DNA of 64,000 nt from a virus: positions 1-64,000 of IMG/VR virus record IMGVR_UViG_3300021093_000034; one strand, given 5' to 3'. The position numbers and the translations under genes were made by a program. This document shows, one piece after another, positions 1-64,000 of the stretch. Every line of letters starts with the position of its first letter. Positions within the stretch are counted from its first letter, which is position 1. The notes below the pieces were generated by a model. It made no database searches, was not told where the DNA came from, and worked only from the letters and a program-made list of their open reading frames with translations.

Positions 1-162
1 GCTAGGAACCCGAGGTAGTCTTGTTCCTAAATGACTAATGCCGCTTGAAGCCAAATATTCTTGTTGTGTGGTCAAATTTTTATTTACAAGATCAGTTGAC
101 AATTGATTAGTACCTGTACCAAACAGTGTATCAGTGAAAAGTTTACTGTTAGATTGTATCAT
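1..162 (-). CDS. N-terminal part of unidentified tail-region protein (cut by window edge)
   Basis: An open frame starts with ATG at 162 and runs off the left edge (54 codons, beginning MIQSNSKLFTDTL). Its ATG overlaps the stop codon of the upstream tube-like gene as ATGA, a typical translational-coupling overlap in this genome, which supports it being a real gene. The visible part is polar and rich in Ser, Thr, Asn and Gln. No domain is recognisable, and the function cannot be assigned from this fragment. By position it is probably a tail or neck structural or assembly gene. Confidence 0.6.
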   Translation of the reverse strand, partial: MIQSNSKLFTDTLFGTGTNQLSTDLVNKNLTTQQEYLASSGISHLGTRLPRVPS

Positions 163-1793
163 GTTGATTGTAGTGCATTAGTTGAACTATTACCAAGATA
201 ACCGCTTAGGGTCGGTGCTTTAAAAAAATCTGATGTTAAATTATTAGCTGTTTGCTCACCAGCAGGAAACTGAAATTTAGCCAATGGTGTTTTAGCCAAC
301 GAATTTACCTGTTGCACCAGTGTATTTGTACCAGTCTGAAACGTTGTAAGTGTATTTTGGAACTCAGGGCCCTTGAAGAAAGATTTCGCTTTTCCAAACC
401 CTTCCTGTAGTGCCTGAGTTGTTTCAGCACTTGCCAAAGACTTAGTTCTTTCATTAAAACCATCTACTACCGATTGCCAGCTGTTTGTTGAAATCAGATT
501 AGAAGTGCTTGCCACTAAATTATCACCTGCTTCTTTTGCCACGTTAACTACCTTGTTGAGATCAGCACCCTGTATTATCCCTTGAGCATCTGCAAACACG
601 CCCGAAATTCCTGCGCCAATTCCCACTGTTGGAATATTGTTTAGAGCTTTTTTTATGCCACCTGTAATTTCAGCCACTTTGCCTGTGATGTTTAATCCGT
701 TACTGGCAACACTCCCTGGTGCTGCTGTGGTATTCAATGGTAGCGCAGATTCAAATGCCGGGCCTTGATTGGCACCTCGATAAGGTACAAAAGTCTGATT
801 AAATGCTGCACCAAAATTTACCTGACCAGTACTAGAACTACTTCGTAAGATATTTGTAAATGCCTGTGTAAGTTCGCCTTTTGCCAAGTTCATTAAATCA
901 ACATTTTTGTTTTTTTCATAACCACGAATTAACTTGAATGCCGCGCCACCCCAGTTATTACCATATCCATCTTGAATCACGTCGTCTAAGACATTTACAA
1001 TACCGCCGGGGCCTAAAATACTATTGGTGCCACCACCTGCTGGTGTTAACGGGCTTGGCGATTTGTCATATAAAAGATCAGCAAATCCTTTTGCTATTGT
1101 GGTTCTGCCGGTAGCATACAAAACAGTTTCGTACGAAATAGTCATAATATTTTCCAAAGTACCTTCTTGACCATTTTGATGTGTTCCATGAGTGAATCCA
1201 GTTATGACAGGATTTATAATTGTATATTCTGAGAATCTTTTTTGATGCAAACTGTATATTCTTATGGCCCGTATATAATTATTGGTTCTGTCTCCTATTT
1301 TTGGACCGTAACCAAATTTGTTTAACAGTGCTCTACGCCCAGTCTGTTGTTTGTTCGGCTCAAAGTAGACAGGATTAAGATTGCCTGTTGCATCACCGTA
1401 ATTGTTGTCAGCATCCCTATAATAATACGAATAATAATCAAACCATAATTTTCTAATTATGTCGGCTGAATCGTCATGAAAGCTTATATTAATATCTTCA
1501 TAACGAACCTTGGTTTGAATAATAGAAGGTCTATTATAGTTGTTATAGGTTTTGGAATCTATCTTGAATCTTGGTAAGTCTGCACTTTTTACTAGCATGC
1601 CAGAAACAATTTGACTGTCAGTGGCCAAACTAGTAAATTGTTCATTCAACTCAAAAAATACATGAAACAGCCAGGTATACTTGGGTGATCTTTCAAAATT
1701 ATTATCAACAAATAGTCTAGCAGCGTGTTGATAATCTTTTACATTGTCACCGCGCTTGATCTGACTCAAGAAACCATCAAAGATATTAGGCAT
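159..1793 (-). CDS. Tail-tube-like structural protein (gp19/gp54-type N-terminal domain)
   Basis: 544 aa. Residues about 30-235 resemble the T4 tail-tube fold: a strand-rich segment with LPRFKIDSKTYNNYNRPS, then a helix with an aromatic run (FDYYSYYYRD), then IINPVITGFTHG and a final strand ending SYETVLYATG. The remaining roughly 300 residues are Ala/Gly/Asn/Thr-rich and probably extended. It lies directly downstream of gp19 but behind a terminator. In T4 the tube fold is shared by gp19, gp48 and gp54, so a tube initiator or baseplate-junction protein is plausible, and a second tube-like protein is the alternative. The fold is inferred from sequence pattern only, and the exact T4 equivalent is uncertain. 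Confidence 0.55.
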   Translation of the reverse strand: MPNIFDGFLSQIKRGDNVKDYQHAARLFVDNNFERSPKYTWLFHVFFELNEQFTSLATDSQIVSGMLVKSADLPRFKIDSKTYNNYNRPSIIQTKVRYEDINISFHDDSADIIRKLWFDYYSYYYRDADNNYGDATGNLNPVYFEPNKQQTGRRALLNKFGYGPKIGDRTNNYIRAIRIYSLHQKRFSEYTIINPVITGFTHGTHQNGQEGTLENIMTISYETVLYATGRTTIAKGFADLLYDKSPSPLTPAGGGTNSILGPGGIVNVLDDVIQDGYGNNWGGAAFKLIRGYEKNKNVDLMNLAKGELTQAFTNILRSSSSTGQVNFGAAFNQTFVPYRGANQGPAFESALPLNTTAAPGSVASNGLNITGKVAEITGGIKKALNNIPTVGIGAGISGVFADAQGIIQGADLNKVVNVAKEAGDNLVASTSNLISTNSWQSVVDGFNERTKSLASAETTQALQEGFGKAKSFFKGPEFQNTLTTFQTGTNTLVQQVNSLAKTPLAKFQFPAGEQTANNLTSDFFKAPTLSGYLGNSSTNALQST

Positions 1794-1828
1794 AGGTATC
1801 CATTTTTAATTATTTATGTCAAAAAAAA

Positions 1829-1845
1829 GCCCGGAAATTCCGGGC
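1829..1845 (-). terminator. Intrinsic terminator after gp19
   Basis: A perfect inverted repeat (GCCCGGAA and its complement around one base) is followed on the minus strand by eight T residues (1828 to 1821). It ends the gp18-gp19 transcription unit before the tube-like gene at 1793. Confidence 0.85.
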
Positions 1846-1865
1846 CTTGTATTTAAGCTTTGAAC

Positions 1866-2489
1866 TTAAACAACACCAGTTATGGTTGCACCCAGTGTTC
1901 GTCCTACCAAAGTACCAATACCAGTACCAGTTGGACTTTGTATAGCATTGTCATACATGATACTTAACTGAATAGTAGCTGGTGCGCTTTCACCATATGC
2001 CATGTCACCGTAATTTACAGTGCTTAGTAGAGCGCCATACAGCTCCCAAGTTTCTAAAACAGTAGGTTGATTAACACCATTACCACCATCCAACATTTCA
2101 AACTTGAGAACAAATTTGTAATCAATACCCGACGCTGCTGAACTTTGTTCTGCAAAATCAAACTGTTTCTGAATCTGTTCACCAACCAGCTTACTGACGT
2201 TGCCGCCGGCGTCATCTCTCAATGTAACGTTAACTGCTTCCCAAGTTGGCTTTCCTACTAGGTTTACCTTTGAGTTGTAAACATCAATGGTAAACGGATT
2301 CATATTCAAATTGGGACGGCTGATACTTTCGACCTGTTTAGTCATTTCAACTCTATCAGTGCTGACACCAAAATTTTCAAATACCGCCCGGAAGCGATAT
2401 TTTAATTTTGGCATCAATAAACCTTGTGTGCTGGCACTTTGATTTGTTGCTAAAGGAACTGTAAATTTGTTTAGTGAGGCAATTGCCAT
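1866..2489 (-). CDS. 19: Tail tube protein gp19
   Basis: 207 aa, close to T4 gp19 length. It is the major tail-tube subunit, which stacks as rings inside the sheath. The pattern YRFRAVFENFG, a mid-protein KPTWEAVNVTLRDD strand pair, and late LETWELYGALLSTV with YGESAPATIQLSI is the usual gp19 layout. ATG at 2489 is preceded by AGGAG and a late-promoter box at 2509-2516. It follows gp18, as in T4 (18 then 19), and is closed by the terminator at 1829-1845. Confidence 0.9.
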   Translation of the reverse strand: MAIASLNKFTVPLATNQSASTQGLLMPKLKYRFRAVFENFGVSTDRVEMTKQVESISRPNLNMNPFTIDVYNSKVNLVGKPTWEAVNVTLRDDAGGNVSKLVGEQIQKQFDFAEQSSAASGIDYKFVLKFEMLDGGNGVNQPTVLETWELYGALLSTVNYGDMAYGESAPATIQLSIMYDNAIQSPTGTGIGTLVGRTLGATITGVV

Positions 2490-2508
2490 TTTTATCTCCT
2501 GTTATAGG

Positions 2509-2516
2509 TATTTACC
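2509..2516 (-). promoter_or_regulatory. T4-type late promoter box (GGTAAATA) for gp19
   Basis: Minus-strand GGTAAATA. By analogy with T4 (TATAAATA) transcription would begin about 6 bases downstream, giving a short leader that contains AGGAG before ATG 2489. It lets gp19 be made separately from gp18. Confidence 0.55.
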
Positions 2517-2568
2517 AAAAATTAGTTGGAATCTATTGGGGCCACCCGGACCCCAATATATACCCATA

Positions 2569-5500
2569 TTATACTCCTGCTGCAATGTCACCTGGGTTCT
2601 TAAGTCGAATTGGAATGTAAATAAATTCAACTGCTTTCATTGGTTCAATTGCGATATCAACATATAATTCATTTCTTGCTATACGAGTAGGTGTATTATT
2701 TGTATCATCACACACAACAATATAATCGTATACACCACGCTTGGCTACCAAGTCATTGATGGCACCACTGATTATGTTGGCAATCTGATCCCTGGTGATC
2801 TTGTCATTTGGTTCAAACAAAAATCCATCGCCTACTCGAGCCAAGATAGTTCTCAAGTAGTTGACCAAACGTGCAACATTGATACGATCCAAGCTGCTGG
2901 CGGTTGGGTTACGTGTTTTTTGTCCAAATACCACTAGACCAATACCCGGCAAGTTGGTGATAGGATTGATACGATTTTCGTACAATGTGTCTCGCAGTCC
3001 TTGGCGAATGCCATCAAATGTAAACTCGCCGGTTGCAGCATCAATATATCCAATGTTACTTGCGTTATCAACTAGTCCACGTCGTGTGCCTGCTGGTGCA
3101 AACCACTGATAACTAACATTATCACTAAAGATAATTGTTCGTAGTGCCATATGACTTGCAGGTACTACAATGCTATTGCCTTGTAAATCAGATGTTTGAC
3201 CACATGGATAGTAAACTCCTAAAAAAGGACTGGCAGTAGCCAAACCATCACCATTAGTGTTGTTACTGAAGTTAGCAATATCAATTGCATTTGGTTCAAG
3301 ACGCATTGGTGTATCACCTACCACAAAAGCAGTTTGTGAACGATCATTGTTTAACGCAACCATTTCATCAATTAGCTCAGGATATCCTGGTGCTGCAATC
3401 AGATTAAACTGAAACTGATCTTCGCGCACTTCCGTATTGGCGATCACTGCTGCTTGCATTGCCGCAGTTACCATACGACGCTGTGCCTGTCTACCCATGT
3501 AAGGACTACCGTTGTCTTTCAATCCACTTGCTGTTTGCCATGTGTCCTTGACTGTAGGCAATGAACTTGATGCACCTGGCACCGCTGGTAGGTCAGGATA
3601 TGATGCAGCATAAAACTTGTTGCTTATAAATTGTTTTACATTAAAACCACTGCGTCTTGTATTAAACAGCAACATACCACGTGGATACAGCCTATAGTCA
3701 GGTGCGTCTTGGTCAATATAATTGCTTGCTAGCAAGTCTGTAATAGATGGTAACGACCCAGTGATAACATCAGTTGTGCCATCGGTATCCCACCGTGCAT
3801 CAGCAAACAAAATACCATTTTGCCCAACTTGATCTGTGTTATCAATCAAGATCCATTCTGCTCCATCATAACGATAAATGACAGGATAATTTTCTAAATC
3901 TGCTGTATTTAACCATAAATCACCAGCTACCAATGCAGTTACACCGTCGCTTTGAAACTCTGGTTCGCTGGCGCTGACAATAACGCCTTCAGAATCTGTG
4001 TTTGCTAGTGCATAACCTCTGGCATCTGTTTTATCGGTCCAATAGCTATTACGATAGCCTTTCCATCCTCCGATATCATTGATCATAATATCTACACTAG
4101 CCGGATCACTATAGTACCATAGTGTACCGTCGGCAGGTGCCTGATAAGGTTCTGTTGTACTATAAGTATAGGTCAGCGATTCCCAATTAGTTAACGCCAA
4201 TGTAGTACCGTATGCAATTGTTCCAGTAGTGTTGCTTGTAAATCCAGCATCAGCAGTAGGAGTTCCAGTATCATCTGTCAAATAGATATCACCGCCATAA
4301 ATGTGGGTAAATGTAATCACCCCGTTTGTAACACTGACATTCAATTCTGGAATATTTTCAGCTAAAATATCACTAACAAAACTTGCTGGTGTAGTACCAG
4401 ACAATGTAATTGTGTATTCGTTAATATTTGCTGACCCAATTTCTGTAACACCAATCACAATAACATCTGACGCAGTAAACGGATTGGCAGCCAGAGCAGA
4501 TCCACTCACAACAGTTTGACCAGTTACTCTACGACGGAATGGTTTGAATGCGTCCGAATCATCTCTAAGAGGATCCCATGCAATCCACACTGTTCCTGCC
4601 ACTATGCCATTACCGCCACCTGCTGGGTCAATACCAAATAATGCATCTTCGGCTCTATTATAGAACTCAGTGGCTAATGTAGCAAAAGTTTCAGTGGTGC
4701 TGCTGTAACGTTTAATAACAACATCTGCACCACTACCAGTTGCTCCAACTTTCATAAACACACTGCCACTTGGTCGAGGTACCGTGTCTGTGCTACGCCA
4801 ACTTGGAATCTCAGCAAAAGTACCAAAGTACAACAAAGGATTTGCATATGTGCTACCACTTGTGCCTAATCCTAGGCTGGCCATTGGAGTACCAGAAGCA
4901 TTGGATATTGTGATCTTACCATCGGCTGTAGCGCCATCGCTGGCAGAAGTATCTGTAGCATAAATTTCCAATCTTGAATCAATATATGCCGCGGTTACAC
5001 CAGTAATGGCTGCACTGTTAATTGCACTTACAACTTGAGCAATAGTTCTTGCCGATCCGGTGTTACCAACTGTTACGCTGGTTCCATTGATTGTCAATGC
5101 AGCCGCAGGGCTACTAGCATCTATTGCAGTTGTTGCACTTGTGGCAAATGTAACTGAACCTCTGATAGTAGCCCAACTGTTTTTCCAGTCGCTGGTACCA
5201 ATTCTCACCCAAGTGTTGCTTCTATTTTTGTAAAAAAGAATTGCATTGCTGCCTGTACCAAAACTTACAGCGTAACTACCAATTTGTCCTATATCGCTGT
5301 CAGGTACAAAAATGCCACCACTTAGTGTCTGGTCGTCTGTGTTCGTAACAAGAATAGGTGTTTTTAAATTAAATTCGCTGGTAATAGCATCCCATTCATT
5401 TATGCCCCACACACTTTCTGTCAAATCCATCCAGTGTGTGCCATCTGCAACAGCACCAGTAGGGCGAACAGTTGTGCCTTCTAGCGCATCTAAATCTACA

Positions 5501-5835
5501 TCTGCTCTAATAGCAAAAATTCTATTTACGTTGCCTAAAATACTGTAAGCTGTCATCAAGCCGTATTCGTTACGTTCGTCGCCGTGCAACGGAGTTCCCG
5601 CTGCGCTTTGTTTAAAGCTAGGATATCCCATGCTAGCAATTAATTCTCTTTGACTACTGTATGTAAGTAGCTTGCCTGCTCGAGCAGCGGTAGTGTCAGT
5701 GGCAGAACCACCTGATGGATTGGTTTTATCCTGTGCAGTTGCCATTATGATTAGGGGTACTGTTCCTACTGCGCCAGGAACATATTGACTTTCGTCGGTT
5801 ACGGTTATTTCTAAACCTGGGGATACTAGTGCCAT
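2569..5835 (-). CDS. 18: Contractile tail sheath protein gp18 (enlarged)
   Basis: 1088 aa from ATG 5835. This start (MALVSPGLEITVTDESQYV) is chosen over an ATG six codons upstream because AAAGGA sits about 8 bases before it. The N-terminal part (SPGLEITVTDE, YLMTAYSILGN-type strand, IFAIRADVDLDAL) and the C-terminal third (LYPRGMLLFNTRRSGFNVKQ, QMNAFNF-like core, final EFIYIPIRLKN) match T4-type sheath proteins. T4 gp18 is 659 aa, so about 430 extra residues sit in the middle as Thr/Ser/Gly-rich beta modules that probably decorate the outer sheath surface. One of them looks like a flagellin-hook IN motif. Transcription probably starts at the late box 5866-5873. Confidence 0.9.
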   Translation of the reverse strand: MALVSPGLEITVTDESQYVPGAVGTVPLIIMATAQDKTNPSGGSATDTTAARAGKLLTYSSQRELIASMGYPSFKQSAAGTPLHGDERNEYGLMTAYSILGNVNRIFAIRADVDLDALEGTTVRPTGAVADGTHWMDLTESVWGINEWDAITSEFNLKTPILVTNTDDQTLSGGIFVPDSDIGQIGSYAVSFGTGSNAILFYKNRSNTWVRIGTSDWKNSWATIRGSVTFATSATTAIDASSPAAALTINGTSVTVGNTGSARTIAQVVSAINSAAITGVTAAYIDSRLEIYATDTSASDGATADGKITISNASGTPMASLGLGTSGSTYANPLLYFGTFAEIPSWRSTDTVPRPSGSVFMKVGATGSGADVVIKRYSSTTETFATLATEFYNRAEDALFGIDPAGGGNGIVAGTVWIAWDPLRDDSDAFKPFRRRVTGQTVVSGSALAANPFTASDVIVIGVTEIGSANINEYTITLSGTTPASFVSDILAENIPELNVSVTNGVITFTHIYGGDIYLTDDTGTPTADAGFTSNTTGTIAYGTTLALTNWESLTYTYSTTEPYQAPADGTLWYYSDPASVDIMINDIGGWKGYRNSYWTDKTDARGYALANTDSEGVIVSASEPEFQSDGVTALVAGDLWLNTADLENYPVIYRYDGAEWILIDNTDQVGQNGILFADARWDTDGTTDVITGSLPSITDLLASNYIDQDAPDYRLYPRGMLLFNTRRSGFNVKQFISNKFYAASYPDLPAVPGASSSLPTVKDTWQTASGLKDNGSPYMGRQAQRRMVTAAMQAAVIANTEVREDQFQFNLIAAPGYPELIDEMVALNNDRSQTAFVVGDTPMRLEPNAIDIANFSNNTNGDGLATASPFLGVYYPCGQTSDLQGNSIVVPASHMALRTIIFSDNVSYQWFAPAGTRRGLVDNASNIGYIDAATGEFTFDGIRQGLRDTLYENRINPITNLPGIGLVVFGQKTRNPTASSLDRINVARLVNYLRTILARVGDGFLFEPNDKITRDQIANIISGAINDLVAKRGVYDYIVVCDDTNNTPTRIARNELYVDIAIEPMKAVEFIYIPIRLKNPGDIAAGV

Positions 5836-5865
5836 GTTTTCATCCTTTAACAAAACATTTGCAAG

Positions 5866-5873
5866 TATTTATT
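5866..5873 (-). promoter_or_regulatory. T4-type late promoter box (AATAAATA) for gp18
   Basis: Minus-strand AATAAATA about 30 bases before ATG 5835. The predicted leader contains AAAGGA. This placement agrees with the chosen downstream start of gp18. Confidence 0.6.
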
Positions 5874-5922
5874 AAAAGCTTATTATTTTGGGCAGATACA
5901 AGGTGCCTTTAAAAGGTTTTGC

Positions 5923-5930
5923 TATAAATA
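5923..5930 (+). promoter_or_regulatory. T4-type late promoter box (TATAAATA), leaderless arrangement
   Basis: An exact T4 late consensus TATAAATA whose last base is 6 positions before the A of ATG 5936. If initiation is at T4 spacing, the mRNA would begin at or next to the start codon. No Shine-Dalgarno is present. Confidence 0.5.
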
Positions 5931-5935
5931 ACTTT

Positions 5936-6280
5936 ATGCAAAGACCTTTATGTGCTAAATGTCAAGGCAATCCTGCTGCGGTCAATTACAAATTGGGTGC
6001 AAAAACCTACTACAGAAAGACCTGTGCCAGCTGTGCCAGAAAAGGCCGCAGGGTGAAAGAAATGCCGGCTTGGACCAAAACTGGTTATAAGAAAAAAATG
6101 ACGTGCGAACGATGCAATTTTGCAGCATCTACTCCGCATCAAATATTTGTGTTCTATATTGACGGCAACTTGAAAAACAATACTTGGACTAACCTGCGGT
6201 GTGTCTGTGCCAACTGCAGAATAGAGTTAAATAACACAAAAACTACTTGGCGTGAAAGTGTGCTAGTAGCAGATAATTAA
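5936..6280 (+). CDS. HNH-like zinc-binding protein lacking the catalytic histidine
   Basis: 114 aa from ATG 5936 (MQRPLCAKCQGN). A TTG start at 5888 would add 16 residues but lies upstream of the promoter box. Four Cys pairs (CAKC, CASC, CERC, CVCANC) indicate zinc binding. The segment VFYIDGNLKNNTWTNL ending in CANC is the HNH pattern, in which VHHIDGN is usual. Here both histidines are replaced (FY), while the Asn residues and zinc cysteines remain. Nuclease activity is therefore doubtful, and a DNA-binding or regulatory role is possible. It is a lone plus-strand gene between sheath and kinase genes, and its 3' end overlaps the convergent kinase by 38 bases. Confidence 0.7.
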   Translation: MQRPLCAKCQGNPAAVNYKLGAKTYYRKTCASCARKGRRVKEMPAWTKTGYKKKMTCERCNFAASTPHQIFVFYIDGNLKNNTWTNLRCVCANCRIELNNTKTTWRESVLVADN

Positions 6281-6902
6281 CTTGTTGATACAAGTTTTCA
6301 ACAGATCCGTTGTTGTCAATTTCGTAGTTGAAAGTTTGTCCTATCCAAGCCCACTCTGAGTGATGTACATGCGGAAATCGCTGCGGCATAAGCTGACCAG
6401 CATCCTCTAATAACCATTGACGATCTTCGTGTGTGGTATTTTCTTGAAGGGCACATTCGTACCATTCAGGTAACGATCCTCGGTTGACCAATACACATAT
6501 TCCACCATGTTTTCTGATTGCAGCTATTTCGTTAGGAAAACGCACATCGCTAATGACTATATCTTCTGTGGTTTTACGCAATCTATTCTCAAGACTTGCT
6601 ATCCAAATATCATTATGAAATGCTCTGCGGCAAACTTCTGTACCCCATAGCTGAAGCATATATCTGGGTGTGAGTCGGGGCATATCTAATCGTCGCGCCC
6701 ACCAAGGATCAACTTGTTCGCGCCATTCTCTTGCTTCAGGAGTAAGCCCTTCTAGTAGTTCTCTGTCCCACCCAAAAACTTGTGCCACTGCATCCTTGAG
6801 TGTCCCAGCAAAACTGTCTCTAACGAACCCATGCTTGGCAACCAAATAGTTAGCTACTGTATCTTTGCCGGATCCTATAAATCCTGTAATTCCAATAATC
6901 AT
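6243..6902 (-). CDS. 1: Deoxynucleoside monophosphate kinase (gp1-like)
   Basis: 219 aa. The protein phosphorylates dNMPs to dNDPs for phage DNA synthesis. The N-terminal P-loop GFIGSGKDT (residues 7-15), followed by LVAKHGFVRDSFAG and the central LQLWGTEVCRRAF and IVISDVRFPNE segments, matches the T4 gene 1 family (T4 gp1 is 241 aa). Its ATG lies directly after the T-run of the terminator at 6906-6927, so expression may need readthrough or an internal start. No ribosome-binding site is obvious. It is convergent with the HNH-like gene. Confidence 0.85.
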   Translation of the reverse strand: MIIGITGFIGSGKDTVANYLVAKHGFVRDSFAGTLKDAVAQVFGWDRELLEGLTPEAREWREQVDPWWARRLDMPRLTPRYMLQLWGTEVCRRAFHNDIWIASLENRLRKTTEDIVISDVRFPNEIAAIRKHGGICVLVNRGSLPEWYECALQENTTHEDRQWLLEDAGQLMPQRFPHVHHSEWAWIGQTFNYEIDNNGSVENLYQQVNYLLLAHFHAK

Positions 6903-6905
6903 AAA

Positions 6906-6927
6906 AAATGCCCCCTAAGGAGCATTT
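6906..6927 (-). terminator. Intrinsic terminator flush with the kinase start codon
   Basis: AAATGCTCC pairs with its near-complement GGGGCATTT around a short loop, followed on the minus strand by a run of T and immediately by ATG 6902. The stem could also form on the plus strand. Confidence 0.65.
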
Positions 6928-6948
6928 TATAATTTATGTTTACAAAAG

Positions 6949-7323
6949 TCAAACACCGTATTTGTTCGTTTTCTTGCAGGCAACCGGGCTGGATTTGTTA
7001 ATAGTTGGTCCTTCTTGACTACGTATATCTCCGCCATTGATATCTTCATAATTGGCATGTACTTTTTTGTAGGCCAGCTTGAGCATGTCCTGTTCTTCTT
7101 TAGTGTATGGTGCTGTAGCTTTCCACTTGCCTATCCACGATTCCTCGTCAACTTGGGGCATGATTTTACCGTCTGTGGCTGCCAATGCTAGGCCTAATCT
7201 GTACAAGGTGTAATCACTGTTCCATTTCTTGCCGTCAGTAAATCTATTTAAACCACGCATGGCAAATCTTTGACGTTTTTTTAATTCGCCTTTGGATTCT
7301 GCAATAATGTCTCGTATTTTCAT
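6949..7323 (-). CDS. Unknown protein with MKIRDIIAE leader, after gp13
   Basis: 124 aa from ATG 7323, chosen because it overlaps the gp13 stop as TGATG. An ATG five codons upstream lies inside gp13. The N-terminus MKIRDIIAES resembles a short conserved leader seen on several proteins of marine T4-like phages. The rest is basic and helical, with WIGKWKATAPYTKEEQDML, and the tail is Lys-rich. No catalytic motif is visible. Cotranscription with gp13 suggests a late role. Confidence 0.6.
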   Translation of the reverse strand: MKIRDIIAESKGELKKRQRFAMRGLNRFTDGKKWNSDYTLYRLGLALAATDGKIMPQVDEESWIGKWKATAPYTKEEQDMLKLAYKKVHANYEDINGGDIRSQEGPTINKSSPVACKKTNKYGV

Positions 7324-8243
7324 CAGCCGATCACCCATGTCATTGGATAGGATCCATCCACATAATCTTTTAGTTCTTGTTCTAATTTTTCCATTTCGGC
7401 CACTGCTTCACCTTTAAGGGTCGCGCCGTTTAACTGCGTACCGCCTTGAGGGCCGGCAATCGAAGCAAATTTTTCTCTAGCTTCGCCAACAATGCGCTTG
7501 GCAAAGCTGTAAGCATATTCTTGTATCCACGGAAAAGCTTGGTAGTCATTTAGTAACATGCTGTCAGGCTTGTAATTGTACAAATGCAGTAATACATCTT
7601 CGAACCCATTTGGGTCAGCATTTACACCTGCAAACGGTATCTTACGAATAAGAGTTAATTTTTTTGTGGTTTTGTTGAATGTAAAATTCAAATAACCGCC
7701 AAACATACGCATGGCTAATTTTTGATAATCAACAAATAATTCGTAATTTAACAATCCGCCCACACGTCCTGCTACCAGCATGTATGTATTAAGGTAACCG
7801 CTAGCAAACGGTTCAAATTGACTAGCGGTGGTACCTGATACTGATCCAATACCCCTACGATATGCAGCACGAACTTCCATGACTACATCAGGTAGTATGA
7901 TTTCTTGTGTTTCTGGAAACAGTTTTAGAAATGCGTAACTTTCTTCTTGACTGTTGCTGGCACGTTGGCGGTACTTGATTAACGCCTGATTGATAGCCAT
8001 TTCATAATGCTCTTTATCTAACTCAACATCAACAATGCCGTCGCCTAGACGCATGCGTATGTAATCAGTGATGTCGGATCGACGCTTGTTAAGACTGTCT
8101 AGCCACTGAGCATTTTCGTCGTATTCAATATGTCCAGTACCGGACCCGGTATTGGCCTGATAGAGGCTGTCAGTTTTAAGATTACCGTTGGCATGAAAAT
8201 AGGTAGTATCAGCTACAATATTGCCAGTAAAGGGATTTGACAT
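7323..8243 (-). CDS. 13: Neck protein gp13
   Basis: 306 aa (T4 gp13 is 309 aa). In T4, gp13 and gp14 close the packaged head and form the connector for the tail. The segment SDITDYIRMRLGDGIVDVEL followed by YEMAINQALIKYRQRAS fits this family, as does the C-terminal WIQEYAYSFAKRIVGEAREK helix. ATG 8243 has AGGAA upstream and a late box at 8265-8272. gp14 lies about 1.6 kb away on the opposite strand, so the T4 13-14-15 order is broken here. Confidence 0.7.
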   Translation of the reverse strand: MSNPFTGNIVADTTYFHANGNLKTDSLYQANTGSGTGHIEYDENAQWLDSLNKRRSDITDYIRMRLGDGIVDVELDKEHYEMAINQALIKYRQRASNSQEESYAFLKLFPETQEIILPDVVMEVRAAYRRGIGSVSGTTASQFEPFASGYLNTYMLVAGRVGGLLNYELFVDYQKLAMRMFGGYLNFTFNKTTKKLTLIRKIPFAGVNADPNGFEDVLLHLYNYKPDSMLLNDYQAFPWIQEYAYSFAKRIVGEAREKFASIAGPQGGTQLNGATLKGEAVAEMEKLEQELKDYVDGSYPMTWVIG

Positions 8244-8264
8244 CTATTATTCCTGTAGTTCATG

Positions 8265-8272
8265 TATTTATT
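8265..8272 (-). promoter_or_regulatory. T4-type late promoter box (AATAAATA) for gp13
   Basis: Minus-strand AATAAATA overlapping the last codons of the upstream gene. It gives a short leader with AGGAA before ATG 8243. Confidence 0.6.
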
Positions 8273-9455
8273 GAACTCGCAATAGAATCATGTCCAAATT
8301 CATACGCCCGTTACCTACTGTTTCAGTTGCTTTGATTTCGTCCAAAAACTTACGTAATTGAACTTTGCTGGCTCTTGCAAATTCCTTGAGTTTTTCTTCT
8401 GGCTTGCGTAGAGTTTTGCCTACAGATTTGACTTCATCAAATCCGGTTAAACTTGTGCCCTTGACGCCCAATGGGCCATGCAGACTGTCTGCAATGTACT
8501 TGTAAAGCTTGCGAGTTTTGGTATTATAAGCCCAAAGTTCTTGTGCCCCAATGATGTCTACAGGATTAACGCTAACCAATTTGAGTGTTTTTTCTTCTCG
8601 TAGATATTTTAGCTTGCTAACAACTTTTTCTTTGTTTGGTGCCCGTTTGACTCGAGCTTTTTTAGTAGCTTTTTTAACTTGACGATACTGATCTACTGCT
8701 GTCTGTATTGCATCTAAAAATGCAATATGTCGTTTAAAATCAGCTGCACGATAATGGCGGTACGCTTCTACATACTGTTCGTCCATTCGGTCCATGGCTG
8801 CGGTCAAGTACATTCGTATAGTATCTACATAATCCTCAAATTTTCCAAGTTGGCTTTGAGGAACGCTGTTAGCAACAAAGTAATCATACGCTTTAGGTTC
8901 AATTGAACTGCCGGCAACAACTTCGTCATACAAGCCCTCAAAGTGAGCAAGATGCTCACTGGTTTTTTCGTTTAATCGGTCTTGAATGGTGGGTGCTAGG
9001 ACTACTACCGCAGGCTCTGCGGATTTTGTACCTGTTGCAGTTTCTGCAGGTTCAGAATCTGCTGCTGCAATAGCATTGGCTATCTGTGTTTTAAAATAAG
9101 TTAATTCTTTTTCTCGGAACGGCATACCTTGCAAACTGGCCATAAGCAAACTGTAAGCTGTCATTGACAATGCACGATCCGAACTACGAATAAATGCAGA
9201 GACATCGGCTTTTGAATACTTGTTGTCTTGCATCCACTTTACTGCATGCTTTTTTAGATCCTTTTGGGTATAAAAGTAATTGTAATAAAAAAAACTTTTA
9301 CGCAAAAAGTGATCAAATTCCGCTTGCGGCATCTTTAACGCACGTTCAGTGTCCCATACTGGTTCGACGCCTGTGTATTTTTCGTCTGTAAACAGTGGGT
9401 CTCTAGTTTTTTTGGGTACTCGTTTGGGTGCTTTAACGCTTTGAGCTGTTGTCAT
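8268..9455 (-). CDS. Unknown Lys-rich conserved phage protein
   Basis: 395 aa with a good AAGGAG ribosome-binding site before ATG 9455. The N-terminus is basic (KAPKRVPKKTRD). It is followed by a mostly helical region with an aromatic stretch (FFYYNYFYTQ), an Ala/Glu-rich linker near residues 130-150, and a basic hinge KKATKKARVKRAPNKEK around 270. The C-terminal domain has ELWAYNTKTRKLYKY and LHGPLGVKGTSLTGFD. The last part looks like a small nucleic-acid-binding or structural domain, but I cannot name a family. It is transcribed towards gp13. Confidence 0.6.
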   Translation of the reverse strand: MTTAQSVKAPKRVPKKTRDPLFTDEKYTGVEPVWDTERALKMPQAEFDHFLRKSFFYYNYFYTQKDLKKHAVKWMQDNKYSKADVSAFIRSSDRALSMTAYSLLMASLQGMPFREKELTYFKTQIANAIAAADSEPAETATGTKSAEPAVVVLAPTIQDRLNEKTSEHLAHFEGLYDEVVAGSSIEPKAYDYFVANSVPQSQLGKFEDYVDTIRMYLTAAMDRMDEQYVEAYRHYRAADFKRHIAFLDAIQTAVDQYRQVKKATKKARVKRAPNKEKVVSKLKYLREEKTLKLVSVNPVDIIGAQELWAYNTKTRKLYKYIADSLHGPLGVKGTSLTGFDEVKSVGKTLRKPEEKLKEFARASKVQLRKFLDEIKATETVGNGRMNLDMILLRVQ

Positions 9456-9490
9456 AATTGAACTCCTTGTTAACGCAAAATAGTATTATA

Positions 9491-9772
9491 CTATTCTTCG
9501 GGTTTTTGGTCAAGCAGTGTTGCAAACATGAGCCAGGATTGCAATTCTTGCAACTCTTGTTGTACTTTTGCTAACTGTTCGTCATACTTTACACTATGCC
9601 CAAAACGGCGTCTATCTACATCAGCTTGGCTTAATTCTGTAATACTTTGTATTACATTTTTATACATTCGTTCTAGCTGCCGCTTGTGTTGCAAATTGTA
9701 CAATGCCCACAAGGAACGCTTGATTTGTGTTTCAATTGCGTCCCAATCTTGCATTGAATTAAATTGACTCAT
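9491..9772 (-). CDS. Small helical unknown protein
   Basis: 93 aa, almost entirely helical and charged, with likely coiled coil near the C-terminus (KVQQELQELQSWL). There is no visible Shine-Dalgarno. An AT-rich box (ATATAATA) lies five bases before ATG 9772, resembling the leaderless arrangement seen at 5936, 26451 and 50676 but with a degenerate box. It is divergent from gp14. Function unknown. Confidence 0.55.
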   Translation of the reverse strand: MSQFNSMQDWDAIETQIKRSLWALYNLQHKRQLERMYKNVIQSITELSQADVDRRRFGHSVKYDEQLAKVQQELQELQSWLMFATLLDQKPEE

Positions 9773-9818
9773 AGTGTTATTATATGCTATATCCTAATTT
9801 ATGTCAAAGTGGATGCCC

Positions 9819-9826
9819 GCTAAATA
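9819..9826 (+). promoter_or_regulatory. T4-type late promoter box (GCTAAATA) for gp14-gp15-Nudix
   Basis: GCTAAATA on the plus strand. The predicted leader carries AGGA before the GTG start at 9847. It lies in the 74-base divergent gap. Confidence 0.5.
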
Positions 9827-9846
9827 TAAAATAACAGGATACAATT

Positions 9847-11232
9847 GTGCCAAGATTATCACTTTGGAAAGACGGGCGTCATAGCAACGACTACAAATTT
9901 TTTGACCGCAGAATAAGCGAAATGTTTACTCTAGGTGGCACCGGTATTTTGGTTCACAAATATCTTGGCACCAACGAACAAAACACAGTAAAAACAACTT
10001 CAGTGTCGCAAGCCGCAGTAGGGCCAACACTAAATTTTAGTACTACAGGTGATGTCCTATTAGGAAACTTTGTTGTAGGTGCTGGAATTGCGGCCAATGC
10101 TACAGTCATTGCAAAAACTGCAAACACAATTACTTTAAGTGCCAACACCACAACTGCACTTGCCGGTAATAGCACTGTGAAATTCTATGAAAATGCCAGC
10201 AAGCCCAGTTATATTAATCAGAGCGCGCAAAATATTCAAGACTTGTTTTTCCTAGAAAACCGAGACAGAAAGTACGATACAGATGTATATGCCATACGTG
10301 GTGTATATCAAGTACAAGATGTTACCTTTGATTTAAGTCAATTTGGCATGTTTTTGCAAACCGGCACACTTTTTATGGTTTTTCACATCAACGACATGAT
10401 TGAAACTATTGGTCGTAAACTCATGCCAGGCGATGTTATCGAACTCATGCATCTCAAAGATTACAATCCGTTAGATGACAGTTTGCCGGTGGCACTTAAA
10501 AGATTCTATGTAATTAGTGATTGCAATAATGCCAGCGAAGGTTTTAGCCCAACTTGGTGGCCGCACCTGTGGCGTTGCAAGATCAATCCGCTAACAGACA
10601 GTCAAGAGTACAAAGACATACTGAATCAAATAAAGGTTGATACTGATGCGTTTACAGGCAATGCCGGAAACGTGACACTGGGTTCAGTATCAAGCATTAT
10701 CAACAAATATATTGAAATTAACGATGCAATTATAAGAGAAGCCGAAACTAATGTTCCATTTTCTGGTTACGACATCGATCACATCTATATTAAACCTGCT
10801 GATCCTAATTTAGGACCTGGAGATCCAGTGGGTGTTACTGCCGACAATGGATCAGTAACCGCCGATCAAATAGCAGTAGATTCAGATTCTGGAGTGGCCA
10901 GCCCTGATGCCACTGTAAAAGGCTATCTCACAGGCGACGGCCGAACACCAAATGGTTTACCAGTGACATCTGGTATAGCTTTTCCAGGTAGTCCTCGCAT
11001 TGGCGATTATGCCCTAAGAACCGATTACTTGCCCAATAGACTGTTTAGATGGGACGGCCGTCGTTGGGTCAAAATTGAAGACAATGTAAGAACAACACTG
11101 ACTCATGGAAGCAGCAGTCAAACCTTACGTAGTGGCTTTATAAACAACACAAATACATACACAAATAACACTGGCGAAGTTACTGAGCGGCAGAGTCTAA
11201 GTCAGGCACTCAAACCAAAGGCAGATAATTAA
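9847..11232 (+). CDS. 14: Neck protein gp14-like
   Basis: 461 aa from GTG 9847 (AGGA upstream). The start PRLSLWKDGRHSNDYKFFDR and EMFTLGGTGILVHKYLG are like the N-termini of cyanophage-type gp14 proteins. Conserved aromatic segments follow (DLFFLENRDRKYDTDVYAI, MPGDVIELMHLKDYNP, WWPHLWRCKI). Residues about 46-115 are a Thr/Ala-rich beta insertion not expected in the neck core. The C-terminal roughly 130 residues are polar and contain an IGDYALRTDYLPNRLFRWDG segment of the virion surface-module type. T4 gp14 is only 256 aa. It overlaps gp15 as TAATG. Confidence 0.65.
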   Translation: MPRLSLWKDGRHSNDYKFFDRRISEMFTLGGTGILVHKYLGTNEQNTVKTTSVSQAAVGPTLNFSTTGDVLLGNFVVGAGIAANATVIAKTANTITLSANTTTALAGNSTVKFYENASKPSYINQSAQNIQDLFFLENRDRKYDTDVYAIRGVYQVQDVTFDLSQFGMFLQTGTLFMVFHINDMIETIGRKLMPGDVIELMHLKDYNPLDDSLPVALKRFYVISDCNNASEGFSPTWWPHLWRCKINPLTDSQEYKDILNQIKVDTDAFTGNAGNVTLGSVSSIINKYIEINDAIIREAETNVPFSGYDIDHIYIKPADPNLGPGDPVGVTADNGSVTADQIAVDSDSGVASPDATVKGYLTGDGRTPNGLPVTSGIAFPGSPRIGDYALRTDYLPNRLFRWDGRRWVKIEDNVRTTLTHGSSSQTLRSGFINNTNTYTNNTGEVTERQSLSQALKPKADN

Positions 11233-12590
11233 TGGCACAGCAGTTTTTTTACGACGCACAGATAAGACGATTCTTGATACAGTTTATGAGGATCGTTAGT
11301 AACTTTGAAGTTGAGTTTGGCAAGGATCGGGACGGTACGAGAACGTTACAACGAGTGCCTGTATACTACGGAGACCCTAGTAGACAAGCTGCTGCTATTT
11401 TAAGACAAAACAGCGAAAACGTAATGAACGCTGTGCCTGCAATGAGTGCATACATCAGTGCTTTTACCTATCAACAGGATCGCATGCAAGAACCTTACTT
11501 TGTAAGCAAAATGTCGATGCGGGAACGGCAATACGACCCCGAAACAGGTTTGTATAATAGCCAACAAGGTGACAGTTACACAATAGAACGACTGATGCCA
11601 GTGCCATACAATTTAGAAATAAAGTTAGATGTATGGACTAGTAATACCGAACAAAAAATGCAATTGATCGAACAACTGGCTGTATTGTTCAATCCTGCAT
11701 TTGAGGTTCAAAGCACAGATAATTACATTGACTGGGCCAGTCTTAGTTACGTGCAATTAACTGAAGTTATTTGGAGTTCAAGATCTATCCCAACATCAAC
11801 TGAGGAACCAATTGATGTTGCCACATTAACTTTTATGATGCCAATTTGGATTAGTGCCCCAGCCAAAGTCAAACGTCTAGGTGTTATTCAAAAATTTATT
11901 GGTAGTGTTTATGACGAAACAGGTGCCTTTAGCGCCGACACTATTTTAGCCAATTTAAGCACACGTAGATATGTAACACCACTGGATTACGGAGTGTTTT
12001 ATTCAGGTAATCAATTACAATTATTAAAACCGCAAGAAATCGTAGACGCCAACGACAATATTGTTATTGTGGCTCCGCCGGCTACCTGGCGCTCAGTGAT
12101 TGAAATTTACGGAACTCTTGTGACTGGTTCTACAGAAATTCGACTGGCATTGCCGTCTGATTCAGAATTGATTGGAACTATCGCATACCATCCTACCGAT
12201 CCTTATATTTTATTGTTTGAACCAATTGAAGATACTTTACCTTCTAACACATTGAATCCAGTTAGTGCTATAATCAATCCGCAAAATGTCAAAGTGGATA
12301 GTACCTTGCTATCGCCAACTACCAACACTCGGTATTTGATAACAGCTCCAATTGGGAATATTGGCAATTTACAGGGTAGTGTGGTATGGAATGATCTCGT
12401 GGCCAACGCCAATGACATAATTGAATTCAATGGAACAATTTGGCAAGTGGTATTTGACAGTGAGAACGAAACTGCTGTTGAATATATAACAAACAATCTC
12501 ACTGGAAACCAGTATAGATGGACTGGGCAGGAATGGGTCAAGAGTGTAGAAGGTGTTTATCGAGGTGGTGAGTGGAGTCTGATCATATAG
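11232..12590 (+). CDS. 15: Tail sheath stabiliser gp15
   Basis: 452 aa. T4 gp15 (272 aa) forms the terminal ring that stabilises the sheath and joins it to the neck. The first 240 residues follow that family: AQQFFYDAQIRRFLIQFMRI, RVPVYYGDPSRQAAAILRQN, YNLEIKLDVWTSNTEQKMQL, then IDVATLTFMMPIWISAP. The C-terminal roughly 210 residues are extra beta-rich sequence ending in NGTIWQVVFD and QYRWTGQEWVK segments. ATG 11232 overlaps the gp14 stop. Confidence 0.85.
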   Translation: MAQQFFYDAQIRRFLIQFMRIVSNFEVEFGKDRDGTRTLQRVPVYYGDPSRQAAAILRQNSENVMNAVPAMSAYISAFTYQQDRMQEPYFVSKMSMRERQYDPETGLYNSQQGDSYTIERLMPVPYNLEIKLDVWTSNTEQKMQLIEQLAVLFNPAFEVQSTDNYIDWASLSYVQLTEVIWSSRSIPTSTEEPIDVATLTFMMPIWISAPAKVKRLGVIQKFIGSVYDETGAFSADTILANLSTRRYVTPLDYGVFYSGNQLQLLKPQEIVDANDNIVIVAPPATWRSVIEIYGTLVTGSTEIRLALPSDSELIGTIAYHPTDPYILLFEPIEDTLPSNTLNPVSAIINPQNVKVDSTLLSPTTNTRYLITAPIGNIGNLQGSVVWNDLVANANDIIEFNGTIWQVVFDSENETAVEYITNNLTGNQYRWTGQEWVKSVEGVYRGGEWSLII

Positions 12591-13006
12591 GTTGTGGTGC
12601 ATTAATTTACAGCATTCAAACCAAAAGATATCTTTTTTTATTACGAAATCAAAAACGTCATGCCGGGTCGTGGGGTCTAGTGGGCGGAGGAGTGGAATCT
12701 GGAGAAACACCAGCTGAAGCTTTGCTAAGGGAAATTCGTGAAGAAATAAATTTAAATGATTTCTCGCAGCTAATTCCCTTGGAAAAATTTACCAGTGAAT
12801 CGGGTAACTTTGAATATCACACGTATTTGATTACGGTGGAAAATGAATTTGTTCCTGAACTAAACGATGAACATAGAGGATATGCATGGACCTCGATTGA
12901 CGATCATCCCAAACCATTGCATCCTGGGGTCTGGCGGACTTTTAATTTCAAGGTTATTTTAGATAAAATTAAAACGTTTGAAACTGCATTAGAGATCGCA
13001 TTCTAA
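12572..13006 (+). CDS. Nudix hydrolase
   Basis: 144 aa from GTG 12572, overlapping the end of gp15 by 19 bases. A complete Nudix box is present at residues 39-61: Gly, five residues, Glu, then seven residues to REIREEINL. The enzyme hydrolyses nucleoside-diphosphate-linked compounds. Upstream NQKRHAGSWGLVGG is the standard lead-in strand. It could be a dNTP/NDP-sugar clean-up or an mRNA-decapping type, and substrate cannot be told from sequence. Its 3' end overlaps the convergent Rossmann-like gene by 18 bases. Confidence 0.9.
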   Translation: MESDHIGCGALIYSIQTKRYLFLLRNQKRHAGSWGLVGGGVESGETPAEALLREIREEINLNDFSQLIPLEKFTSESGNFEYHTYLITVENEFVPELNDEHRGYAWTSIDDHPKPLHPGVWRTFNFKVILDKIKTFETALEIAF

Positions 13007-13693
13007 TACTAGATCTCTAAAACTTATTCGTCTTAGATTGACTATTCCATACCAAGCAGCAGGCATATAACCTCTTCCGGTACTATTTACCAAAACAAAA
13101 TCAATCAATGGATATGCCTTAAACACATGTACCATAGTCAATGACATGAAGCTGTCATTTTGAACACTGTAGCGATCATAGATATTGTTACTGGTGTCGG
13201 CTGCATCGTTGCCATCAAATCCAATTAGATACACTGTAGGATGTCCATCAAAACAGGCCAGATATGCTGCAATTGACCCTGAGTTCCAACTAGGATCCTG
13301 TGGGATCAGATGAAAAGCGCCGGGATATTGCAAAATTGCGGCACTACTTGAGTATACTACATTATCACGGCAATATTCCGTTTGATTTACTTTTTTGATT
13401 GCATCTGATCTTGTTACAACCAGAAAATCTGGTGTAAAATCTTTATATAAATCGTTGCACCCGTAAGTTTGTATTCTCTTTTTAACATGGCTTTTTTGAA
13501 ATTCTGCTAAATTAAATTGCAATCTACTGGTTCCATTACCAATGATAACAGCTTTTTTACTGAATCCTTGATTATCTAAAGTTCGTGTGATATATTCTTT
13601 TTCGTAATTCCATTTACCTTCAATATAGGTTGCCGAAGAATAAATGTCCTCTCCAGGATATGCATTTCTAAATAATCTTTTTATTGTTTTCAT
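12989..13693 (-). CDS. Rossmann-like protein resembling DUF115 / sialyltransferase-type glycosyltransferases
   Basis: 234 aa. Residues about 48-60 (AVIIGNGTSRLQF) form a nucleotide-binding-like strand-loop. Then come YGCNDLYKDFTPDFLVVTRSD, SWNSGSIAAYLACFDG and TVYLIGFDGND. This order (GNG, then CND, then SG with YLA, then YLIGFD) is seen in DUF115 and CMP-sialyltransferase-like proteins that use nucleotide-activated sugars. The ATG overlaps the stop of the fibre gene at 13693 as TAATG, so it is the last gene of the fibre operon. A role in modifying a fibre or host glycan is an inference. Confidence 0.5.
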   Translation of the reverse strand: MKTIKRLFRNAYPGEDIYSSATYIEGKWNYEKEYITRTLDNQGFSKKAVIIGNGTSRLQFNLAEFQKSHVKKRIQTYGCNDLYKDFTPDFLVVTRSDAIKKVNQTEYCRDNVVYSSSAAILQYPGAFHLIPQDPSWNSGSIAAYLACFDGHPTVYLIGFDGNDAADTSNNIYDRYSVQNDSFMSLTMVHVFKAYPLIDFVLVNSTGRGYMPAAWYGIVNLRRISFRDLVLECDL

Positions 13694-14397
13694 TAGAATC
13701 TACCAACTGCAACTTCAATGATTTCAACTTGACCATCTTCTAAATTTTGTAAACTTTTACCTACTATGCATCCAGGAACAAACTTTGTAAAATCAAGAGC
13801 CATTGCTGTGCCTGGTAAGTGGCTTGTTGTTAAAACAGTACCTTTAGATACCGGACCTAATACTCGACATGGGACTCTTCCGGTTAACGCTACTGGTAAA
13901 TTACCGCTAGCAGCATTCATTAAGTAGGCTGGATTACTGGATACAATTCCGGCCACTGAACTGTCATATTGTGTTGATGAAATTGTTACTTCATGATTTC
14001 CGCCAAAAATCACCACTGTACCGGCTACATATGCAGCATCAGATTTATAATTTTCCGCCAAGTCGGCATACTGAGCTTGCACAGATTGACCATAAAATAT
14101 ATTCCACCAGGTGGTAGTTGAGCCTATATTATAGGTAATATTTGCTGCAGGCATTATATTGCCAGTGACTGTAATGTTACCGGTTACTGAAGGTGTTGTC
14201 AAGGTAGGAGTAGTTAACGTTTTATTGGTTAGGGTTTGTGTGGCTGTCCTTTGTACTAATTCAAAGCCACCAGCTGTACTACCATCATGAACTCTGATAG
14301 TATCAAGAGTGGTGTCAATTGAAATTTCACCTAATGAACCAGTGAAATCATCGTTTTGAGCTGTTGTTCCCCGTCTAAATTGTACAACTGTTGGCAT
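13693..14397 (-). CDS. Tail-fibre-like protein with Mtd-type N-terminus
   Basis: 234 aa. The N-terminus (VVQFRRGTTAQNDDFTGSL then GEISIDTTLDTIRVHDGST) resembles the virion-anchoring domain of major tropism determinant-type proteins. A short Thr/Asn-rich repeat zone (LTNKTLTTPTLTTPSVTG) follows. The C-terminal roughly 125 residues (YADLAENYKSDAAYVAGTVV ... GRVPCRVLGPVSKGTVL ... GKSLQNLEDG) are homologous by eye to the C-terminus of the 1051-aa fibre protein at 15172-18327. AGGAG precedes ATG 14397. It is probably a receptor-contact or adhesin subunit. Confidence 0.7.
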   Translation of the reverse strand: MPTVVQFRRGTTAQNDDFTGSLGEISIDTTLDTIRVHDGSTAGGFELVQRTATQTLTNKTLTTPTLTTPSVTGNITVTGNIMPAANITYNIGSTTTWWNIFYGQSVQAQYADLAENYKSDAAYVAGTVVIFGGNHEVTISSTQYDSSVAGIVSSNPAYLMNAASGNLPVALTGRVPCRVLGPVSKGTVLTTSHLPGTAMALDFTKFVPGCIVGKSLQNLEDGQVEIIEVAVGRF

Positions 14398-14425
14398 TTA
14401 TGTAACTCCTATTTTATACTTATCA

Positions 14426-15157
14426 TTATGAATTTAAATCTGTTGTGCTAAATGAACCAATTGGTTCCATTGAATCATATACTGCGTCTAAATGGACATC
14501 AAATGCATCTTTGGTGGCAGAGAAATCACCGTAGTCCCCGGTAGGAAACTGAGCTAGCGTAGAATTGGGAAATCCCAGCACTGCTGAAACTAATGCAGCA
14601 CCATTTCCACTCCAATAAACTCCGGTTGTTGTGTACACAGTATTAGCGAAAACATTTCCGCCAACACCCACGCCGCCCAAAACTACTAATGCACCTGTGA
14701 CATTACTTGTACTGGCTGTGGTATTAGATATAACCAAGTTGCTTTGGAATACAGAAGGATTGGCTACAGTACCTCCAGTAAATCCACCTGGTGGTGCCCA
14801 GAATGTTTTAGAACCATCGCTGGCAAGAACTTGTCCTGCAGATCCAATGTTGCCATCTACATAGATACCTGCATTATTAATTAATAAGACATTACCAACT
14901 GAAACATTAGCATAGGTTTGTACAACAAGATTGGCATCGGCTGCACCACTGCTGTTGGTAAGGATGTGTACAAAACTTTTTGAACTTTCTTGCCAAATAA
15001 CAGCAGCATTTGAGGTTAGACCGTTGGAACGGTTCATCAAGAAACCAACATCAACATCTGCCTGAGTCGAACCTTGATGCAACACCAATATTGGATCAGT
15101 GAAAGTGCCTACATCGGTGTTAATGTTGGTACTAAGTCTTGGTTTTGTAATTGGCAT
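14426..15157 (-). CDS. Fibre-like structural protein
   Basis: 243 aa, low in charged residues and rich in Thr/Ser/Asn/Val/Gly. A central beta segment (AVIWQESSKSFVHILTNSSG) and the repeat-type stretch TASTSNVTGALVVLGGVGVG are shared with the neighbouring fibre genes. The C-terminal 45 residues differ (FPTGDYGDFSATKDAFDVHL), suggesting a separate tip or docking segment. It lies 14 bases after the large fibre gene in transcription order. The exact role within the fibre complex is unknown. Confidence 0.6.
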   Translation of the reverse strand: MPITKPRLSTNINTDVGTFTDPILVLHQGSTQADVDVGFLMNRSNGLTSNAAVIWQESSKSFVHILTNSSGAADANLVVQTYANVSVGNVLLINNAGIYVDGNIGSAGQVLASDGSKTFWAPPGGFTGGTVANPSVFQSNLVISNTTASTSNVTGALVVLGGVGVGGNVFANTVYTTTGVYWSGNGAALVSAVLGFPNSTLAQFPTGDYGDFSATKDAFDVHLDAVYDSMEPIGSFSTTDLNS

Positions 15158-15171
15158 TGCGTATTACCCGA

Positions 15172-18100
15172 TTATGACCTGCCAACTACAACTTCCACTG
15201 AGCCTTTTTCGCCTTCGAAGTTGGCCAATGCCTTACCAATCACTGAGCCTAATACTGGGGCGGCACAAGATCTAGCAAATCCATATCCTGCACTGATCAA
15301 CATGTCGCCTTTGTATACTGGACCAATCACATTGACAGGAACTCGGCCCAACAGTGCCACACTGGCCACTGTGCTGCCTTTGAGACCTCCATTCATCACA
15401 TGTCCAGGCTGGGATGTGATTACACCAGCAATACGTGTGCTACCTTCCGCCATTGACACTGTCACTTCAGCTTCACCACCAAATTCCACCACTGTGCCGG
15501 GATTGTACACAGCGTCGGCCAAATAATTTTCAGCTATATCAGCGCCGCCTGTCACAGTGCTGTTAACAAAAATTTGCTTCCACCAACTGTTCACATTACC
15601 TAGATCAAATGTGACGTTGGCACTTGGTTGAACATTTGCTGTCACACTCACATTGCCTGTAGTATTGAAACTCATTCTTGTGGTTGCTGCACCCGAACCT
15701 GCGTTTATATTAGCAAATGAATTTGTAGCTACAAAAGAAACATATCCGTTTGATGATTCAAGTGTAGACACTGTTGCGGTAGTTGAAAATCTACGAACTT
15801 CAATTTTATCGCCGGTGGCCGGAGCTTGTGTAAATGTTAATGTAGTACCGCTTACACTATAGGCTGTGGTTGGAATCTGTAAAACACCGTTGGTGCTTAC
15901 AATAACGCTTTGAGTAGTGGCTGCTGCACCAAGAGTAAAGTTCAAAGTAACATCGTCGCCGTCAAAGGTGTCAGATGCTACCACAGTGAAGCTTGTTCCT
16001 GTGTTTACCCATCCTGAGCCAGAATAAAATTCTAGTTGTGCATTACTGGTGTTAAATCTAATCATACCAGCTGTATCTGTGCCACCTGAACTTCCCGGTC
16101 GTTGTGCTGTAGATCCTACAGGAATTAAAATACTGTCTGTGGTATTAACAATTAGTTTTGCACCATTGACTAAAGTGCTGGTTGTGGCGCTGTTACCAAT
16201 CACAACTTGATCATATGTGCTGCTTGGTCTAGCCCAGATTAGTGTTTCATCTGTAGCACCTTTAACCACAAAATCATAATTGGCAGTTTTTGTAGTATTA
16301 AAAGCAGCACCTAGTCCTACATTTAAATTGGCTGAGATACCTGTACCACCATTAACTACCAAAGCACCTGTGGTAGTGTTGGTGCTTGCTGTGCCACTTG
16401 CAGCTACTATGTTACCTGATGCGGTAATCGTGCTCGAACTAGTAATTGTAGTAAATGCACCAGTTGATGCACTTGTACTACCAATTGGTGTTGCTTGTAT
16501 ACTACCTGCATTGATAGCACCACTAATACCAATACCACCTACAACTACCAATGCACCTGTAGTGGTATTAGTGCTTGCTGTGCCACTTGCAGCTACTATG
16601 TTACCCGAAGAAGTGATTGTGCTTGAACTAGTAATGGTAGTAAATGCACCAGTTGATGCACTTGTACTACCAATTGGTGTTGCTTGTATACTACCTGCAT
16701 TGATAGCACCACTAATACCAGCACCACCTACAACTACCAATGCACCGGTGGTAGTATTGGTGCTTGCCGTGCCACTTGCTGCAACTATATTGCCAGTAGA
16801 TTTTAATACTGCAAATGTACCATTGACAGGAGTGGTATTTCCAATAACCGTGTTATTCACACTACCACCAGTTACAACTGCATTAGGCGAACTAAAATTA
16901 TCTGCTACAAATGTAGTGGCACGGCCAGATGTAATGTCTCCTGTTGTAATATTGGCAGTTGTTATGTTAATTGTAGCAGCACCAATAGTGGTTGCATTTA
17001 ATTTTTTATTAAGATTCCAACTGTCATCTGCATTTAGATAAGTGAATGTGGCATTAGCACCAGCAACTGTTAGGCCTGCACCATTGGCCTCTGCTGCAGA
17101 TGTGGCATTGGCTGCTACTGTGATGTTGAGATCTTCTACGTTAAGAGTTTCTACATTTAGAGTTGTTGTGTTACCTAATACCAACAAATTGCCAGTCACT
17201 GTCACGTTGCCGGCCACATTCAAGTTAGCACCTACACCAACACCACCAGTTACCACAACTGCACCGGTTGATGCCGAATCACTCTGAGTGGCATTGGTAA
17301 ATGTAGTTGCGCCACTTGCGGTCAAAGTTGTGAATGCCGCAGTTGATGGGGTAGTATTACCAATTGGACTGTTATTAACGCTGCCACCAGTTACAACTGC
17401 ATTAGGCGAACTAAAATTAGTAGCAACAAATGTGGTTGACATTCCGTTTGTGATATTACCCGTAGTAGTGTTTAAGGTAGCGGTTGTAGTTGTACCGGCA
17501 CCAAGGGTGGTAATGTTTCCAGTAGTAGCATTGAGTTGAGCACTTGTAGTAGTACCTGCACCTAGTGTGGTAATATTTGCAGTGGTAGCATTTAGTTGAG
17601 CACTTGTAGTAGTACCTGCACCTAGTGTGGTAATATTTGCAGTGGTGCTATTCAGCACTGCACTAGTTGTAGTACCTGCATCTAGTGTAGTAATATTTGC
17701 AGTGGTGCTGTTTAAATTGGTAGCATACCAGCTTTCAACATTACCAGTTGTAATGGTTGCATTTGCTAAATTAGAAATATAACCGCCACTGATCACCGCA
17801 TTGCCAGTGCTAAAGTTTGTGGCTACCAAAGTAGTTGCTACTGCATTAGTAAAGTTTAATGTTGTGGCTGTGATACTTGATGCTGTAACTGCTGTAACAG
17901 CATTTAAATTTCCAATTTTAATATTAGCATAACCACTGTTGTTAATACTTACAATACCAGTACCTGTGTCTGTGGTAGCTATTCCAGTGAATGCCGCATC
18001 GGCTTCCGACCATACCCAAGCGGCGTTTACTGCACCAAAACTGCCCAAACTGGCTAAATTTCTGTTGACCAGGATACCAATGGTGTAGTTGGTTAACGAA

Positions 18101-18327
18101 CCAGTATATCCGTTGTTAAAAATTACAAAAGGATCCGAAATGAAAGTGTTTATTGCATTGATATTACTGCTTGTTCCAGTAATAGTAAGATTACCAATGA
18201 TGCTTAAATTACTGTTAAGGGTTAAATCTGTGGCAAACAAACTACCAACTAAGGTTTGACTTGCAATTTTAGCCGCGGTAATTGTAGCATCGGTAATTTG
18301 ATTATTTTTAATTCGTGTGACAGCCAT
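15172..18327 (-). CDS. Large repetitive tail fibre protein
   Basis: 1051 aa. The N-terminus (AVTRIKNNQITDATITAAKI) is a typical fibre-anchor sequence. A beta domain with WVWSEADAAFTGI follows, then two repeat zones. The first has 20-aa units (TTANITTLGAGTTTSAQLN) and the second 63-aa units (starting SGAINAGSIQATPIGSTSAS). The later part has the surface modules MIRFNTSNAQLEFYSGSGWV and VSTNGVLQIPTTAYSVSG. The C-terminal roughly 130 residues (ADIAENYLADAVYNPGTVVE ... LLGRVPVNVIGPVYKGDML) match the end of the protein at 13693. This C-terminal module may be a self-processing or trimerisation domain (Peptidase G2-like is a guess). AAGGAT precedes ATG 18327. Confidence 0.75.
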   Translation of the reverse strand: MAVTRIKNNQITDATITAAKIASQTLVGSLFATDLTLNSNLSIIGNLTITGTSSNINAINTFISDPFVIFNNGYTGSLTNYTIGILVNRNLASLGSFGAVNAAWVWSEADAAFTGIATTDTGTGIVSINNSGYANIKIGNLNAVTAVTASSITATTLNFTNAVATTLVATNFSTGNAVISGGYISNLANATITTGNVESWYATNLNSTTANITTLDAGTTTSAVLNSTTANITTLGAGTTTSAQLNATTANITTLGAGTTTSAQLNATTGNITTLGAGTTTTATLNTTTGNITNGMSTTFVATNFSSPNAVVTGGSVNNSPIGNTTPSTAAFTTLTASGATTFTNATQSDSASTGAVVVTGGVGVGANLNVAGNVTVTGNLLVLGNTTTLNVETLNVEDLNITVAANATSAAEANGAGLTVAGANATFTYLNADDSWNLNKKLNATTIGAATINITTANITTGDITSGRATTFVADNFSSPNAVVTGGSVNNTVIGNTTPVNGTFAVLKSTGNIVAASGTASTNTTTGALVVVGGAGISGAINAGSIQATPIGSTSASTGAFTTITSSSTITSSGNIVAASGTASTNTTTGALVVVGGIGISGAINAGSIQATPIGSTSASTGAFTTITSSSTITASGNIVAASGTASTNTTTGALVVNGGTGISANLNVGLGAAFNTTKTANYDFVVKGATDETLIWARPSSTYDQVVIGNSATTSTLVNGAKLIVNTTDSILIPVGSTAQRPGSSGGTDTAGMIRFNTSNAQLEFYSGSGWVNTGTSFTVVASDTFDGDDVTLNFTLGAAATTQSVIVSTNGVLQIPTTAYSVSGTTLTFTQAPATGDKIEVRRFSTTATVSTLESSNGYVSFVATNSFANINAGSGAATTRMSFNTTGNVSVTANVQPSANVTFDLGNVNSWWKQIFVNSTVTGGADIAENYLADAVYNPGTVVEFGGEAEVTVSMAEGSTRIAGVITSQPGHVMNGGLKGSTVASVALLGRVPVNVIGPVYKGDMLISAGYGFARSCAAPVLGSVIGKALANFEGEKGSVEVVVGRS
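16349..16800 (-). repeat. 189-bp in-frame direct repeat inside the fibre gene (about 2.3 copies)
   Basis: The same block (for example the stretch beginning GTAAATGCACCAG on the plus strand) occurs at 16451 and again at 16640, a period of exactly 189 bp or 63 codons. A partial third copy lies towards 16800. Copies are near-identical. Confidence 0.85.
17461..17720 (-). repeat. 60-bp in-frame tandem repeat inside the fibre gene (about 4-5 copies)
   Basis: Units of 60 bp start near 17461, 17521, 17581 and 17641. The units at 17521 and 17581 are nearly identical and the outer ones diverged. Each encodes a 20-aa step of the form ATTANITTLGAGTTTSAQLN. Confidence 0.85.
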
Positions 18328-18355
18328 TACTGATCCTTCTATAAGGTGTTATCAG

Positions 18356-18363
18356 TATTTAGC
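18356..18363 (-). promoter_or_regulatory. T4-type late promoter box (GCTAAATA) for the large fibre gene
   Basis: Minus-strand GCTAAATA in the 57-base gap before ATG 18327. The leader holds AAGGAT. Confidence 0.5.
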
Positions 18364-18384
18364 AGAATGGATGGGGTTAAGGTT

Positions 18385-20091
18385 TTACACTACAAAATAG
18401 GTTTTTTGTAGCTTGATATTGGCTGTTCCTGCCACAGTATTTGCCCATAATCTCACAGTAGTGCCAGAAACATTTGCTATGAAAGTGGTTAAAGTACTGC
18501 CAGTAACTACTCTGTTGACATTACTTACATTTACGGTAGAGCCCATTTGCACTATAGCAAAATCAGCAAACTCTGCAGAACTGGCAGCTGTAGTTGATGC
18601 CAAATATCGTACTGATCTGTAACTGGCTTGATCAAAACTGTCAACTATCACATGCGAAGTGGTTAGAGCAATATTGGCTGGACTCACTTCCTGAGTGTTT
18701 TCCGCTGTAACTGTACCGGCTGCAATATACCTTATGCTTACAATATCAGTAACCAGTGGTATTTCTGTAAATGTAATTTGTGTACCAGCTACCGTATATG
18801 CTACACCTGGTTGCTGTAGTGTACCGTTGATGCTAACAATGATACCTTCGGCTGTGGTACTGTAATCAAGTGTGTACACTGTGTTTGTACCATCAGGTGT
18901 AATGGTTTGATTATTAATTTGACCTAATAAACTTACCCATCCAGATCCTGTGTACACTTCTAATGTGTTGGTAATGTTGTTCCATCTTATAGCGCCGCCA
19001 TAAACTGGTGTGGGCTGTTGAGCAGTAGTACCAGATGGTAATTGTAATGCAGAAGTTGTTGCTATTGTTACTACTGCATTACCATTTAATAACGGACTTA
19101 AAACTAAATTTCCAGTACGGCTGGATACGGTAACATCATTGAAATTAATATTGCCTATGTTAGCAGTGGCAATTGTTGCATTCGCCAATCCACTTATGTA
19201 ACCACCACTGACAACTGCATTCGCAGTGCTGAAATTTGAGGCTACAGCGGTAGTGATGTTAGCAGCAGTAGAATTTAATGTCGCTGCTGACCAACTCTGT
19301 GCGTTACCTGTTGTGACTGTGGCATTGGCTAACCCAGCAATATATCCACCAGTGATTAAAATGTTTCCAGAACTGAAATTGGTAATGGCGCTTGTTGTTA
19401 CATAAGCATTGGTCAGTGCAGATATATAACCGCCGCTAATAACAGCATTACCTGTGCTAAAATTTGTAGTAGTACCAGTGGTCGTATTGCTTTGTGTAGC
19501 GTTAAGTGTGGTAGCGTACCAACTTTCTACATTTCCTGTTGCAGCAGTAATATTTGCGAGTGCAGATATGTAACCTCCACTAACAACTGCATTTGCTGTA
19601 CTAAAATTTGTTGTTTGGGTAGTGGTAGCAGTTAAATTAGCTAAATCGTTGATATAACCGCCGGTAATGACAGCATTGGCAGTGTTGACGGATCCAAATG
19701 CACCTGCGTAGGTAACTCCAATGTTGCCAAAGATACTGCTTCCATTCACATTAGAGATATTACCACTGAAGTTATAGGCAAACAAATTACCTGCAAAAAG
19801 ATTTCCCGAGATACCAGCACCGCCAACTACAGTTAATGCACCGTTAGTGACATCAGTGGAGTTTACGCCAGATGTTGCAACTAAATTGCCAAATATTCGT
19901 GCTACCCCTGACACATTGGCAGTGCCTGTAACAGTGAATGTATCTACTAGACTGTTGGTATTGACACCAAATCGAAAGTTGGTGAAATCCATATAGGTCA
20001 ACGGTTTACCATTTGTGGTAAACGCAAGATCTACACTTTGTCTGTCTAGGTCGGAAAAAAGTAAAGCGCCGCTTATTCTGCCAATTGCCAC
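18385..20091 (-). CDS. Repetitive tail fibre protein
   Basis: 568 aa from GTG 20091, with AAGGAG upstream overlapping the previous stop region. The N-terminus (AIGRISGALLFSDLDRQSVD) is an anchor-like domain. The middle contains about six loose repeats of the form NFSTANAVVSGGYISGLANA, also present once in the 1051-aa fibre. The C-terminal third has IRWNNITNTLEVYTGSGWVS, then SINGTLQQPGVAYTVAG, then a lectin-like beta region. It is probably a fibre shaft and tip component of the same complex as its neighbours. Confidence 0.7.
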   Translation of the reverse strand: MAIGRISGALLFSDLDRQSVDLAFTTNGKPLTYMDFTNFRFGVNTNSLVDTFTVTGTANVSGVARIFGNLVATSGVNSTDVTNGALTVVGGAGISGNLFAGNLFAYNFSGNISNVNGSSIFGNIGVTYAGAFGSVNTANAVITGGYINDLANLTATTTQTTNFSTANAVVSGGYISALANITAATGNVESWYATTLNATQSNTTTGTTTNFSTGNAVISGGYISALTNAYVTTSAITNFSSGNILITGGYIAGLANATVTTGNAQSWSAATLNSTAANITTAVASNFSTANAVVSGGYISGLANATIATANIGNINFNDVTVSSRTGNLVLSPLLNGNAVVTIATTSALQLPSGTTAQQPTPVYGGAIRWNNITNTLEVYTGSGWVSLLGQINNQTITPDGTNTVYTLDYSTTAEGIIVSINGTLQQPGVAYTVAGTQITFTEIPLVTDIVSIRYIAAGTVTAENTQEVSPANIALTTSHVIVDSFDQASYRSVRYLASTTAASSAEFADFAIVQMGSTVNVSNVNRVVTGSTLTTFIANVSGTTVRLWANTVAGTANIKLQKTYFVV

Positions 20092-20100
20092 GGCTGCTCC

Positions 20101-20526
20101 TTATGCAGCATCAGTGCTGTTGAGGTTGTGTACTACTACAATTTTGTTAGGATTCACTCCTGGCGCAGGAGGAGGGCTGGTGAATGTGATAGTGGTTGTA
20201 CCATTCGTGGTATAATTTATTGTGGGCTGCTGATAAACACCGCCAATTGAAACCAGTACAGCGTTGTCGCTTGATTCTATTTGACTCATTGTAAATGCGG
20301 TGGTTACACCATCGCCAGTGAATTCATCTACTGTGATGCTTACCGAACCAATTTTGGCCACTTGATTCCAAACACTGGCAAAGTACATTTCTATTCTGTT
20401 GTTTGATATGTTAAATCTGACCTGTCCATTCACTGGTTGGTCTGGTCCAACACTGTTACTACCAATAGGCAATTGTATTGCGTAGCTACCGCCCAACAAT
20501 TGTGTGTTTTTTAAATAGCGTCCCAT
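20101..20526 (-). CDS. Small fibre-associated protein made of two surface modules
   Basis: 141 aa. It consists almost only of two modules found in its larger neighbours: VRFNISNNRIEMYFASVWNQ and the beta-sandwich FTGDGVTTAFTMS with VLVSIGGVYQQPTINYT. The N-terminus GRYLKNTQLLGGSYAIQLP looks like a docking strand. It lies 9 bases before the 568-aa fibre gene in transcription order. Likely a fibre adaptor. Confidence 0.6.
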   Translation of the reverse strand: MGRYLKNTQLLGGSYAIQLPIGSNSVGPDQPVNGQVRFNISNNRIEMYFASVWNQVAKIGSVSITVDEFTGDGVTTAFTMSQIESSDNAVLVSIGGVYQQPTINYTTNGTTTITFTSPPPAPGVNPNKIVVVHNLNSTDAA

Positions 20527-20529
20527 TAG

Positions 20530-20853
20530 TTATACACCTATAGTGCTTACAGTGGCCACAATGGTGTTACCAACATTGGCATTTGCTCTAATTGTGTCGC
20601 CTTGAGCCAATACCAGTTTTTCCCAGTCAACAATATAGGTATCCCCGGATGTGATCAATTTGTTCTTGTACACTATGTTGTTGGCATTGGCCTCAAAGCC
20701 CGCAGGAACAACATGCAAGGTAAAGGCTGTTGCTGCTGTGTTTGTGTTGCAAAAATACATGGTAGTTACCGCTTGTCCACCAACGCTGGTCACTGTCAAT
20801 ACATTGGCTGCTGCCTGTCCTGAGTCTACTAAAACTGTGTTGTGAATTGCCAT
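20530..20853 (-). CDS. Small beta-rich structural protein of the fibre cluster
   Basis: 107 aa, starting at ATG 20853 with AAGGA upstream. It is all-beta by composition (Val/Thr/Asn/Ala), with TMYFCNTNTAATAFTLHVV and TYIVDWEKLVLAQGDTIRA. This resembles small phage head-fibre or tail-accessory proteins that form compact beta sandwiches. No catalytic motif is visible. Role inferred only from position. Confidence 0.55.
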   Translation of the reverse strand: MAIHNTVLVDSGQAAANVLTVTSVGGQAVTTMYFCNTNTAATAFTLHVVPAGFEANANNIVYKNKLITSGDTYIVDWEKLVLAQGDTIRANANVGNTIVATVSTIGV

Positions 20854-20862
20854 TTTATATCC

Positions 20863-21243
20863 TTATAGTACCAATGCGTAAACTTGTGCGCTGGTTACTG
20901 CTGTTGCTGATCCGGTCTGAATTGATTCGTATGTTGATCCATCGTTTGTTAAAGTCCAGGCCCCTAATGTTTCGTTCCAAAGGATTGCCACATTTGCATA
21001 CGATCCTCTATCAACCTCAATACCAGCTGTGTTTAGTGTTACACCTGCCCCAGTTTCCCCTGCATTTAAAGTTATGGTATTATCAGTGATGCTGAGATCT
21101 TTTTTGTAAACGTTGGTGGAATTTCCTCCAACAAAAAGATTACCATCAATGTAGACTGTGTTAGTACTTATAGTGACATTGGCAGTTGGATTGATCTTGT
21201 TGGTAATACTGTAGTCAGTATTTAAACTTTTAACTGTGGCCAT
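20863..21243 (-). CDS. Fibre-like protein, first gene of the fibre operon
   Basis: 126 aa. The sequence DLSITDNTITLNAGETGAGV then VAILWNETLGAWTLTNDG is the same module as DLNITVAANATSAAEANGAG then LNADDSWNLNK in the 1051-aa fibre. It probably forms an N-terminal or collar part of the fibre complex. AAGGA precedes ATG 21243, and a late box lies at 21263-21270. Confidence 0.6.
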   Translation of the reverse strand: MATVKSLNTDYSITNKINPTANVTISTNTVYIDGNLFVGGNSTNVYKKDLSITDNTITLNAGETGAGVTLNTAGIEVDRGSYANVAILWNETLGAWTLTNDGSTYESIQTGSATAVTSAQVYALVL

Positions 21244-21262
21244 TATGGGTCCTTATCTAGTG

Positions 21263-21270
21263 TATTTATG
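21263..21270 (-). promoter_or_regulatory. T4-type late promoter box (CATAAATA) for the fibre operon
   Basis: Minus-strand CATAAATA, about 20 bases before ATG 21243 and downstream of the terminator at 21301-21318. It marks the start of a separate fibre transcription unit. Confidence 0.6.
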
Positions 21271-21300
21271 CTAGTATAAAGTTTGATCTAGTCAATAAAA

Positions 21301-21318
21301 AACCCGCCAAAGCGGGTT
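21301..21318 (-). terminator. Intrinsic terminator between head module and fibre operon
   Basis: AACCCGC and GCGGGTT form a 7-bp stem with a 4-base loop, followed on the minus strand by a run of T. Confidence 0.85.
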
Positions 21319-21337
21319 TAATTTTATATCATTTTGA

Positions 21338-21829
21338 TCAATGACATTCTACATTTGCAAAAGTAGAAGTTGCTACGCTGTCACTGGTTCTCCAACGATA
21401 TCTGTTATTGCTTTGATCCCAAACATGTTTGTTTGAGATTCTGCTTACATAGAACCGAGTATTACTGGTATTATACCCAGTCACTGTCATAGTGCTCGAT
21501 CCTGATGCTGCTGCTGCATTGGCAGCATCTGCTCCTGCTGCTAATGTAGCGATAGTAACACTGGCATTGCTATGTGTACGACTTTCAGTTGCGCCTACCG
21601 CATTAGCGACCAAGAACTGTTTAGCACCTTTTTGAGCAATAATATAGGCATTTGCGTGTAACACGCCTGCGCTTGTTCTAAATTGTACTTTGACTGTTTT
21701 TACACCTTGAACTGTTACCCACTGTGGACGACCGCCGGTGCCACCAACGGAACTGATTGTTGCACTTACTTCTTGATCAACTAGTGTACCGTCACTTCTT
21801 TCGTGACTAATTTTTAAACCTCTTGCCAT
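21338..21829 (-). CDS. Unknown structural protein downstream of gp23
   Basis: 163 aa with GGAG upstream of ATG 21829. The N-terminal half is beta-rich (GTLVDQEVSATISSVGGTGG, VQGVKTVKVQFRTSAGVLHA). An Ala-rich helix follows (AAGADAANAAAASG), then a beta end with FYVSRISNKHVWDQSNNRYR. It has its own late box, leader and terminator, so it is likely made in quantity as a virion component, for example a head decoration protein. That role is inference and no family is recognised. Confidence 0.6.
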   Translation of the reverse strand: MARGLKISHERSDGTLVDQEVSATISSVGGTGGRPQWVTVQGVKTVKVQFRTSAGVLHANAYIIAQKGAKQFLVANAVGATESRTHSNASVTIATLAAGADAANAAAASGSSTMTVTGYNTSNTRFYVSRISNKHVWDQSNNRYRWRTSDSVATSTFANVECH

Positions 21830-21886
21830 TTTATTTCTCCTTTAATTAGCGTTCTAGGCTATACGCGGTTAGCATTCCGACATAAG

Positions 21887-21902
21887 CTCTCAGTTAAGAG
21901 CG
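21887..21902 (-). promoter_or_regulatory. Hairpin at the 5' end of the leader of gene 21338-21829
   Basis: GCTCT and AGAGC pair around a 6-base loop, beginning within a few bases of the start predicted from the late box 21910-21917. A 5'-terminal hairpin could protect this long leader from decay. Confidence 0.4.
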
Positions 21903-21908
21903 AACTAA

Positions 21909-22145
21909 TTATTTATTTGATCCGCAATAAATTTGGTCCATGGATCGGTGTTTGCGTACTGCCGTAGTACTTCTAGATTTTTTACTCTTCGCGTTGTGGT
22001 AGCAAAGTAAATTTTTTTCTAAATCTTTAAATACACGGGCCAACTCAATTAATACTCTGTCACAACGTATCGTCCACGAATCAATAGTATCGTAGCTGTG
22101 ATCAATATAATTGTCAAAAGTATCAATTCCAATATACTTACTCAT
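21909..22145 (-). CDS. Small unknown protein after the gp23 terminator
   Basis: 78 aa from ATG 22145 (MSKYIGIDTFDNY). A longer reading would start inside the terminator and is unlikely. The N-terminal half is acidic and helical (YDTIDSWTIRCDRVLIELAR). The C-terminus is basic with scattered Cys and His. No Shine-Dalgarno is visible because the ATG directly follows the terminator T-run. It may be translated only from readthrough mRNA. Moderate chance of being real. Confidence 0.45.
   Translation of the reverse strand: MSKYIGIDTFDNYIDHSYDTIDSWTIRCDRVLIELARVFKDLEKNLLCYHNAKSKKSRSTTAVRKHRSMDQIYCGSNK
21910..21917 (-). promoter_or_regulatory. T4-type late promoter box (AATAAATA)
   Basis: Minus-strand AATAAATA overlapping the last codons of the small gene 21909-22145. 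It would produce a leader of about 75 bases for the structural gene at 21829. Confidence 0.5.
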
Positions 22146-22151
22146 AAAAAA

Positions 22152-22167
22152 AGCACCCGAAGGTGCT
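22152..22167 (-). terminator. gp23 terminator with C(UUCG)G tetraloop
   Basis: On the minus strand AGCACC, loop TTCG, GGTGCT, then seven T. The UUCG loop closed by C-G is exceptionally stable. It lies about 30 bases after the gp23 stop. Confidence 0.9.
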
Positions 22168-22196
22168 TTTTTATTTTTACCAAACAATGATAAAAA

Positions 22197-23393
22197 TCAC
22201 TGAAATGATAGATTTGAGACAGCAATCTCACCTAGGTAGTCAGCTGCATTACCGAACGACGATGCTGTGTTAGTTAACTCAACATAACCATAACGAGTCA
22301 TGAAACCAACTACTGGCTCAAATGTGCTTGGATCTAGAACAACACCAGAGCTCATTAGAGGGATATATGGGCAATAGAACGCTGCTGCATCAGCCTCGCT
22401 TGAACCCTTATAACCAACTAGAACTGCTTGGCTATCGCTAGCATAGCTGTCAACATAGATACGCATTGCGCCGTTTAGTGTACCAACAAACTTGGTGTTG
22501 GTAGGAGCTTCAAAGGTACCTTCAGTTGTACGAGCAAATGCACTAGTGGTTGCGCTTTGTAACACAGTTAGAGCTGCTGGACTTACAACTGCCCAGTTAC
22601 CAGCACCACGACGTGTACGACTAGCGATTAGGTTTGCTGTACGGTTGATTAGAACAGCTAGTGCAGCATGTTCGTCACCAACGAATGTAGCAGTACCTGA
22701 TACAGCAGCCTGGTCAAATGTAAACTCAGTTGCTGCTAGGCTACGTAGCGAACCTAGGATTTCTTGGTCAATTTCAACGGTAATCTCTTGTGCAAGAGCT
22801 GCCATGATTTCTGCTTCGATGTCAAGACCGTGCATGGCTTGTGCATCTTGTGCAGCTTCAAAAGTCCAGCGAGCTGATAACTTACGAGTCTTGGCTTCAA
22901 CAACTTGCTTCAAGATTTGTACATTGATTCTGTTACCAGGTACACCTTCTAGTGTGCTAGTTGTTGCTGCTTTACCAGTTGTTGCTGTGCCACCTGGTGT
23001 TAGACCAGAATATGCAACAGCTATCTTGAATGGGCTTAGTGCTTCATCACCAGCTGTGGTACCAGTAGCGTATGGGCTAGCTGTGTCAGTGGTATTGTCT
23101 GCATAACGAACACGTAGTGTGTGGATCTGTGCAACAGGTCCAGTCATTGGCTGAACACCAACGATTTCGTTTGCAATAACTGTAGGCATTACACGTCGAA
23201 TAACTGGTAGAATTACACGATTTAGTGTTGCTACGTTTGAAGCGGCAGTTGCGCCTGCAGTTGCAGCTTCCATCAAGTGCGTGCGAGTGTTCTCAAGGAT
23301 TACACCCATTGTGGTTCTTTTAGAACCGTTTAAGCCTTCTAACAGAGCGTCTTTAGTTTCGCCCCAACGGCTTTCTAGTAATGCTTGTGTCAT
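22197..23393 (-). CDS. 23: Major capsid protein gp23
   Basis: 398 aa (shorter than T4 gp23, 521 aa). It forms the hexamers of the head shell. The N-terminal SRWGETKDALLEGLNGSKR and mid-region LPVIRRVMPTVIANEIVGVQ with MTGPVAQIHTLRVRYAD are diagnostic of T4-like gp23. A candidate gp21 cleavage site is after Glu42 (HLME before AATAGA), fitting the L-x-E rule. It has a strong AAGGA site before ATG 23393, its own late box, and the UUCG terminator. It follows gp20-core-21-22 as in T4. Confidence 0.95.
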   Translation of the reverse strand: MTQALLESRWGETKDALLEGLNGSKRTTMGVILENTRTHLMEAATAGATAASNVATLNRVILPVIRRVMPTVIANEIVGVQPMTGPVAQIHTLRVRYADNTTDTASPYATGTTAGDEALSPFKIAVAYSGLTPGGTATTGKAATTSTLEGVPGNRINVQILKQVVEAKTRKLSARWTFEAAQDAQAMHGLDIEAEIMAALAQEITVEIDQEILGSLRSLAATEFTFDQAAVSGTATFVGDEHAALAVLINRTANLIASRTRRGAGNWAVVSPAALTVLQSATTSAFARTTEGTFEAPTNTKFVGTLNGAMRIYVDSYASDSQAVLVGYKGSSEADAAAFYCPYIPLMSSGVVLDPSTFEPVVGFMTRYGYVELTNTASSFGNAADYLGEIAVSNLSFQ

Positions 23394-23409
23394 TTTTTTC
23401 CTTTTCTCC

Positions 23410-23417
23410 TATTTAGG
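23410..23417 (-). promoter_or_regulatory. T4-type late promoter box (CCTAAATA) for gp23
   Basis: Minus-strand CCTAAATA in the gp22-gp23 gap. The predicted leader contains AAGGA. A private promoter fits the high demand for capsid protein. Confidence 0.6.
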
Positions 23418-23419
23418 GT

Positions 23420-24526
23420 TTACTTTAGCCCTGCTAAACGCTTGATTTCAAAAACGTTATTAGCGTTTTCTTCAACGGTTTGTGTATTAGCAGATTTATC
23501 ACCAGTTACTTCTACACGGCCTTCTGCTAGCATTGCCTTGGGCTTGGCAGCAGGTTGAGCTGTGTTGTTTAGAACAGCTGGTAGATACTTGTCGTATGCA
23601 CTCTGCAACTTAGCAGTCTGCACACTTTCAAGGAGTTCGCTCATGACTGCTGCTTTCTCCTTGTTTAACGATTTCAAAAGACTTGCCATGATTTCACGGC
23701 GTTCAGTTGATTCACGTATAATCTTAATTTCTTTCTCTTTTGATTCAACAATCATTGCAGCTTTTTCTACATGAGCTTGTGCTTCTTGCAAAGCCTGCTC
23801 TTTGGCAGCAACAACAGCTTGTAGCTTGCGAATCTCTTTGTTCTCATTTAAGTGAGTAACAGCGAATTCACTAGCAAAAGCTTCAAAGATTTGACGACCA
23901 AACATGTTCTCACGAGCAAGTTGTATGTCTTCTTTGAGTTGAGTCATTTCTGACTCTAGTTTTCTGGTAATTGACTCTTTAACCAGTTCTGCAGATCTTG
24001 CAACGAAATTTTGTTGTAGTTCAGCAAGCTTATCTTTGGCACCAGCGATTAGACGAACTTTTGTCTCAACCACTGCCTGCTTGTCTTGCTCGAACTCTTG
24101 AATTTCTTCCGCTAATGACTTGATAACAAATGATTCTAGCTTACTAACACTATTTTCATATTGCTTACGGTCTTCACGTAGTTCTTTAATTTCTTCGGCC
24201 AGTTTACCAACCAAGAAATTGTTGAACTTTTCGCTGTTTTCCATCATGTGAACTTTAAATTTCGCACGATCTTCTGCTAGAGACTGTTTCTCTGCTGCAA
24301 ACTCTTCGAGTTCGCTTTGCAGACTTTCAGTTACCATTCTGTCTAGAGCTTCAACCATAACTTGTTTGTCATGCTGATAGCGTTGAGCAAATTCTTCACG
24401 AAGTTCTGCACGAACACTCTCACGAGCTTCTAGCAGTTTTGCTTCCCAAGCTTCACTAATTGCTTGCTTGGTATCTTCGTTTATGATGCCGCTGTCTACC
24501 AATGGTTTGATAGCATCTAATAACAT
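23420..24526 (-). CDS. 22: Prohead core scaffolding protein gp22
   Basis: 368 aa, nearly all charged heptad-like helix (KQSLAEDRAKFKVHMMENSE, QLKEDIQLARENMFGRQIFE). Such coiled-coil scaffolds fill the T4 prohead and are degraded by gp21. Several L-x-E sites (for example MLAE before GRVEV) are candidate cleavage points. The C-terminus VFEIKRLAGLK is like that of cyanophage-type gp22. It lies between gp21 and gp23, as expected. Confidence 0.9.
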   Translation of the reverse strand: MLLDAIKPLVDSGIINEDTKQAISEAWEAKLLEARESVRAELREEFAQRYQHDKQVMVEALDRMVTESLQSELEEFAAEKQSLAEDRAKFKVHMMENSEKFNNFLVGKLAEEIKELREDRKQYENSVSKLESFVIKSLAEEIQEFEQDKQAVVETKVRLIAGAKDKLAELQQNFVARSAELVKESITRKLESEMTQLKEDIQLARENMFGRQIFEAFASEFAVTHLNENKEIRKLQAVVAAKEQALQEAQAHVEKAAMIVESKEKEIKIIRESTERREIMASLLKSLNKEKAAVMSELLESVQTAKLQSAYDKYLPAVLNNTAQPAAKPKAMLAEGRVEVTGDKSANTQTVEENANNVFEIKRLAGLK

Positions 24527-24536
24527 CAGGTTTCTC

Positions 24537-25184
24537 CTATTTTAACTTAAGGTCATTGATAAGGCGTGTTAGGCCTTCTTTCAGGTACCGCTGTACTCTT
24601 TGATCTTGTGTGGCATCACGAGCCACATCTAACACTCGGTGTCCGTGACGCATATTCATCAAGCTCTCATAGATAGCTCTTGGATATGCATTTGGAGCCG
24701 AAGGCTGTGCTACAATGTCAACGGTTATGATATCAAAACCACTTACACGCCCGTCGTTAGCTACTTCTCCGCTTCCTCGGCTGCTGACACCCAACTTTAC
24801 ACCAGATGTGATCATTGCTTTAACAAGTTCTCCCATTGGTGTTGGTAGGATTTTTAGTTTGCCAAATCCGCAAGGACCGTCCATCCACATGCCTGTAATC
24901 ATATGTGACACACGATCCAAATTAATCTTCAAATCATCAGGGTGATCAACTTCGCCAAGGACGCTTTTGCCTTCCTTGATAGTTTCATTGATAGTTTGTA
25001 CGGCCTTTTGAATTTCCGTCATAGGATATACACGCTGATTTTCATTTTTGACATCACCTTGAATGCATATCCCTTCCAGATACAAATTTTTCTGTTCCTT
25101 TCCATCGTACCCGGGCGCATCCTCTTCAAGGATTTTGATCTGCGCCCGGTCGAATGAAAGTTGCTCTTTTAGGTACAAAGCCAT
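24537..25184 (-). CDS. 21: Prohead core protease gp21
   Basis: 215 aa (T4 gp21 is 212 aa). It is a serine protease of the herpesvirus-assemblin-like group that matures the prohead. Catalytic His81 lies in GEVDHPDD and the Ser in LGVSSRGSG (about residue 134-135), both in the usual spacing. VDIVAQPSAPNAYPRA follows, as in other gp21 proteins. The C-terminus is basic and helical. The position between core protein and gp22 matches T4. Confidence 0.93.
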   Translation of the reverse strand: MALYLKEQLSFDRAQIKILEEDAPGYDGKEQKNLYLEGICIQGDVKNENQRVYPMTEIQKAVQTINETIKEGKSVLGEVDHPDDLKINLDRVSHMITGMWMDGPCGFGKLKILPTPMGELVKAMITSGVKLGVSSRGSGEVANDGRVSGFDIITVDIVAQPSAPNAYPRAIYESLMNMRHGHRVLDVARDATQDQRVQRYLKEGLTRLINDLKLK

Positions 25185-25197
25185 ATTATTGCCCTAA

Positions 25198-26133
25198 TTA
25201 ATTACCACCAGGTTCGATACTGTGCTTGTTAATGCCGCCTTCTTCACCTGTTTTTGCTTTCTCTTTCTTTGAGAAAGTGTTGCCTGCTCTTGCTCCTGGA
25301 ACATTTTCAAAGTTACCTGCATGTGGTAGATCTTTGGTTGTGCCTTTCTTTGGAGCACTTGTGCCGTCTGGTGCGCTTTCGCTAGCACCTTGCACCAAGT
25401 TCTTTGCAGTACCACCCATGTCATTCTTGCCTGCTACTGTTGACTGTGTGTTAACATTAGCATGATCGCCACCTGCGCTGGTACCAGCTGGTTGTCCTTC
25501 GGTGTTGCTAGGTGCGCTGATTTTTTCTACATATTCACGCATTAGATCAACTGCGGTTTTTTGTAGCGGACGACGCTGACGAGATTCATAAACGGACTCA
25601 TCCATTTTTTCTTCTTTGTCGTCATCTTCTTCTTTGTCATCTTTGTCGTCATGTTGAGCTTCGTACATTTCCATGTCATCTTTACGATCCATGTCGACCA
25701 TGTCATCATCGCCCATGTCCATTGTATCCATGTCCCCCATGTCATCATCGCCTTCGTCGCCCATTAGCTGTTCAAATTCGGCTTTTAAGGCTTCTAGCTC
25801 GCTTTCAAGATCCATGACTTTTTGCTCTAGGTCGCCTACGCCATCGTCATCGCCCATGTCATCATCGCCCATGTCGCCCATGTCGCCCATGTCCATGGCA
25901 TCCATGACATCTTCGTCTTCGCCTTCGACCATGCCACCGTTTTGATCGGCATCAATTTCCTGCATCATTGATTCTACTGGACTACCGCCCATACCTTCTT
26001 CGGCATATTCTTCATCCATTAGGCTTTCGTAGATGTCGCGACTTTTTTCTACTACAATTTCGTGAAACAACGCACGAGCTTGATCTTCCTCGTCGTTGAT
26101 AATGTGTTCTATTAGCTGTTCATATTTGTTCAT
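25198..26133 (-). CDS. Acidic prohead core protein (gp67/gp68 position)
   Basis: 311 aa. The N-terminal 40 residues (KYEQLIEHIINDEEDQARAL, FHEIVVEKSRDIYESLM) resemble prohead core proteins of T4-like marine phages. The middle is extremely acidic with Met-Gly-Asp repeats (MGDMGDMGDDDMGDDD), a short coiled coil (LEQKVMDLESELEALKAEFE), then more Asp/Glu/Lys. The C-terminal 110 residues are Gly/Ala/Asn-rich. It occupies the place of genes 67/68 between 20 and 21. The acidic tract probably mimics DNA charge inside the prohead. ATG 26133 has AAGGAG upstream. Confidence 0.75.
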   Translation of the reverse strand: MNKYEQLIEHIINDEEDQARALFHEIVVEKSRDIYESLMDEEYAEEGMGGSPVESMMQEIDADQNGGMVEGEDEDVMDAMDMGDMGDMGDDDMGDDDGVGDLEQKVMDLESELEALKAEFEQLMGDEGDDDMGDMDTMDMGDDDMVDMDRKDDMEMYEAQHDDKDDKEEDDDKEEKMDESVYESRQRRPLQKTAVDLMREYVEKISAPSNTEGQPAGTSAGGDHANVNTQSTVAGKNDMGGTAKNLVQGASESAPDGTSAPKKGTTKDLPHAGNFENVPGARAGNTFSKKEKAKTGEEGGINKHSIEPGGN

Positions 26134-26165
26134 CGGGAACTCCTTATAATAATATGGCTGTATTT

Positions 26166-26173
26166 TATTTACT
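26166..26173 (-). promoter_or_regulatory. T4-type late promoter box (AGTAAATA) for the core-21-22 genes
   Basis: Minus-strand AGTAAATA in the 93-base gap before ATG 26133. It gives a leader of about 27 bases with AAGGAG. Confidence 0.5.
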
Positions 26174-26226
26174 AAAATACCTAGATAATGGGGTTAAATG
26201 GTGTTTTTTTGAAGGATTTACTAGGA

Positions 26227-26451
26227 CTACATAGGCCCAGGCGCGGCTGCAGGAGGTTTGTACTGTTTTGCTACTTTTTCTAATTTGTTTTCGTGTTCTA
26301 CTTTACGCACATCATTGGCCATTCGTAAACGATTGAGATCGCCCAAGGTAAGCCGTGTTTTTCTAAGATCGCTCAGCTTGAGAGGCGTGTTATCGTCTTT
26401 CTCACTTTGATATCCGGGCTTGGCAGGTTCAAACAATTCAGTAACAATCAT
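26227..26451 (-). CDS. Small conserved head-module protein
   Basis: 74 aa (MIVTELFEPAKPGYQSEKDD, then LKLSDLRKTRLTLGDLNRLR). The basic helix KLSDLRKTRLTL is like small unnamed proteins encoded next to gp20 in cyanophages. The C-terminus is Pro/Ala-rich. No Shine-Dalgarno is present. A late box (AGTAAATA) ends exactly 6 bases before the ATG, suggesting a leaderless transcript. Likely a core or portal accessory protein. Confidence 0.6.
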   Translation of the reverse strand: MIVTELFEPAKPGYQSEKDDNTPLKLSDLRKTRLTLGDLNRLRMANDVRKVEHENKLEKVAKQYKPPAAAPGPM

Positions 26452-26456
26452 ACAGT

Positions 26457-26464
26457 TATTTACT
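26457..26464 (-). promoter_or_regulatory. T4-type late promoter box (AGTAAATA), leaderless arrangement
   Basis: Minus-strand AGTAAATA followed by five bases and ATG 26451, the same spacing as at 5936 and 50676. Confidence 0.45.
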
Positions 26465-26472
26465 CAATCTTG

Positions 26473-28188
26473 TTAAATTGCAGCCCCAGTGGGTGTAGTT
26501 TGAGCAGGGGCGCCTGCTGGTCCTGGGCCGGCTCCAAGAGGACTTCCTGTACCCGGTGCTGGTTGTGTTTCGGGACCAGGTTCTGTAGGCGGCGCCACAT
26601 TTTCCAAATCACCAGCAATACCACCAGGACTTATACCAACGCTTCGTAGATTAGGATCCTCGGCTGGCGTAAATTCAATGTCGCCCTGCTCTTCGGCCCA
26701 CATGGTTTCGTTTTCGCTCATTTCTTGCTCGCTTAGGCCCAGATAACGCTTCATTAACCAGCGTTTGCTCATGTAAGGATAAGCTTCTAGCTGAGTAAAT
26801 GTTGCAATTCTGGCGCTGTCAATATCAGCTTGACGATATTGTGCAAAGTTTTGCGGTGGTTCAAATATAATTTCAAACAGTTGACTGTCAATGTTAATAC
26901 CTCTCCAACGCATGAACAGTTTAAACTCTGTATCCAATTTTTCAATAATTGCGCTTTGTAGACGTTGACAATACTGATTAAAACGCCATTCTTGTATTAG
27001 AGCAGTACCTACTCTACCGTCATTGTATGCTTGTGTGGCATCTTCTACTGCTACCGGTAGGTAACTGCTGGGAATACGCAAACCACGGAATAACTTGTTT
27101 GTAAAATAACGTAAATCAGTGATTTCACCTAAGTTGCTAGCGCCAGGCAAGGTATCTACTGTCGATCCCCTTTGATCAGCTGTAACAGGAAAGAAGTAAT
27201 CTTCCATCTGTGCCAATGGGTTGTAAGTTGCATCCATCATGTTTGCTCCGCCACCTGTTTGAGTAGGAATACGTCGCTGACTGATTTCATTTTTTATACG
27301 TTCAACAAACGCCATGGCCATATGACTGGGCATATTACCTACATCAATTTTAAATACTCTACGCTCAGGAGCACGTTGTACGCGATAGATAATAACACTG
27401 TCTTCCAACAGTTCTTTTTGTTTAAAAACTTTGAAAACATTTTCTAACACACTGGTACCAAATGGCCAAAATACGTCAAGGCCTTCGGTAAGACTAAGAT
27501 GCATGATATGTTCGGCATTTACCGCGGCTTCGTTTTGAGCTCTAGTGAAACGCCCGCCGCCACCCAAGGGCACATTAGGCTGAACATAACTTCCTGACGG
27601 GCCGCCCACTTGCGGATGATTCATGTACTGATCGCTAGTAGTAACTGCTGTGACAGTGAGATTTTCAAAGTTGGGGTTGAGGTCTTTGACGATGTACTGC
27701 TCGGGCTTTTTACCTTCACTTTCGTTAACAATAACCTTGACCACTTTGCTCATTTCTACCCAGAACAGTTTAAAGTTTTCGGGATCTCGCACAAACACTT
27801 GATCACCGTATTTTATTGTATTTCTTACAATTCTAAATATACGTTTGTTGAATTCATTGAGATTGACCCATTGTTGCAGTTGTTCCTTGATGATTTTTAC
27901 TTCGTTATCAGTGGGTTGATCTTTGTATTTGATATCAAATGGTGTGTTGTTTGCTTCATTTTTCTGAGTCATAAACTCACTGAGAATGTCTAGAGCTGCA
28001 TTGATTTCTGAATCCATGTCCATTTGTTCGTACTGATTGTAGCGTTCAATACGATTGGGATGTCCAATATAAACGTCAGGCAAGTTGCTTTGATAGTTTC
28101 TATATCCAGGATCTGGCAAGCGACCGCTACCAAGTGGACTGATGTTGCTGGGCAAATTAGACGACTTAAAATATTTTTTCCAAGACAT
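26473..28188 (-). CDS. 20: Portal vertex protein gp20
   Basis: 571 aa from ATG 28188 (MSWKKYFKSSNLPSN). An ATG 12 codons upstream would lie before the predicted late transcription start, so the shorter form is preferred. It forms the dodecameric portal for DNA entry. Diagnostic stretches are RYNQYEQMDMDSEINAALDI, RIFRIVRNTIKYGDQVFVRD, LPGASNLGEITDLRYFTNKL and RIPSSYLPV. T4 gp20 is 524 aa. The C-terminal 60 residues are a Pro/Gly-rich tail (PGPETQPAPGTG). Confidence 0.95.
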   Translation of the reverse strand: MSWKKYFKSSNLPSNISPLGSGRLPDPGYRNYQSNLPDVYIGHPNRIERYNQYEQMDMDSEINAALDILSEFMTQKNEANNTPFDIKYKDQPTDNEVKIIKEQLQQWVNLNEFNKRIFRIVRNTIKYGDQVFVRDPENFKLFWVEMSKVVKVIVNESEGKKPEQYIVKDLNPNFENLTVTAVTTSDQYMNHPQVGGPSGSYVQPNVPLGGGGRFTRAQNEAAVNAEHIMHLSLTEGLDVFWPFGTSVLENVFKVFKQKELLEDSVIIYRVQRAPERRVFKIDVGNMPSHMAMAFVERIKNEISQRRIPTQTGGGANMMDATYNPLAQMEDYFFPVTADQRGSTVDTLPGASNLGEITDLRYFTNKLFRGLRIPSSYLPVAVEDATQAYNDGRVGTALIQEWRFNQYCQRLQSAIIEKLDTEFKLFMRWRGINIDSQLFEIIFEPPQNFAQYRQADIDSARIATFTQLEAYPYMSKRWLMKRYLGLSEQEMSENETMWAEEQGDIEFTPAEDPNLRSVGISPGGIAGDLENVAPPTEPGPETQPAPGTGSPLGAGPGPAGAPAQTTPTGAAI

Positions 28189-28208
28189 AGCGTGTTCCGA
28201 GTGTGCAG

Positions 28209-28216
28209 TATTTACC
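28209..28216 (-). promoter_or_regulatory. T4-type late promoter box (GGTAAATA) for gp20
   Basis: Minus-strand GGTAAATA. The predicted start lies about 15 bases before ATG 28188, which decides between the two possible gp20 starts. Confidence 0.55.
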
Positions 28217-28220
28217 GTGA

Positions 28221-30494
28221 TCAAGCCGTGTTGTTGGCTATTCTTTCGGACACACTGACCATGTCCTGCATTTCAGAAACTATCTTTTGTATTTCAGCAG
28301 TTTGCAGCTCGAGTGTTCTTTTTTGCTGCTCGCTGCTAGTAACCAATTGATCTTTTAGTTCAGTCATGACCTGACTCAGGCCACTAGGTGCAGAAAATGC
28401 TGTTTCTATTGCCCGGGTCACTGCTGCTGGCAATTCTGCAATTGGAGCTATATCAGGTGTAGCACTATCTTTGCGCCTTTCAATATCTTTTTGCAAAGAG
28501 TCTAAACTGGCTGCAAAAATATTTTGTAATTGAGTGGTTTTAGCTAATAGTTCAGTTGGATCAAGATTAGCTGCAAATTGATCCAAAGGAACAATCTGTC
28601 CTGGAGCGTCAAATGTTCTTACTTCAGGTCCTTGTTCGCCCACAATATAAGGAAGGAAACGACCCACCGGACCTCCGTCTGCTCTGGGTTCGGGTACAGG
28701 AAAAGTTGCTCGTACCCACCGTTTAAAAATTTCAGTCATGTTGGCCTTGTACTCTTCAAGATCTGTTACTGGTCCTGGAGGCGTTCTTCCAGGAACATCT
28801 ACACCAAACATCAATGACAGTGTTTGTTGTAGTCCTTGCACAAAGGCCTCGGTTGTGGCACCAATTGCTGTGGCATATTTTGGTAAAGCCTCTAAAGCCA
28901 AGTTTTCTATAGCTTTGGCAAATTTTTGTGTTTGATCTTGAGCTTTAAGAATACCGGTTGTGAGATCACCGCTGGCTGTGGCTTGATCTTCAGCAGCACG
29001 TTTTGATTGTTTATATATGTCTTTATCTTTAAATGCAAGAGCTACAAGTTCGTTAATACCAGTTGTTAAGCCGCCTAAACTGCCACTCAAGGTGTTAATC
29101 ATGGGTATTACACCACCAGTTGAGTCTTCAAGTTCTTTTTGTTTTTTACCTGCACGTATGGATTGTTCTACCCCTGCTTGTTGAGCATCTGCTACACTCT
29201 TGGATGAGTCGTAAATTATTTCTCTGCCTAATGTGAAAATTCTAGCAAAGTCCTCATTGTTAGCAGATAACAAAGCGGCAGTTTCCTCTGTAATTACTTG
29301 ACCGCCTGAAGCTATAAATTGTAAAAATCCTTTTTTAGCTGATTCTGGCAAATAACGAAAGTATGCCTGAAATTTGTTGGCCTGTTCTGGATCAGTGAAC
29401 TTGCTCATGATATCAGCTTGCATGGATTTAATTCTAGCTTCTTCGACTAAAGCCTTGGCATTTTTTCCTGTAATATCTTGTAGCACTTTTAAATCAACAG
29501 CATATGCTTTGGTAGCTCTAGCCACATCGGCAGCCTGAAGATTTTTAAACTGCTCCTGAGTCATAGTGGCACGTACAGTGCTTAAATAATCAGCTGCCAG
29601 TTCTGCCTGCTCCTCGATCGAGTAACCAAGCGCACGTAACTCATTGCGTAGCGTTCTTCCGTTAGCACCTTGTTCAGTTTCAAATGCAGCACTCACGTCT
29701 GCAACTTTTTTAGCTCCTTCGGCTAACGGAATACCAAAATTTCTAATAGACGCTTCAGCGGCTGCTACAGACTTGGTAAATTGTTCTATAGTCATACCCG
29801 ATCTAGAAGCAACATCGCGCAGCTCCATGAAACTGCCCGAAAAACTGGCACCCATTTTGTTAAACGTGCCCATGTTTTGTATGGTTTCCTGCAGTTCTTT
29901 GCTCATCATCTCGTTGATGACCTTGGCGCCGGATCCCAATACGCCGACTACGGCGCTGCTTGCTTTGCTCAGACCTTTGATTACAGTACCTAGTGGGCCT
30001 AAATATTCTGTCAGATCGGCGCCAGATTCAATTATTCCTCGTATGCCCATTGTGGCCATATCAATACCGGTACTGAAAATTCCAGCTGTGGCAGCAATAG
30101 GGTTATCTTGTATGCTTTTGGCCGATTTAGTAAAGGTAATACTCATGTCAGCCACAGCAGTAGACAGTCGTTGTAATTCAAAAGCAAAGCGACTGTTTTT
30201 GAAATCTTGTGCAGCAATAGTAGCAGCATTCATGCCAGATTCAAACTTGCTCCAACCCGACGATGTGGCAGCAGCAGCTGAACGTGACGCACTGGCCAAG
30301 CCCGCCATGCTGCCAGCTGCTTCGTCAGCTGAATTAGCAGTACGTTTGGTCGCCGCTGCGGCTTCAGCGTCGTATCGACGCTGACGATTGCTTTGGCTGG
30401 CCATTACTCGCAGCAACTCTTGCAAGGTGCTTTCTTGAGCAGCGTTTTCTACATAAACTGGACCAGTTGGTAATCCATCAATTCTGATAGCCAT
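28221..30494 (-). CDS. Tail tape measure protein
   Basis: 757 aa (T4 gp29 is 590 aa). It sets tail length and may be delivered with DNA. The N-terminus is followed by Ala/Ser-rich helices, hydrophobic segments around 130-200 (GTVIKGLSKASSAVVGVLGS), and long helical stretches. The C-terminal part has ADGGPVGRFLPYIVGEQGPE, a motif common near the ends of tape measure proteins, then a coiled coil (SSEQQKRTLELQTAEIQKIV). If length scales as in T4, the tail would be longer than T4's. GGA precedes ATG 30494. It sits next to the portal gene and divergent from gp26, unlike T4. Confidence 0.75.
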   Translation of the reverse strand: MAIRIDGLPTGPVYVENAAQESTLQELLRVMASQSNRQRRYDAEAAAATKRTANSADEAAGSMAGLASASRSAAAATSSGWSKFESGMNAATIAAQDFKNSRFAFELQRLSTAVADMSITFTKSAKSIQDNPIAATAGIFSTGIDMATMGIRGIIESGADLTEYLGPLGTVIKGLSKASSAVVGVLGSGAKVINEMMSKELQETIQNMGTFNKMGASFSGSFMELRDVASRSGMTIEQFTKSVAAAEASIRNFGIPLAEGAKKVADVSAAFETEQGANGRTLRNELRALGYSIEEQAELAADYLSTVRATMTQEQFKNLQAADVARATKAYAVDLKVLQDITGKNAKALVEEARIKSMQADIMSKFTDPEQANKFQAYFRYLPESAKKGFLQFIASGGQVITEETAALLSANNEDFARIFTLGREIIYDSSKSVADAQQAGVEQSIRAGKKQKELEDSTGGVIPMINTLSGSLGGLTTGINELVALAFKDKDIYKQSKRAAEDQATASGDLTTGILKAQDQTQKFAKAIENLALEALPKYATAIGATTEAFVQGLQQTLSLMFGVDVPGRTPPGPVTDLEEYKANMTEIFKRWVRATFPVPEPRADGGPVGRFLPYIVGEQGPEVRTFDAPGQIVPLDQFAANLDPTELLAKTTQLQNIFAASLDSLQKDIERRKDSATPDIAPIAELPAAVTRAIETAFSAPSGLSQVMTELKDQLVTSSEQQKRTLELQTAEIQKIVSEMQDMVSVSERIANNTA

Positions 30495-30504
30495 ATTTTT
30501 CCAC

Positions 30505-30512
30505 TATAAATA
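30505..30512 (+). promoter_or_regulatory. T4-type late promoter box (TATAAATA) for gp26-gp51
   Basis: Exact consensus TATAAATA on the plus strand, with predicted start near 30518. It faces the minus-strand box at 30525-30532. Confidence 0.6.
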
Positions 30513-30524
30513 CTACATCAATTA

Positions 30525-30532
30525 TATTTATT
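30525..30532 (-). promoter_or_regulatory. T4-type late promoter box (AATAAATA) for the tape measure gene
   Basis: Minus-strand AATAAATA with predicted start near 30519, about 25 bases before ATG 30494. It nearly shares its start region with the plus-strand box at 30505-30512. Confidence 0.5.
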
Positions 30533-30545
30533 TGGGGATCAAACC

Positions 30546-31382
30546 ATGGCCGTAGCAGCTAATAATCCGTTATTCAAACATTTTCGACAACCAGCACTGT
30601 ATCTAAAATTGCCAAGTCAAGGACAATTTTGGCCTGACGCAGCTATTGATTTACCGGTAACCGGTGAAATTCCTGTGTATCCTATGACGGTCAAAGACGA
30701 AATTACCTTGAAAACCCCTGATGCACTCATGAACGGTGTAGGTGTAATTGAAACAATACAAAGCTGTTGTCCCAATATCAAAGATGCCTGGAAAATGCCC
30801 ATAATTGACCTCGATGCTGTATTGATTGCCATAAGATTGGCCAGCTACGGTCATAATATGGACATAACTACAAATTGTAAACAGTGTGCCAGTGAAAATG
30901 ACAATACTGTTGATCTGCGTATGGTACTAGATCGTTTGCGTATTCCAGAATTCAAATCAGAACGTATTGATAATTTGACATTTAAATTTAGACCACAAGC
31001 ATTTGAAGACAACAACAAAGTCAACATGATACAGTACGAGCAGCAACGCTTGATAGACGCAGTGACCAGCAGTACTCTAAGTGACGAAGAAAAGAAAGCG
31101 CAATTTGATCAAATTTTTCCCAGATTGACTGATTTAAGTGTGGCCACAGTGGTTAACAATATAGAATCCATCACACTAGAAGATGGTACTCAAGTGACCG
31201 ACGAATACTACATAAAAGAGTTCTTGTTCAATTGCGAACGTAGCACATACACAGAAATAAAAAACAAAATAGATAACTTGATCAAACAATTACAGATTGA
31301 TCCAATGGAAATCGTTTGTTCAGAATGTCAGACAACATATCAAGCCGAGTTAAATTTTAATCAAGCAAATTTTTTCGGATGA
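30546..31382 (+). CDS. 26: Baseplate hub / tail assembly protein gp26
   Basis: 278 aa (T4 gp26 is 208 aa). The T4 baseplate (gp26-type) family pattern is clear: FRQPALYLKLPSQGQFW, EIPVYPMTVKDEITLKTPDA, CCPNIKDAWKMPIIDLDAVL and IRLASYGHNMDI. Two CxxC pairs (C111/C114 and C258/C261) could bind zinc. The gene ends in codons GCA AAT TTT TTC GGA TGA, which contain two canonical -1 slippery heptamers. The -1 frame is the downstream small ORF. It is divergent from the tape measure gene, which suggests a tape-measure chaperone role in addition to the classical hub assembly role. Confidence 0.88.
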   Translation: MAVAANNPLFKHFRQPALYLKLPSQGQFWPDAAIDLPVTGEIPVYPMTVKDEITLKTPDALMNGVGVIETIQSCCPNIKDAWKMPIIDLDAVLIAIRLASYGHNMDITTNCKQCASENDNTVDLRMVLDRLRIPEFKSERIDNLTFKFRPQAFEDNNKVNMIQYEQQRLIDAVTSSTLSDEEKKAQFDQIFPRLTDLSVATVVNNIESITLEDGTQVTDEYYIKEFLFNCERSTYTEIKNKIDNLIKQLQIDPMEIVCSECQTTYQAELNFNQANFFG

Positions 31383-31411
31383 GGCTTTTGACCATGTCTG
31401 AATCAGACATG
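31367..31411 (+). promoter_or_regulatory. Candidate -1 ribosomal frameshift site and downstream hairpin
   Basis: In the gp26 frame, A AAT TTT (31367-31373) and T TTT TTC (31370-31376) both fit X XXY YYZ. A -1 slip enters the frame of the 31379-31606 ORF, whose frame is open from 31361. A perfect 8-bp hairpin, CATGTCTG and CAGACATG around AAT, spans 31393-31411. It lies 16-19 bases downstream and covers the alternative ATG at 31394. Predicted fusion: 353 aa. Confidence 0.5.
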
Positions 31412-31606
31412 CTAACGTACTTCGAACAGCTAGAACGACAGTCAAAAGCCATAAAAGAAGAAATGCTGAGAATGTGTTGGTACATGAGAGGTGGACTCAG
31501 CTATGAAGATTCCATGCTGTTGAGCAATGATGATCGTGCTCTAATAGGTAAAATAATCAAAGACAATTTAGAAACTGCTAAGAAATCAGGAATGCCATTC
31601 TTCTAA
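31379..31606 (+). CDS. 51: Small gp51-like hub assembly protein / possible frameshift extension of gp26
   Basis: 75 aa from ATG 31379, which overlaps the gp26 stop as ATGA. A second ATG at 31394 has GAGG nine bases upstream but is inside a hairpin. The helical sequence SDMLTYFEQLERQSKAIKEE and MCWYMRGGLSYEDSMLLSND resembles small gp51-type proteins of T4-like marine phages, though it is much shorter than T4 gp51 (249 aa). It may be made alone by coupling, or as a -1 frameshift fusion with gp26. It is followed at once by a hairpin and a terminator. Confidence 0.65.
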   Translation: MRLLTMSESDMLTYFEQLERQSKAIKEEMLRMCWYMRGGLSYEDSMLLSNDDRALIGKIIKDNLETAKKSGMPFF

Positions 31607-31660
31607 GACTAACTTCGTTAGTCTATTGATTTCGCTTGCGCTCATCAATTTTGTTTTTTA
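31606..31660 (+). terminator. Double hairpin and intrinsic terminator after gp51
   Basis: First hairpin: AGACTAAC and GTTAGTCT around TTC (31606-31624). Second hairpin: ATTGAT and ATCAAT (31625-31649), followed by TTTTGTTTTTT. On the minus strand the second loop contains a GCAA tetraloop, so the element may act in both directions. Confidence 0.7.
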
Positions 31661-32015
31661 GATTTCATCTAGATTAATTGGTCACTCTTTGCCCAGGGCG
31701 GGCAAAAATACATGAGCTTCATCTGAGTAGCACAGTCACTAGCGTTAGAGCATTACAGAGGTGGTTGTCCGGTACCTCGAGCTCCGTTCTTATACAACGG
31801 CGGTTTATACAATAGACGCTAGCCTACCATACAAACGTGCTTGATCACTCAAGCGTCTTTATAGCCTTTATAAATCCTGTTCAAACAACTAAATCGCGGC
31901 ATTTGCGATCTTCATCCCGAAGGGTAGTAGTTGAGTGCTTCTTGCAGCGAGAAGGCTTCCGTCCCTGTGTTTATTTCGACCAGGTCTAGGGCACACGATA
32001 TTAACTTGTGCGAGT
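31661..32015. ncRNA. Candidate structured non-coding RNA (gene-free, hairpin-dense)
   Basis: This is the only gene-free stretch over 300 bases. Perfect stems seen: TTTGCCC/GGGCAAA (31688-31706); ATGA/TCAT (31712-31722); CTAGCGT/ACGCTAG (31739-31745 with 31816-31822), enclosing GAGC/GCTC (31748-31784), GAGGT/ACCTC (31758-31778) and CCGTT/AACGG (31784-31800); GCTTGA/TCAAGC (31839-31854); CAACTA/TAGTTG (31886-31891 with 31928-31933), enclosing ATCGC/GCGAT and CTTC/GAAG; CTTCT/AGAAG (31938-31954); GCACA/TGTGC (31991-32011). The minus strand is favoured because the 31845-31848 loop reads GTGA (GNRA) there, and it would extend the 3' end of the large operon. Possible relation to giant phage/marine RNAs (GOLLD- or IMES-like) is speculation. 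Confidence 0.5.
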
Positions 32016-33035
32016 TTATACTGCGGTACTTGTTATAATTTTAGCCAGAAAATTGCTGTAAAGTTGATGTGTTTTTGGGCCAGGGTGTAGATTATCGGTG
32101 CCAAAGTCTTGATATAAAAATAAGCCTTGAGTATTGTATGTTTTAGCGTTTTTATTTAATAGATATTTGAATTGATAATAATATTGTTCATTTAGTAAAG
32201 ATCGATTTAATAAATCATCAATTACTGCATTAAACATTACTAATTGGATGTCGAGTTTTTTACAAAAGTTTATTAATTCTCTAATAGATTCCAAGCATTG
32301 AAATAAGTTATTTTCGTCGTCCAATTGATCAATTGGGAAAATTCTGTTAAATGCACTATTCTTTTGATATAATGCATTTAAAGCATGAAGATGATGTAAT
32401 TGATCTTGGTAGTAATACGGTATTCTTCTAAAGGTTGTTATCCCCCAACACAGTATGTCTCCAGACCTGATGTCAGATTTTAAAATCTGATTAGCAGCCC
32501 ACCGAATTGACGATCCGGGCGCAGTTAAAAAACTACAAGGCAAATCTAATTTATCGCCTACAAGAGAACCATATCGTTCAGTAGGTTTTACACCAACGCC
32601 GTGACTTACACTACATCCTGCGATCCAAATTTGCTTGCTGTTGGTTTTTCTAGTGTCGGCGATAGAATTTTTATATTTTTGACTAATGCATAAATTTAAA
32701 TTAACAACTTTTACTTGATCTGACAAATAAAGTAATAAAATTTCAGACGAGCCTTGTATGCAGTCGGTGGCATTGGTTGCAGTTATAGTTTTGTGATCAG
32801 ACCATACTTCCGGTGGGCAGTATACAATAGTATCAGCTGATAGCAAGATTTCCATCACAATTGATATGTCTTTGGGAAGATCTGCTAGCGAAGTGTAGCA
32901 TACTAGATTGTGTCGCCGAGATTCCAAGAACTCCTGATAATTGCTTGACTCAACTAAAAAAGCATCGCGTCTGTGCGCTTTTGCTTGTTCGGCAAGTTCA
33001 ATATTGCAATCACCAAAATATATAACTTTGCTCAT
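32016..33035 (-). CDS. SGNH-hydrolase-like protein A
   Basis: 339 aa. After about 130 residues of unassigned N-terminal domain comes IWIAGCSVSHGVGV (Ser-containing block I, residues 136-149). Then come LTAPGSSIRWAANQI (block II-like) and DILCWGITTFRRIP. The end is GTDNLHPGPKTHQLY, with the Asp-x-x-His pair of block V. The layout matches SGNH/GDSL esterases, which remove acyl groups from lipids or sugars. It is the last gene of the 13-gene operon and overlaps the GIY-YIG gene as ATGA. It is clearly similar to the protein at 41601-42488. Confidence 0.65.
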   Translation of the reverse strand: MSKVIYFGDCNIELAEQAKAHRRDAFLVESSNYQEFLESRRHNLVCYTSLADLPKDISIVMEILLSADTIVYCPPEVWSDHKTITATNATDCIQGSSEILLLYLSDQVKVVNLNLCISQKYKNSIADTRKTNSKQIWIAGCSVSHGVGVKPTERYGSLVGDKLDLPCSFLTAPGSSIRWAANQILKSDIRSGDILCWGITTFRRIPYYYQDQLHHLHALNALYQKNSAFNRIFPIDQLDDENNLFQCLESIRELINFCKKLDIQLVMFNAVIDDLLNRSLLNEQYYYQFKYLLNKNAKTYNTQGLFLYQDFGTDNLHPGPKTHQLYSNFLAKIITSTAV

Positions 33036-33457
33036 TTCTTTTTTATGTGCGATCCGTGGACACGAACGCTAATCTGTCCGTTATAGTATTGATCTGATTC
33101 TAAGACTTGGTGTCTAAATTGTTCCCTTGCTTCAATATATGAACATTCTGCTCGTGATTTGCAGTAAAAAAGTATTTCTCTAGTAAATTTTTCTGGGCCT
33201 AGTGATTCGATGTCTTTGTTTAGTTCGTCGTTTGAGCCATAATAGGTTTGCCAATCACTGTCTATTTTGCTTCTGATTCTTTTTTTCTTTTTGTTGCCGT
33301 TTTTTAGTTTTACTGTTCGTACTGTAGTTTTTGAAAATTTGGCTAGTTTTTTTCCTATATATTTGCGCCCAGATACTGTATTTGTAATCAAATATACAAA
33401 TCCCACGCAATCTTCAGGAAGTGATTCCACTAGAGTGGATTCGAATAGCCATGACAT
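33032..33457 (-). CDS. GIY-YIG endonuclease-like protein
   Basis: 141 aa. The core GFVYLITNTVSGRKYIGKK (residues 19-37) carries the GIY-YIG pattern (VYL and YIG), followed by WQTYYGSNDELNKDIESLGP and a later YIEAREQF helix with the expected Glu. A Lys/Arg-rich loop (LKNGNKKKKRIRSK) is inserted after the first strands. It is probably a stand-alone homing-type or repair nuclease. It overlaps the following SGNH gene as ATGA. Confidence 0.75.
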   Translation of the reverse strand: MSWLFESTLVESLPEDCVGFVYLITNTVSGRKYIGKKLAKFSKTTVRTVKLKNGNKKKKRIRSKIDSDWQTYYGSNDELNKDIESLGPEKFTREILFYCKSRAECSYIEAREQFRHQVLESDQYYNGQISVRVHGSHIKKK

Positions 33458-33467
33458 ACAGCATTAA

Positions 33468-34052
33468 TTATGCCTTGTAGTCTAGATTACAATAAAATGT
33501 TATTTCCTCAATACAAGTATTTTGATTTAATTTTCCTGCATACTTTATAAAATCTGATACATCTTGCAAATTTAAACCATTTCCAGTCCACGTTGGGCGA
33601 TTTCTGCTTAGTTCTGTGTCTAACCGGTCTAATGTAATCAAAGTAGTTTTAAAAGCCACTTTATTAGCCTTAAACGATGCTGTACATTGTTTACTTGCGT
33701 GTGTCAATGCTGCTTTGGCCACACGATATGTTTCAAATCCGGGCTCACGAGCCACAACATGTTTTTCGCCTACGCTGCCAATGTTATAGATATGTCCTGC
33801 TTTGTGGTTTTTGCTCCATGCGTCGTATACTGCTTCTAACACATGCACTTGTCCAAAATTAGCCCATGCTTCTTGTGGTGGACCATCAAAGGCATTGTTT
33901 ACAAACACGTCATAATCCAAACTCAATTTGGCTATATATTCGTGATCTTGTGTAATATCAACGCCGTCTATACGACTAATGCTAACGCCGTTAAACTCTT
34001 CAACTAGATGTTTTCCTAATCCTCGATTACCACCTGTTACTAACACTTTCAT
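33468..34052 (-). CDS. Short-chain dehydrogenase/reductase (SDR)
   Basis: 194 aa, compact for the family. The NAD(P)-binding motif TGGNRGLG is at residues 6-13 and NNAF (for NNAG) at 52-55. Catalytic Ser93 lies in NIGSVGE, and Tyr109/Lys113 in YRVAK. All key residues are present, so an active oxidoreductase or NDP-sugar epimerase/reductase is likely. It overlaps the upstream radical SAM gene as ATGA, suggesting a shared pathway. Confidence 0.88.
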   Translation of the reverse strand: MKVLVTGGNRGLGKHLVEEFNGVSISRIDGVDITQDHEYIAKLSLDYDVFVNNAFDGPPQEAWANFGQVHVLEAVYDAWSKNHKAGHIYNIGSVGEKHVVAREPGFETYRVAKAALTHASKQCTASFKANKVAFKTTLITLDRLDTELSRNRPTWTGNGLNLQDVSDFIKYAGKLNQNTCIEEITFYCNLDYKA

Positions 34053-35164
34053 CTAATGGATCCTCCTTGATCCCAAACTTTGGTAAATTTTTCTCCGCAT
34101 GTCATCGCACATTCCATAATTCTATTAGAATCAGACCAACTGTCAACCAAGTCGCGCCAAAAATAAGATTGAAATATCTTTTGTAAACTGTGATGTTTTA
34201 TATCCAATTGGTCTTTATAATTTTCTATAAATTCTTTTACTTGTATTTTTCCTGTGTTAGTAAAACTGGCACTATTGGCACCTGGTTTTGCAAACGAATG
34301 AAATCTTGCGTCGTACATGTTGTGTTCAAAAAAGTTACATGGAAGTACAAGCCCTTCGGCAGTAATCACAACTTTGTTACCTAATAAGGCATCACATTTG
34401 ATTGGTGTTTGTTGTAAATAGTCTTTAAAAGTCCCATACATTTGTTTGATAACTTCTATTTTTTGTACACTGGGATTACGCCATTCAGAATTATTTGGTT
34501 CTTCTAGCAAGTATTCTGTATGACCATGCCTGTCCAGTACTGGCCAATTGGGGTATGCACATTCGTTGGCATGATCGTAAAAACGGCCAGTCTTTTTTGG
34601 TAAAAAATTAAAGAATCCGTATTCTTTACTCAATTGTCTTGCTTGTTCAACTTGATGTTCGTTATGTTTAAAAACTATAAAGTTCCATTGCGCTCGACCG
34701 CCCTTGCGAATAAATGCTCTAGCATTACGTATAGCAATAGAGTATTTTACATTACGTCTATAGATGTGTAAAGTGTCCTCTAGTCCATCAAAGCCAAAAT
34801 CAATTTGACCATAACCGTTCATGATGGTCGCTATTTCTTCCCAATAGCTTTCGTCATGCACACCACCATTGGTGTGAACGTATAACCATACTGTTGGATT
34901 TTTAGTTCTAAAATCTTGAAGAATGTCTAAGAAGTCAGGATGCATGACAGGATCGCCATAACTCCCGCAAAAAAATATTTGCTTTAATTGACTACAATGG
35001 TCAACGCTGAAGGCAGCATCAATTACTTCTCTATCTAAATGTATCAACGGCATGTAAGGATTAAGTCCTGATCCTTGTACGTTTCTTGGACATTGGGGGC
35101 AGGCAGCATTACAATAAGTTGTAATTTCCAATTGATATTCTTTAATTTTTTTATAATCAAACAT
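34049..35164 (-). CDS. Radical SAM enzyme with SPASM-like C-terminus
   Basis: 371 aa. The 4Fe-4S/SAM motif CNAACPQC (C18, C22, C25) is followed by IFFCGSYGDPVMHPDFLDIL and HTNGG, as in radical SAM barrels. C-terminal cysteines (IKCDALLGN, LVLPCNFFEHN, MECAMTCGEK) resemble an auxiliary-cluster SPASM domain found in peptide- and sugar-modifying enzymes. Substrate unknown. Overlaps: 8 bases with the gene upstream and ATGA with the SDR. Confidence 0.88.
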   Translation of the reverse strand: MFDYKKIKEYQLEITTYCNAACPQCPRNVQGSGLNPYMPLIHLDREVIDAAFSVDHCSQLKQIFFCGSYGDPVMHPDFLDILQDFRTKNPTVWLYVHTNGGVHDESYWEEIATIMNGYGQIDFGFDGLEDTLHIYRRNVKYSIAIRNARAFIRKGGRAQWNFIVFKHNEHQVEQARQLSKEYGFFNFLPKKTGRFYDHANECAYPNWPVLDRHGHTEYLLEEPNNSEWRNPSVQKIEVIKQMYGTFKDYLQQTPIKCDALLGNKVVITAEGLVLPCNFFEHNMYDARFHSFAKPGANSASFTNTGKIQVKEFIENYKDQLDIKHHSLQKIFQSYFWRDLVDSWSDSNRIMECAMTCGEKFTKVWDQGGSIR

Positions 35165-35672
35165 CAGGTAAATCTTTAAAAAAGTTTTTGGCCACCTCTA
35201 AGGTGTCACTGTTTGTTTTAAATATAGTTCCGGCTAACTTTGGACCCGGTTTTCTTAAATCAATTAACCAAGCTGCTGCTGGAGTAGCAAATTCAAATTT
35301 CCAAGCACCGTTGTGACCCAGGTACAAATTGGGACAAATAAAGTAAGGCTCATGCTCGGCCTTGTGCATATAAACTGGAAAGAACTTGCCATTCCAAAGT
35401 TCAGACTCTAGCTTTATACAATCAAGTTTAATACCTTTAATTTCAACATGCCTATCTATAACAATATTACCGTATGGATCATGCACATGGTGTTCCGGCG
35501 ATTTTCCGTAGTGAATTACAGTCAAATCGTGACCACCGTCAACTAAATCTACGTCAAAATCATAATAATCCTGGGCTGGCCCATCGTCCAAAGTCAAATA
35601 ATCGTCAACAACTATTTTTATCATTGGGTTTCCTAAGCGCCGTTCTACATTAAGATCTATTTCCAGCCTCAA
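35157..35672 (-). CDS. Unknown protein between radical SAM genes
   Basis: 171 aa, acidic and beta-rich. The N-terminal half alternates charged and hydrophobic residues (MIKIVVDDYLTLDDG, YYDFDVDLVDGGHDLTVIHY). The second half has EIKGIKLDCIKLESELWNGK, PNLYLGHNGAWKFEFATPAA and a C-terminal helix. This looks like a beta-sandwich or carbohydrate-binding-like fold, but no family is assigned. Overlaps on both sides (ATGA and 8 bases) place it inside the radical SAM cassette, so it could be a partner or substrate protein. Confidence 0.6.
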   Translation of the reverse strand: MRLEIDLNVERRLGNPMIKIVVDDYLTLDDGPAQDYYDFDVDLVDGGHDLTVIHYGKSPEHHVHDPYGNIVIDRHVEIKGIKLDCIKLESELWNGKFFPVYMHKAEHEPYFICPNLYLGHNGAWKFEFATPAAAWLIDLRKPGPKLAGTIFKTNSDTLEVAKNFFKDLPDV

Positions 35673-37174
35673 TGTATTACTCCTGCCAGTTTGCTTAACC
35701 TGTCTTGATATTTGTCCATCATAATCTTCATCTGATCGTCGCCCTTCCAGAAAGTATATCCCAGAGCAACTGCATGTTCTTGAGCTCGTATACGACGCAT
35801 TATACGCTCTTTATAAGTCAATGTGGGATTGTCTTCACATAACCATTCGGTGCCTTGTGGACGTTGGTTGTTTACACCTATTATTTTAAATCTTTCAGGA
35901 TTGTTGTAGAGTTCAGTCCCTTCTTCTATTGTGAGAGTGGTACCCAAGTTCACTCCTATAATTGTACCATCAGCTACATAACGCTGATATCTTGTTAGCA
36001 TGTCTAGAGTGGCAATAAAATCTTCTTCTCTTTCTGTAGGAAACCCTACGATAATTAGAAAATACACATGCATATTAAACTTGCTGTAATATTCCATGTT
36101 GTAATCTAACTCGTAGTTAGTAAAACCCTTTCGCATATGAGCACGTACACGATCGCTTCCAGTTTCAACTCCGATTACCATAGTGTCTGCGCCAGCTCGA
36201 CTCATGTATTCAAAATCTTCCGGACGAAAAGCTTTTTGTCCGTGAACAATAGCATGACTACTATAGCTAAAATACCGATCGGGTAACCCGTGCAGTTGGT
36301 AATAGTCCACTAGCAACTCATTGAATTGTCTCAAATCCCTGACACTACCGTTGCACAAAGCATCGTGGAAAAAATAATCACGCACGCCATAAGATTCATA
36401 ATAATGAATCATTTCCTTGGCCAATTGTGATCCGGTTTTGAATCTGAAGCCCCCCTGCATGGTAGGAATGTCGCAAAACGTACAATTGCGTACACACCCT
36501 CTACTGGTTTCCATGGGAAGCACACCAGACCGGTACCCACTTTGATATTCGGTGATTTTAAAATCACCGAAGTCCATGGGTCGGTGTTTTTTTACATCGC
36601 TGCGTTCGGCAAAGAAATCTGTATCGATACCGGCAACCAAATAGTTGCCTTTGATAATTTCCGGTATGGTTGTTTCAGCTTCGCCACGTATCCAATGGTC
36701 GATTAACCGTTCTTTTTTTAAATAATGAGCAAATTCCGGACGTTCGCTAAAACTGCCATTTTCTTCTCTAATCAGACCTTGGCCGCCCACAATTACTTCT
36801 ATAGTACTATGGCATCTAAATCTTCGTAAGAATAATTCTGTAAATCTTTGTGCCTGCCAACTAAAAACACTAATTAACAATTTTTCAGGTGATATTGACA
36901 GTATTTCACCAATCCACTCATTAATGAACTTAAACAAGTTTTTTTCTGCTTCAATTGATAGAATCCTGTTCTTTACAAATAGATATTCGTCAATTTCATT
37001 GAACAGTGCGGGTTTAATTGAATTTTTAAATTGTGTAAAATAATCTATATTGATATCTAAAATTTTGCTACACAAATTGTGTTGGTTAAAAATTTGCTTG
37101 ATGATTGCAGGTGCTGCTGCTGGGCGCACCGGTGCTACTCTTGGTATACTTAGGATAACTGCGTAAGTATTCAT
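35669..37174 (-). CDS. B12-type radical SAM enzyme
   Basis: 501 aa. The N-terminal roughly 180 residues have the layout of a cobalamin-binding-like Rossmann domain (LLISVFSWQAQRFTELF, IEVIVGGQGLI, WIRGEAETTIPEII), but no clear DxHxxG motif. The radical SAM motif is CVRNCTFCD (C227, C231, C234), preceded by PMETSRG and followed by VRDYFFHDAL and MVIGVETGSDRVR. This order is typical of B12-binding radical SAM proteins such as methyltransferases and methylthiotransferase-like enzymes. It overlaps its neighbours as ATGA on both sides. Confidence 0.88.
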   Translation of the reverse strand: MNTYAVILSIPRVAPVRPAAAPAIIKQIFNQHNLCSKILDINIDYFTQFKNSIKPALFNEIDEYLFVKNRILSIEAEKNLFKFINEWIGEILSISPEKLLISVFSWQAQRFTELFLRRFRCHSTIEVIVGGQGLIREENGSFSERPEFAHYLKKERLIDHWIRGEAETTIPEIIKGNYLVAGIDTDFFAERSDVKKHRPMDFGDFKITEYQSGYRSGVLPMETSRGCVRNCTFCDIPTMQGGFRFKTGSQLAKEMIHYYESYGVRDYFFHDALCNGSVRDLRQFNELLVDYYQLHGLPDRYFSYSSHAIVHGQKAFRPEDFEYMSRAGADTMVIGVETGSDRVRAHMRKGFTNYELDYNMEYYSKFNMHVYFLIIVGFPTEREEDFIATLDMLTRYQRYVADGTIIGVNLGTTLTIEEGTELYNNPERFKIIGVNNQRPQGTEWLCEDNPTLTYKERIMRRIRAQEHAVALGYTFWKGDDQMKIMMDKYQDRLSKLAGVIH

Positions 37175-37476
37175 GGAATTGATTTTGTAGTCAAAAGATC
37201 ATCGGTACAATTTGTGCATCTTTCAAGTCTACAAGTTGTAGGTTGATCTAACAATTTAAAATCCTCAAATAGAACACCTAAAAAATCATTTTCGCATTGG
37301 GCACCGTAAACATTAAGTTTGCTGTCAATCAAGATATAATCTAATCCAGCGTTACATTTCCAGCCTTGCCAATAATCAAGCTGTTCACTATGTAATCTAT
37401 TAGAATACATTAAATATTCGTTGCCTTTTTCGTCGCGAACAACTACATTATAATTATAATCAATTAATTGCTGCAT
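37171..37476 (-). CDS. SPASM-like auxiliary-cluster fragment (second half of a split radical SAM gene)
   Basis: 101 aa from ATG 37476. It carries CNAGLDYILIDSKLNVYGAQ followed by Cys, and later CRLERCTNC, a cysteine arrangement typical of the C-terminal SPASM/auxiliary-cluster domain of radical SAM enzymes. It has no radical SAM core of its own. The preceding gene (37460-38119) has the core but no such domain and overlaps it by 17 bases in another frame. It is therefore either a separate subunit or the result of a one-base frameshift. Confidence 0.65.
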   Translation of the reverse strand: MQQLIDYNYNVVVRDEKGNEYLMYSNRLHSEQLDYWQGWKCNAGLDYILIDSKLNVYGAQCENDFLGVLFEDFKLLDQPTTCRLERCTNCTDDLLTTKSIP

Positions 37477-38119
37477 AGTTGTCAAAATCAAAAAGATTCA
37501 AATTATTGTTTGTTTTTGCCTTATCTCTTATACGTAAAGTCCAATCAATTTCTGAAATTGAAAAATTTATATTGTGTTGATTTAAAAATTTTTTGTAAAT
37601 TTCAATGCGATCTTTATGCCAAGGTTCATTCATTATGTTAACATGCACTGTTTTATTAAGTCCTGTAATGGCATTTTTAGCACACAACACATTATTAAAA
37701 AATTTGTTTTCATTTAAAAATTCGCTATGTGTAGAAAAACTTATCCAATCTAAATATTCTAATAGATCCAAATATAATTTTTGGTTAGCAGTGCCATTAG
37801 TAACTATTCCTATCAATGCCAACTTATCTCTATATGAGGTTACAAGCCACTGTATAAAAGGCAACAGGTCTTGATTTATGGTTACTTCACCTCCGGTTAA
37901 ACTTATTTTATATTTTAAGTTTCTGTGCTTGGTTTTATCATAAATTTCAAACCAACATTGTTTTAACTCATTCAAAGTCTTAGTTTCTGAGGTCAAACTG
38001 TGCCACTTTTCAGGACAATACATACAATCAAAATTGCATCTATCATGCAGGTGCCATGCCACTATAATATTACGATCTACAGGTGACACACTTACTATAG
38101 GTATTGATTTGTAGCTCAT
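37460..38119 (-). CDS. Radical SAM core protein (first half of a split gene)
   Basis: 219 aa. The motif CNFDCMYC (C28, C32, C35) is followed by KISLTGGEVTINQDLLPFIQ and GIVTNGT, a standard radical SAM barrel start. The protein ends soon after ISEIDWTLRIRDK, where homologues would continue into an auxiliary-cluster domain. That domain is encoded in the next ORF in the +1 frame. A T5 run near 37490 (codons CTT TTT) is a likely spot for an indel. The ATG overlaps the gp46 stop as ATGA. Confidence 0.8.
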   Translation of the reverse strand: MSYKSIPIVSVSPVDRNIIVAWHLHDRCNFDCMYCPEKWHSLTSETKTLNELKQCWFEIYDKTKHRNLKYKISLTGGEVTINQDLLPFIQWLVTSYRDKLALIGIVTNGTANQKLYLDLLEYLDWISFSTHSEFLNENKFFNNVLCAKNAITGLNKTVHVNIMNEPWHKDRIEIYKKFLNQHNINFSISEIDWTLRIRDKAKTNNNLNLFDFDNYAAIN

Positions 38120-39885
38120 TTAATATCAACGTCTGTATTATAACTAGTAAATCCGTTTTCTTTGATTACACTTAATACGTTGTTAACACGACCTGCTAGC
38201 TCATCTTTGTGACTAACTAACCATACACTACGATTACCTTCTCTGCTCATTTTTTTAAGTATGGCCAGGCTGTTTTCAACACCTGAACTATCCATACCAG
38301 TATCAATCACTTCGTCAATGAACAACAAGTTAATTGGTTGGTACAAACTTTCCCATACATCACGGAAAGCCCAACTTAGACTTAGAATCAATCTATTACG
38401 TTCGCCGCGACTTAGGTTATCAAAATCTAATTCTCTGCCTAGCTCTTCAATACTTACAGTAAGATCATTTTGAAATTTAACAGTATGCGGCAGTCCAATA
38501 CGATCCAAGTACTGACTTAATCTAGAATTTAAGTAAGATAAGTTTTGATCAATAATACGTTTACGTATAAAACTGTCTTTGTTAGTTAGTAATTTAAGCA
38601 AAAATTCTTGATGTTCTCGAACATTAGCAAGTTCATTGATTGAATCGTAACTAACTTCCTCTACAGCCTTTGTTTCCATTTCACGAATTTGTTCCGCATA
38701 CGGATCTTGGTCACTTTTCTTTGTAGCAAGTTGTTGCTGTAAGTTTGCTACGGTATTGCGGTGATTAATAGCATCTTCCTTGCGATCGTAAAACACCGTA
38801 GGAATAGGACCTAAATTACCTATCAATGCAAGTGCATCTACATGAGACATCAGCTGTTCATCGTTGGCCAAATACTGTAGTGAAGTTTCTTTTAGTGTGT
38901 TTCTTTTTTCTTCTAATACCTGTTCGTGCCGAGTATCATGTAATGCTTGTCCACAGGCATAGCACTCGTGCTTTTCTAAAGTTTCTATTTCTCTTTTAAG
39001 TTTATCTAAGGACTTTAATATTCTGACTTGATCAGTTTCACAGGCTACTTTCCACCGATTAATTTCTGCGGCTTTTTTAGTTTTTTCATTGTAATCATCA
39101 AGTAAATCATGATTTAATAGTTCTTGATCAATATCTAAATCTCCTACAACACTTAACGCTTGCTCTAGTTCCGCAATTTCATTTAGACGTTTAGTATTCC
39201 ATAATGTTTGTCTACGACGTGTGGCTTCAATTTGTTCTTGGATACGAGCATTGGCATCGGCCACAGCTTTAATTCTGTATTCTTCTTGAGTAATTGTATC
39301 TCGGGTGGCCTTTAATTGTTCCTTAAGAGCGTCGGCCTTTTCACTTAGCATGGTAATGCCCAGCAACTGTTCAATGATAGCACGTTGGTCATTGGCCTTT
39401 AACGCCAGGAACGGTTCAGTATAAGTGTTCAGTGCAACGATATGCTTGAACATGTCGTGACTCATACCTAACATGCGCTCAATTTCTGCTTGTGTTTCTC
39501 TGCTATCGCCCTGACTTTCGTCTGAGATTTGTTGTTCCTGCCCGCCCACGTAGAATGCCATAGTGTTGGGCTTACGACCTCGCTCAATTCTGTAGTCAAC
39601 TCCGTCTTTTTCAAATTCAATAGTGACCAACATGTTCTTACCATTTGTTTTGTTGATAAGATTGTCTTTTTTGATATTGGTCAATGCACTACCATACAAC
39701 GCATAACTCAGTGCATTGATAATGGTTGTTTTTCCTGTACCATTACGTGCGCCTGTATCGTCGCCACCGAGGTCCAAGTTCTGACCTAGTACAAGAGTGA
39801 GATCCCGACGATCAAACTGAACAGCCTGGGTAGCATTACCCACGCTCAGGAAATTCTTTACGGCTAGAGTTCGTATTTTAAACAT
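38116..39885 (-). CDS. 46: Recombination exonuclease subunit gp46 (Rad50/SbcC-like)
   Basis: 589 aa (T4 gp46 is 560 aa). It is the ATPase subunit that, with gp47, processes DNA ends for recombination-dependent replication. Walker A is GARNGTGKTT (45-54). The central coiled coil carries the zinc hook CYAC (C308/C311). The C-terminal signature LSRGERNRLILSLSWAFRDV and Walker B NLLFIDEVIDTGMD follow. It overlaps the upstream SGNH gene by 22 bases and the downstream radical SAM gene as ATGA. Confidence 0.95.
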   Translation of the reverse strand: MFKIRTLAVKNFLSVGNATQAVQFDRRDLTLVLGQNLDLGGDDTGARNGTGKTTIINALSYALYGSALTNIKKDNLINKTNGKNMLVTIEFEKDGVDYRIERGRKPNTMAFYVGGQEQQISDESQGDSRETQAEIERMLGMSHDMFKHIVALNTYTEPFLALKANDQRAIIEQLLGITMLSEKADALKEQLKATRDTITQEEYRIKAVADANARIQEQIEATRRRQTLWNTKRLNEIAELEQALSVVGDLDIDQELLNHDLLDDYNEKTKKAAEINRWKVACETDQVRILKSLDKLKREIETLEKHECYACGQALHDTRHEQVLEEKRNTLKETSLQYLANDEQLMSHVDALALIGNLGPIPTVFYDRKEDAINHRNTVANLQQQLATKKSDQDPYAEQIREMETKAVEEVSYDSINELANVREHQEFLLKLLTNKDSFIRKRIIDQNLSYLNSRLSQYLDRIGLPHTVKFQNDLTVSIEELGRELDFDNLSRGERNRLILSLSWAFRDVWESLYQPINLLFIDEVIDTGMDSSGVENSLAILKKMSREGNRSVWLVSHKDELAGRVNNVLSVIKENGFTSYNTDVDIK

Positions 39886-40592
39886 TGTATGTGTTGGTAT
39901 AATAAGTCTGATAAATGATTATGTCCATCTTCAAGAATATGTCCGTGAGGACCAATTGGAAATTTTTGACTTAAATCATTAATAGTAAAATTATTCCATT
40001 TGTAAAATTTTTCTGTATCAATACATTTGATATAATATTGTATTTCGTTGTATTCTGCAAAAATTTGCTCATCATTCATGAGATCAAAATTTATTAAATC
40101 TTTAACAGAAGATATAAATTTATGTTTAGGAGCAAGCCATTTGCTTAGATCATTTGGAAAGGTGTTAATCATTAAATAATTTTTTTTAAATTTTTCAAAG
40201 CAGCTTTGTAATTGAATAATTTGCTGCAACCAAAGTTTGAATGAAAATAATTCATTGTGCCAATGCTTGTATAAAGTTTTGCCCCAATTGGTATAAAAAG
40301 CATTATCGCAATAAAGTTGATTCTTCAACAATGGGTTAAAATTTATTTCATAATTATTGTCTGATTTATAAAATGTATATCGACTAGTGGCAGTCCACGC
40401 AATAATGTATAAATTACAATTTTTATTAAAGTTTTTTAAACTTTGATATACAGTTCTATAATTTGTACCACCACTAACAGCATCATTAATCACTGTTGTG
40501 TTAAGCTTTTTAGCTAAAAGATAAGGCCAGGAATTATTTGTATCACTTAATTCGTAGCCAAAAGTAAAACTACAACCATTGGTATAAATCAT
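39864..40592 (-). CDS. SGNH-hydrolase-like protein C, inserted between gp47 and gp46
   Basis: 242 aa, Asn/Lys/Tyr/Phe-rich. The N-terminus IYTNGCSFTFGYELSD has the SGNH block I (GCSFTFG), followed by VSGGTNYRTVYQSL (block II-like) and YIIAWTATSRYTFY. The end, HGHILEDGHNHLSDLLY, gives the Asp-x-x-His pair. The lower GC and lysine-rich code compared with gp46/47 suggest a later insertion. It overlaps gp47 as ATGA and gp46 by 22 bases. Confidence 0.65.
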   Translation of the reverse strand: MIYTNGCSFTFGYELSDTNNSWPYLLAKKLNTTVINDAVSGGTNYRTVYQSLKNFNKNCNLYIIAWTATSRYTFYKSDNNYEINFNPLLKNQLYCDNAFYTNWGKTLYKHWHNELFSFKLWLQQIIQLQSCFEKFKKNYLMINTFPNDLSKWLAPKHKFISSVKDLINFDLMNDEQIFAEYNEIQYYIKCIDTEKFYKWNNFTINDLSQKFPIGPHGHILEDGHNHLSDLLYQHIQCLKYEL

Positions 40593-41608
40593 AAATTTTT
40601 ATAAATGTCAAGCAATAGTGTTTTATTGTACTGCTCGCTTTGGATATTAGTAAGTTGGTTAGTTACAATTGTATCTACACTTTCAAACATTATATTACCA
40701 GTAATATCGTAATTGATATCCTCACTGATTGCTTTTTGAGGAATAAGGGTAATTTCTCTGAGATTGTAAGTATTTACAAAAGTTTCTTTGATAAATGTAG
40801 CTTCTTCATAACTAATGTCAACATCAAGATTCACACGAACATGCATGCCTTTGTGTAGTAGCCGATCAGTGTTGGTCAATACATTGCTGAGTTGATACAC
40901 ACGATATCTAGGTTGGTCAGGCCAGGAATGATACTCTGGCTCTGCACCCCACTCTAAGATCATCATACCGCGTTCGTCGTCGTGATTGTCTGCGTAATTG
41001 TGCGGAAAGCAGTTGCCAATGTAGGTGATGTTTCGTTGCGTCTGTCGTTTATGAAAATGTCCAGTAAATACTCGTTCAATACCAGTAAAGTCTTCTCGTC
41101 GGACATCTCCATGGTCCGGCATCTGCACCATTGCGTTCATGTAGAATGTAGGCAGTTCAAAATGCCCAAACATGTATTTTGCACTTAGCTTAGGTATACG
41201 TTTGTAATCATCCCCAACTAGCCAAGGGGCCACAATAACATCACCGTCGTGTAGCCAATCATTACAAATGACAACATTCGGTAGATGTCGAGCCCACTCA
41301 ACACTTTGGACATCCCTCTTGTCCCTATAATATAAGTCATGATTGCCAGGAATGAAGTACACACGATCGAAGTTATCGTTGAGATGTTCCAGAGCACGGA
41401 GACTATAGTTAAGAGTGACAATATTGATACTAGCACGATTGTTATGCCAATCTCCAAGAAAAAACGCTGTTTCACATCCTTCCTCCCGTGCTTTAGCTGT
41501 AAACCATTTGATAAAATTCAAGCAATCGTCGTTGTGAGTTTGACTGTTGCTCTTTAAACCAAAATGTATATCTGTACAGACTGCTGCTCGTTTAAATAAG
41601 TTAGACAT
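40589..41608 (-). CDS. 47: Recombination endonuclease subunit gp47 (Mre11/SbcD-like)
   Basis: 339 aa, same length as T4 gp47. Metallophosphoesterase motifs are all present: CTDIHFG (D13, H15), FLGDWHNN (52-55), IPGNHD (88-91) and FTGHFHKR. It partners gp46 in resecting DNA ends. Normally gp46 follows directly, but here a 242-aa SGNH gene separates them. It overlaps the upstream SGNH-B stop region by 8 bases. Confidence 0.95.
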   Translation of the reverse strand: MSNLFKRAAVCTDIHFGLKSNSQTHNDDCLNFIKWFTAKAREEGCETAFFLGDWHNNRASINIVTLNYSLRALEHLNDNFDRVYFIPGNHDLYYRDKRDVQSVEWARHLPNVVICNDWLHDGDVIVAPWLVGDDYKRIPKLSAKYMFGHFELPTFYMNAMVQMPDHGDVRREDFTGIERVFTGHFHKRQTQRNITYIGNCFPHNYADNHDDERGMMILEWGAEPEYHSWPDQPRYRVYQLSNVLTNTDRLLHKGMHVRVNLDVDISYEEATFIKETFVNTYNLREITLIPQKAISEDINYDITGNIMFESVDTIVTNQLTNIQSEQYNKTLLLDIYKNL

Positions 41609-42488
41609 CTAGTAATTGTACACGATTTAACAAAGTGTTTGCAAGATTTTTATGACTCAAAGGACCAAAATGAAGATTGTCGGATCCCCGATCAACAGCA
41701 AAGTTAGTCGCACAATAAAACTCCGGATATTTTGAATACCTGTAATTAAATTCCATATCCCTACTATCAACACAAAGAACTATAAATTTAACTCCAATGC
41801 TTCTTAGATATTGAACACCAATATTAACATAGCTTAGTTGTAAAAAGAAACATTGCTCATTTGTATATGTTTCAATTAATGTTCGATTGTTACAATTAGC
41901 GAGAACAATTTCTTGAACATGCTTGCCGTTAAAAAAACTTAACCTATACGGAGAAGTAATTTGCCATACAACAATATCATCTTTTTTTAAATTAGAATTA
42001 ATTAATTGACGTAAACTCCAGTGAGTAGAACTACCTGGTTTTGTAATTAATTTTAACGGAAGATTTAAACCTTCAGCTAAATGGTTTCCATAAGGTTTGG
42101 AATTATGGTTTAACCCGGTACCGTGGCTGTGACTACAGCCATACACCCACAGGGTACTTTTGCTATAACTTGAATTGATATCAGAATGTTCAGCAAAGGA
42201 CAACACCTCGTCTCCAAGAAAATTGTTAACGTGCATAGTGTTTACATAAGACAAAAAATTTAAAGTGTCTATAGTTATTTCTTCGTCTTTGATAAAATTA
42301 TTGTCTATGTATTCTATACTATCAAAATAATGAACTATAGATAACAATTCATGGATTGTTAGATCCGCCAGCGTCGTATGATATTCTGTTGAGGTTAGTT
42401 TAGTATTAATATTATCAAGCAATATAGAGTTTTTGTTGACTGAATTAAAATTAAAAGTTGGGTGAGTGATGTAAAGTTTAGTCATCAT
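41601..42488 (-). CDS. SGNH-hydrolase-like protein B
   Basis: 295 aa from ATG 42488 (or 294 aa from the adjacent ATG 42485). A longer frame into gp55 is unlikely. The second half is similar to the protein at 32016: TLWVYGCSHSHGTGL, LITKPGSSTHWSLRQL, DDIVVWQITSPYRL and GSDNLHFGPLSHKNLA. This gives Ser, Gly/Ser, and Asp-His positions of an SGNH fold. The N-terminal 125 residues are not recognised. It overlaps gp55 by 11 bases, suggesting coupled translation. Confidence 0.65.
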   Translation of the reverse strand: MMTKLYITHPTFNFNSVNKNSILLDNINTKLTSTEYHTTLADLTIHELLSIVHYFDSIEYIDNNFIKDEEITIDTLNFLSYVNTMHVNNFLGDEVLSFAEHSDINSSYSKSTLWVYGCSHSHGTGLNHNSKPYGNHLAEGLNLPLKLITKPGSSTHWSLRQLINSNLKKDDIVVWQITSPYRLSFFNGKHVQEIVLANCNNRTLIETYTNEQCFFLQLSYVNIGVQYLRSIGVKFIVLCVDSRDMEFNYRYSKYPEFYCATNFAVDRGSDNLHFGPLSHKNLANTLLNRVQLLDV

Positions 42489-43362
42489 TGTAATCGCCAG
42501 ATGTTTGCCCGCCACCCCATGATCCCATACCCTGTCTGGTATAACTTGGAGTAAGTCCATTCATTTCAAGAATATCATCTCGTAAATTTTGATTGCGTTT
42601 TTCAATGTTGAGGACTCTAGTAAAACTATTAGTGATAGCGGCAGTATAATAGGCAAAAGGATTTTGTGACTTGCTCTCATCAAATTGTAGTCCTATCTGT
42701 GATAATTGTAGTAGTGCTTGCGAACGCATTTCATCATTGTATGTATAACCGCGCCAGTTTGAACGGGTAGCGTAACGCTCGCATAATTTCATAAACATGT
42801 GTGCTAACTTTGGAGTCATTGTTCCGTGATCTTTAGAAAAATGTCCTCGCTCTAGATTGCCCTTCCAATGGCTTTTGCCTACGCAATAAGGTACACCCGA
42901 TTCATCAATTTTGTAGTGTTGAAACGGTGGAAAATTTACTTTGGTATATTTGGTTGCACTGGGTACGTCCAAACTGTCATCATATTCGGTTACAGGATCT
43001 TCGTCATCTACTACAATTGCAATTTTTGATTTTTTGGATTTAGTGGTGTCAATGGGCACATGTTCCCAAGTCATAACACGGAACACTATGTCAGTAGTAA
43101 CAACTTTGTTGGGTTTTACGGCAAAGTCGTCTAGTTTTAATTTAGTAGCACTTGCGGCTTGAGCAGCATCGTAAGCAGCTCGTCCTAGTCGCTCAGCCCT
43201 TAGTTTTCGACCTTCTGCGATGTTTTTTTTGTTTATTTTGTCAACACTAGGCAAAATTATGTCGTAATGCCCATCTTCTGGTGTTAAAAAGCTACAATAA
43301 GTCATTTTGCTTTTGTGAATTTCTTTGAGAATATCTCTATTATTCAGATAGTTGTGTTTCAT
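42478..43362 (-). CDS. 55: Late transcription sigma factor gp55
   Basis: 294 aa (T4 gp55 is 185 aa). It directs host RNA polymerase to late promoters of TATAAATA type. The conserved core lies in the C-terminal half: MFMKLCERYATRSNWRGYTY, EMRSQALLQLSQIGLQFDES and NPFAYYTAAITNSFTRVLNI, a region-2-like helix set. The N-terminal roughly 150 residues are a variable extension with acidic loop VVDDEDPVTEYDD. The C-terminal tail QGMGSWGGGQTSGDYNDD resembles sliding-clamp-binding tails only loosely. AAGGAA precedes ATG 43362, and it is the first gene of the 13-gene operon. Confidence 0.9.
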   Translation of the reverse strand: MKHNYLNNRDILKEIHKSKMTYCSFLTPEDGHYDIILPSVDKINKKNIAEGRKLRAERLGRAAYDAAQAASATKLKLDDFAVKPNKVVTTDIVFRVMTWEHVPIDTTKSKKSKIAIVVDDEDPVTEYDDSLDVPSATKYTKVNFPPFQHYKIDESGVPYCVGKSHWKGNLERGHFSKDHGTMTPKLAHMFMKLCERYATRSNWRGYTYNDEMRSQALLQLSQIGLQFDESKSQNPFAYYTAAITNSFTRVLNIEKRNQNLRDDILEMNGLTPSYTRQGMGSWGGGQTSGDYNDD

Positions 43363-43394
43363 TGGATTCCTTAAAATACGCAGTTAATTTAGCA

Positions 43395-43402
43395 AATAAA
43401 TA
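43395..43402 (+). promoter_or_regulatory. T4-type late promoter box (AATAAATA) for the baseplate operon
   Basis: Plus-strand AATAAATA. The leader contains AGAGGA before ATG 43426. It lies in the 63-base divergent gap opposite gp55. Confidence 0.6.
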
Positions 43403-43425
43403 ATAAAAAAGCAAGAGGAATTTAT

Positions 43426-44424
43426 ATGGCAGTGGTAAACCAAATACAGTATAAAAAGAATGTGGCATATAACCAAGGTGCTAAAGAACAAAACATGACC
43501 GTAGAAACTCGAAAACAAATAAATGGCGGTATTTTCAAAAGTTTTCCTGTTCCTGAAAAAGGCCAAATTACTACCAGTGCCGATCCCAAAGATGCCAGAA
43601 TGACCACGGCTGGATTTGTCAAATGGGGTGAATCCGAACCAGCCAGCACCAAATTTGGAAATAGTGACGAAGCCGGTAATGATTGGCGTGTGCGAATCAG
43701 CATCCATCCCAACAGTAAAATTTTATATTATGATCCAGCTGCTTTACCTCCTGTGGCCGGGCTAGTGGCTCCATTAAAATTTACTGATGGTTTCATCTTT
43801 CCGTATGTGCCAACAGTAACAGTGTCCCATACTGCAAATTATTCTCAAGTGCCGCTGACTCATTCTAATTATACTCAATACTTTTACGAATCAAGTGCTG
43901 TTACTGCTATTAGCATCAATGCTGATTTTACAGTTCAAAACATAGAAGAGGCCAAATATTTTTTAGCTGGTTTATACTTCTTCCGAGCATTGACCAAAAT
44001 GTTCTACGGCTCCAGTGGAAATTATCAAGGGAGTCCACCCCCAATAGTGTATCTTGACGGATACGGACAGCATTATTTACCGCATGTGCCATGTGTAGTA
44101 ACCAGTTTTAGTCATACTATGCCATCAGACGTGGATTATATAGAAGTCACTACTCCGCAATCAGTAAATTCTAAAACAGATTCAAGAAGAACGCCCGGCG
44201 GTCCTATGGGATCCATTATATTACCTCAAGTGGCACGCACCAATGCAGGCAGCGAAATCCAAACACAAGAGATATTATCAGCATTCAATCGTGTGCCAAC
44301 AGCCAGCACTTTTAGTCTTACATTGCAACCTATTATCAGTAGAACCAAAGCAATGAATTTTGATTATTCTGAGTTTGCACGTGGTGTCATGATTGGTACT
44401 AAAGGTAATGGAGGATATCTATAA
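43426..44424 (+). CDS. 48: Baseplate tail-tube cap, gp48-like
   Basis: 332 aa (T4 gp48 is 364 aa). The segments DWRVRISIHPNS, FTDGFIFPYVPTVTVSHTAN, AKYFLAGLYFFRALTKMFYG and PPPIVYLDGYGQHYLPHVPC follow gp48-like proteins of cyanophages. These cap the baseplate dome and start the tube. The C-terminus RTKAMNFDYSEFARGVMIGT is probably a flexible arm. The stop overlaps the gp53 ATG. gp54-like identity cannot be excluded. Confidence 0.7.
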   Translation: MAVVNQIQYKKNVAYNQGAKEQNMTVETRKQINGGIFKSFPVPEKGQITTSADPKDARMTTAGFVKWGESEPASTKFGNSDEAGNDWRVRISIHPNSKILYYDPAALPPVAGLVAPLKFTDGFIFPYVPTVTVSHTANYSQVPLTHSNYTQYFYESSAVTAISINADFTVQNIEEAKYFLAGLYFFRALTKMFYGSSGNYQGSPPPIVYLDGYGQHYLPHVPCVVTSFSHTMPSDVDYIEVTTPQSVNSKTDSRRTPGGPMGSIILPQVARTNAGSEIQTQEILSAFNRVPTASTFSLTLQPIISRTKAMNFDYSEFARGVMIGTKGNGGYL

Positions 44425-44729
44425 TGTCCAAAGTAGCCTACTCGGCATCTAGCCCGTATTTTAGAACTGGTTCTTTTGGAATTTTTTTAGACGTAATGAC
44501 CAACAGGCCAGTCAGCAAATTGACAGATGATGTATTATACGAAATAGACAGTGTATACGAATATAGACCCGACTTGTTAGCATCAGACCTTTACGGTGAT
44601 TGTGGTTTATGGTGGGTATTTGCACAACGTAATCCCAATGTTCTAATAGATCCACTCATGGACTTTGTGGCCGGCGCTAGAATTTATATTCCCAAAATAC
44701 AAACTCTCAAACAAGATCTTGGAGTGTAA
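44424..44729 (+). CDS. 53: Baseplate wedge protein gp53
   Basis: 101 aa (T4 gp53 is 196 aa). The core SKLTDDVLYEIDSVYEYRPD then LLASDLYGDCGLWWVFAQRN and DFVAGARIYIPK is the conserved gp53 wedge domain, with a LysM-like end. In T4 it clamps adjacent wedges around gp25 and gp6. It overlaps gp48 and is followed 3 bases later by the hub gene. Confidence 0.85.
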   Translation: MSKVAYSASSPYFRTGSFGIFLDVMTNRPVSKLTDDVLYEIDSVYEYRPDLLASDLYGDCGLWWVFAQRNPNVLIDPLMDFVAGARIYIPKIQTLKQDLGV

Positions 44730-44732
44730 TCA

Positions 44733-47700
44733 GTGGCAAAAAAAACTCCTCAAGAATTAAGAGCCGAACTAGATGCTCTTGATAAAAAAGTACGCGAACA
44801 AGAGTCAATCGCACTTAAAGCAGCAAGACAGTTTGGTAGTGCAGCTACCAAACGACTAGAAGCAGCCCAGGCGGAAGCCAATCGGTTACGTGCTCTAGCC
44901 ACAGAAAAATTTAAAGAATATGCGGCTGCGAATAAAGACAATCGTTTGACCTTTTTAAAGGCCGAACGAGAAAGATTGTTAGCCGAAGAGGAAGCATTAA
45001 CAAAAGAATACAGCCTTGGACCCAACAACACGTTTTTAACCGGCGCCAAGTTGGAAGCCTGGGAAGCCCGAGTTAGACAGAACAACAAAGATCTAAGCCA
45101 AAATTTCAAAGATATACAGGCTGAGTCAGGAGAAAATGCAGCAAAAGGACAAACTGCACAGGCACCGTTCAATGCTAATTTTGCTCCTGACAATCCTGGC
45201 ACCGGTAAAGCTGATACTACACAAAATGTCAATCAAGAACTTAATGCCGATGAAAAAAACAATCTTTTAAAAGGAGCAGCAGCTCAACGTGCTTTGGATC
45301 AAGCACAAGATCCAACCGCGGCCAACAAACAAAATCTCAGTAAGACGCAAGGATCTGCCGTCAAATCAGAATCAAATTTTACCGAAGCCGGTTCAACAAA
45401 TTCAGACAATTCGGTTGTTGGCAATGATGTTACAGGTAAAAAAAGTGATTATGAAAATAATTTTAGTCTAAATACGAGAGGTGCTCGTGTTTTTACAAAT
45501 AGATTACACGCTTACGAAAGCTATACGTATAGAATCTCTTTATTTTTGTTAACTAGGCAGGATTACAATGTATTATCTACTAACCCAAAAAATTTTACGC
45601 CTACTTTTAGTTTAATCAGCAGCGGCGCCGGATTCGGAGCTCCTGGAGTCATTACTACCACCTACGAACGCAAATCCAGTCCATGGGGCGGGTATGAAGA
45701 TGTGCCCACTACACAAACCAAAGCTGGCAGACACCCCGATTTTCAAACTGACTTTTTTATTGACAATCTACAGCTTTTAACAGTTGTAGGTCTAAATGCA
45801 CAGACTAAATCATCAAACGCAATTGAAATATCTTTCAATATCGTTGAACCTTATGGACTGAGCTTGCTAGATAGATTGCTCAGTGCCTGCGAAACTAGCG
45901 GAGATAGAAACGCAAACTACATAGCTCAACCTTATCTATTACAAATTGACTTTTTAGCCAGCCCCACAGATGAGATGTTGTTTTCTGAGAACAAAATCAA
46001 CAACGTGATTGACACCAAGAGAATCGCAATAAAAATACAAGAAATGAAAATTAAACCTTCAGGCAGTGGCACTACATATGCTGTGAAGGCCATTCCTTTT
46101 AATCACACAGCATTCAGTGTTACCGCTGCAGCACTACCTGTACCAATCAAAGTAGAGGCAGGCACAGTGGGTGAATTCTTCAGTAACAGCGAGGATTTTC
46201 AAAAAATATTCGCAAAAGAATTCAAGGTACAGGAAGAAAGACTAGAAAGCGAATTAAAAGCATGGATAGATATAGAATTTATTAGCGTAGGCGGACAACC
46301 ACCGCGACCTGAGCAATTAGAAGCCAAACGTGCCGCATTAAAAAATGCAGACAGTTACAATTCAAAAAGTTATACTGCTGGGTACAACGAGTACATGACC
46401 ACCATTGCTAAAGATCAGCAATTGACCAAATTACCTCCAACTAAAATTGCATTTGCTATTGATAGTGAGTTTGTAAATTCTCTAATAGTTTCTGATAGTA
46501 CTTCACAAAACACTGATGGTCGTATGATTGATCCTCGAACTACTGTAGGACAGACTGACCCGGGTTATAAAACTGTAGAAAGTTTTAATATCCGCGAAGG
46601 CACAAATGTTATTGAGGTAATTGATCAGGTGATGGCTAAAAGTCAATATATCAAGAGTCAAATTAAAACATTGCTCAAAGAACAGGCCGATCAACAGGCC
46701 AAGGAAGATTATAACAAAGGCAATGCCCGTACCAAAGATACTTCAGTGCCACAAAAAATAAATTGGTACAGAGTGGTACCCACTATTGCCTTGAATGATT
46801 TTGATGCTGCAAGAAATGATTACAGCAAGACTATTCTCTACAACGTTTTGCCATACAAGGCCGTAAATTCCTATCATCCCAATTTTCCAAAAACAACAGC
46901 AGAAAGTGTGGCTGCAAAAGTGGTTAGGGAATATTTTTATGTGTACACTGGACTTAATCAGGACATAATCCGGCTAGATATAGATTTTGATAGTACTTAC
47001 TTCACTCAACTAACCACATATAGAAATCAAGTGGCTAGATTAGGAACCAACGCACTAAGCGACCCAAAAGACTATCCTGACACTCAATTTGGTTTTCGAG
47101 CCAATTCGCAACAGACTATTTTACCAGGTACTATACATTTTGTTGGTTCGAATAAAGACAGTAACGGCATGAACACTGCCACAAACCCAGAAGAAAGAAT
47201 AGTAGCCGACTTGAGAAAAAGCATATACACAAGTCAACGCGGCGATCTGCTGAACATAAAAATGCAAATTACTGGCGACCCTGCTTTTATAAAACAAGAC
47301 GATATCTATTACAATCCTGGTACTCCGGCTGAGTATTTGGAATTTTCTCGCAGTCGCACAGATCGTGCCGAAGTCCCAATAAATTCTTCTGGACAAATAT
47401 TGTTTGATAACGAACAGATATTTGTAAAAGTGTATTTTCAAAATGCTGTTGACATCAACGATGATATAGGCATTGTTAACAAACAAGAGGTGCTTCAAAA
47501 TGGCCGTAGAACAGATGGAACGTTTACTGGGGTGTATAAAGTACAAAAAGTTACTAGCGAATTCAGTCGCGGTCAATTTACTCAAACATTGGACTTAATC
47601 AGGATGCCCGACATATTGCCCGAAACACCAGTTCCGGCCGGGCAAACAACACAAACAGGAACAACAGAAACTACAGCAAGTGCAAAGGCAAGTGAAGAGG

Positions 47701-48071
47701 CTGATAATAGCAAACGATCAGTTATATCTAGTAATCCAACAGGTGTAGCACCAAAACCGCAACCTCGCCTTGTAGAGGCTGCCAGACAACCAGCTGTAAG
47801 TGATCCTGCTATAAACAACGGCAATGGTAATACGCAACAAAATTCCAATACCTATCAATCTGCTCCACAAAACGCCAATAATGCTCAAAACATAGCGCCT
47901 CAAAACTCAGCAGCGCGGACATTCAGTGATGCTTTTAGACAGGCCAGAAAAGACTTTGGTAACAAGCCCGGCGGCTATTTTGAATGGCGAGGGAAATTGT
48001 ATCAAACCAATTATCAAAACGAACCGTTTGTGGCCAACCCAAAACCAGTCTACCCAGGAGCAAACGAATAA
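44733..48071 (+). CDS. Large baseplate hub-like structural protein
   Basis: 1112 aa from GTG 44733 with GGAG upstream. Residues 1-140 are coiled coil (KRLEAAQAEANRLRALATEK). A polar linker follows to about 240. Then comes a beta-rich body (RLHAYESYTYRISLFLLTRQ, NAIEISFNIVEPYGLSLLDR). The region about 830-960 (LRKSIYTSQRGDLLNIKMQI, FTGVYKVQKVTSEFSRGQFT) resembles hub proteins of the gp27/VgrG class. The C-terminal 120 residues are Gln/Asn/Pro-rich. It stands directly before the gp5 spike gene, where the gp27-type hub is expected. It overlaps gp5 as TAATG. Confidence 0.55.
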   Translation: MAKKTPQELRAELDALDKKVREQESIALKAARQFGSAATKRLEAAQAEANRLRALATEKFKEYAAANKDNRLTFLKAERERLLAEEEALTKEYSLGPNNTFLTGAKLEAWEARVRQNNKDLSQNFKDIQAESGENAAKGQTAQAPFNANFAPDNPGTGKADTTQNVNQELNADEKNNLLKGAAAQRALDQAQDPTAANKQNLSKTQGSAVKSESNFTEAGSTNSDNSVVGNDVTGKKSDYENNFSLNTRGARVFTNRLHAYESYTYRISLFLLTRQDYNVLSTNPKNFTPTFSLISSGAGFGAPGVITTTYERKSSPWGGYEDVPTTQTKAGRHPDFQTDFFIDNLQLLTVVGLNAQTKSSNAIEISFNIVEPYGLSLLDRLLSACETSGDRNANYIAQPYLLQIDFLASPTDEMLFSENKINNVIDTKRIAIKIQEMKIKPSGSGTTYAVKAIPFNHTAFSVTAAALPVPIKVEAGTVGEFFSNSEDFQKIFAKEFKVQEERLESELKAWIDIEFISVGGQPPRPEQLEAKRAALKNADSYNSKSYTAGYNEYMTTIAKDQQLTKLPPTKIAFAIDSEFVNSLIVSDSTSQNTDGRMIDPRTTVGQTDPGYKTVESFNIREGTNVIEVIDQVMAKSQYIKSQIKTLLKEQADQQAKEDYNKGNARTKDTSVPQKINWYRVVPTIALNDFDAARNDYSKTILYNVLPYKAVNSYHPNFPKTTAESVAAKVVREYFYVYTGLNQDIIRLDIDFDSTYFTQLTTYRNQVARLGTNALSDPKDYPDTQFGFRANSQQTILPGTIHFVGSNKDSNGMNTATNPEERIVADLRKSIYTSQRGDLLNIKMQITGDPAFIKQDDIYYNPGTPAEYLEFSRSRTDRAEVPINSSGQILFDNEQIFVKVYFQNAVDINDDIGIVNKQEVLQNGRRTDGTFTGVYKVQKVTSEFSRGQFTQTLDLIRMPDILPETPVPAGQTTQTGTTETTASAKASEEADNSKRSVISSNPTGVAPKPQPRLVEAARQPAVSDPAINNGNGNTQQNSNTYQSAPQNANNAQNIAPQNSAARTFSDAFRQARKDFGNKPGGYFEWRGKLYQTNYQNEPFVANPKPVYPGANE

Positions 48072-49558
48072 TGGCAAACAATGTACAAAAATTAAATCGA
48101 GTTCCAGACTGGGCCGGATACACTTACAAAACTGGCGTCAATCTCAATTCTGGACCTTACATTGGTATCATAAAAAACAATGCCGATCCAGCTAGACAAG
48201 GACGTTTGGCTGTGTTTATCCCAGACATAGGCGGTAAAGAAGATGATCCAAGTGGTTGGTTTGTGGTTAGATATGCTAGCCCTTTCTTCGGCAGTACTTT
48301 GGGATTGCCTGGATCACCAGATAATGACACCTTCGCGGTATCACAACAAACTTATGGATTCTGGGCGGTACCCCCTGACCTAAACAATCAGGTGCTGGTA
48401 ACATTTGTTATGGGCGACGCATCTAGAGGCTTTTGGTTCGGATGCATACCTAATACACAGTCCACACACATGTTGCCTGGCCTGGCTAGACCCAACGGAA
48501 ATGCTTACGTAGGCAATACCAAAATACGCCCTGATGCCATATTTGGTGCAGGCAGAATTTCTAGTGACAGCTATTTGCCTGTGTCAGAATTGGTCTATGA
48601 ACGTAAAGTTTTTGACAAAGTACCAAGATTTTTTGATTTGCCAACTGTGGTACATACTTGGCAGGCCAACATTGTAATAGAACAAGGACTGGATAAAGAT
48701 CCAGTAAGAGGCACAATAACCAGCAGCAGCCTAAGAGAGACACCCAGTCAAGTGGTAGGATTAAGCAGCCCTGGGCGAAGTTCTCCTGATACTGTGGATT
48801 TTCCTAACCTACAAGACCTACTGGACAATCAGTTGTTCCCTGTTTCTTTAGCTCAGCAGTTTCCTAACAGAAAAGGTGGGCATTCCTTGGTCATGGACGA
48901 CGGGGATCTTTACGGACAAAGTAGACTGTTGCGATTGCGTAGCAGTGCTGGCCATCAGATTCTAATGCACGATACCGAAGATCTGATGTACATTAGTAAC
49001 AGTAAAGGCACTGCCTGGATAGAATTAACGCCAGATGGCAGTGTGAATGTGTTTAGTGCTAGCAATGTTAGTATCAGATCTCAACAGGACATAAATTTTC
49101 ATGCCGACAACAACATCAACTTACACAGCGGAAACACAATAAAAATGTTCGCTGAAAAATATTTTTTAAATCAAACACAAAGTTATCAACTTACAGCCGC
49201 AAAAAATATCTCTTTAAATGCTGGTAATGTTGGTATTAAAAGCGGTACGAGCCTTTTGATGCAATCAGTCACCGGCGGTTGGCAGACTGCGGCAGACCTT
49301 GTACTGAAAGGAAGAAAAATTTTTCTCAATACTGGAACACCTGCTGAACCATTATCTAACCAACCGTTGGAGTTTTACAAACAGGGCAACGTATTGTATG
49401 ACAACGACACAAAATTGTGGATAAGATCTGATACCACATTTGAAAGCTTATCTCCGTTTGCTCCCACACACGAACCATGGACAAGGGCAACCGGGCAATA
49501 TAAAAAGAACGACGGAAAAATTGTTCCATCCGTGCCACAAACGCCAGGAAAAATATAA
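48071..49558 (+). CDS. 5: Central spike protein gp5-like, without lysozyme domain
   Basis: 495 aa from ATG 48071 (TAATG overlap). Residues 25-110 form the OB-fold (YIGIIKNNADPARQGRLAVF, IPDIGGKEDDPSGWFVVRYA). A linker of about 160 residues follows. Then comes the trimeric beta-helix (LRLRSSAGHQILMHDTEDL, TAWIELTPDGSVNVFSASNV, INLHSGNTIKMFAEKYF), as in T4 gp5C and VgrG spikes. T4 gp5 (575 aa) has a lysozyme domain between these parts, but no Glu-Asp-Thr lysozyme motif is visible here. The spike would pierce the outer membrane without its own muralytic domain. Confidence 0.85.
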   Translation: MANNVQKLNRVPDWAGYTYKTGVNLNSGPYIGIIKNNADPARQGRLAVFIPDIGGKEDDPSGWFVVRYASPFFGSTLGLPGSPDNDTFAVSQQTYGFWAVPPDLNNQVLVTFVMGDASRGFWFGCIPNTQSTHMLPGLARPNGNAYVGNTKIRPDAIFGAGRISSDSYLPVSELVYERKVFDKVPRFFDLPTVVHTWQANIVIEQGLDKDPVRGTITSSSLRETPSQVVGLSSPGRSSPDTVDFPNLQDLLDNQLFPVSLAQQFPNRKGGHSLVMDDGDLYGQSRLLRLRSSAGHQILMHDTEDLMYISNSKGTAWIELTPDGSVNVFSASNVSIRSQQDINFHADNNINLHSGNTIKMFAEKYFLNQTQSYQLTAAKNISLNAGNVGIKSGTSLLMQSVTGGWQTAADLVLKGRKIFLNTGTPAEPLSNQPLEFYKQGNVLYDNDTKLWIRSDTTFESLSPFAPTHEPWTRATGQYKKNDGKIVPSVPQTPGKI

Positions 49559-50667
49559 TGGCCAATCGAGGAATTAACAACGCAGCGAATAATATAGTAA
49601 TCAGTCCTGCCGGGCGGCAGTCATTGACCAGAGTAGACGCTCCAAAAGGTGCTACCTTAAACAAAGTAAAAGACAATATAGCAACTCTCTCAAAATTTGA
49701 GACAAAATGTTTGTTAATACAACTTAGCAGTTTAGAAAGCAATATTAATGCAAATACAGTGAATATTGGTGTCCCAACAATAGGAACTTTCCGCGCTAAT
49801 ATCAATGCCAATACTGTGGTTTCGCACGCTAACACGTATTTTTCTAATGTTGCAGCAATAACTATTACCAACAGTGATCATACTGATATACAGTTGGGTA
49901 TGCTGGGAAATATACAATTACCAAGTGTTGGCAGATTTGGAAGTAATACCATGGTTATAAAAAAATCTGTTGGCGGAAATATAACTGCGGGTAATTTTGT
50001 CCCAGGATTTACATACACAGTCACAAGTATTGGAACCACAAACTTTACTTTATGCGGATTAGAAGGAAATGTGGCGAACGTGGTAATAGGAAATGTGTTT
50101 GTTGCCAATTCGTTGGGCACAGGCACAGGCACTGCGTTTTTGACCAACAATCAAATACTATTAGGCAGCGATCACACTGTAAGCGGCGACATTCAGTTCA
50201 ACTTGGTTACTTTAAAACTGGGCAAATATCAAAATAGTGACTATCTTCTTACTCGTTACGGATATAAAAACAGCGACGGAACCTGGGCAACAAAGGACGG
50301 AGTAGATTCGAACGATATTTTTTTACAAGCTACCGAAGTGCAGGATAACATATTGTACAATTTTATCCAAGAACAATATCCAGAACTGATAAGACAAGGA
50401 GCTATAAGAGACAGTGATAGTAAAGAAACTGTTGCCGGCATGCTGGCCTTGGCCTATCAATACCAGGATCTTGGCAATCCCCAGCTGAGGCAAAATATTT
50501 ACAATAGTGACGGTACTATCAACATTGAAAATTATTCAATAGCTGCTAGAGCAAATGTTTGGCGAGAAACCGGGCAAACTGTAGACAGTCAAGGACGCCC
50601 GGGCCACATATATTTCAATGCCGGCAAATATGCAATTGGTACTTTGGGCGCAGACGTGCCAGAATAA
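49558..50667 (+). CDS. Baseplate-associated protein with inserted beta module
   Basis: 369 aa, ATG overlapping the gp5 stop. The N-terminal 120 residues are Asn/Thr/Ile-rich. Residues about 142-200 are a beta module (FTYTVTSIGTTNFTLCGLEG, VFVANSLGTGTGTAF), also present in gp6. The C-terminal roughly 140 residues (DIFLQATEVQDNILYNFIQE, GAIRDSDSKETVAGMLALAY) form a helical domain I have seen in other phage tail proteins but cannot name. Because gp5 lacks a lysozyme domain, this protein is a candidate for a cell-wall function, but no catalytic motif is visible. Confidence 0.55.
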   Translation: MANRGINNAANNIVISPAGRQSLTRVDAPKGATLNKVKDNIATLSKFETKCLLIQLSSLESNINANTVNIGVPTIGTFRANINANTVVSHANTYFSNVAAITITNSDHTDIQLGMLGNIQLPSVGRFGSNTMVIKKSVGGNITAGNFVPGFTYTVTSIGTTNFTLCGLEGNVANVVIGNVFVANSLGTGTGTAFLTNNQILLGSDHTVSGDIQFNLVTLKLGKYQNSDYLLTRYGYKNSDGTWATKDGVDSNDIFLQATEVQDNILYNFIQEQYPELIRQGAIRDSDSKETVAGMLALAYQYQDLGNPQLRQNIYNSDGTINIENYSIAARANVWRETGQTVDSQGRPGHIYFNAGKYAIGTLGADVPE

Positions 50668-50670
50668 ATA
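50663..50670 (+). promoter_or_regulatory. T4-type late promoter box (AATAAATA), leaderless arrangement
   Basis: AATAAATA overlapping the previous stop codon and ending exactly 6 bases before ATG 50676. No Shine-Dalgarno is visible. Confidence 0.45.
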
Positions 50671-50675
50671 TACAT

Positions 50676-51056
50676 ATGGCTCTAATAAGATACAAAGGTT
50701 TTAGCACGATTGATCAGAACAAAAAGTTTCGATTAACTGATGCTGAATTAATCAAGCGTGATTTACTAAATCATTTTGCTATCAGAAAAGGCGAAAAATT
50801 AATGAACGCCAATTTTGGTAGCATTATTTGGAGTCTGTTGTTTGAACCTTTGACCGCGGACGTTAAAGCTTTAATTGTAAATGATATCAATGGAATTGTA
50901 AATTCGGATCCTAGAATCCGAGTAGATAATGTGCTGGTTGATCAGCTAGACATAGGTCTACAAATTCAGGTTGACATCACTATTCTGCCTGATAATTATA
51001 GCGATAGTATCAATTTACAGTTCAATCGCGAACTTAACACTGTAGTAGCTGCATAA
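50676..51056 (+). CDS. 25: Baseplate wedge protein gp25
   Basis: 126 aa from ATG 50676 (MALIRYKGFSTID), close to T4 gp25 (132 aa). A frame extending upstream into the previous gene is not needed. The gpW/gp25 fold is seen in DLLNHFAIRKGEKLMNANFG, SIIWSLLFEPLTADVKALIV and the C-terminal strand LQIQVDITIL. gp25 nucleates sheath assembly on the baseplate. No ribosome-binding site is evident, but a late box lies five bases upstream. Confidence 0.92.
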   Translation: MALIRYKGFSTIDQNKKFRLTDAELIKRDLLNHFAIRKGEKLMNANFGSIIWSLLFEPLTADVKALIVNDINGIVNSDPRIRVDNVLVDQLDIGLQIQVDITILPDNYSDSINLQFNRELNTVVAA

Positions 51057-51076
51057 AAATACCACTTTATAATTTC

Positions 51077-51084
51077 TATAAATA
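51077..51084 (+). promoter_or_regulatory. T4-type late promoter box (TATAAATA) for gp6 and giant gene
   Basis: Exact T4 consensus. The leader has AAGG before ATG 51106. Confidence 0.6.
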
Positions 51085-51105
51085 CTAGAACAAGGTATTT
51101 TTGAC

Positions 51106-54100
51106 ATGGCTATTACTACAAGACAAACCAGTTTACTAGTTCAACAAGATTGGACTAAAATCTATCAAACTTTTAGGGAAGCTGATTTTCAGAGTTTTGA
51201 TTACGAAACTTTACGAAAATCAATGATTGAATATCTACGTACTTACTACCCCGAAGATTTCAATGATTACACAGAAAGTTCTGAATATATTGCCCTAATA
51301 GATCTAATAGCTTTTTTAGGACAAAGTTTAGCTTTTAGAGCCGACCTTAACGCTAGAGAAAATTTTATAGATACGGCCGAACGTAGAGACAGTATTCTAA
51401 AGTTGGCTAGATTAGTAAGTTATAATCCCAAGCGCAGTGTGCCTGCGTCGGGCTTTTTAAAGTTTGACAGTGTAAGTACTACAGAAGCGGTGTTTGACAG
51501 CACAGGCATCAATTTAAGCAACATTGTTATAAACTGGAACGACAGTACCAACGAAAACTGGCTAGAGCAATTTACTGCTGTACTTAATGCGTCATTGGTA
51601 GCAACACAAGCAATTGGCAAGCCGGGAGCAACAAAAAGTTTAAGCGGAGTTAAAACCGACGAGTACACCATTGATGTAATCAGTGGAATAACACCAACAT
51701 ATCCGTATTCTGCTGCTATTGCAGGTGTTACTTATCCATTTGAAATTGTAAGTGCTACCAGCAACGAACAAAACTACATATATGAATCCACTCCAAGCCC
51801 TGGTGGCGCTTTTAACTTTTTATATAGAAACGACAATCAAGGCAACGCAAGCAACAACACCGGATACTTTTTTTATTTTAAACAAGGCGAACTAAACAGT
51901 CTTGATTTTTCAATTACAGAAAGTTTGCCTAATAGAATTGTCAATATCAACTTTGACAATATCAACAATTCAGACGTTTGGCTGTATTCAGTTTCCTCAA
52001 GCGGTAATGTAAGCGAACTCTGGACGCAAGTACCTGCAGTCAATGGTATAAATGTAATTTACAACAATTTTGAGGAAAGAAACTTATACAGCGTTGCATC
52101 ACGTGCAAATGATCAAATTGATTTAGTGTTTGGCGATGGGTCGTTTACTAATATTCCTATAGGTAATTTTAGAATATTTTACAGAGTTAGTAATAACATC
52201 ACTTACAAAATAACTCCAGACGAAATGTCCAGCATTGCAATTAACGTTCCTTATGTGGGCAGAACCGGCAGAGCTGAAACACTAACAGTAAGAGCAAGTC
52301 TTCAATATACAGTGACTAATGCTATTTCTAGAGAAAGTCTTGAGGACATACGGACCAAAGCTCCGCAACAGTATTATACTCAGAATCGTATGGTAACAGG
52401 TGAGGATTACAATGTGTTGCCCTACACCAGTTTCAACAACATGTTAAAACTCAAGGCTGTCAATCGTACTAGTTCGGGCATCAGTAGATATCTTGATGTA
52501 ATTGATACTACTGGCAAATATTCAAGTACCAATATATTCGCCGAAGATGGAATAATTTACAAAGAAGATTATCAAGAGACTGAAAATTTTCAATTCACAA
52601 GCAGCACTGAAGTAAATGCTATAGTCAGAAATACCATAAAGCCTCTGATATCGAGTATTACAACCAGGCATTTGTATTACGACACAGCTACCAGAAACAG
52701 TCCACAAGGCACAACAATTGTGGCGACCAGCATGGTAGTAGGAACAGTTTATAAAATTATATCAGTAGGCTCTACTACATTTACAAACTTTGGTGCTAGT
52801 GCAAACACAGTAGGCACAATATTTACTGCAACTGCTGCTGGAACTGGCAACGGCACAGTAGCAACAGTAGCGGTGTGGACTCAGACTACTAGTTCAGGCA
52901 GCAGAAGCACAGGTACATTTAATAGCCCAAATTACACATTTTTAGTACAAGGAAGTCTTGTAAAATTTGTTGCACCAGCTGGCAAATATTTTGACGCACA
53001 AAATCAACTTCAAACAGGTACTCCTAGTACAGAATTTCAAAAAACTATATTATGGGCTAGTATAATCGACTATGATAATCCTGGATTAACCGCAGTTGCT
53101 ACCTTGAGTGTGGTCGTACCTACTGGTTCTATTGTGAGCGAAATAATCCCTGTATTCGCCAATGATTGGTCAGAAACGCTAATAAACAACATCATACTTC
53201 AAGTACTCAGTTATAAAACTTTTGGTTTGAGATACGATATACCAAGCAAAACATGGCAACTGATTGAAAGCCAAAATTTAGGATCAGGTTCGTTTAGCCT
53301 TGCCAATGCAGGTAGTACCGCTGGTACAGGATTAGATAACAGTTGGTTTATAAAATTAAGTTTTGCTAATAATGAATATACTACAATCAGTCGAGGCCTG
53401 AATTATTTTTTCCAAAGCGAACGCGAAACAAGATTTTATTTTGATCCAGATATTAGAGTGTACGATAGTAGAACTGCAACTACCCTGATTGACAGTATCA
53501 AAGTGTTGCGTACCAATACAGAACCTGACAGCAGCGAAAGTCTATTTTACAGTCAAACTTACAGAATTTGGCAGAGAGCCATTGGCCCTGACGGTATAGA
53601 TGATAATCGTAAAATCAAAATAACTTTTCCTGATGATAATCTTGACGAAGTGCCAGATGATCCAGATTTGTTTGTTGAATTAGTAGCACCCACTATAAAC
53701 AGTGAAAACAAGTACGTATTTTTTTTAGAAGCAACCGATCAATATAATTTTTTGCTGTACAATCCGGTTGATCAAGCAGTTATTGTAACAGCTTATGCAG
53801 ATGAAGATGAAATATTAACAAATATTTCTTTATATGCCACTGGCACCATATTTTATGCCACCGACGAGGATATATTTTACGAATCACAAGGAATTTTGCT
53901 TAATGAAGTAAACAATTATGTTGCTCGAATTGGTCGACAAGATTTGCAATTCCAATATAAGCATAATGCTCCTAATAACAGACGCATTGACCCTAGTCCT
54001 AACAATATTATTGATTTTTACATCTTGACCAAGACTTACAGCAATGATTATTTTGCATACATCACAGACACCAGTGGCAAGGTCACACAACCAGTTACTC

Positions 54101-54804
54101 CTTCGATTGACGAACTCAAAACAGAATTTGGTTCAATTGAACAATACAAGACTATCAGTGACAGTATAATTTACAATCCGGCAGTGTTTAAACCGTTGTT
54201 TGGTAACAAGGCTGATGCAGCACTGAGAGCAACATTTAAAGTTATTAAAAACCCAAATGTTACAATAAGTGATAACGAAATTAAAAGTCAGGTTGTAGCA
54301 GCTATCAACACTTATTTTGACATCAATAATTGGGACTTTGGGGAAACTTTTTATTTTAGTGAACTTAGTGCATATCTACACACTTCGTTGGTACCAAATG
54401 TAAGCAGTATTGTTATAGTGCCTTCAAATATTGACACACAATTTGGTACCTTGTATCAAATTGATGCCAAACCTGATGAAATTTTAGTAAGCGCAGCAAC
54501 AGTAGATAACGTACAAATTATTTCTGCTATTACAGCAGCACAACTTAATATGGCATCAGGTGGTGGCGGTGGTGGTGGCGGTGGATCATCTGGTGGTGGA
54601 TCAGGTGGTGGTGGATCATCTGGTGGCGGTGGATCATCTGGTGGTGGATCGTCTGGTGGTGGATCAGGTGGTGGCGGTGGTGGTGGCGGTGGATCATCTG
54701 GTGGTGGATCAGGTGGTGGTGGATCATCTGGTGGCGGTGGATCATCTGGTGGTGGATCGTCTGGTGGTGGATCAGGTGGTGGCGGTGGTGGAGGATATTA
54801 TTAA
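51106..54804 (+). CDS. 6: Baseplate wedge protein gp6 (enlarged, Gly/Ser tail)
   Basis: 1232 aa (T4 gp6 is 660 aa). The N-terminus TFREADFQSFDYETLRKSMI, SEYIALIDLIAFLGQSLAFR and ERRDSILKLARLVSYNPKRS is diagnostic. The mid-protein APQQYYTQNRMVTGEDYNVL is the conserved gpJ/gp6 segment. Residues about 540-590 hold a module also seen in the 49558 gene (VVGTVYKIISVGSTTFTNFG). The C-terminal dimer domain ends near 1150 (DAKPDEILVSAATVD). It is followed by about 80 residues of almost pure Gly and Ser ending in YY, encoded by a 108-bp tandem repeat. It overlaps the next small ORF as TAATG. Confidence 0.92.
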   Translation: MAITTRQTSLLVQQDWTKIYQTFREADFQSFDYETLRKSMIEYLRTYYPEDFNDYTESSEYIALIDLIAFLGQSLAFRADLNARENFIDTAERRDSILKLARLVSYNPKRSVPASGFLKFDSVSTTEAVFDSTGINLSNIVINWNDSTNENWLEQFTAVLNASLVATQAIGKPGATKSLSGVKTDEYTIDVISGITPTYPYSAAIAGVTYPFEIVSATSNEQNYIYESTPSPGGAFNFLYRNDNQGNASNNTGYFFYFKQGELNSLDFSITESLPNRIVNINFDNINNSDVWLYSVSSSGNVSELWTQVPAVNGINVIYNNFEERNLYSVASRANDQIDLVFGDGSFTNIPIGNFRIFYRVSNNITYKITPDEMSSIAINVPYVGRTGRAETLTVRASLQYTVTNAISRESLEDIRTKAPQQYYTQNRMVTGEDYNVLPYTSFNNMLKLKAVNRTSSGISRYLDVIDTTGKYSSTNIFAEDGIIYKEDYQETENFQFTSSTEVNAIVRNTIKPLISSITTRHLYYDTATRNSPQGTTIVATSMVVGTVYKIISVGSTTFTNFGASANTVGTIFTATAAGTGNGTVATVAVWTQTTSSGSRSTGTFNSPNYTFLVQGSLVKFVAPAGKYFDAQNQLQTGTPSTEFQKTILWASIIDYDNPGLTAVATLSVVVPTGSIVSEIIPVFANDWSETLINNIILQVLSYKTFGLRYDIPSKTWQLIESQNLGSGSFSLANAGSTAGTGLDNSWFIKLSFANNEYTTISRGLNYFFQSERETRFYFDPDIRVYDSRTATTLIDSIKVLRTNTEPDSSESLFYSQTYRIWQRAIGPDGIDDNRKIKITFPDDNLDEVPDDPDLFVELVAPTINSENKYVFFLEATDQYNFLLYNPVDQAVIVTAYADEDEILTNISLYATGTIFYATDEDIFYESQGILLNEVNNYVARIGRQDLQFQYKHNAPNNRRIDPSPNNIIDFYILTKTYSNDYFAYITDTSGKVTQPVTPSIDELKTEFGSIEQYKTISDSIIYNPAVFKPLFGNKADAALRATFKVIKNPNVTISDNEIKSQVVAAINTYFDINNWDFGETFYFSELSAYLHTSLVPNVSSIVIVPSNIDTQFGTLYQIDAKPDEILVSAATVDNVQIISAITAAQLNMASGGGGGGGGGSSGGGSGGGGSSGGGGSSGGGSSGGGSGGGGGGGGGSSGGGSGGGGSSGGGGSSGGGSSGGGSGGGGGGGYY
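54555..54790 (+). repeat. 108-bp perfect tandem repeat (2.2 copies) encoding a Gly/Ser tail
   Basis: Units start at 54555, 54663 and 54771 (partial). The first two are identical by eye. The period is 36 codons, so copy number can change without a frameshift. Sub-repeats of GGATCATCTGGTGGT occur within. Confidence 0.92.
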
Positions 54805-54908
54805 TGGCAAATATAGTAAGAGCAAAAGAACCTAGCAATCTTGGACAGATCAATCTTGATGCAATTGGCACAAAAAACACAAACAAGTATTATAATAATT
54901 TTTTATAG
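54804..54908 (+). CDS. 34-aa ORF between gp6 and the giant gene
   Basis: ATG 54804 overlaps the gp6 stop (TAATG) and the frame closes with TAG at 54908. The peptide starts MANIVRAKEPSNLGQINLD and ends NKYYNNFL. The tight coupling to gp6 and the polar, non-repetitive sequence suggest a small real gene or a relic of a longer wedge gene. It could also be only a spacer. Function unknown. Confidence 0.4.
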   Translation: MANIVRAKEPSNLGQINLDAIGTKNTNKYYNNFL

Positions 54909-54916
54909 GATTAGTA

Positions 54917-57900
54917 ATGGCAGCTTTTAAAACTTTGCAGTTTCTACCAGAGATTTTTAGAACCGATACCAATAGAAAATTTCTAAATGCAACTGTAGAT
55001 CAATTAGTTAGCGAACCAAATTTAATCAAGGTCAATGGTTACATTGGTAGAAAGTTAGCCCCGTCATATAAAGCGTCTGATAGTTATATCACGGAGCCAA
55101 CCAAAGCCCGCCAAGATTACCAGCTAGAACCTAGTATCATAATTAAAAATACCAATTCGGGCGAGCTTACTTTTGCTACCACTTATACTGACATTGTAAA
55201 CAAGATTAATTTTTATGGAGGATTCGGCAACAATCAAAACAGATTGTTCGATAATGAATATTATTCTTACGACCCACAAATTGATCTTGACAAGTTTGTT
55301 AATTTTGCACAATACTATTGGCTTGCTAACGGCCCTGATGCCGTTATTGTCAGTGCAAGTGCTGTGCCTCTTGAAGCAACTTATGGAGTAACATTTGACA
55401 GCACAACACAAACCTATAGATTTACTGGATTTGATAACGCTCCAAATCCAGTTATTACACTAGCTCGCGGTGGCCGATACACTTTTGTCAACAACGAACC
55501 GGGAAATAAATTTTATATACAAACCAGTCCTGGTCTATTAGGTGTAGATCCAAATGCACCTAATTTAACAACTCGTACAGTTTTAGGAGTAACAAACAAC
55601 GGCCAAGATGTTGGCGACACGGTGTTTCAAGTACCACTTGCATCTGCACAATTACAGTGGACCAACATGCCTGTAATTGGCAACGTGAATTATGCAACCA
55701 GTCTGAGTTATCAATCATTGCAAGGCTGTTTGTTAAGCGATCTTGAAAACGTTTTAGGAGGACTTGACGGACCAACTTCAAGTCTAGAAGACGCAACAAT
55801 TATTTTTGTTAACAATGAGTTCATTGATGACATATACTGGGTAAACACAGCAAGAATACAAAACAACATAATTCGTTTAGATCAGGCTTCTTTAATTCCA
55901 TTATCGGAAAGAAATAATGTATATCAAATTGGACTTTTTGAAGATGATCAAGGCGATGTGAGAATATATCTCACAAACAAATTGAGTGTTAGTAACGAAC
56001 AAAAAGTGAGAATTAAAGCCGGTATAACAAATGCTGGTAAAGAGTTTTATAGTAGACTAGATCTTTACAATCAGGTACCAGCGATCACTGCTCCGATAAA
56101 TTTATTATTTTATCAAAGCGACCAAACTGACAGCGCAGTAGGTGCAATTCAGCTGATTGACCCTAGTGCTGCACTCATTGATCCGGATTTAGAAATAATA
56201 GGACAACGTACATATACCAGTCCTGGTGGTGTGGTGTTTACCAACGGATTAAAAGTAACATTTGACTCAACAGTTTCTGCCCCTTATGCTAACAACACAT
56301 ATTATGTAGAAGGAGTTGGCACCAGTATAACATTGATGTTGGTTAGCAATCTTATTTGCCCTGAACTAAATGATGATTTATCTTTGCCAGATTATCTTAC
56401 CATTAATCGAGGCAGTCTTGATTTAAACGGATGGGCAAGAAGTAACAGGTGGTTTCATGTGGCAGTGATAGCAGCCACCGCTAATTATAATGGCACTGAT
56501 TTATTTCTTGATCAAAACTATAGAGCACAACGACCAATTATTGAATTTAAACCCAATTTACAGCTATTTAATTTTGGAACAGAATCCAAAAATCCTGTTG
56601 ATGTTCTTGATAATATTATTACAAATGCTTACACACAAGTTCAAGGTGTACTGTGCGCTTCCACTTCGCAAGTTACTATCACCGTGGATGGCGAAACTGT
56701 AACATTCAACGATGGCGACAGAATTATTTTTAGTCAAGATGAAAATCTGGATGTTAGAAATAAAATTTATGATTTTTCTATTGAGCTTACAACAGAAGCA
56801 CCAGACCCGCTGGAATACAGAGCCTTTATACAAGAAGCATCGGATGCTACAGTAGAAGAAAGCCAGACGATTATAGTTAAAAGCGGTGCCAATGGACCTA
56901 AACAATGGTATTTCAATGGCACCATATGGATTGAAGCACAGCAAAAAACAGCAGTTAACCAAGCGCCATTATTTGATCTAATAAACTTAGAAGGCATTAG
57001 TTTTGGTACCAATTCAGTATATCCTGGTAGCACATTCGCCGGAAGTAAAATATTTTCTTACAAAATTGGAACTGGTAGTAATGATAGTGTGTTGGGTTTT
57101 CCGTTAAGTTACAAAAATCTAGTCACACAAGGTGACATACAATTTGAAAATAATTTTGATTACGACACATTTTCCTATATTTTAGATGCTGGTGTAACAA
57201 GAACAATATCAGTGAACGCCGGATTGATACAACAAAACCTATCAAGAATCACCAGCACAAGATTAAACACCTGGGTAATTAATTCAAATTTCAGTAAACA
57301 ATATCAAATTTTTAATTTTACTTACGACGGATCTACAAATTTATTTCCAGTTGATATTTTACCTGACATCAGCGTATCAGTACCCAATATCAAGGTTGTT
57401 ATTAACAACGTGCCTGTGCCAGCTGGACAGTTTGCTTTGACAAAAGTGGTTGACAAATTGGCAGTATTGATCAATCCTTCATTATTGGCAACAAATGATG
57501 TGGTGTTTATAAGTATCTGGAACAGTTCTACTGCATCTACGCAAGGTTTTTATCAGGTTCCTTTGAATTTTGATATTAACAGTCTTAACACCGATCTTGA
57601 AACATTGACACTAGGACAGATGAGAAATCATCTGACAGAATTTAAAAATAACAGTTTAGATATTGTAGGAGAGGTGCCAGGATACAGCAATTTGAGAGAT
57701 ATAGATTTTTCAAATCGAGGCGGCAGCATTTTACAACATAGTGCTCCTATTATTTACGCAGGGTTATTTTTAAATCACCCTGAGATGAATTTTGTTGACG
57801 CACTACGGTTAGCATCAAAAGAATATTCGCAATTCAAAATAAAATTTTTAGAAGCCGCCGCAAATCTAGAATTAGATAGAACAAATATTGCTGCCTGTGT

Positions 57901-60900
57901 TGACACTATCATGTCAACACTCAATAGTGTTAAAAATGACACTTTCCCTTATCATTACAGTGATATGGTACCGTACGGTGAGGACGAAAGAGTGGCACTG
58001 CCTAGCTACACAGTTTTTGACACAGATATAAGAGCATATGAAATCACAAGAATATTTGATGATGCCGCAGTTAGTAATAAGGCAGTTTTTATATACTTAA
58101 CAAGGCAACTAAACGGCACAGTAAGCACTACATTACTGGTCAAAGGACAAGATTATTATTTTGATCAAACTCGACCTGCTGTTGTAATCCAAGATTCTTT
58201 CAATTTATTATATAATGATATTATTAGTATTGTAGAATTTAACAACACAGACGGCAGTTATGTGCCCGAAACTCCAACCAAACTAGGATTATATCCAAAA
58301 TATGTGCCTGAAATCTTTACAGACAATACATATCGTACACCTATTCAAGTTATTCAAGGGCATGATGGTAGCTTAACACCAGCATTTGGGGACTTTAGAG
58401 ACAGTTTATTACTAGAATTAGAACGAAGAATTTATAACAATATCAAAGTTGAATACAACATTTTAAATTTTAACATAAACGATTACGTTCCTGGTAAATT
58501 TAGATTGTTAGATTACAGCAGACAAGAATTCAATCAACTGTTGAGCCAAAATTTTTTACAATGGGTTGGAACCAACAGAGTTGATTTTACAACCAACAAC
58601 ACATTCAAAGCAAGTGATCCTTTTACATGGAACTACAGAAAATTTAGAGATGTAGTCAATGGCGAATCATTAACTGGCACTTGGCGCAGTGTATTTAGAT
58701 ACTTTTTTGACACCGACAGACCACATACCCATCCTTGGGAAATGCTGGGATTTAGCGAAAAACCCAGTTACTGGGACGATCGGTACGGGCCAGCGCCTTA
58801 TACTGGGGGTAATCTTGTTTTATGGGGTGATTTAGAATCAGGATACATTCATGCAGGCACTCGTGCCGGCGTAGATTTAAGATACAGTAGGCCAGGACTG
58901 ACACAAATAATTCCAGTAGATGACAGCGGCAACCTAAGGAAAACTAGCGAATTTTTAGTCACTGATTTTGACAGTGCAGCCGCTAACACCAGTTTTGCAG
59001 TAGGAGACATTGGTCCTACTGAATTGGCGTGGCGTCGTAGCAGTGACTTTCCATTTGCTATGCAATATGCACTTGCAATTGGCAAACCAGCTAGATATTT
59101 TGCTTTGTTGGGAGATGTTCGACACTACTTTAGAAGTAACACCACAGGTCAGTTTGTCGACACAGTAGATAACAAACATATTCAACCTAACATTTTGAGA
59201 GTCAATGGATATATTGACATGGATGACACAGTTGAGCGTAGTGCTGGATATATCAACTGGATCAGAGATTACCTTAAAAATATTGGCATAAATGATGCCG
59301 GAACAATTATCAAAAATAACTTAGAAAGAATGACGGTACAATTATCATACAAGATGGCCGGTTATTCTGACAAAAGATTTTTAGAATTGCTAGCGGAACA
59401 AGTTAGTCCTAGCAGTATAAACGACAGTGTAGTTATTCCTGAAGAAAACTACAGTATAGAATTATACAAGGGTGCGCCACTTAACAAAATTGTGTACTCT
59501 GCTGTTATTATAGAAAAATCAGTAAACGGATATACTGTAAGCGGATACGATACAACTAATCCTTATTTTTATATTGTTCCTAGTTTACCTAACAACAACG
59601 CCTATGTGATAGAAGTGGATGGCCAACGAGGCACAATTTTTAGGGATTTTAAAACACAACGATATACTATTCCTTACGGTTTTGAATTTAATACAAAACA
59701 GCAAGTTGTTGATTTCTTAGTCAGTTATCAAAGATTTTTGATAGCACAAGGTTTTGTGTTTGAAGATAGAGATAATTTACTCAACGAGAAAAAAGATTGG
59801 GTACTAAGTGCCAAAGAATTTTTACACTGGTCTAAGCAAGGATGGCGTACAGGAAACATTTTTGTTTGTAGTCCTGTGTCTACTTCGATTAAAGTATTTA
59901 ATGAAACAGCAGTTGTTGACGAAATAAAAAATACACCAAACAGTAGCCGAGTGCTTGATATTAATTATCAAGCAATAAAGAAAAACAATTTTACAATTAT
60001 ACGAGACAGTAATTTATTTACGTTTAACTCTTTATTAAATCAAACTATTGGGCTGGCCGAATTTAATCTAGTGCAATATGAACACTTGTTACTACTTGAT
60101 AATACCACGGTGTTTAGAGATGTCATTTATGTTCCTGAAACTGGTAATAGACAATATAGATTAAAGTTAGTTGGAGCTAAAACACAGTTTTGGAACGGAA
60201 GTTTAGAACTACCTGGCTATATCTACGGCAGTGACAAAACAGACGAATGGCAACCGGGCCAAGACTATCTCAAAGGGTCTTTGGTATCTCATAAAGCTAG
60301 AATTTACACTGCAATTGAAAACATAAGTGCAGCAGATCAATTTCAGACTGCATCATGGAAGCAATTGGGATTGAATGAATTACAATCTGGCGTTATAAAC
60401 AATTTTGCAACAAATGCCAAACAATCTTTGCAGTATTATGACATAAACGATCAACCAATTGATGAACAAGTCCAGCTGTTTAGTAATGGATTGATAGGCT
60501 TCAGACCCAGACAATATTTTACAAATCTTGGTATCGACATTGTCACACAGTCAAAATTCTACCAAGGATTAATCAAACAGGGAGGAACGGCTAACGCTAT
60601 AAATGCATTACGAGGAGCTCAGTTTAATAATCTAAATACAGAATTAAATTTTTATGAAAATTGGATGATGCGAGTCGGCGAATATGGCTCATTAGATATA
60701 AATCAATACTACGAATTTTTATTATCTGATTCTGTATTTGATAATAACCCTGCTGTTTTTCAACTGTCAGATGGTACCGTTGCTACACAAACTGATATTG
60801 CCGTTTTTGATCAGACTAGTACATATAAGTTGAGTGGTGCATTTAACCCCAATTTTTTACGAGTTGAGGATAACAGTCAATCAAAAGAACTAAGACCTTT

Positions 60901-63900
60901 GCCTACTGCTGGTTTTGTGAACTTAGATGACGTTGATGGAACAATTTTTGATATTCAAGATTATGCCAGTTATGCAGACATAGTTGATAATATGTCGGTT
61001 GGATTTACATTATGGACAGCCAGAGATTTTGATAAACAATGGAATGTGTATAGATGCTGTAATGTACCTGGACTGGCGTTTATACTCAGATACAACACCG
61101 AATCTCAAGCTGAACTAGTAATAAGTGCCGAACATGGTTTAGAAGAAAACGACTTAATTGCATTAAAAAACTTTGATCCCAGATACAACGGAATTTATCG
61201 TGTAAATGCAATTATTGATTCCACTAGATTTTTAATTACAATTTATAATAATTTACAAGATTTAATTGACGCCGAGGCAGTTATTGCTAACGGTATTGTT
61301 TATAAGTTACAAAGTAGTAAATTAGCAACACCAACTGCTGTCATCGAGTCGACCCCCAACTCAGGATGGGCAGTAAATGACAAAGTTTGGATTGAAAATT
61401 TAGACAATGAAGGTAACTGGGGTGTCTATACTAGAACAGATCCGTGGGAGTATCAAAACAGAATTCAACTAGGCGAAAGTCAATATGCCGGCAATGATCA
61501 TTTTGGTCGTAGCATAGCATTGGACAATTCACCTCTGTATCTATTTGGAGGAGCCCCGGACAGTTCAAATGGTCGTGTCAGCATATATGCACGAAATTCT
61601 AATAATGGGTGGGACAGCTATGGTTTTTTATGGGGCAACAACCCAGTATTAGACAGTTTTGGTAAAGTCCTAGCAACTGCCACTGTTGGAAGCAGTAACT
61701 TCTTGGCTGTTTCTGCCAGCGATTCTGGCAGTAAACAAGGCGTTGTTTATGTATTTGAAAATCAAGTTTTAGTTCAAATTTTGGCCGATGTCAGCGGTAC
61801 AGCGGGCGATGAATTTGGGGCATCATTGTCAATGGGCGACGATGCCAAGTATCTTTATATCGGAGCACCAGGTGCTAATAAGGTGTACTGTTACGCACTA
61901 AATTACCCAAGAGAAGAGGTCACGCAAAACTTAATTGGTTCTACAGGAGTGGCTACATTTAATTTAAGTTTTGCTGCTGCAGATGCCAGTGACATTATTG
62001 TTACTGCTCCGCTGAGAGCAGCGGAATATTTCCCGGGAATAGATTATACCACAGCAAGTGGTCCAGATAGAATTATTTTTACAGTTGCTCCTTCCGATGG
62101 AGATAGAATAACAGTACAGAAAAGAACCTATCATTACACACTGTTAGATACTCTTCCCGTATCTTCAGAATCTGCAGTAGGCAGTCAATTTGGTTCCGCC
62201 GTAGTTAGTAACAGTGATGGATCTACAATTGCAGTAGGAGCCAAGTCCACTATTGTCGATGGTTTAAATGAAGCTGGAGCGGTGTATCTGTATCATAGAA
62301 CCACAACTGAGTTCGTAACCAATGGTTTAACAAATACATTCACACTGCCAGATAATTTAGGCAATGTATTTTACGTGTATTACAATGATGTACTATTAAC
62401 CAATGGAACTGATTACTATTTAATTGGAACAAACATAGTGCAATTTGCTGGATTTAATATTCCGCCAGCTGGAAATAGACTTGTGGTTGAGAGCAATCAA
62501 TTTATATTAGACCAAATCATTTATCCACAAACAGTTGGTAGTGCAGGAGGGTCTTTTGGAGCCCAGTTGTCTATGTGTAACAGCGGTTGCAACCTCTACG
62601 TTTCTAGTCCTGCTTACTTAGAACCAAATTATAGATTTGGATTGGTTACTCGATTCGTCAATGCAGGACGAGTTTACGGTACAGTAACAGGAACAGTAAT
62701 CGGCCCCACTGTTACAATAGGCGAAACTATTGTAATTAACAATCGTGTGGTGACCTTTACTGGAACCAGTCTAGCATCAGTTGTTTCTGCTATTAATGGA
62801 GCAAACATTCCTGGAGTGACTGCATCCATAAGTTATAACAAAATCAAGATTGACAGCGACGTAGTGGTAGCCGCCAATCGTTTGAATATAGTATCGGGAA
62901 ACACAGGTACTCCATTGATAGATCTTGGAATTGACGACTACAAATTTGTACAAATTATTCGTCATCCTGACACCTTGGGCGAAACTTTTGGAGCTACATT
63001 AAAAGTTGATCAAGCAAGCGGAACATTGGCTATCGGAAGTGACGGTGCAGATATATCTATTCCAATTGACATCGACTCGACTCTTGCAATACCTACTTTG
63101 TTTGATAGTGGGGGTACCAAGTTTGTAGATCAAATCAGTGACAGCGGTGCTGTCTACATCTACAATCTAATGAACAATCCGTATGAGGATGTAGATAATC
63201 CGTCATTGTTTGCTTTTACACAAAAGCTACTTGGCCCAAATCTTGACACTGGGTTTAACTTTGGTGCAGCAATTGACTTGAGATCTGATTATTTAATTGT
63301 CGGGGTATCCAATGATTACAACATTGTAACCGAAGGCGGAAGTTTATATTACTACTACAATCAAGACGCTACGTCTGGGTGGACATTGACTAGATACAAA
63401 GAACCAAGAGTAGACATTGGGGCAGTAAATAGTGCATTTCTTTATAATACTGTGTCTCAAAACATACTAGACTTTTTTGATTATTTGGATCCAGTAAAAG
63501 GTAAACTGTTAGGTGCAGTAGAACAAGAACTTGATTTTAAAGAAGATTATGATCCTGCAAGCTACAACAGATCAAATAGAACAAACACAATCAATAACAC
63601 AAATTTTTACTGGTCTGATCGCCAGGTTGGTAAAACATGGTTAGACTTGTCATTAATGAGTTTTATTGATTACGAGCAAGGCATTTTACAATACAGAGTC
63701 AAAAATTGGGGTAGCCTGTTCCCAGGTAGCCAAGTTAAAATATATGAATGGGTAGAAAGCAATTTCTTACCTAGCCAATACGCCACCAGTGCAGGAGATG
63801 GAATAGCTAGATATCCGGATGACACAGCTTACAGTTCTGTTACAGTGGTAGATCCAGCAACTGGTATAATAACACAGAAGTATTACTATTGGGTCCATAA

Positions 63901-64000
63901 TAAAATTAGTGTGGATATAAATCAAGCTCGAAGAACCTTGAGTGCTAAGGCATTAGAATCTTACATAACAGCTCCTAAAGATCAAGGTATACCATATCTA
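54917..64000 (+). CDS. Giant baseplate structural protein (at least 3,028 aa, open at window end)
   Basis: ATG 54917 has AGGA upstream, and the frame stays open to the right edge (3,028 codons). It occupies the gp7 place after gp6 but is about three times T4 gp7 (1032 aa). The N-terminus is AAFKTLQFLPEIFRTDTNRK. A conserved central part includes RYFFDTDRPHTHPWEMLGFS, YINWIRDYLKNIGINDAGTI and FLELLAEQVSPSSIND. From 61465 to 63420 seven FG-GAP-like blades (HFGRSIALDN, EFGASLSMGD, QFGSAVVSNS, SFGAQLSMCN, TFGATLKVDQ, NFGAAIDLRS and one weaker) alternate with inserted beta modules. It is probably a wedge/peripheral protein that carries receptor or fibre contacts. Which T4 protein it replaces is inference. 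Confidence 0.75.
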   Translation, partial: MAAFKTLQFLPEIFRTDTNRKFLNATVDQLVSEPNLIKVNGYIGRKLAPSYKASDSYITEPTKARQDYQLEPSIIIKNTNSGELTFATTYTDIVNKINFYGGFGNNQNRLFDNEYYSYDPQIDLDKFVNFAQYYWLANGPDAVIVSASAVPLEATYGVTFDSTTQTYRFTGFDNAPNPVITLARGGRYTFVNNEPGNKFYIQTSPGLLGVDPNAPNLTTRTVLGVTNNGQDVGDTVFQVPLASAQLQWTNMPVIGNVNYATSLSYQSLQGCLLSDLENVLGGLDGPTSSLEDATIIFVNNEFIDDIYWVNTARIQNNIIRLDQASLIPLSERNNVYQIGLFEDDQGDVRIYLTNKLSVSNEQKVRIKAGITNAGKEFYSRLDLYNQVPAITAPINLLFYQSDQTDSAVGAIQLIDPSAALIDPDLEIIGQRTYTSPGGVVFTNGLKVTFDSTVSAPYANNTYYVEGVGTSITLMLVSNLICPELNDDLSLPDYLTINRGSLDLNGWARSNRWFHVAVIAATANYNGTDLFLDQNYRAQRPIIEFKPNLQLFNFGTESKNPVDVLDNIITNAYTQVQGVLCASTSQVTITVDGETVTFNDGDRIIFSQDENLDVRNKIYDFSIELTTEAPDPLEYRAFIQEASDATVEESQTIIVKSGANGPKQWYFNGTIWIEAQQKTAVNQAPLFDLINLEGISFGTNSVYPGSTFAGSKIFSYKIGTGSNDSVLGFPLSYKNLVTQGDIQFENNFDYDTFSYILDAGVTRTISVNAGLIQQNLSRITSTRLNTWVINSNFSKQYQIFNFTYDGSTNLFPVDILPDISVSVPNIKVVINNVPVPAGQFALTKVVDKLAVLINPSLLATNDVVFISIWNSSTASTQGFYQVPLNFDINSLNTDLETLTLGQMRNHLTEFKNNSLDIVGEVPGYSNLRDIDFSNRGGSILQHSAPIIYAGLFLNHPEMNFVDALRLASKEYSQFKIKFLEAAANLELDRTNIAACVDTIMSTLNSVKNDTFPYHYSDMVPYGEDERVALPSYTVFDTDIRAYEITRIFDDAAVSNKAVFIYLTRQLNGTVSTTLLVKGQDYYFDQTRPAVVIQDSFNLLYNDIISIVEFNNTDGSYVPETPTKLGLYPKYVPEIFTDNTYRTPIQVIQGHDGSLTPAFGDFRDSLLLELERRIYNNIKVEYNILNFNINDYVPGKFRLLDYSRQEFNQLLSQNFLQWVGTNRVDFTTNNTFKASDPFTWNYRKFRDVVNGESLTGTWRSVFRYFFDTDRPHTHPWEMLGFSEKPSYWDDRYGPAPYTGGNLVLWGDLESGYIHAGTRAGVDLRYSRPGLTQIIPVDDSGNLRKTSEFLVTDFDSAAANTSFAVGDIGPTELAWRRSSDFPFAMQYALAIGKPARYFALLGDVRHYFRSNTTGQFVDTVDNKHIQPNILRVNGYIDMDDTVERSAGYINWIRDYLKNIGINDAGTIIKNNLERMTVQLSYKMAGYSDKRFLELLAEQVSPSSINDSVVIPEENYSIELYKGAPLNKIVYSAVIIEKSVNGYTVSGYDTTNPYFYIVPSLPNNNAYVIEVDGQRGTIFRDFKTQRYTIPYGFEFNTKQQVVDFLVSYQRFLIAQGFVFEDRDNLLNEKKDWVLSAKEFLHWSKQGWRTGNIFVCSPVSTSIKVFNETAVVDEIKNTPNSSRVLDINYQAIKKNNFTIIRDSNLFTFNSLLNQTIGLAEFNLVQYEHLLLLDNTTVFRDVIYVPETGNRQYRLKLVGAKTQFWNGSLELPGYIYGSDKTDEWQPGQDYLKGSLVSHKARIYTAIENISAADQFQTASWKQLGLNELQSGVINNFATNAKQSLQYYDINDQPIDEQVQLFSNGLIGFRPRQYFTNLGIDIVTQSKFYQGLIKQGGTANAINALRGAQFNNLNTELNFYENWMMRVGEYGSLDINQYYEFLLSDSVFDNNPAVFQLSDGTVATQTDIAVFDQTSTYKLSGAFNPNFLRVEDNSQSKELRPLPTAGFVNLDDVDGTIFDIQDYASYADIVDNMSVGFTLWTARDFDKQWNVYRCCNVPGLAFILRYNTESQAELVISAEHGLEENDLIALKNFDPRYNGIYRVNAIIDSTRFLITIYNNLQDLIDAEAVIANGIVYKLQSSKLATPTAVIESTPNSGWAVNDKVWIENLDNEGNWGVYTRTDPWEYQNRIQLGESQYAGNDHFGRSIALDNSPLYLFGGAPDSSNGRVSIYARNSNNGWDSYGFLWGNNPVLDSFGKVLATATVGSSNFLAVSASDSGSKQGVVYVFENQVLVQILADVSGTAGDEFGASLSMGDDAKYLYIGAPGANKVYCYALNYPREEVTQNLIGSTGVATFNLSFAAADASDIIVTAPLRAAEYFPGIDYTTASGPDRIIFTVAPSDGDRITVQKRTYHYTLLDTLPVSSESAVGSQFGSAVVSNSDGSTIAVGAKSTIVDGLNEAGAVYLYHRTTTEFVTNGLTNTFTLPDNLGNVFYVYYNDVLLTNGTDYYLIGTNIVQFAGFNIPPAGNRLVVESNQFILDQIIYPQTVGSAGGSFGAQLSMCNSGCNLYVSSPAYLEPNYRFGLVTRFVNAGRVYGTVTGTVIGPTVTIGETIVINNRVVTFTGTSLASVVSAINGANIPGVTASISYNKIKIDSDVVVAANRLNIVSGNTGTPLIDLGIDDYKFVQIIRHPDTLGETFGATLKVDQASGTLAIGSDGADISIPIDIDSTLAIPTLFDSGGTKFVDQISDSGAVYIYNLMNNPYEDVDNPSLFAFTQKLLGPNLDTGFNFGAAIDLRSDYLIVGVSNDYNIVTEGGSLYYYYNQDATSGWTLTRYKEPRVDIGAVNSAFLYNTVSQNILDFFDYLDPVKGKLLGAVEQELDFKEDYDPASYNRSNRTNTINNTNFYWSDRQVGKTWLDLSLMSFIDYEQGILQYRVKNWGSLFPGSQVKIYEWVESNFLPSQYATSAGDGIARYPDDTAYSSVTVVDPATGIITQKYYYWVHNKISVDINQARRTLSAKALESYITAPKDQGIPYL

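Follow-up and report, generated by a model that had tools for sequence, protein, structure and literature searches.

A very probable −1 programmed frameshift, with a covarying RNA stem, in the gp26 chaperone gene of T4-like phages

Introduction

A −1 frameshift in the gene of a tail assembly chaperone (TAC) is a known kind of recoding. In T4-like phages, the tail assembly chaperones, reportedly gp26 and gp51, are the subject of a 2022 study by Vladimirov, Gautam and Davidson (Virology 566:9–15). Both T4 proteins are listed among the hub assembly chaperones, and gp51 is required in assembly and missing from the particle (PMC3004832). The passages on this subject in two later papers cite the 2022 study, the PRFect paper for T4-like phages that have a short gene and a fused long gene with no frameshift (PMC10885494), and the paper on phage Adele for the slippery poly-T runs that T4-like phages carry in their TAC-N genes (PMC12846349). 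From its title, these two citing papers and the two-copy pattern described below, our reading is that gp26 and gp51 are the chaperones of that study. A literature search turned up no directly relevant report of a frameshift in the chaperones of cyanophages or jumbo phages.

The window analyzed here is a 64-kb stretch out of an 84.7-kb environmental virus record. It carries T4-type portal, capsid and baseplate genes and comes from a T4-related bacteriophage of freshwater. At the end of its gp26-like gene, a slippery heptamer, a downstream RNA stem and an open −1 reading frame occur together, an arrangement that can be compared across a large set of relatives.

Results

Anatomy of the gp26 junction

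The gp26-like gene (30546–31382, plus strand) encodes the 278-aa short form, or TAC-N. In a profile search its product matches phrog_150 (80.6 bits, 2.5e-22), and it scores 56.8 bits (3.4e-15) against PF12322 (T4_baseplate), well above the curated cut-off of 24.5, which places it in the T4 gp26 family. The AlphaFold2 model (pLDDT 88) finds other gp26-like viral proteins as its structural matches and, in a comparison with the PDB, no solved chaperone at E ≤ 0.001. The latter result is weak evidence, since the TACs of known structure (such as HK97 gp13 and YqbN) are small and diverged. The comparison gives no fold support for kinship with lambda gpG. Membership among the chaperones is argued from gp26 homology and from published work; a short and a long form that share the N-terminal domain, as in lambda G/GT, are present by sequence anatomy only.

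The 3′ end of gp26 reads CAA GCA AAT TTT TTC GGA TGA, with the stop codon at 31380–31382. Within it, T TTT TTC (31370–31376) is a zero-frame heptamer of the X XXY YYZ type ahead of the stop, and is followed by a 6-nt spacer (31377–31382) that includes the stop codon and has the commonest heptamer-to-stem distance. The −1 frame is open from 31361 to 31603 and closes with TAA at 31604–31606. The gp51-like extension, or TAC-C (31376–31606, 76 codons and a stop), is proposed to be read only after frameshifting; its frame is open from the slip onward, and its protein sequence is conserved. A −1 slip is predicted to join 277 gp26 residues to 76 extension residues in a 353-aa fusion, and the reading frames bear out both the junction letters and the fusion given by an earlier reading made from the letters of this DNA (the sequence-only reading). 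That reading had also named two slippery heptamers. T TTT TTC is the conserved one; A AAT TTT was rejected as a second slip site and is incidental, because the codon before TTT TTC is variously AAT, AGT, CAT, CGT, GAT, ACT or TCT among relatives.

Conservation of the slippery heptamer

The window contains 23 copies of TTTTTTC where 23.9 are expected, so the motif alone is no evidence of frameshifting, and it is conservation that counts. Relatives were gathered by gp26, with cultured phages found by tblastn, and a second, independent sample was gathered by the extension alone, the two having a few contigs in common. At the end of gp26, TTTTTT(C/T) is in frame in 91 of 93 gp26 junctions, and all but one of the 93 have T TTT TTN together with the −1 relation. 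The two exceptions are Rhizobium phage RHph_I1_9, which has TTTTTTG, and Vibrio phage D532, which has no heptamer. In the extension-fetched sample, TTTTTTC ends exactly at the first base of extension codon 1 in 80 of 80 loci, and a gp26 ORF lies in frame 0 in 79 of the 80. Relatives that keep both genes with the slip site or the frame lost, which the sequence-only reading had named as the observation that would count against it, were looked for, and the outcome did not refute it: apart from D532, neither the 93 junctions nor the 80 extension loci supplied that pattern. A homologous extension is present in at least 581 IMG/VR stretches, and among 54 diverse representatives (<70% identity) the terminal Phe-Phe of gp26 is written TTT TTC in 53 and TTT TTT in one.

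Vibrio phage D532 has a single gp26 and a −1 extension, but CTTTTC AAG TAATGG at the position of the heptamer. This phage may reinitiate at TAATG by coupling, or may use a different slip.

A covarying stem downstream of the heptamer

When the RNA is folded from the first base past the heptamer, the 6-nt spacer is followed by a 10-bp stem in which GGCUUUUGAC (31383–31392) pairs with GUCAAAAGCC (31441–31450); on the plus strand of the DNA these putative stimulatory arms are GGCTTTTGAC and GTCAAAAGCC, respectively, both assigned by pairing and covariation. The stem thus begins within the 5–9 nt typical of RNA structures downstream of −1 slip sites. The fold in the window has a predicted energy of −24.5 kcal/mol (z −3.9), which none of 200 shuffled sequences equaled. 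Enclosed by this stem is an 8-bp hairpin, CATGTCTG-AAT-CAGACATG (31393–31411, plus strand), that the sequence-only reading had put forward as the downstream structure. The hairpin is present, and the ATG at 31394 lies within it; as a conserved stimulator it was set aside, being kept in only close relatives (locus L003), and the conserved element is the larger stem in which it is nested.

Across 20 relatives, 90.5% of stem cells are paired, against at most 59.5% when the arms are slid, and compensatory changes occur in 14 cells as compared with 4.0 in shuffled alignments (0 of 500 as many), distributed over five of the ten pairs. RNAalifold recovers the stem unaided. Because both arms are coding, significance was also assessed against controls in which each sequence was given random synonymous codons, for stems starting 3–9 nt past the heptamer and at p ≤ 0.05. 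By this measure the stem beats its controls in 35 of the 44 representatives drawn from the jumbo phages together with the window's own group (mean z 3.7), in five of nine members of the cyanophage group, and in 40 of 51 members of the extension sample (mean z 3.8), where the modal spacer is 6 nt, as it is in the gp26 sample. The arms vary by lineage yet continue to pair: GGCTTTTGAC/GTCAAAAGCC, GGCTCTTGA/TCAAGAGCC, GCCTCCTG/CAGGAGGC and GACTCCTTG/CAAGGAGTC are among the combinations, and in PA5oct they are TCCTAGTATCG/TGATATTAGGA, with G-U pairs included. For the marine group, RNAalifold gave no consensus stem, and strong stems are found at the right place in single sequences; differences in register and loop length are probably the reason for this miss.

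Start codons, codon choice and competing explanations

Taken together, the conserved heptamer, the −1 relation and the stem make a −1 programmed frameshift in the gp26 chaperone gene very probable on sequence grounds. The most serious competitor, itself improbable, is that translational coupling yields gp26 and the extension as separate proteins, with termination at 31380–31382 and reinitiation at ATG 31379 or ATG 31394. Overlaps of −1 by ATGA are common between coupled phage genes, and the window has one at 31379–31382; ATG 31394 has GAGG upstream (31381–31384), and separate initiation could occur at either ATG in the window. The junction alignment that the sequence-only reading had proposed, in which heptamer and −1 relation are conserved, retains the ATGA overlap in just 4 of 54 diverse relatives. 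ATG and GTG are absent from the first eight extension codons in 38 of 54 representatives and 64 of 80 extension loci; if TTG is also counted as a start, 23 of 54 and 31 of 80 still have none, and in PA5oct no ATG, GTG or TTG occurs anywhere in the extension. On the 5′ side of the slip, the median open stretch of the −1 frame is about five codons, leaving no room for a start codon of the extension's own. Translational coupling would also leave unexplained the invariant TTT TTC codons and the stem placed 6 nt behind them.

Less probable again is the idea that the heptamer is conserved merely for the Phe-Phe of the protein, the −1 ORF being either a remnant or an overlapping gene of the usual sort. 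Phe-Phe is indeed invariant in the gp26 alignment, but its codon choice is fixed at TTT TTC although TTT is preferred 75:25: elsewhere in the same 54 genes, phenylalanine is encoded by TTT 440 times and by TTC 147 times. Under this codon usage, and treating the representatives as independent, the fixation of TTT TTC has a log10 P of about −40; kinship among them raises the true probability above ~10^−40, though not to a large value. T4, which has a second full-length gene, keeps its Phe-Phe as TTC TTT, and D532 is the sole relative seen in which a single intact gp26 and its extension go with other Phe codons. The conservation of the extension over hundreds of loci likewise argues against a remnant.

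An assembly or sequencing frameshift error within one truly fused gene would fall most readily on a homopolymer run such as the one at this junction, the usual spot for indels, and yet it is scarcely credible, given that over 150 contigs share the junction, as do finished genomes of cultured phages, which contradict such an error, and that an in-frame fusion is never seen except in two-copy phages such as T4.

Genomic neighborhood

Adjacent to gp26 and divergent from it is a gene (28221–30494, minus strand) assigned as a probable tape measure gene by a weak match to phrog_5062 (2.4e-05), whose product, by analogy, is probably the client expected of the chaperone. The same divergent neighbor is also present in PA5oct, CBB, PBECO4, Phosso and RaK2. 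Upstream of gp26 lies TATAAATA (30505–30512, plus strand), which resembles the −10 element of a T4-type late promoter. Of 44 relatives, 21 have it in the 110 nt that precede gp26, as compared with 20 of 2200 random segments (~0.9%); it is also found upstream of gp26 in the jumbo phages CBB, PBECO4, RaK2 and XbC2. This enrichment suggests that a T4-type late promoter probably drives gp26, in those four jumbo phages as well.

A few hundred nucleotides past the stop of the gp51-like frame, on the opposite strand, is a Polynucleobacter-1 RNA (Rfam RF01718; 31883–32016, minus strand; 105.9 bits). It was found in 13 of the 37 fetched loci scanned, namely L001, which is near-identical to the window, and 12 other contigs (L004, L006, L023, L025, L031, L148, L149, L153, L160, L168, L174 and L194), and is evidently encoded by these T4-like phages themselves, at a fixed position. 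Downstream of it, from 33035 to 43000, is a run of minus-strand genes that by eye are apparently non-structural, including a short-chain-dehydrogenase-like ORF (33468–34052, minus strand) and a putative radical-SAM-like protein with CxxxCxxC (35669–37174, minus strand), both assigned by eye. A second candidate RNA, freshwater-2 (RF02980; 21827–21901, minus strand), barely exceeds its gathering score and is located in the structural region, beside the capsid gene.

Distribution and copy number

An in-frame heptamer followed by a −1 extension is found in cyanophages P-SSM2, S-PM2, P-RSM4, S-RSM4, Sf-FS3 and S-CRM01, in jumbo phages PA5oct, Atu_ph07, Phosso, CBB, PBECO4, RaK2 and XbC2, and in Vibrio phages nt-1 and K571; Methylophilales phage Melnitz has TTTTTTT in frame with a −1 extension. 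The 19 annotated phage records with the heptamer or its TTTTTTG form that were searched for PF12322 each have a single such domain. Phages T4, 44RR2.8t, G5211, EC-F2, KPN6 and ZZ1 have two PF12322-domain genes with the slip site in neither, and in these six gp51 is an in-frame fusion of a gp26 domain to an extension. In T4, gp26 ends GAG TTC TTT GAG TTA CTA TAA, so that Phe-Phe is kept and the slip is absent. Both solutions exist within the Straboviridae, with frameshifting predicted in nt-1 and two genes in T4. In Acinetobacter phage ZZ1, the gp51 domain is split over two pieces, giving three PF12322 matches, and the record mentions an overlapping CDS of the same name; the split is probably a sequencing or annotation frameshift.

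Discussion

The central proposal of the sequence-only reading, that a TAC pair is made here by −1 frameshifting, gains support from the conserved heptamer and −1 relation. In the mechanism proposed, most ribosomes would terminate at 31380–31382 and yield the short form, gp26 or TAC-N. A minority would be held up at the stem-loop 6 nt downstream, whereupon both tRNA-Phe could re-pair on T TTT TTC, moving from TTT TTC to TTT TTT, and the slipped ribosomes would read the −1 frame to 31606, producing the 353-aa long form that consists of TAC-N and the 76-aa C-terminal extension. By analogy with lambda gpG and gpGT, the short form may form a coat on the tape measure protein, and the extension may bring in tail tube subunits. 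We infer the slippage in cells, its efficiency and the chaperone function.

The spread of the frameshift is wider than that of the two-copy state, for which reason it seems rather likely that a frameshift stimulated by structured RNA is ancestral to the T4 supergroup as a whole, jumbo phages and cyanophages included, and that T4 escaped from it by gene duplication, with TTC TTT at the former slip site. The same scenario would have the ratio of long to short form under selection, because the sequence and loop of the stem vary by lineage while the 6-nt spacing is kept. What appears to be new here is the near-universality of the arrangement among phages other than the two-copy T4 lineage, the occurrence of the exact heptamer in freshwater and jumbo phages, and the covarying stem. 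One frameshifted chaperone gene would be the rule in hundreds of environmental T4-like phages, as well as in cultured jumbo phages and cyanophages.

Comparison with known systems

Among described systems, lambda gpG/gpGT and P2 gpE/gpE+E′ resemble what is proposed for the window in that the ribosome slips by −1 shortly before the short form ends, a C-terminal extension is added and, if the weak assignment holds, the tape measure gene is adjacent. Their slip sequences differ from that of the window, in which the gene is divergent from the probable tape measure gene rather than upstream of it, and no sequence or fold match to these chaperones was found. The Vandenendeviridae and Andersonviridae, exemplified by phage Adele, share a −1 site of poly-T type where TAC-N ends and a conserved open −1 frame; they are other phage families with other chaperone genes, and the relevant passages on Adele mention no covarying stem (PMC12846349).

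Closer to the window are the cyanophages P-SSM2, S-PM2, P-RSM4 and S-RSM4, which likewise have a single gp26 ending in T TTT TTC and a −1 extension. Their stem differs in sequence, the gene pair resides in another neighborhood, and the extension, of ~60 aa, belongs to a different sequence family (phrog_634). The extension of the window matched nothing in Pfam or PHROGs, phrog_634 included. Homology to the cyanophage and T4 extensions was considered on account of similar S-Y/L-x-E...ER motifs and was not supported (hhalign probability 1.6%); the correspondence between the window's extension and that of T4 gp51 (phrog_634) would be one of equivalent position.

The nearest cultured relatives of the window are jumbo phages PA5oct, Atu_ph07, Phosso, CBB, RaK2 and PBECO4, which share its slip site and −1 extension. 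In their records the second gene is separate, truncated or missing, with no frameshift marked, and a joined gene was annotated in none of the cultured-phage regions examined. If the frameshift operates as proposed, pairs now called “baseplate hub” and “baseplate hub assembly catalyst” should be annotated as the short and long forms of one TAC. With T4 itself, the window has in common the gp26 domain family (PF12322, phrog_150) and the scheme of a short and a long form. In T4 and its close kin the slip site has been lost and the two forms come from separate genes, 26 and 51, whereas the window has one gene and a proposed −1 frameshift. The contrast would amount to a natural experiment, frameshifting versus gene duplication, in how the ratio of short to long form is set.
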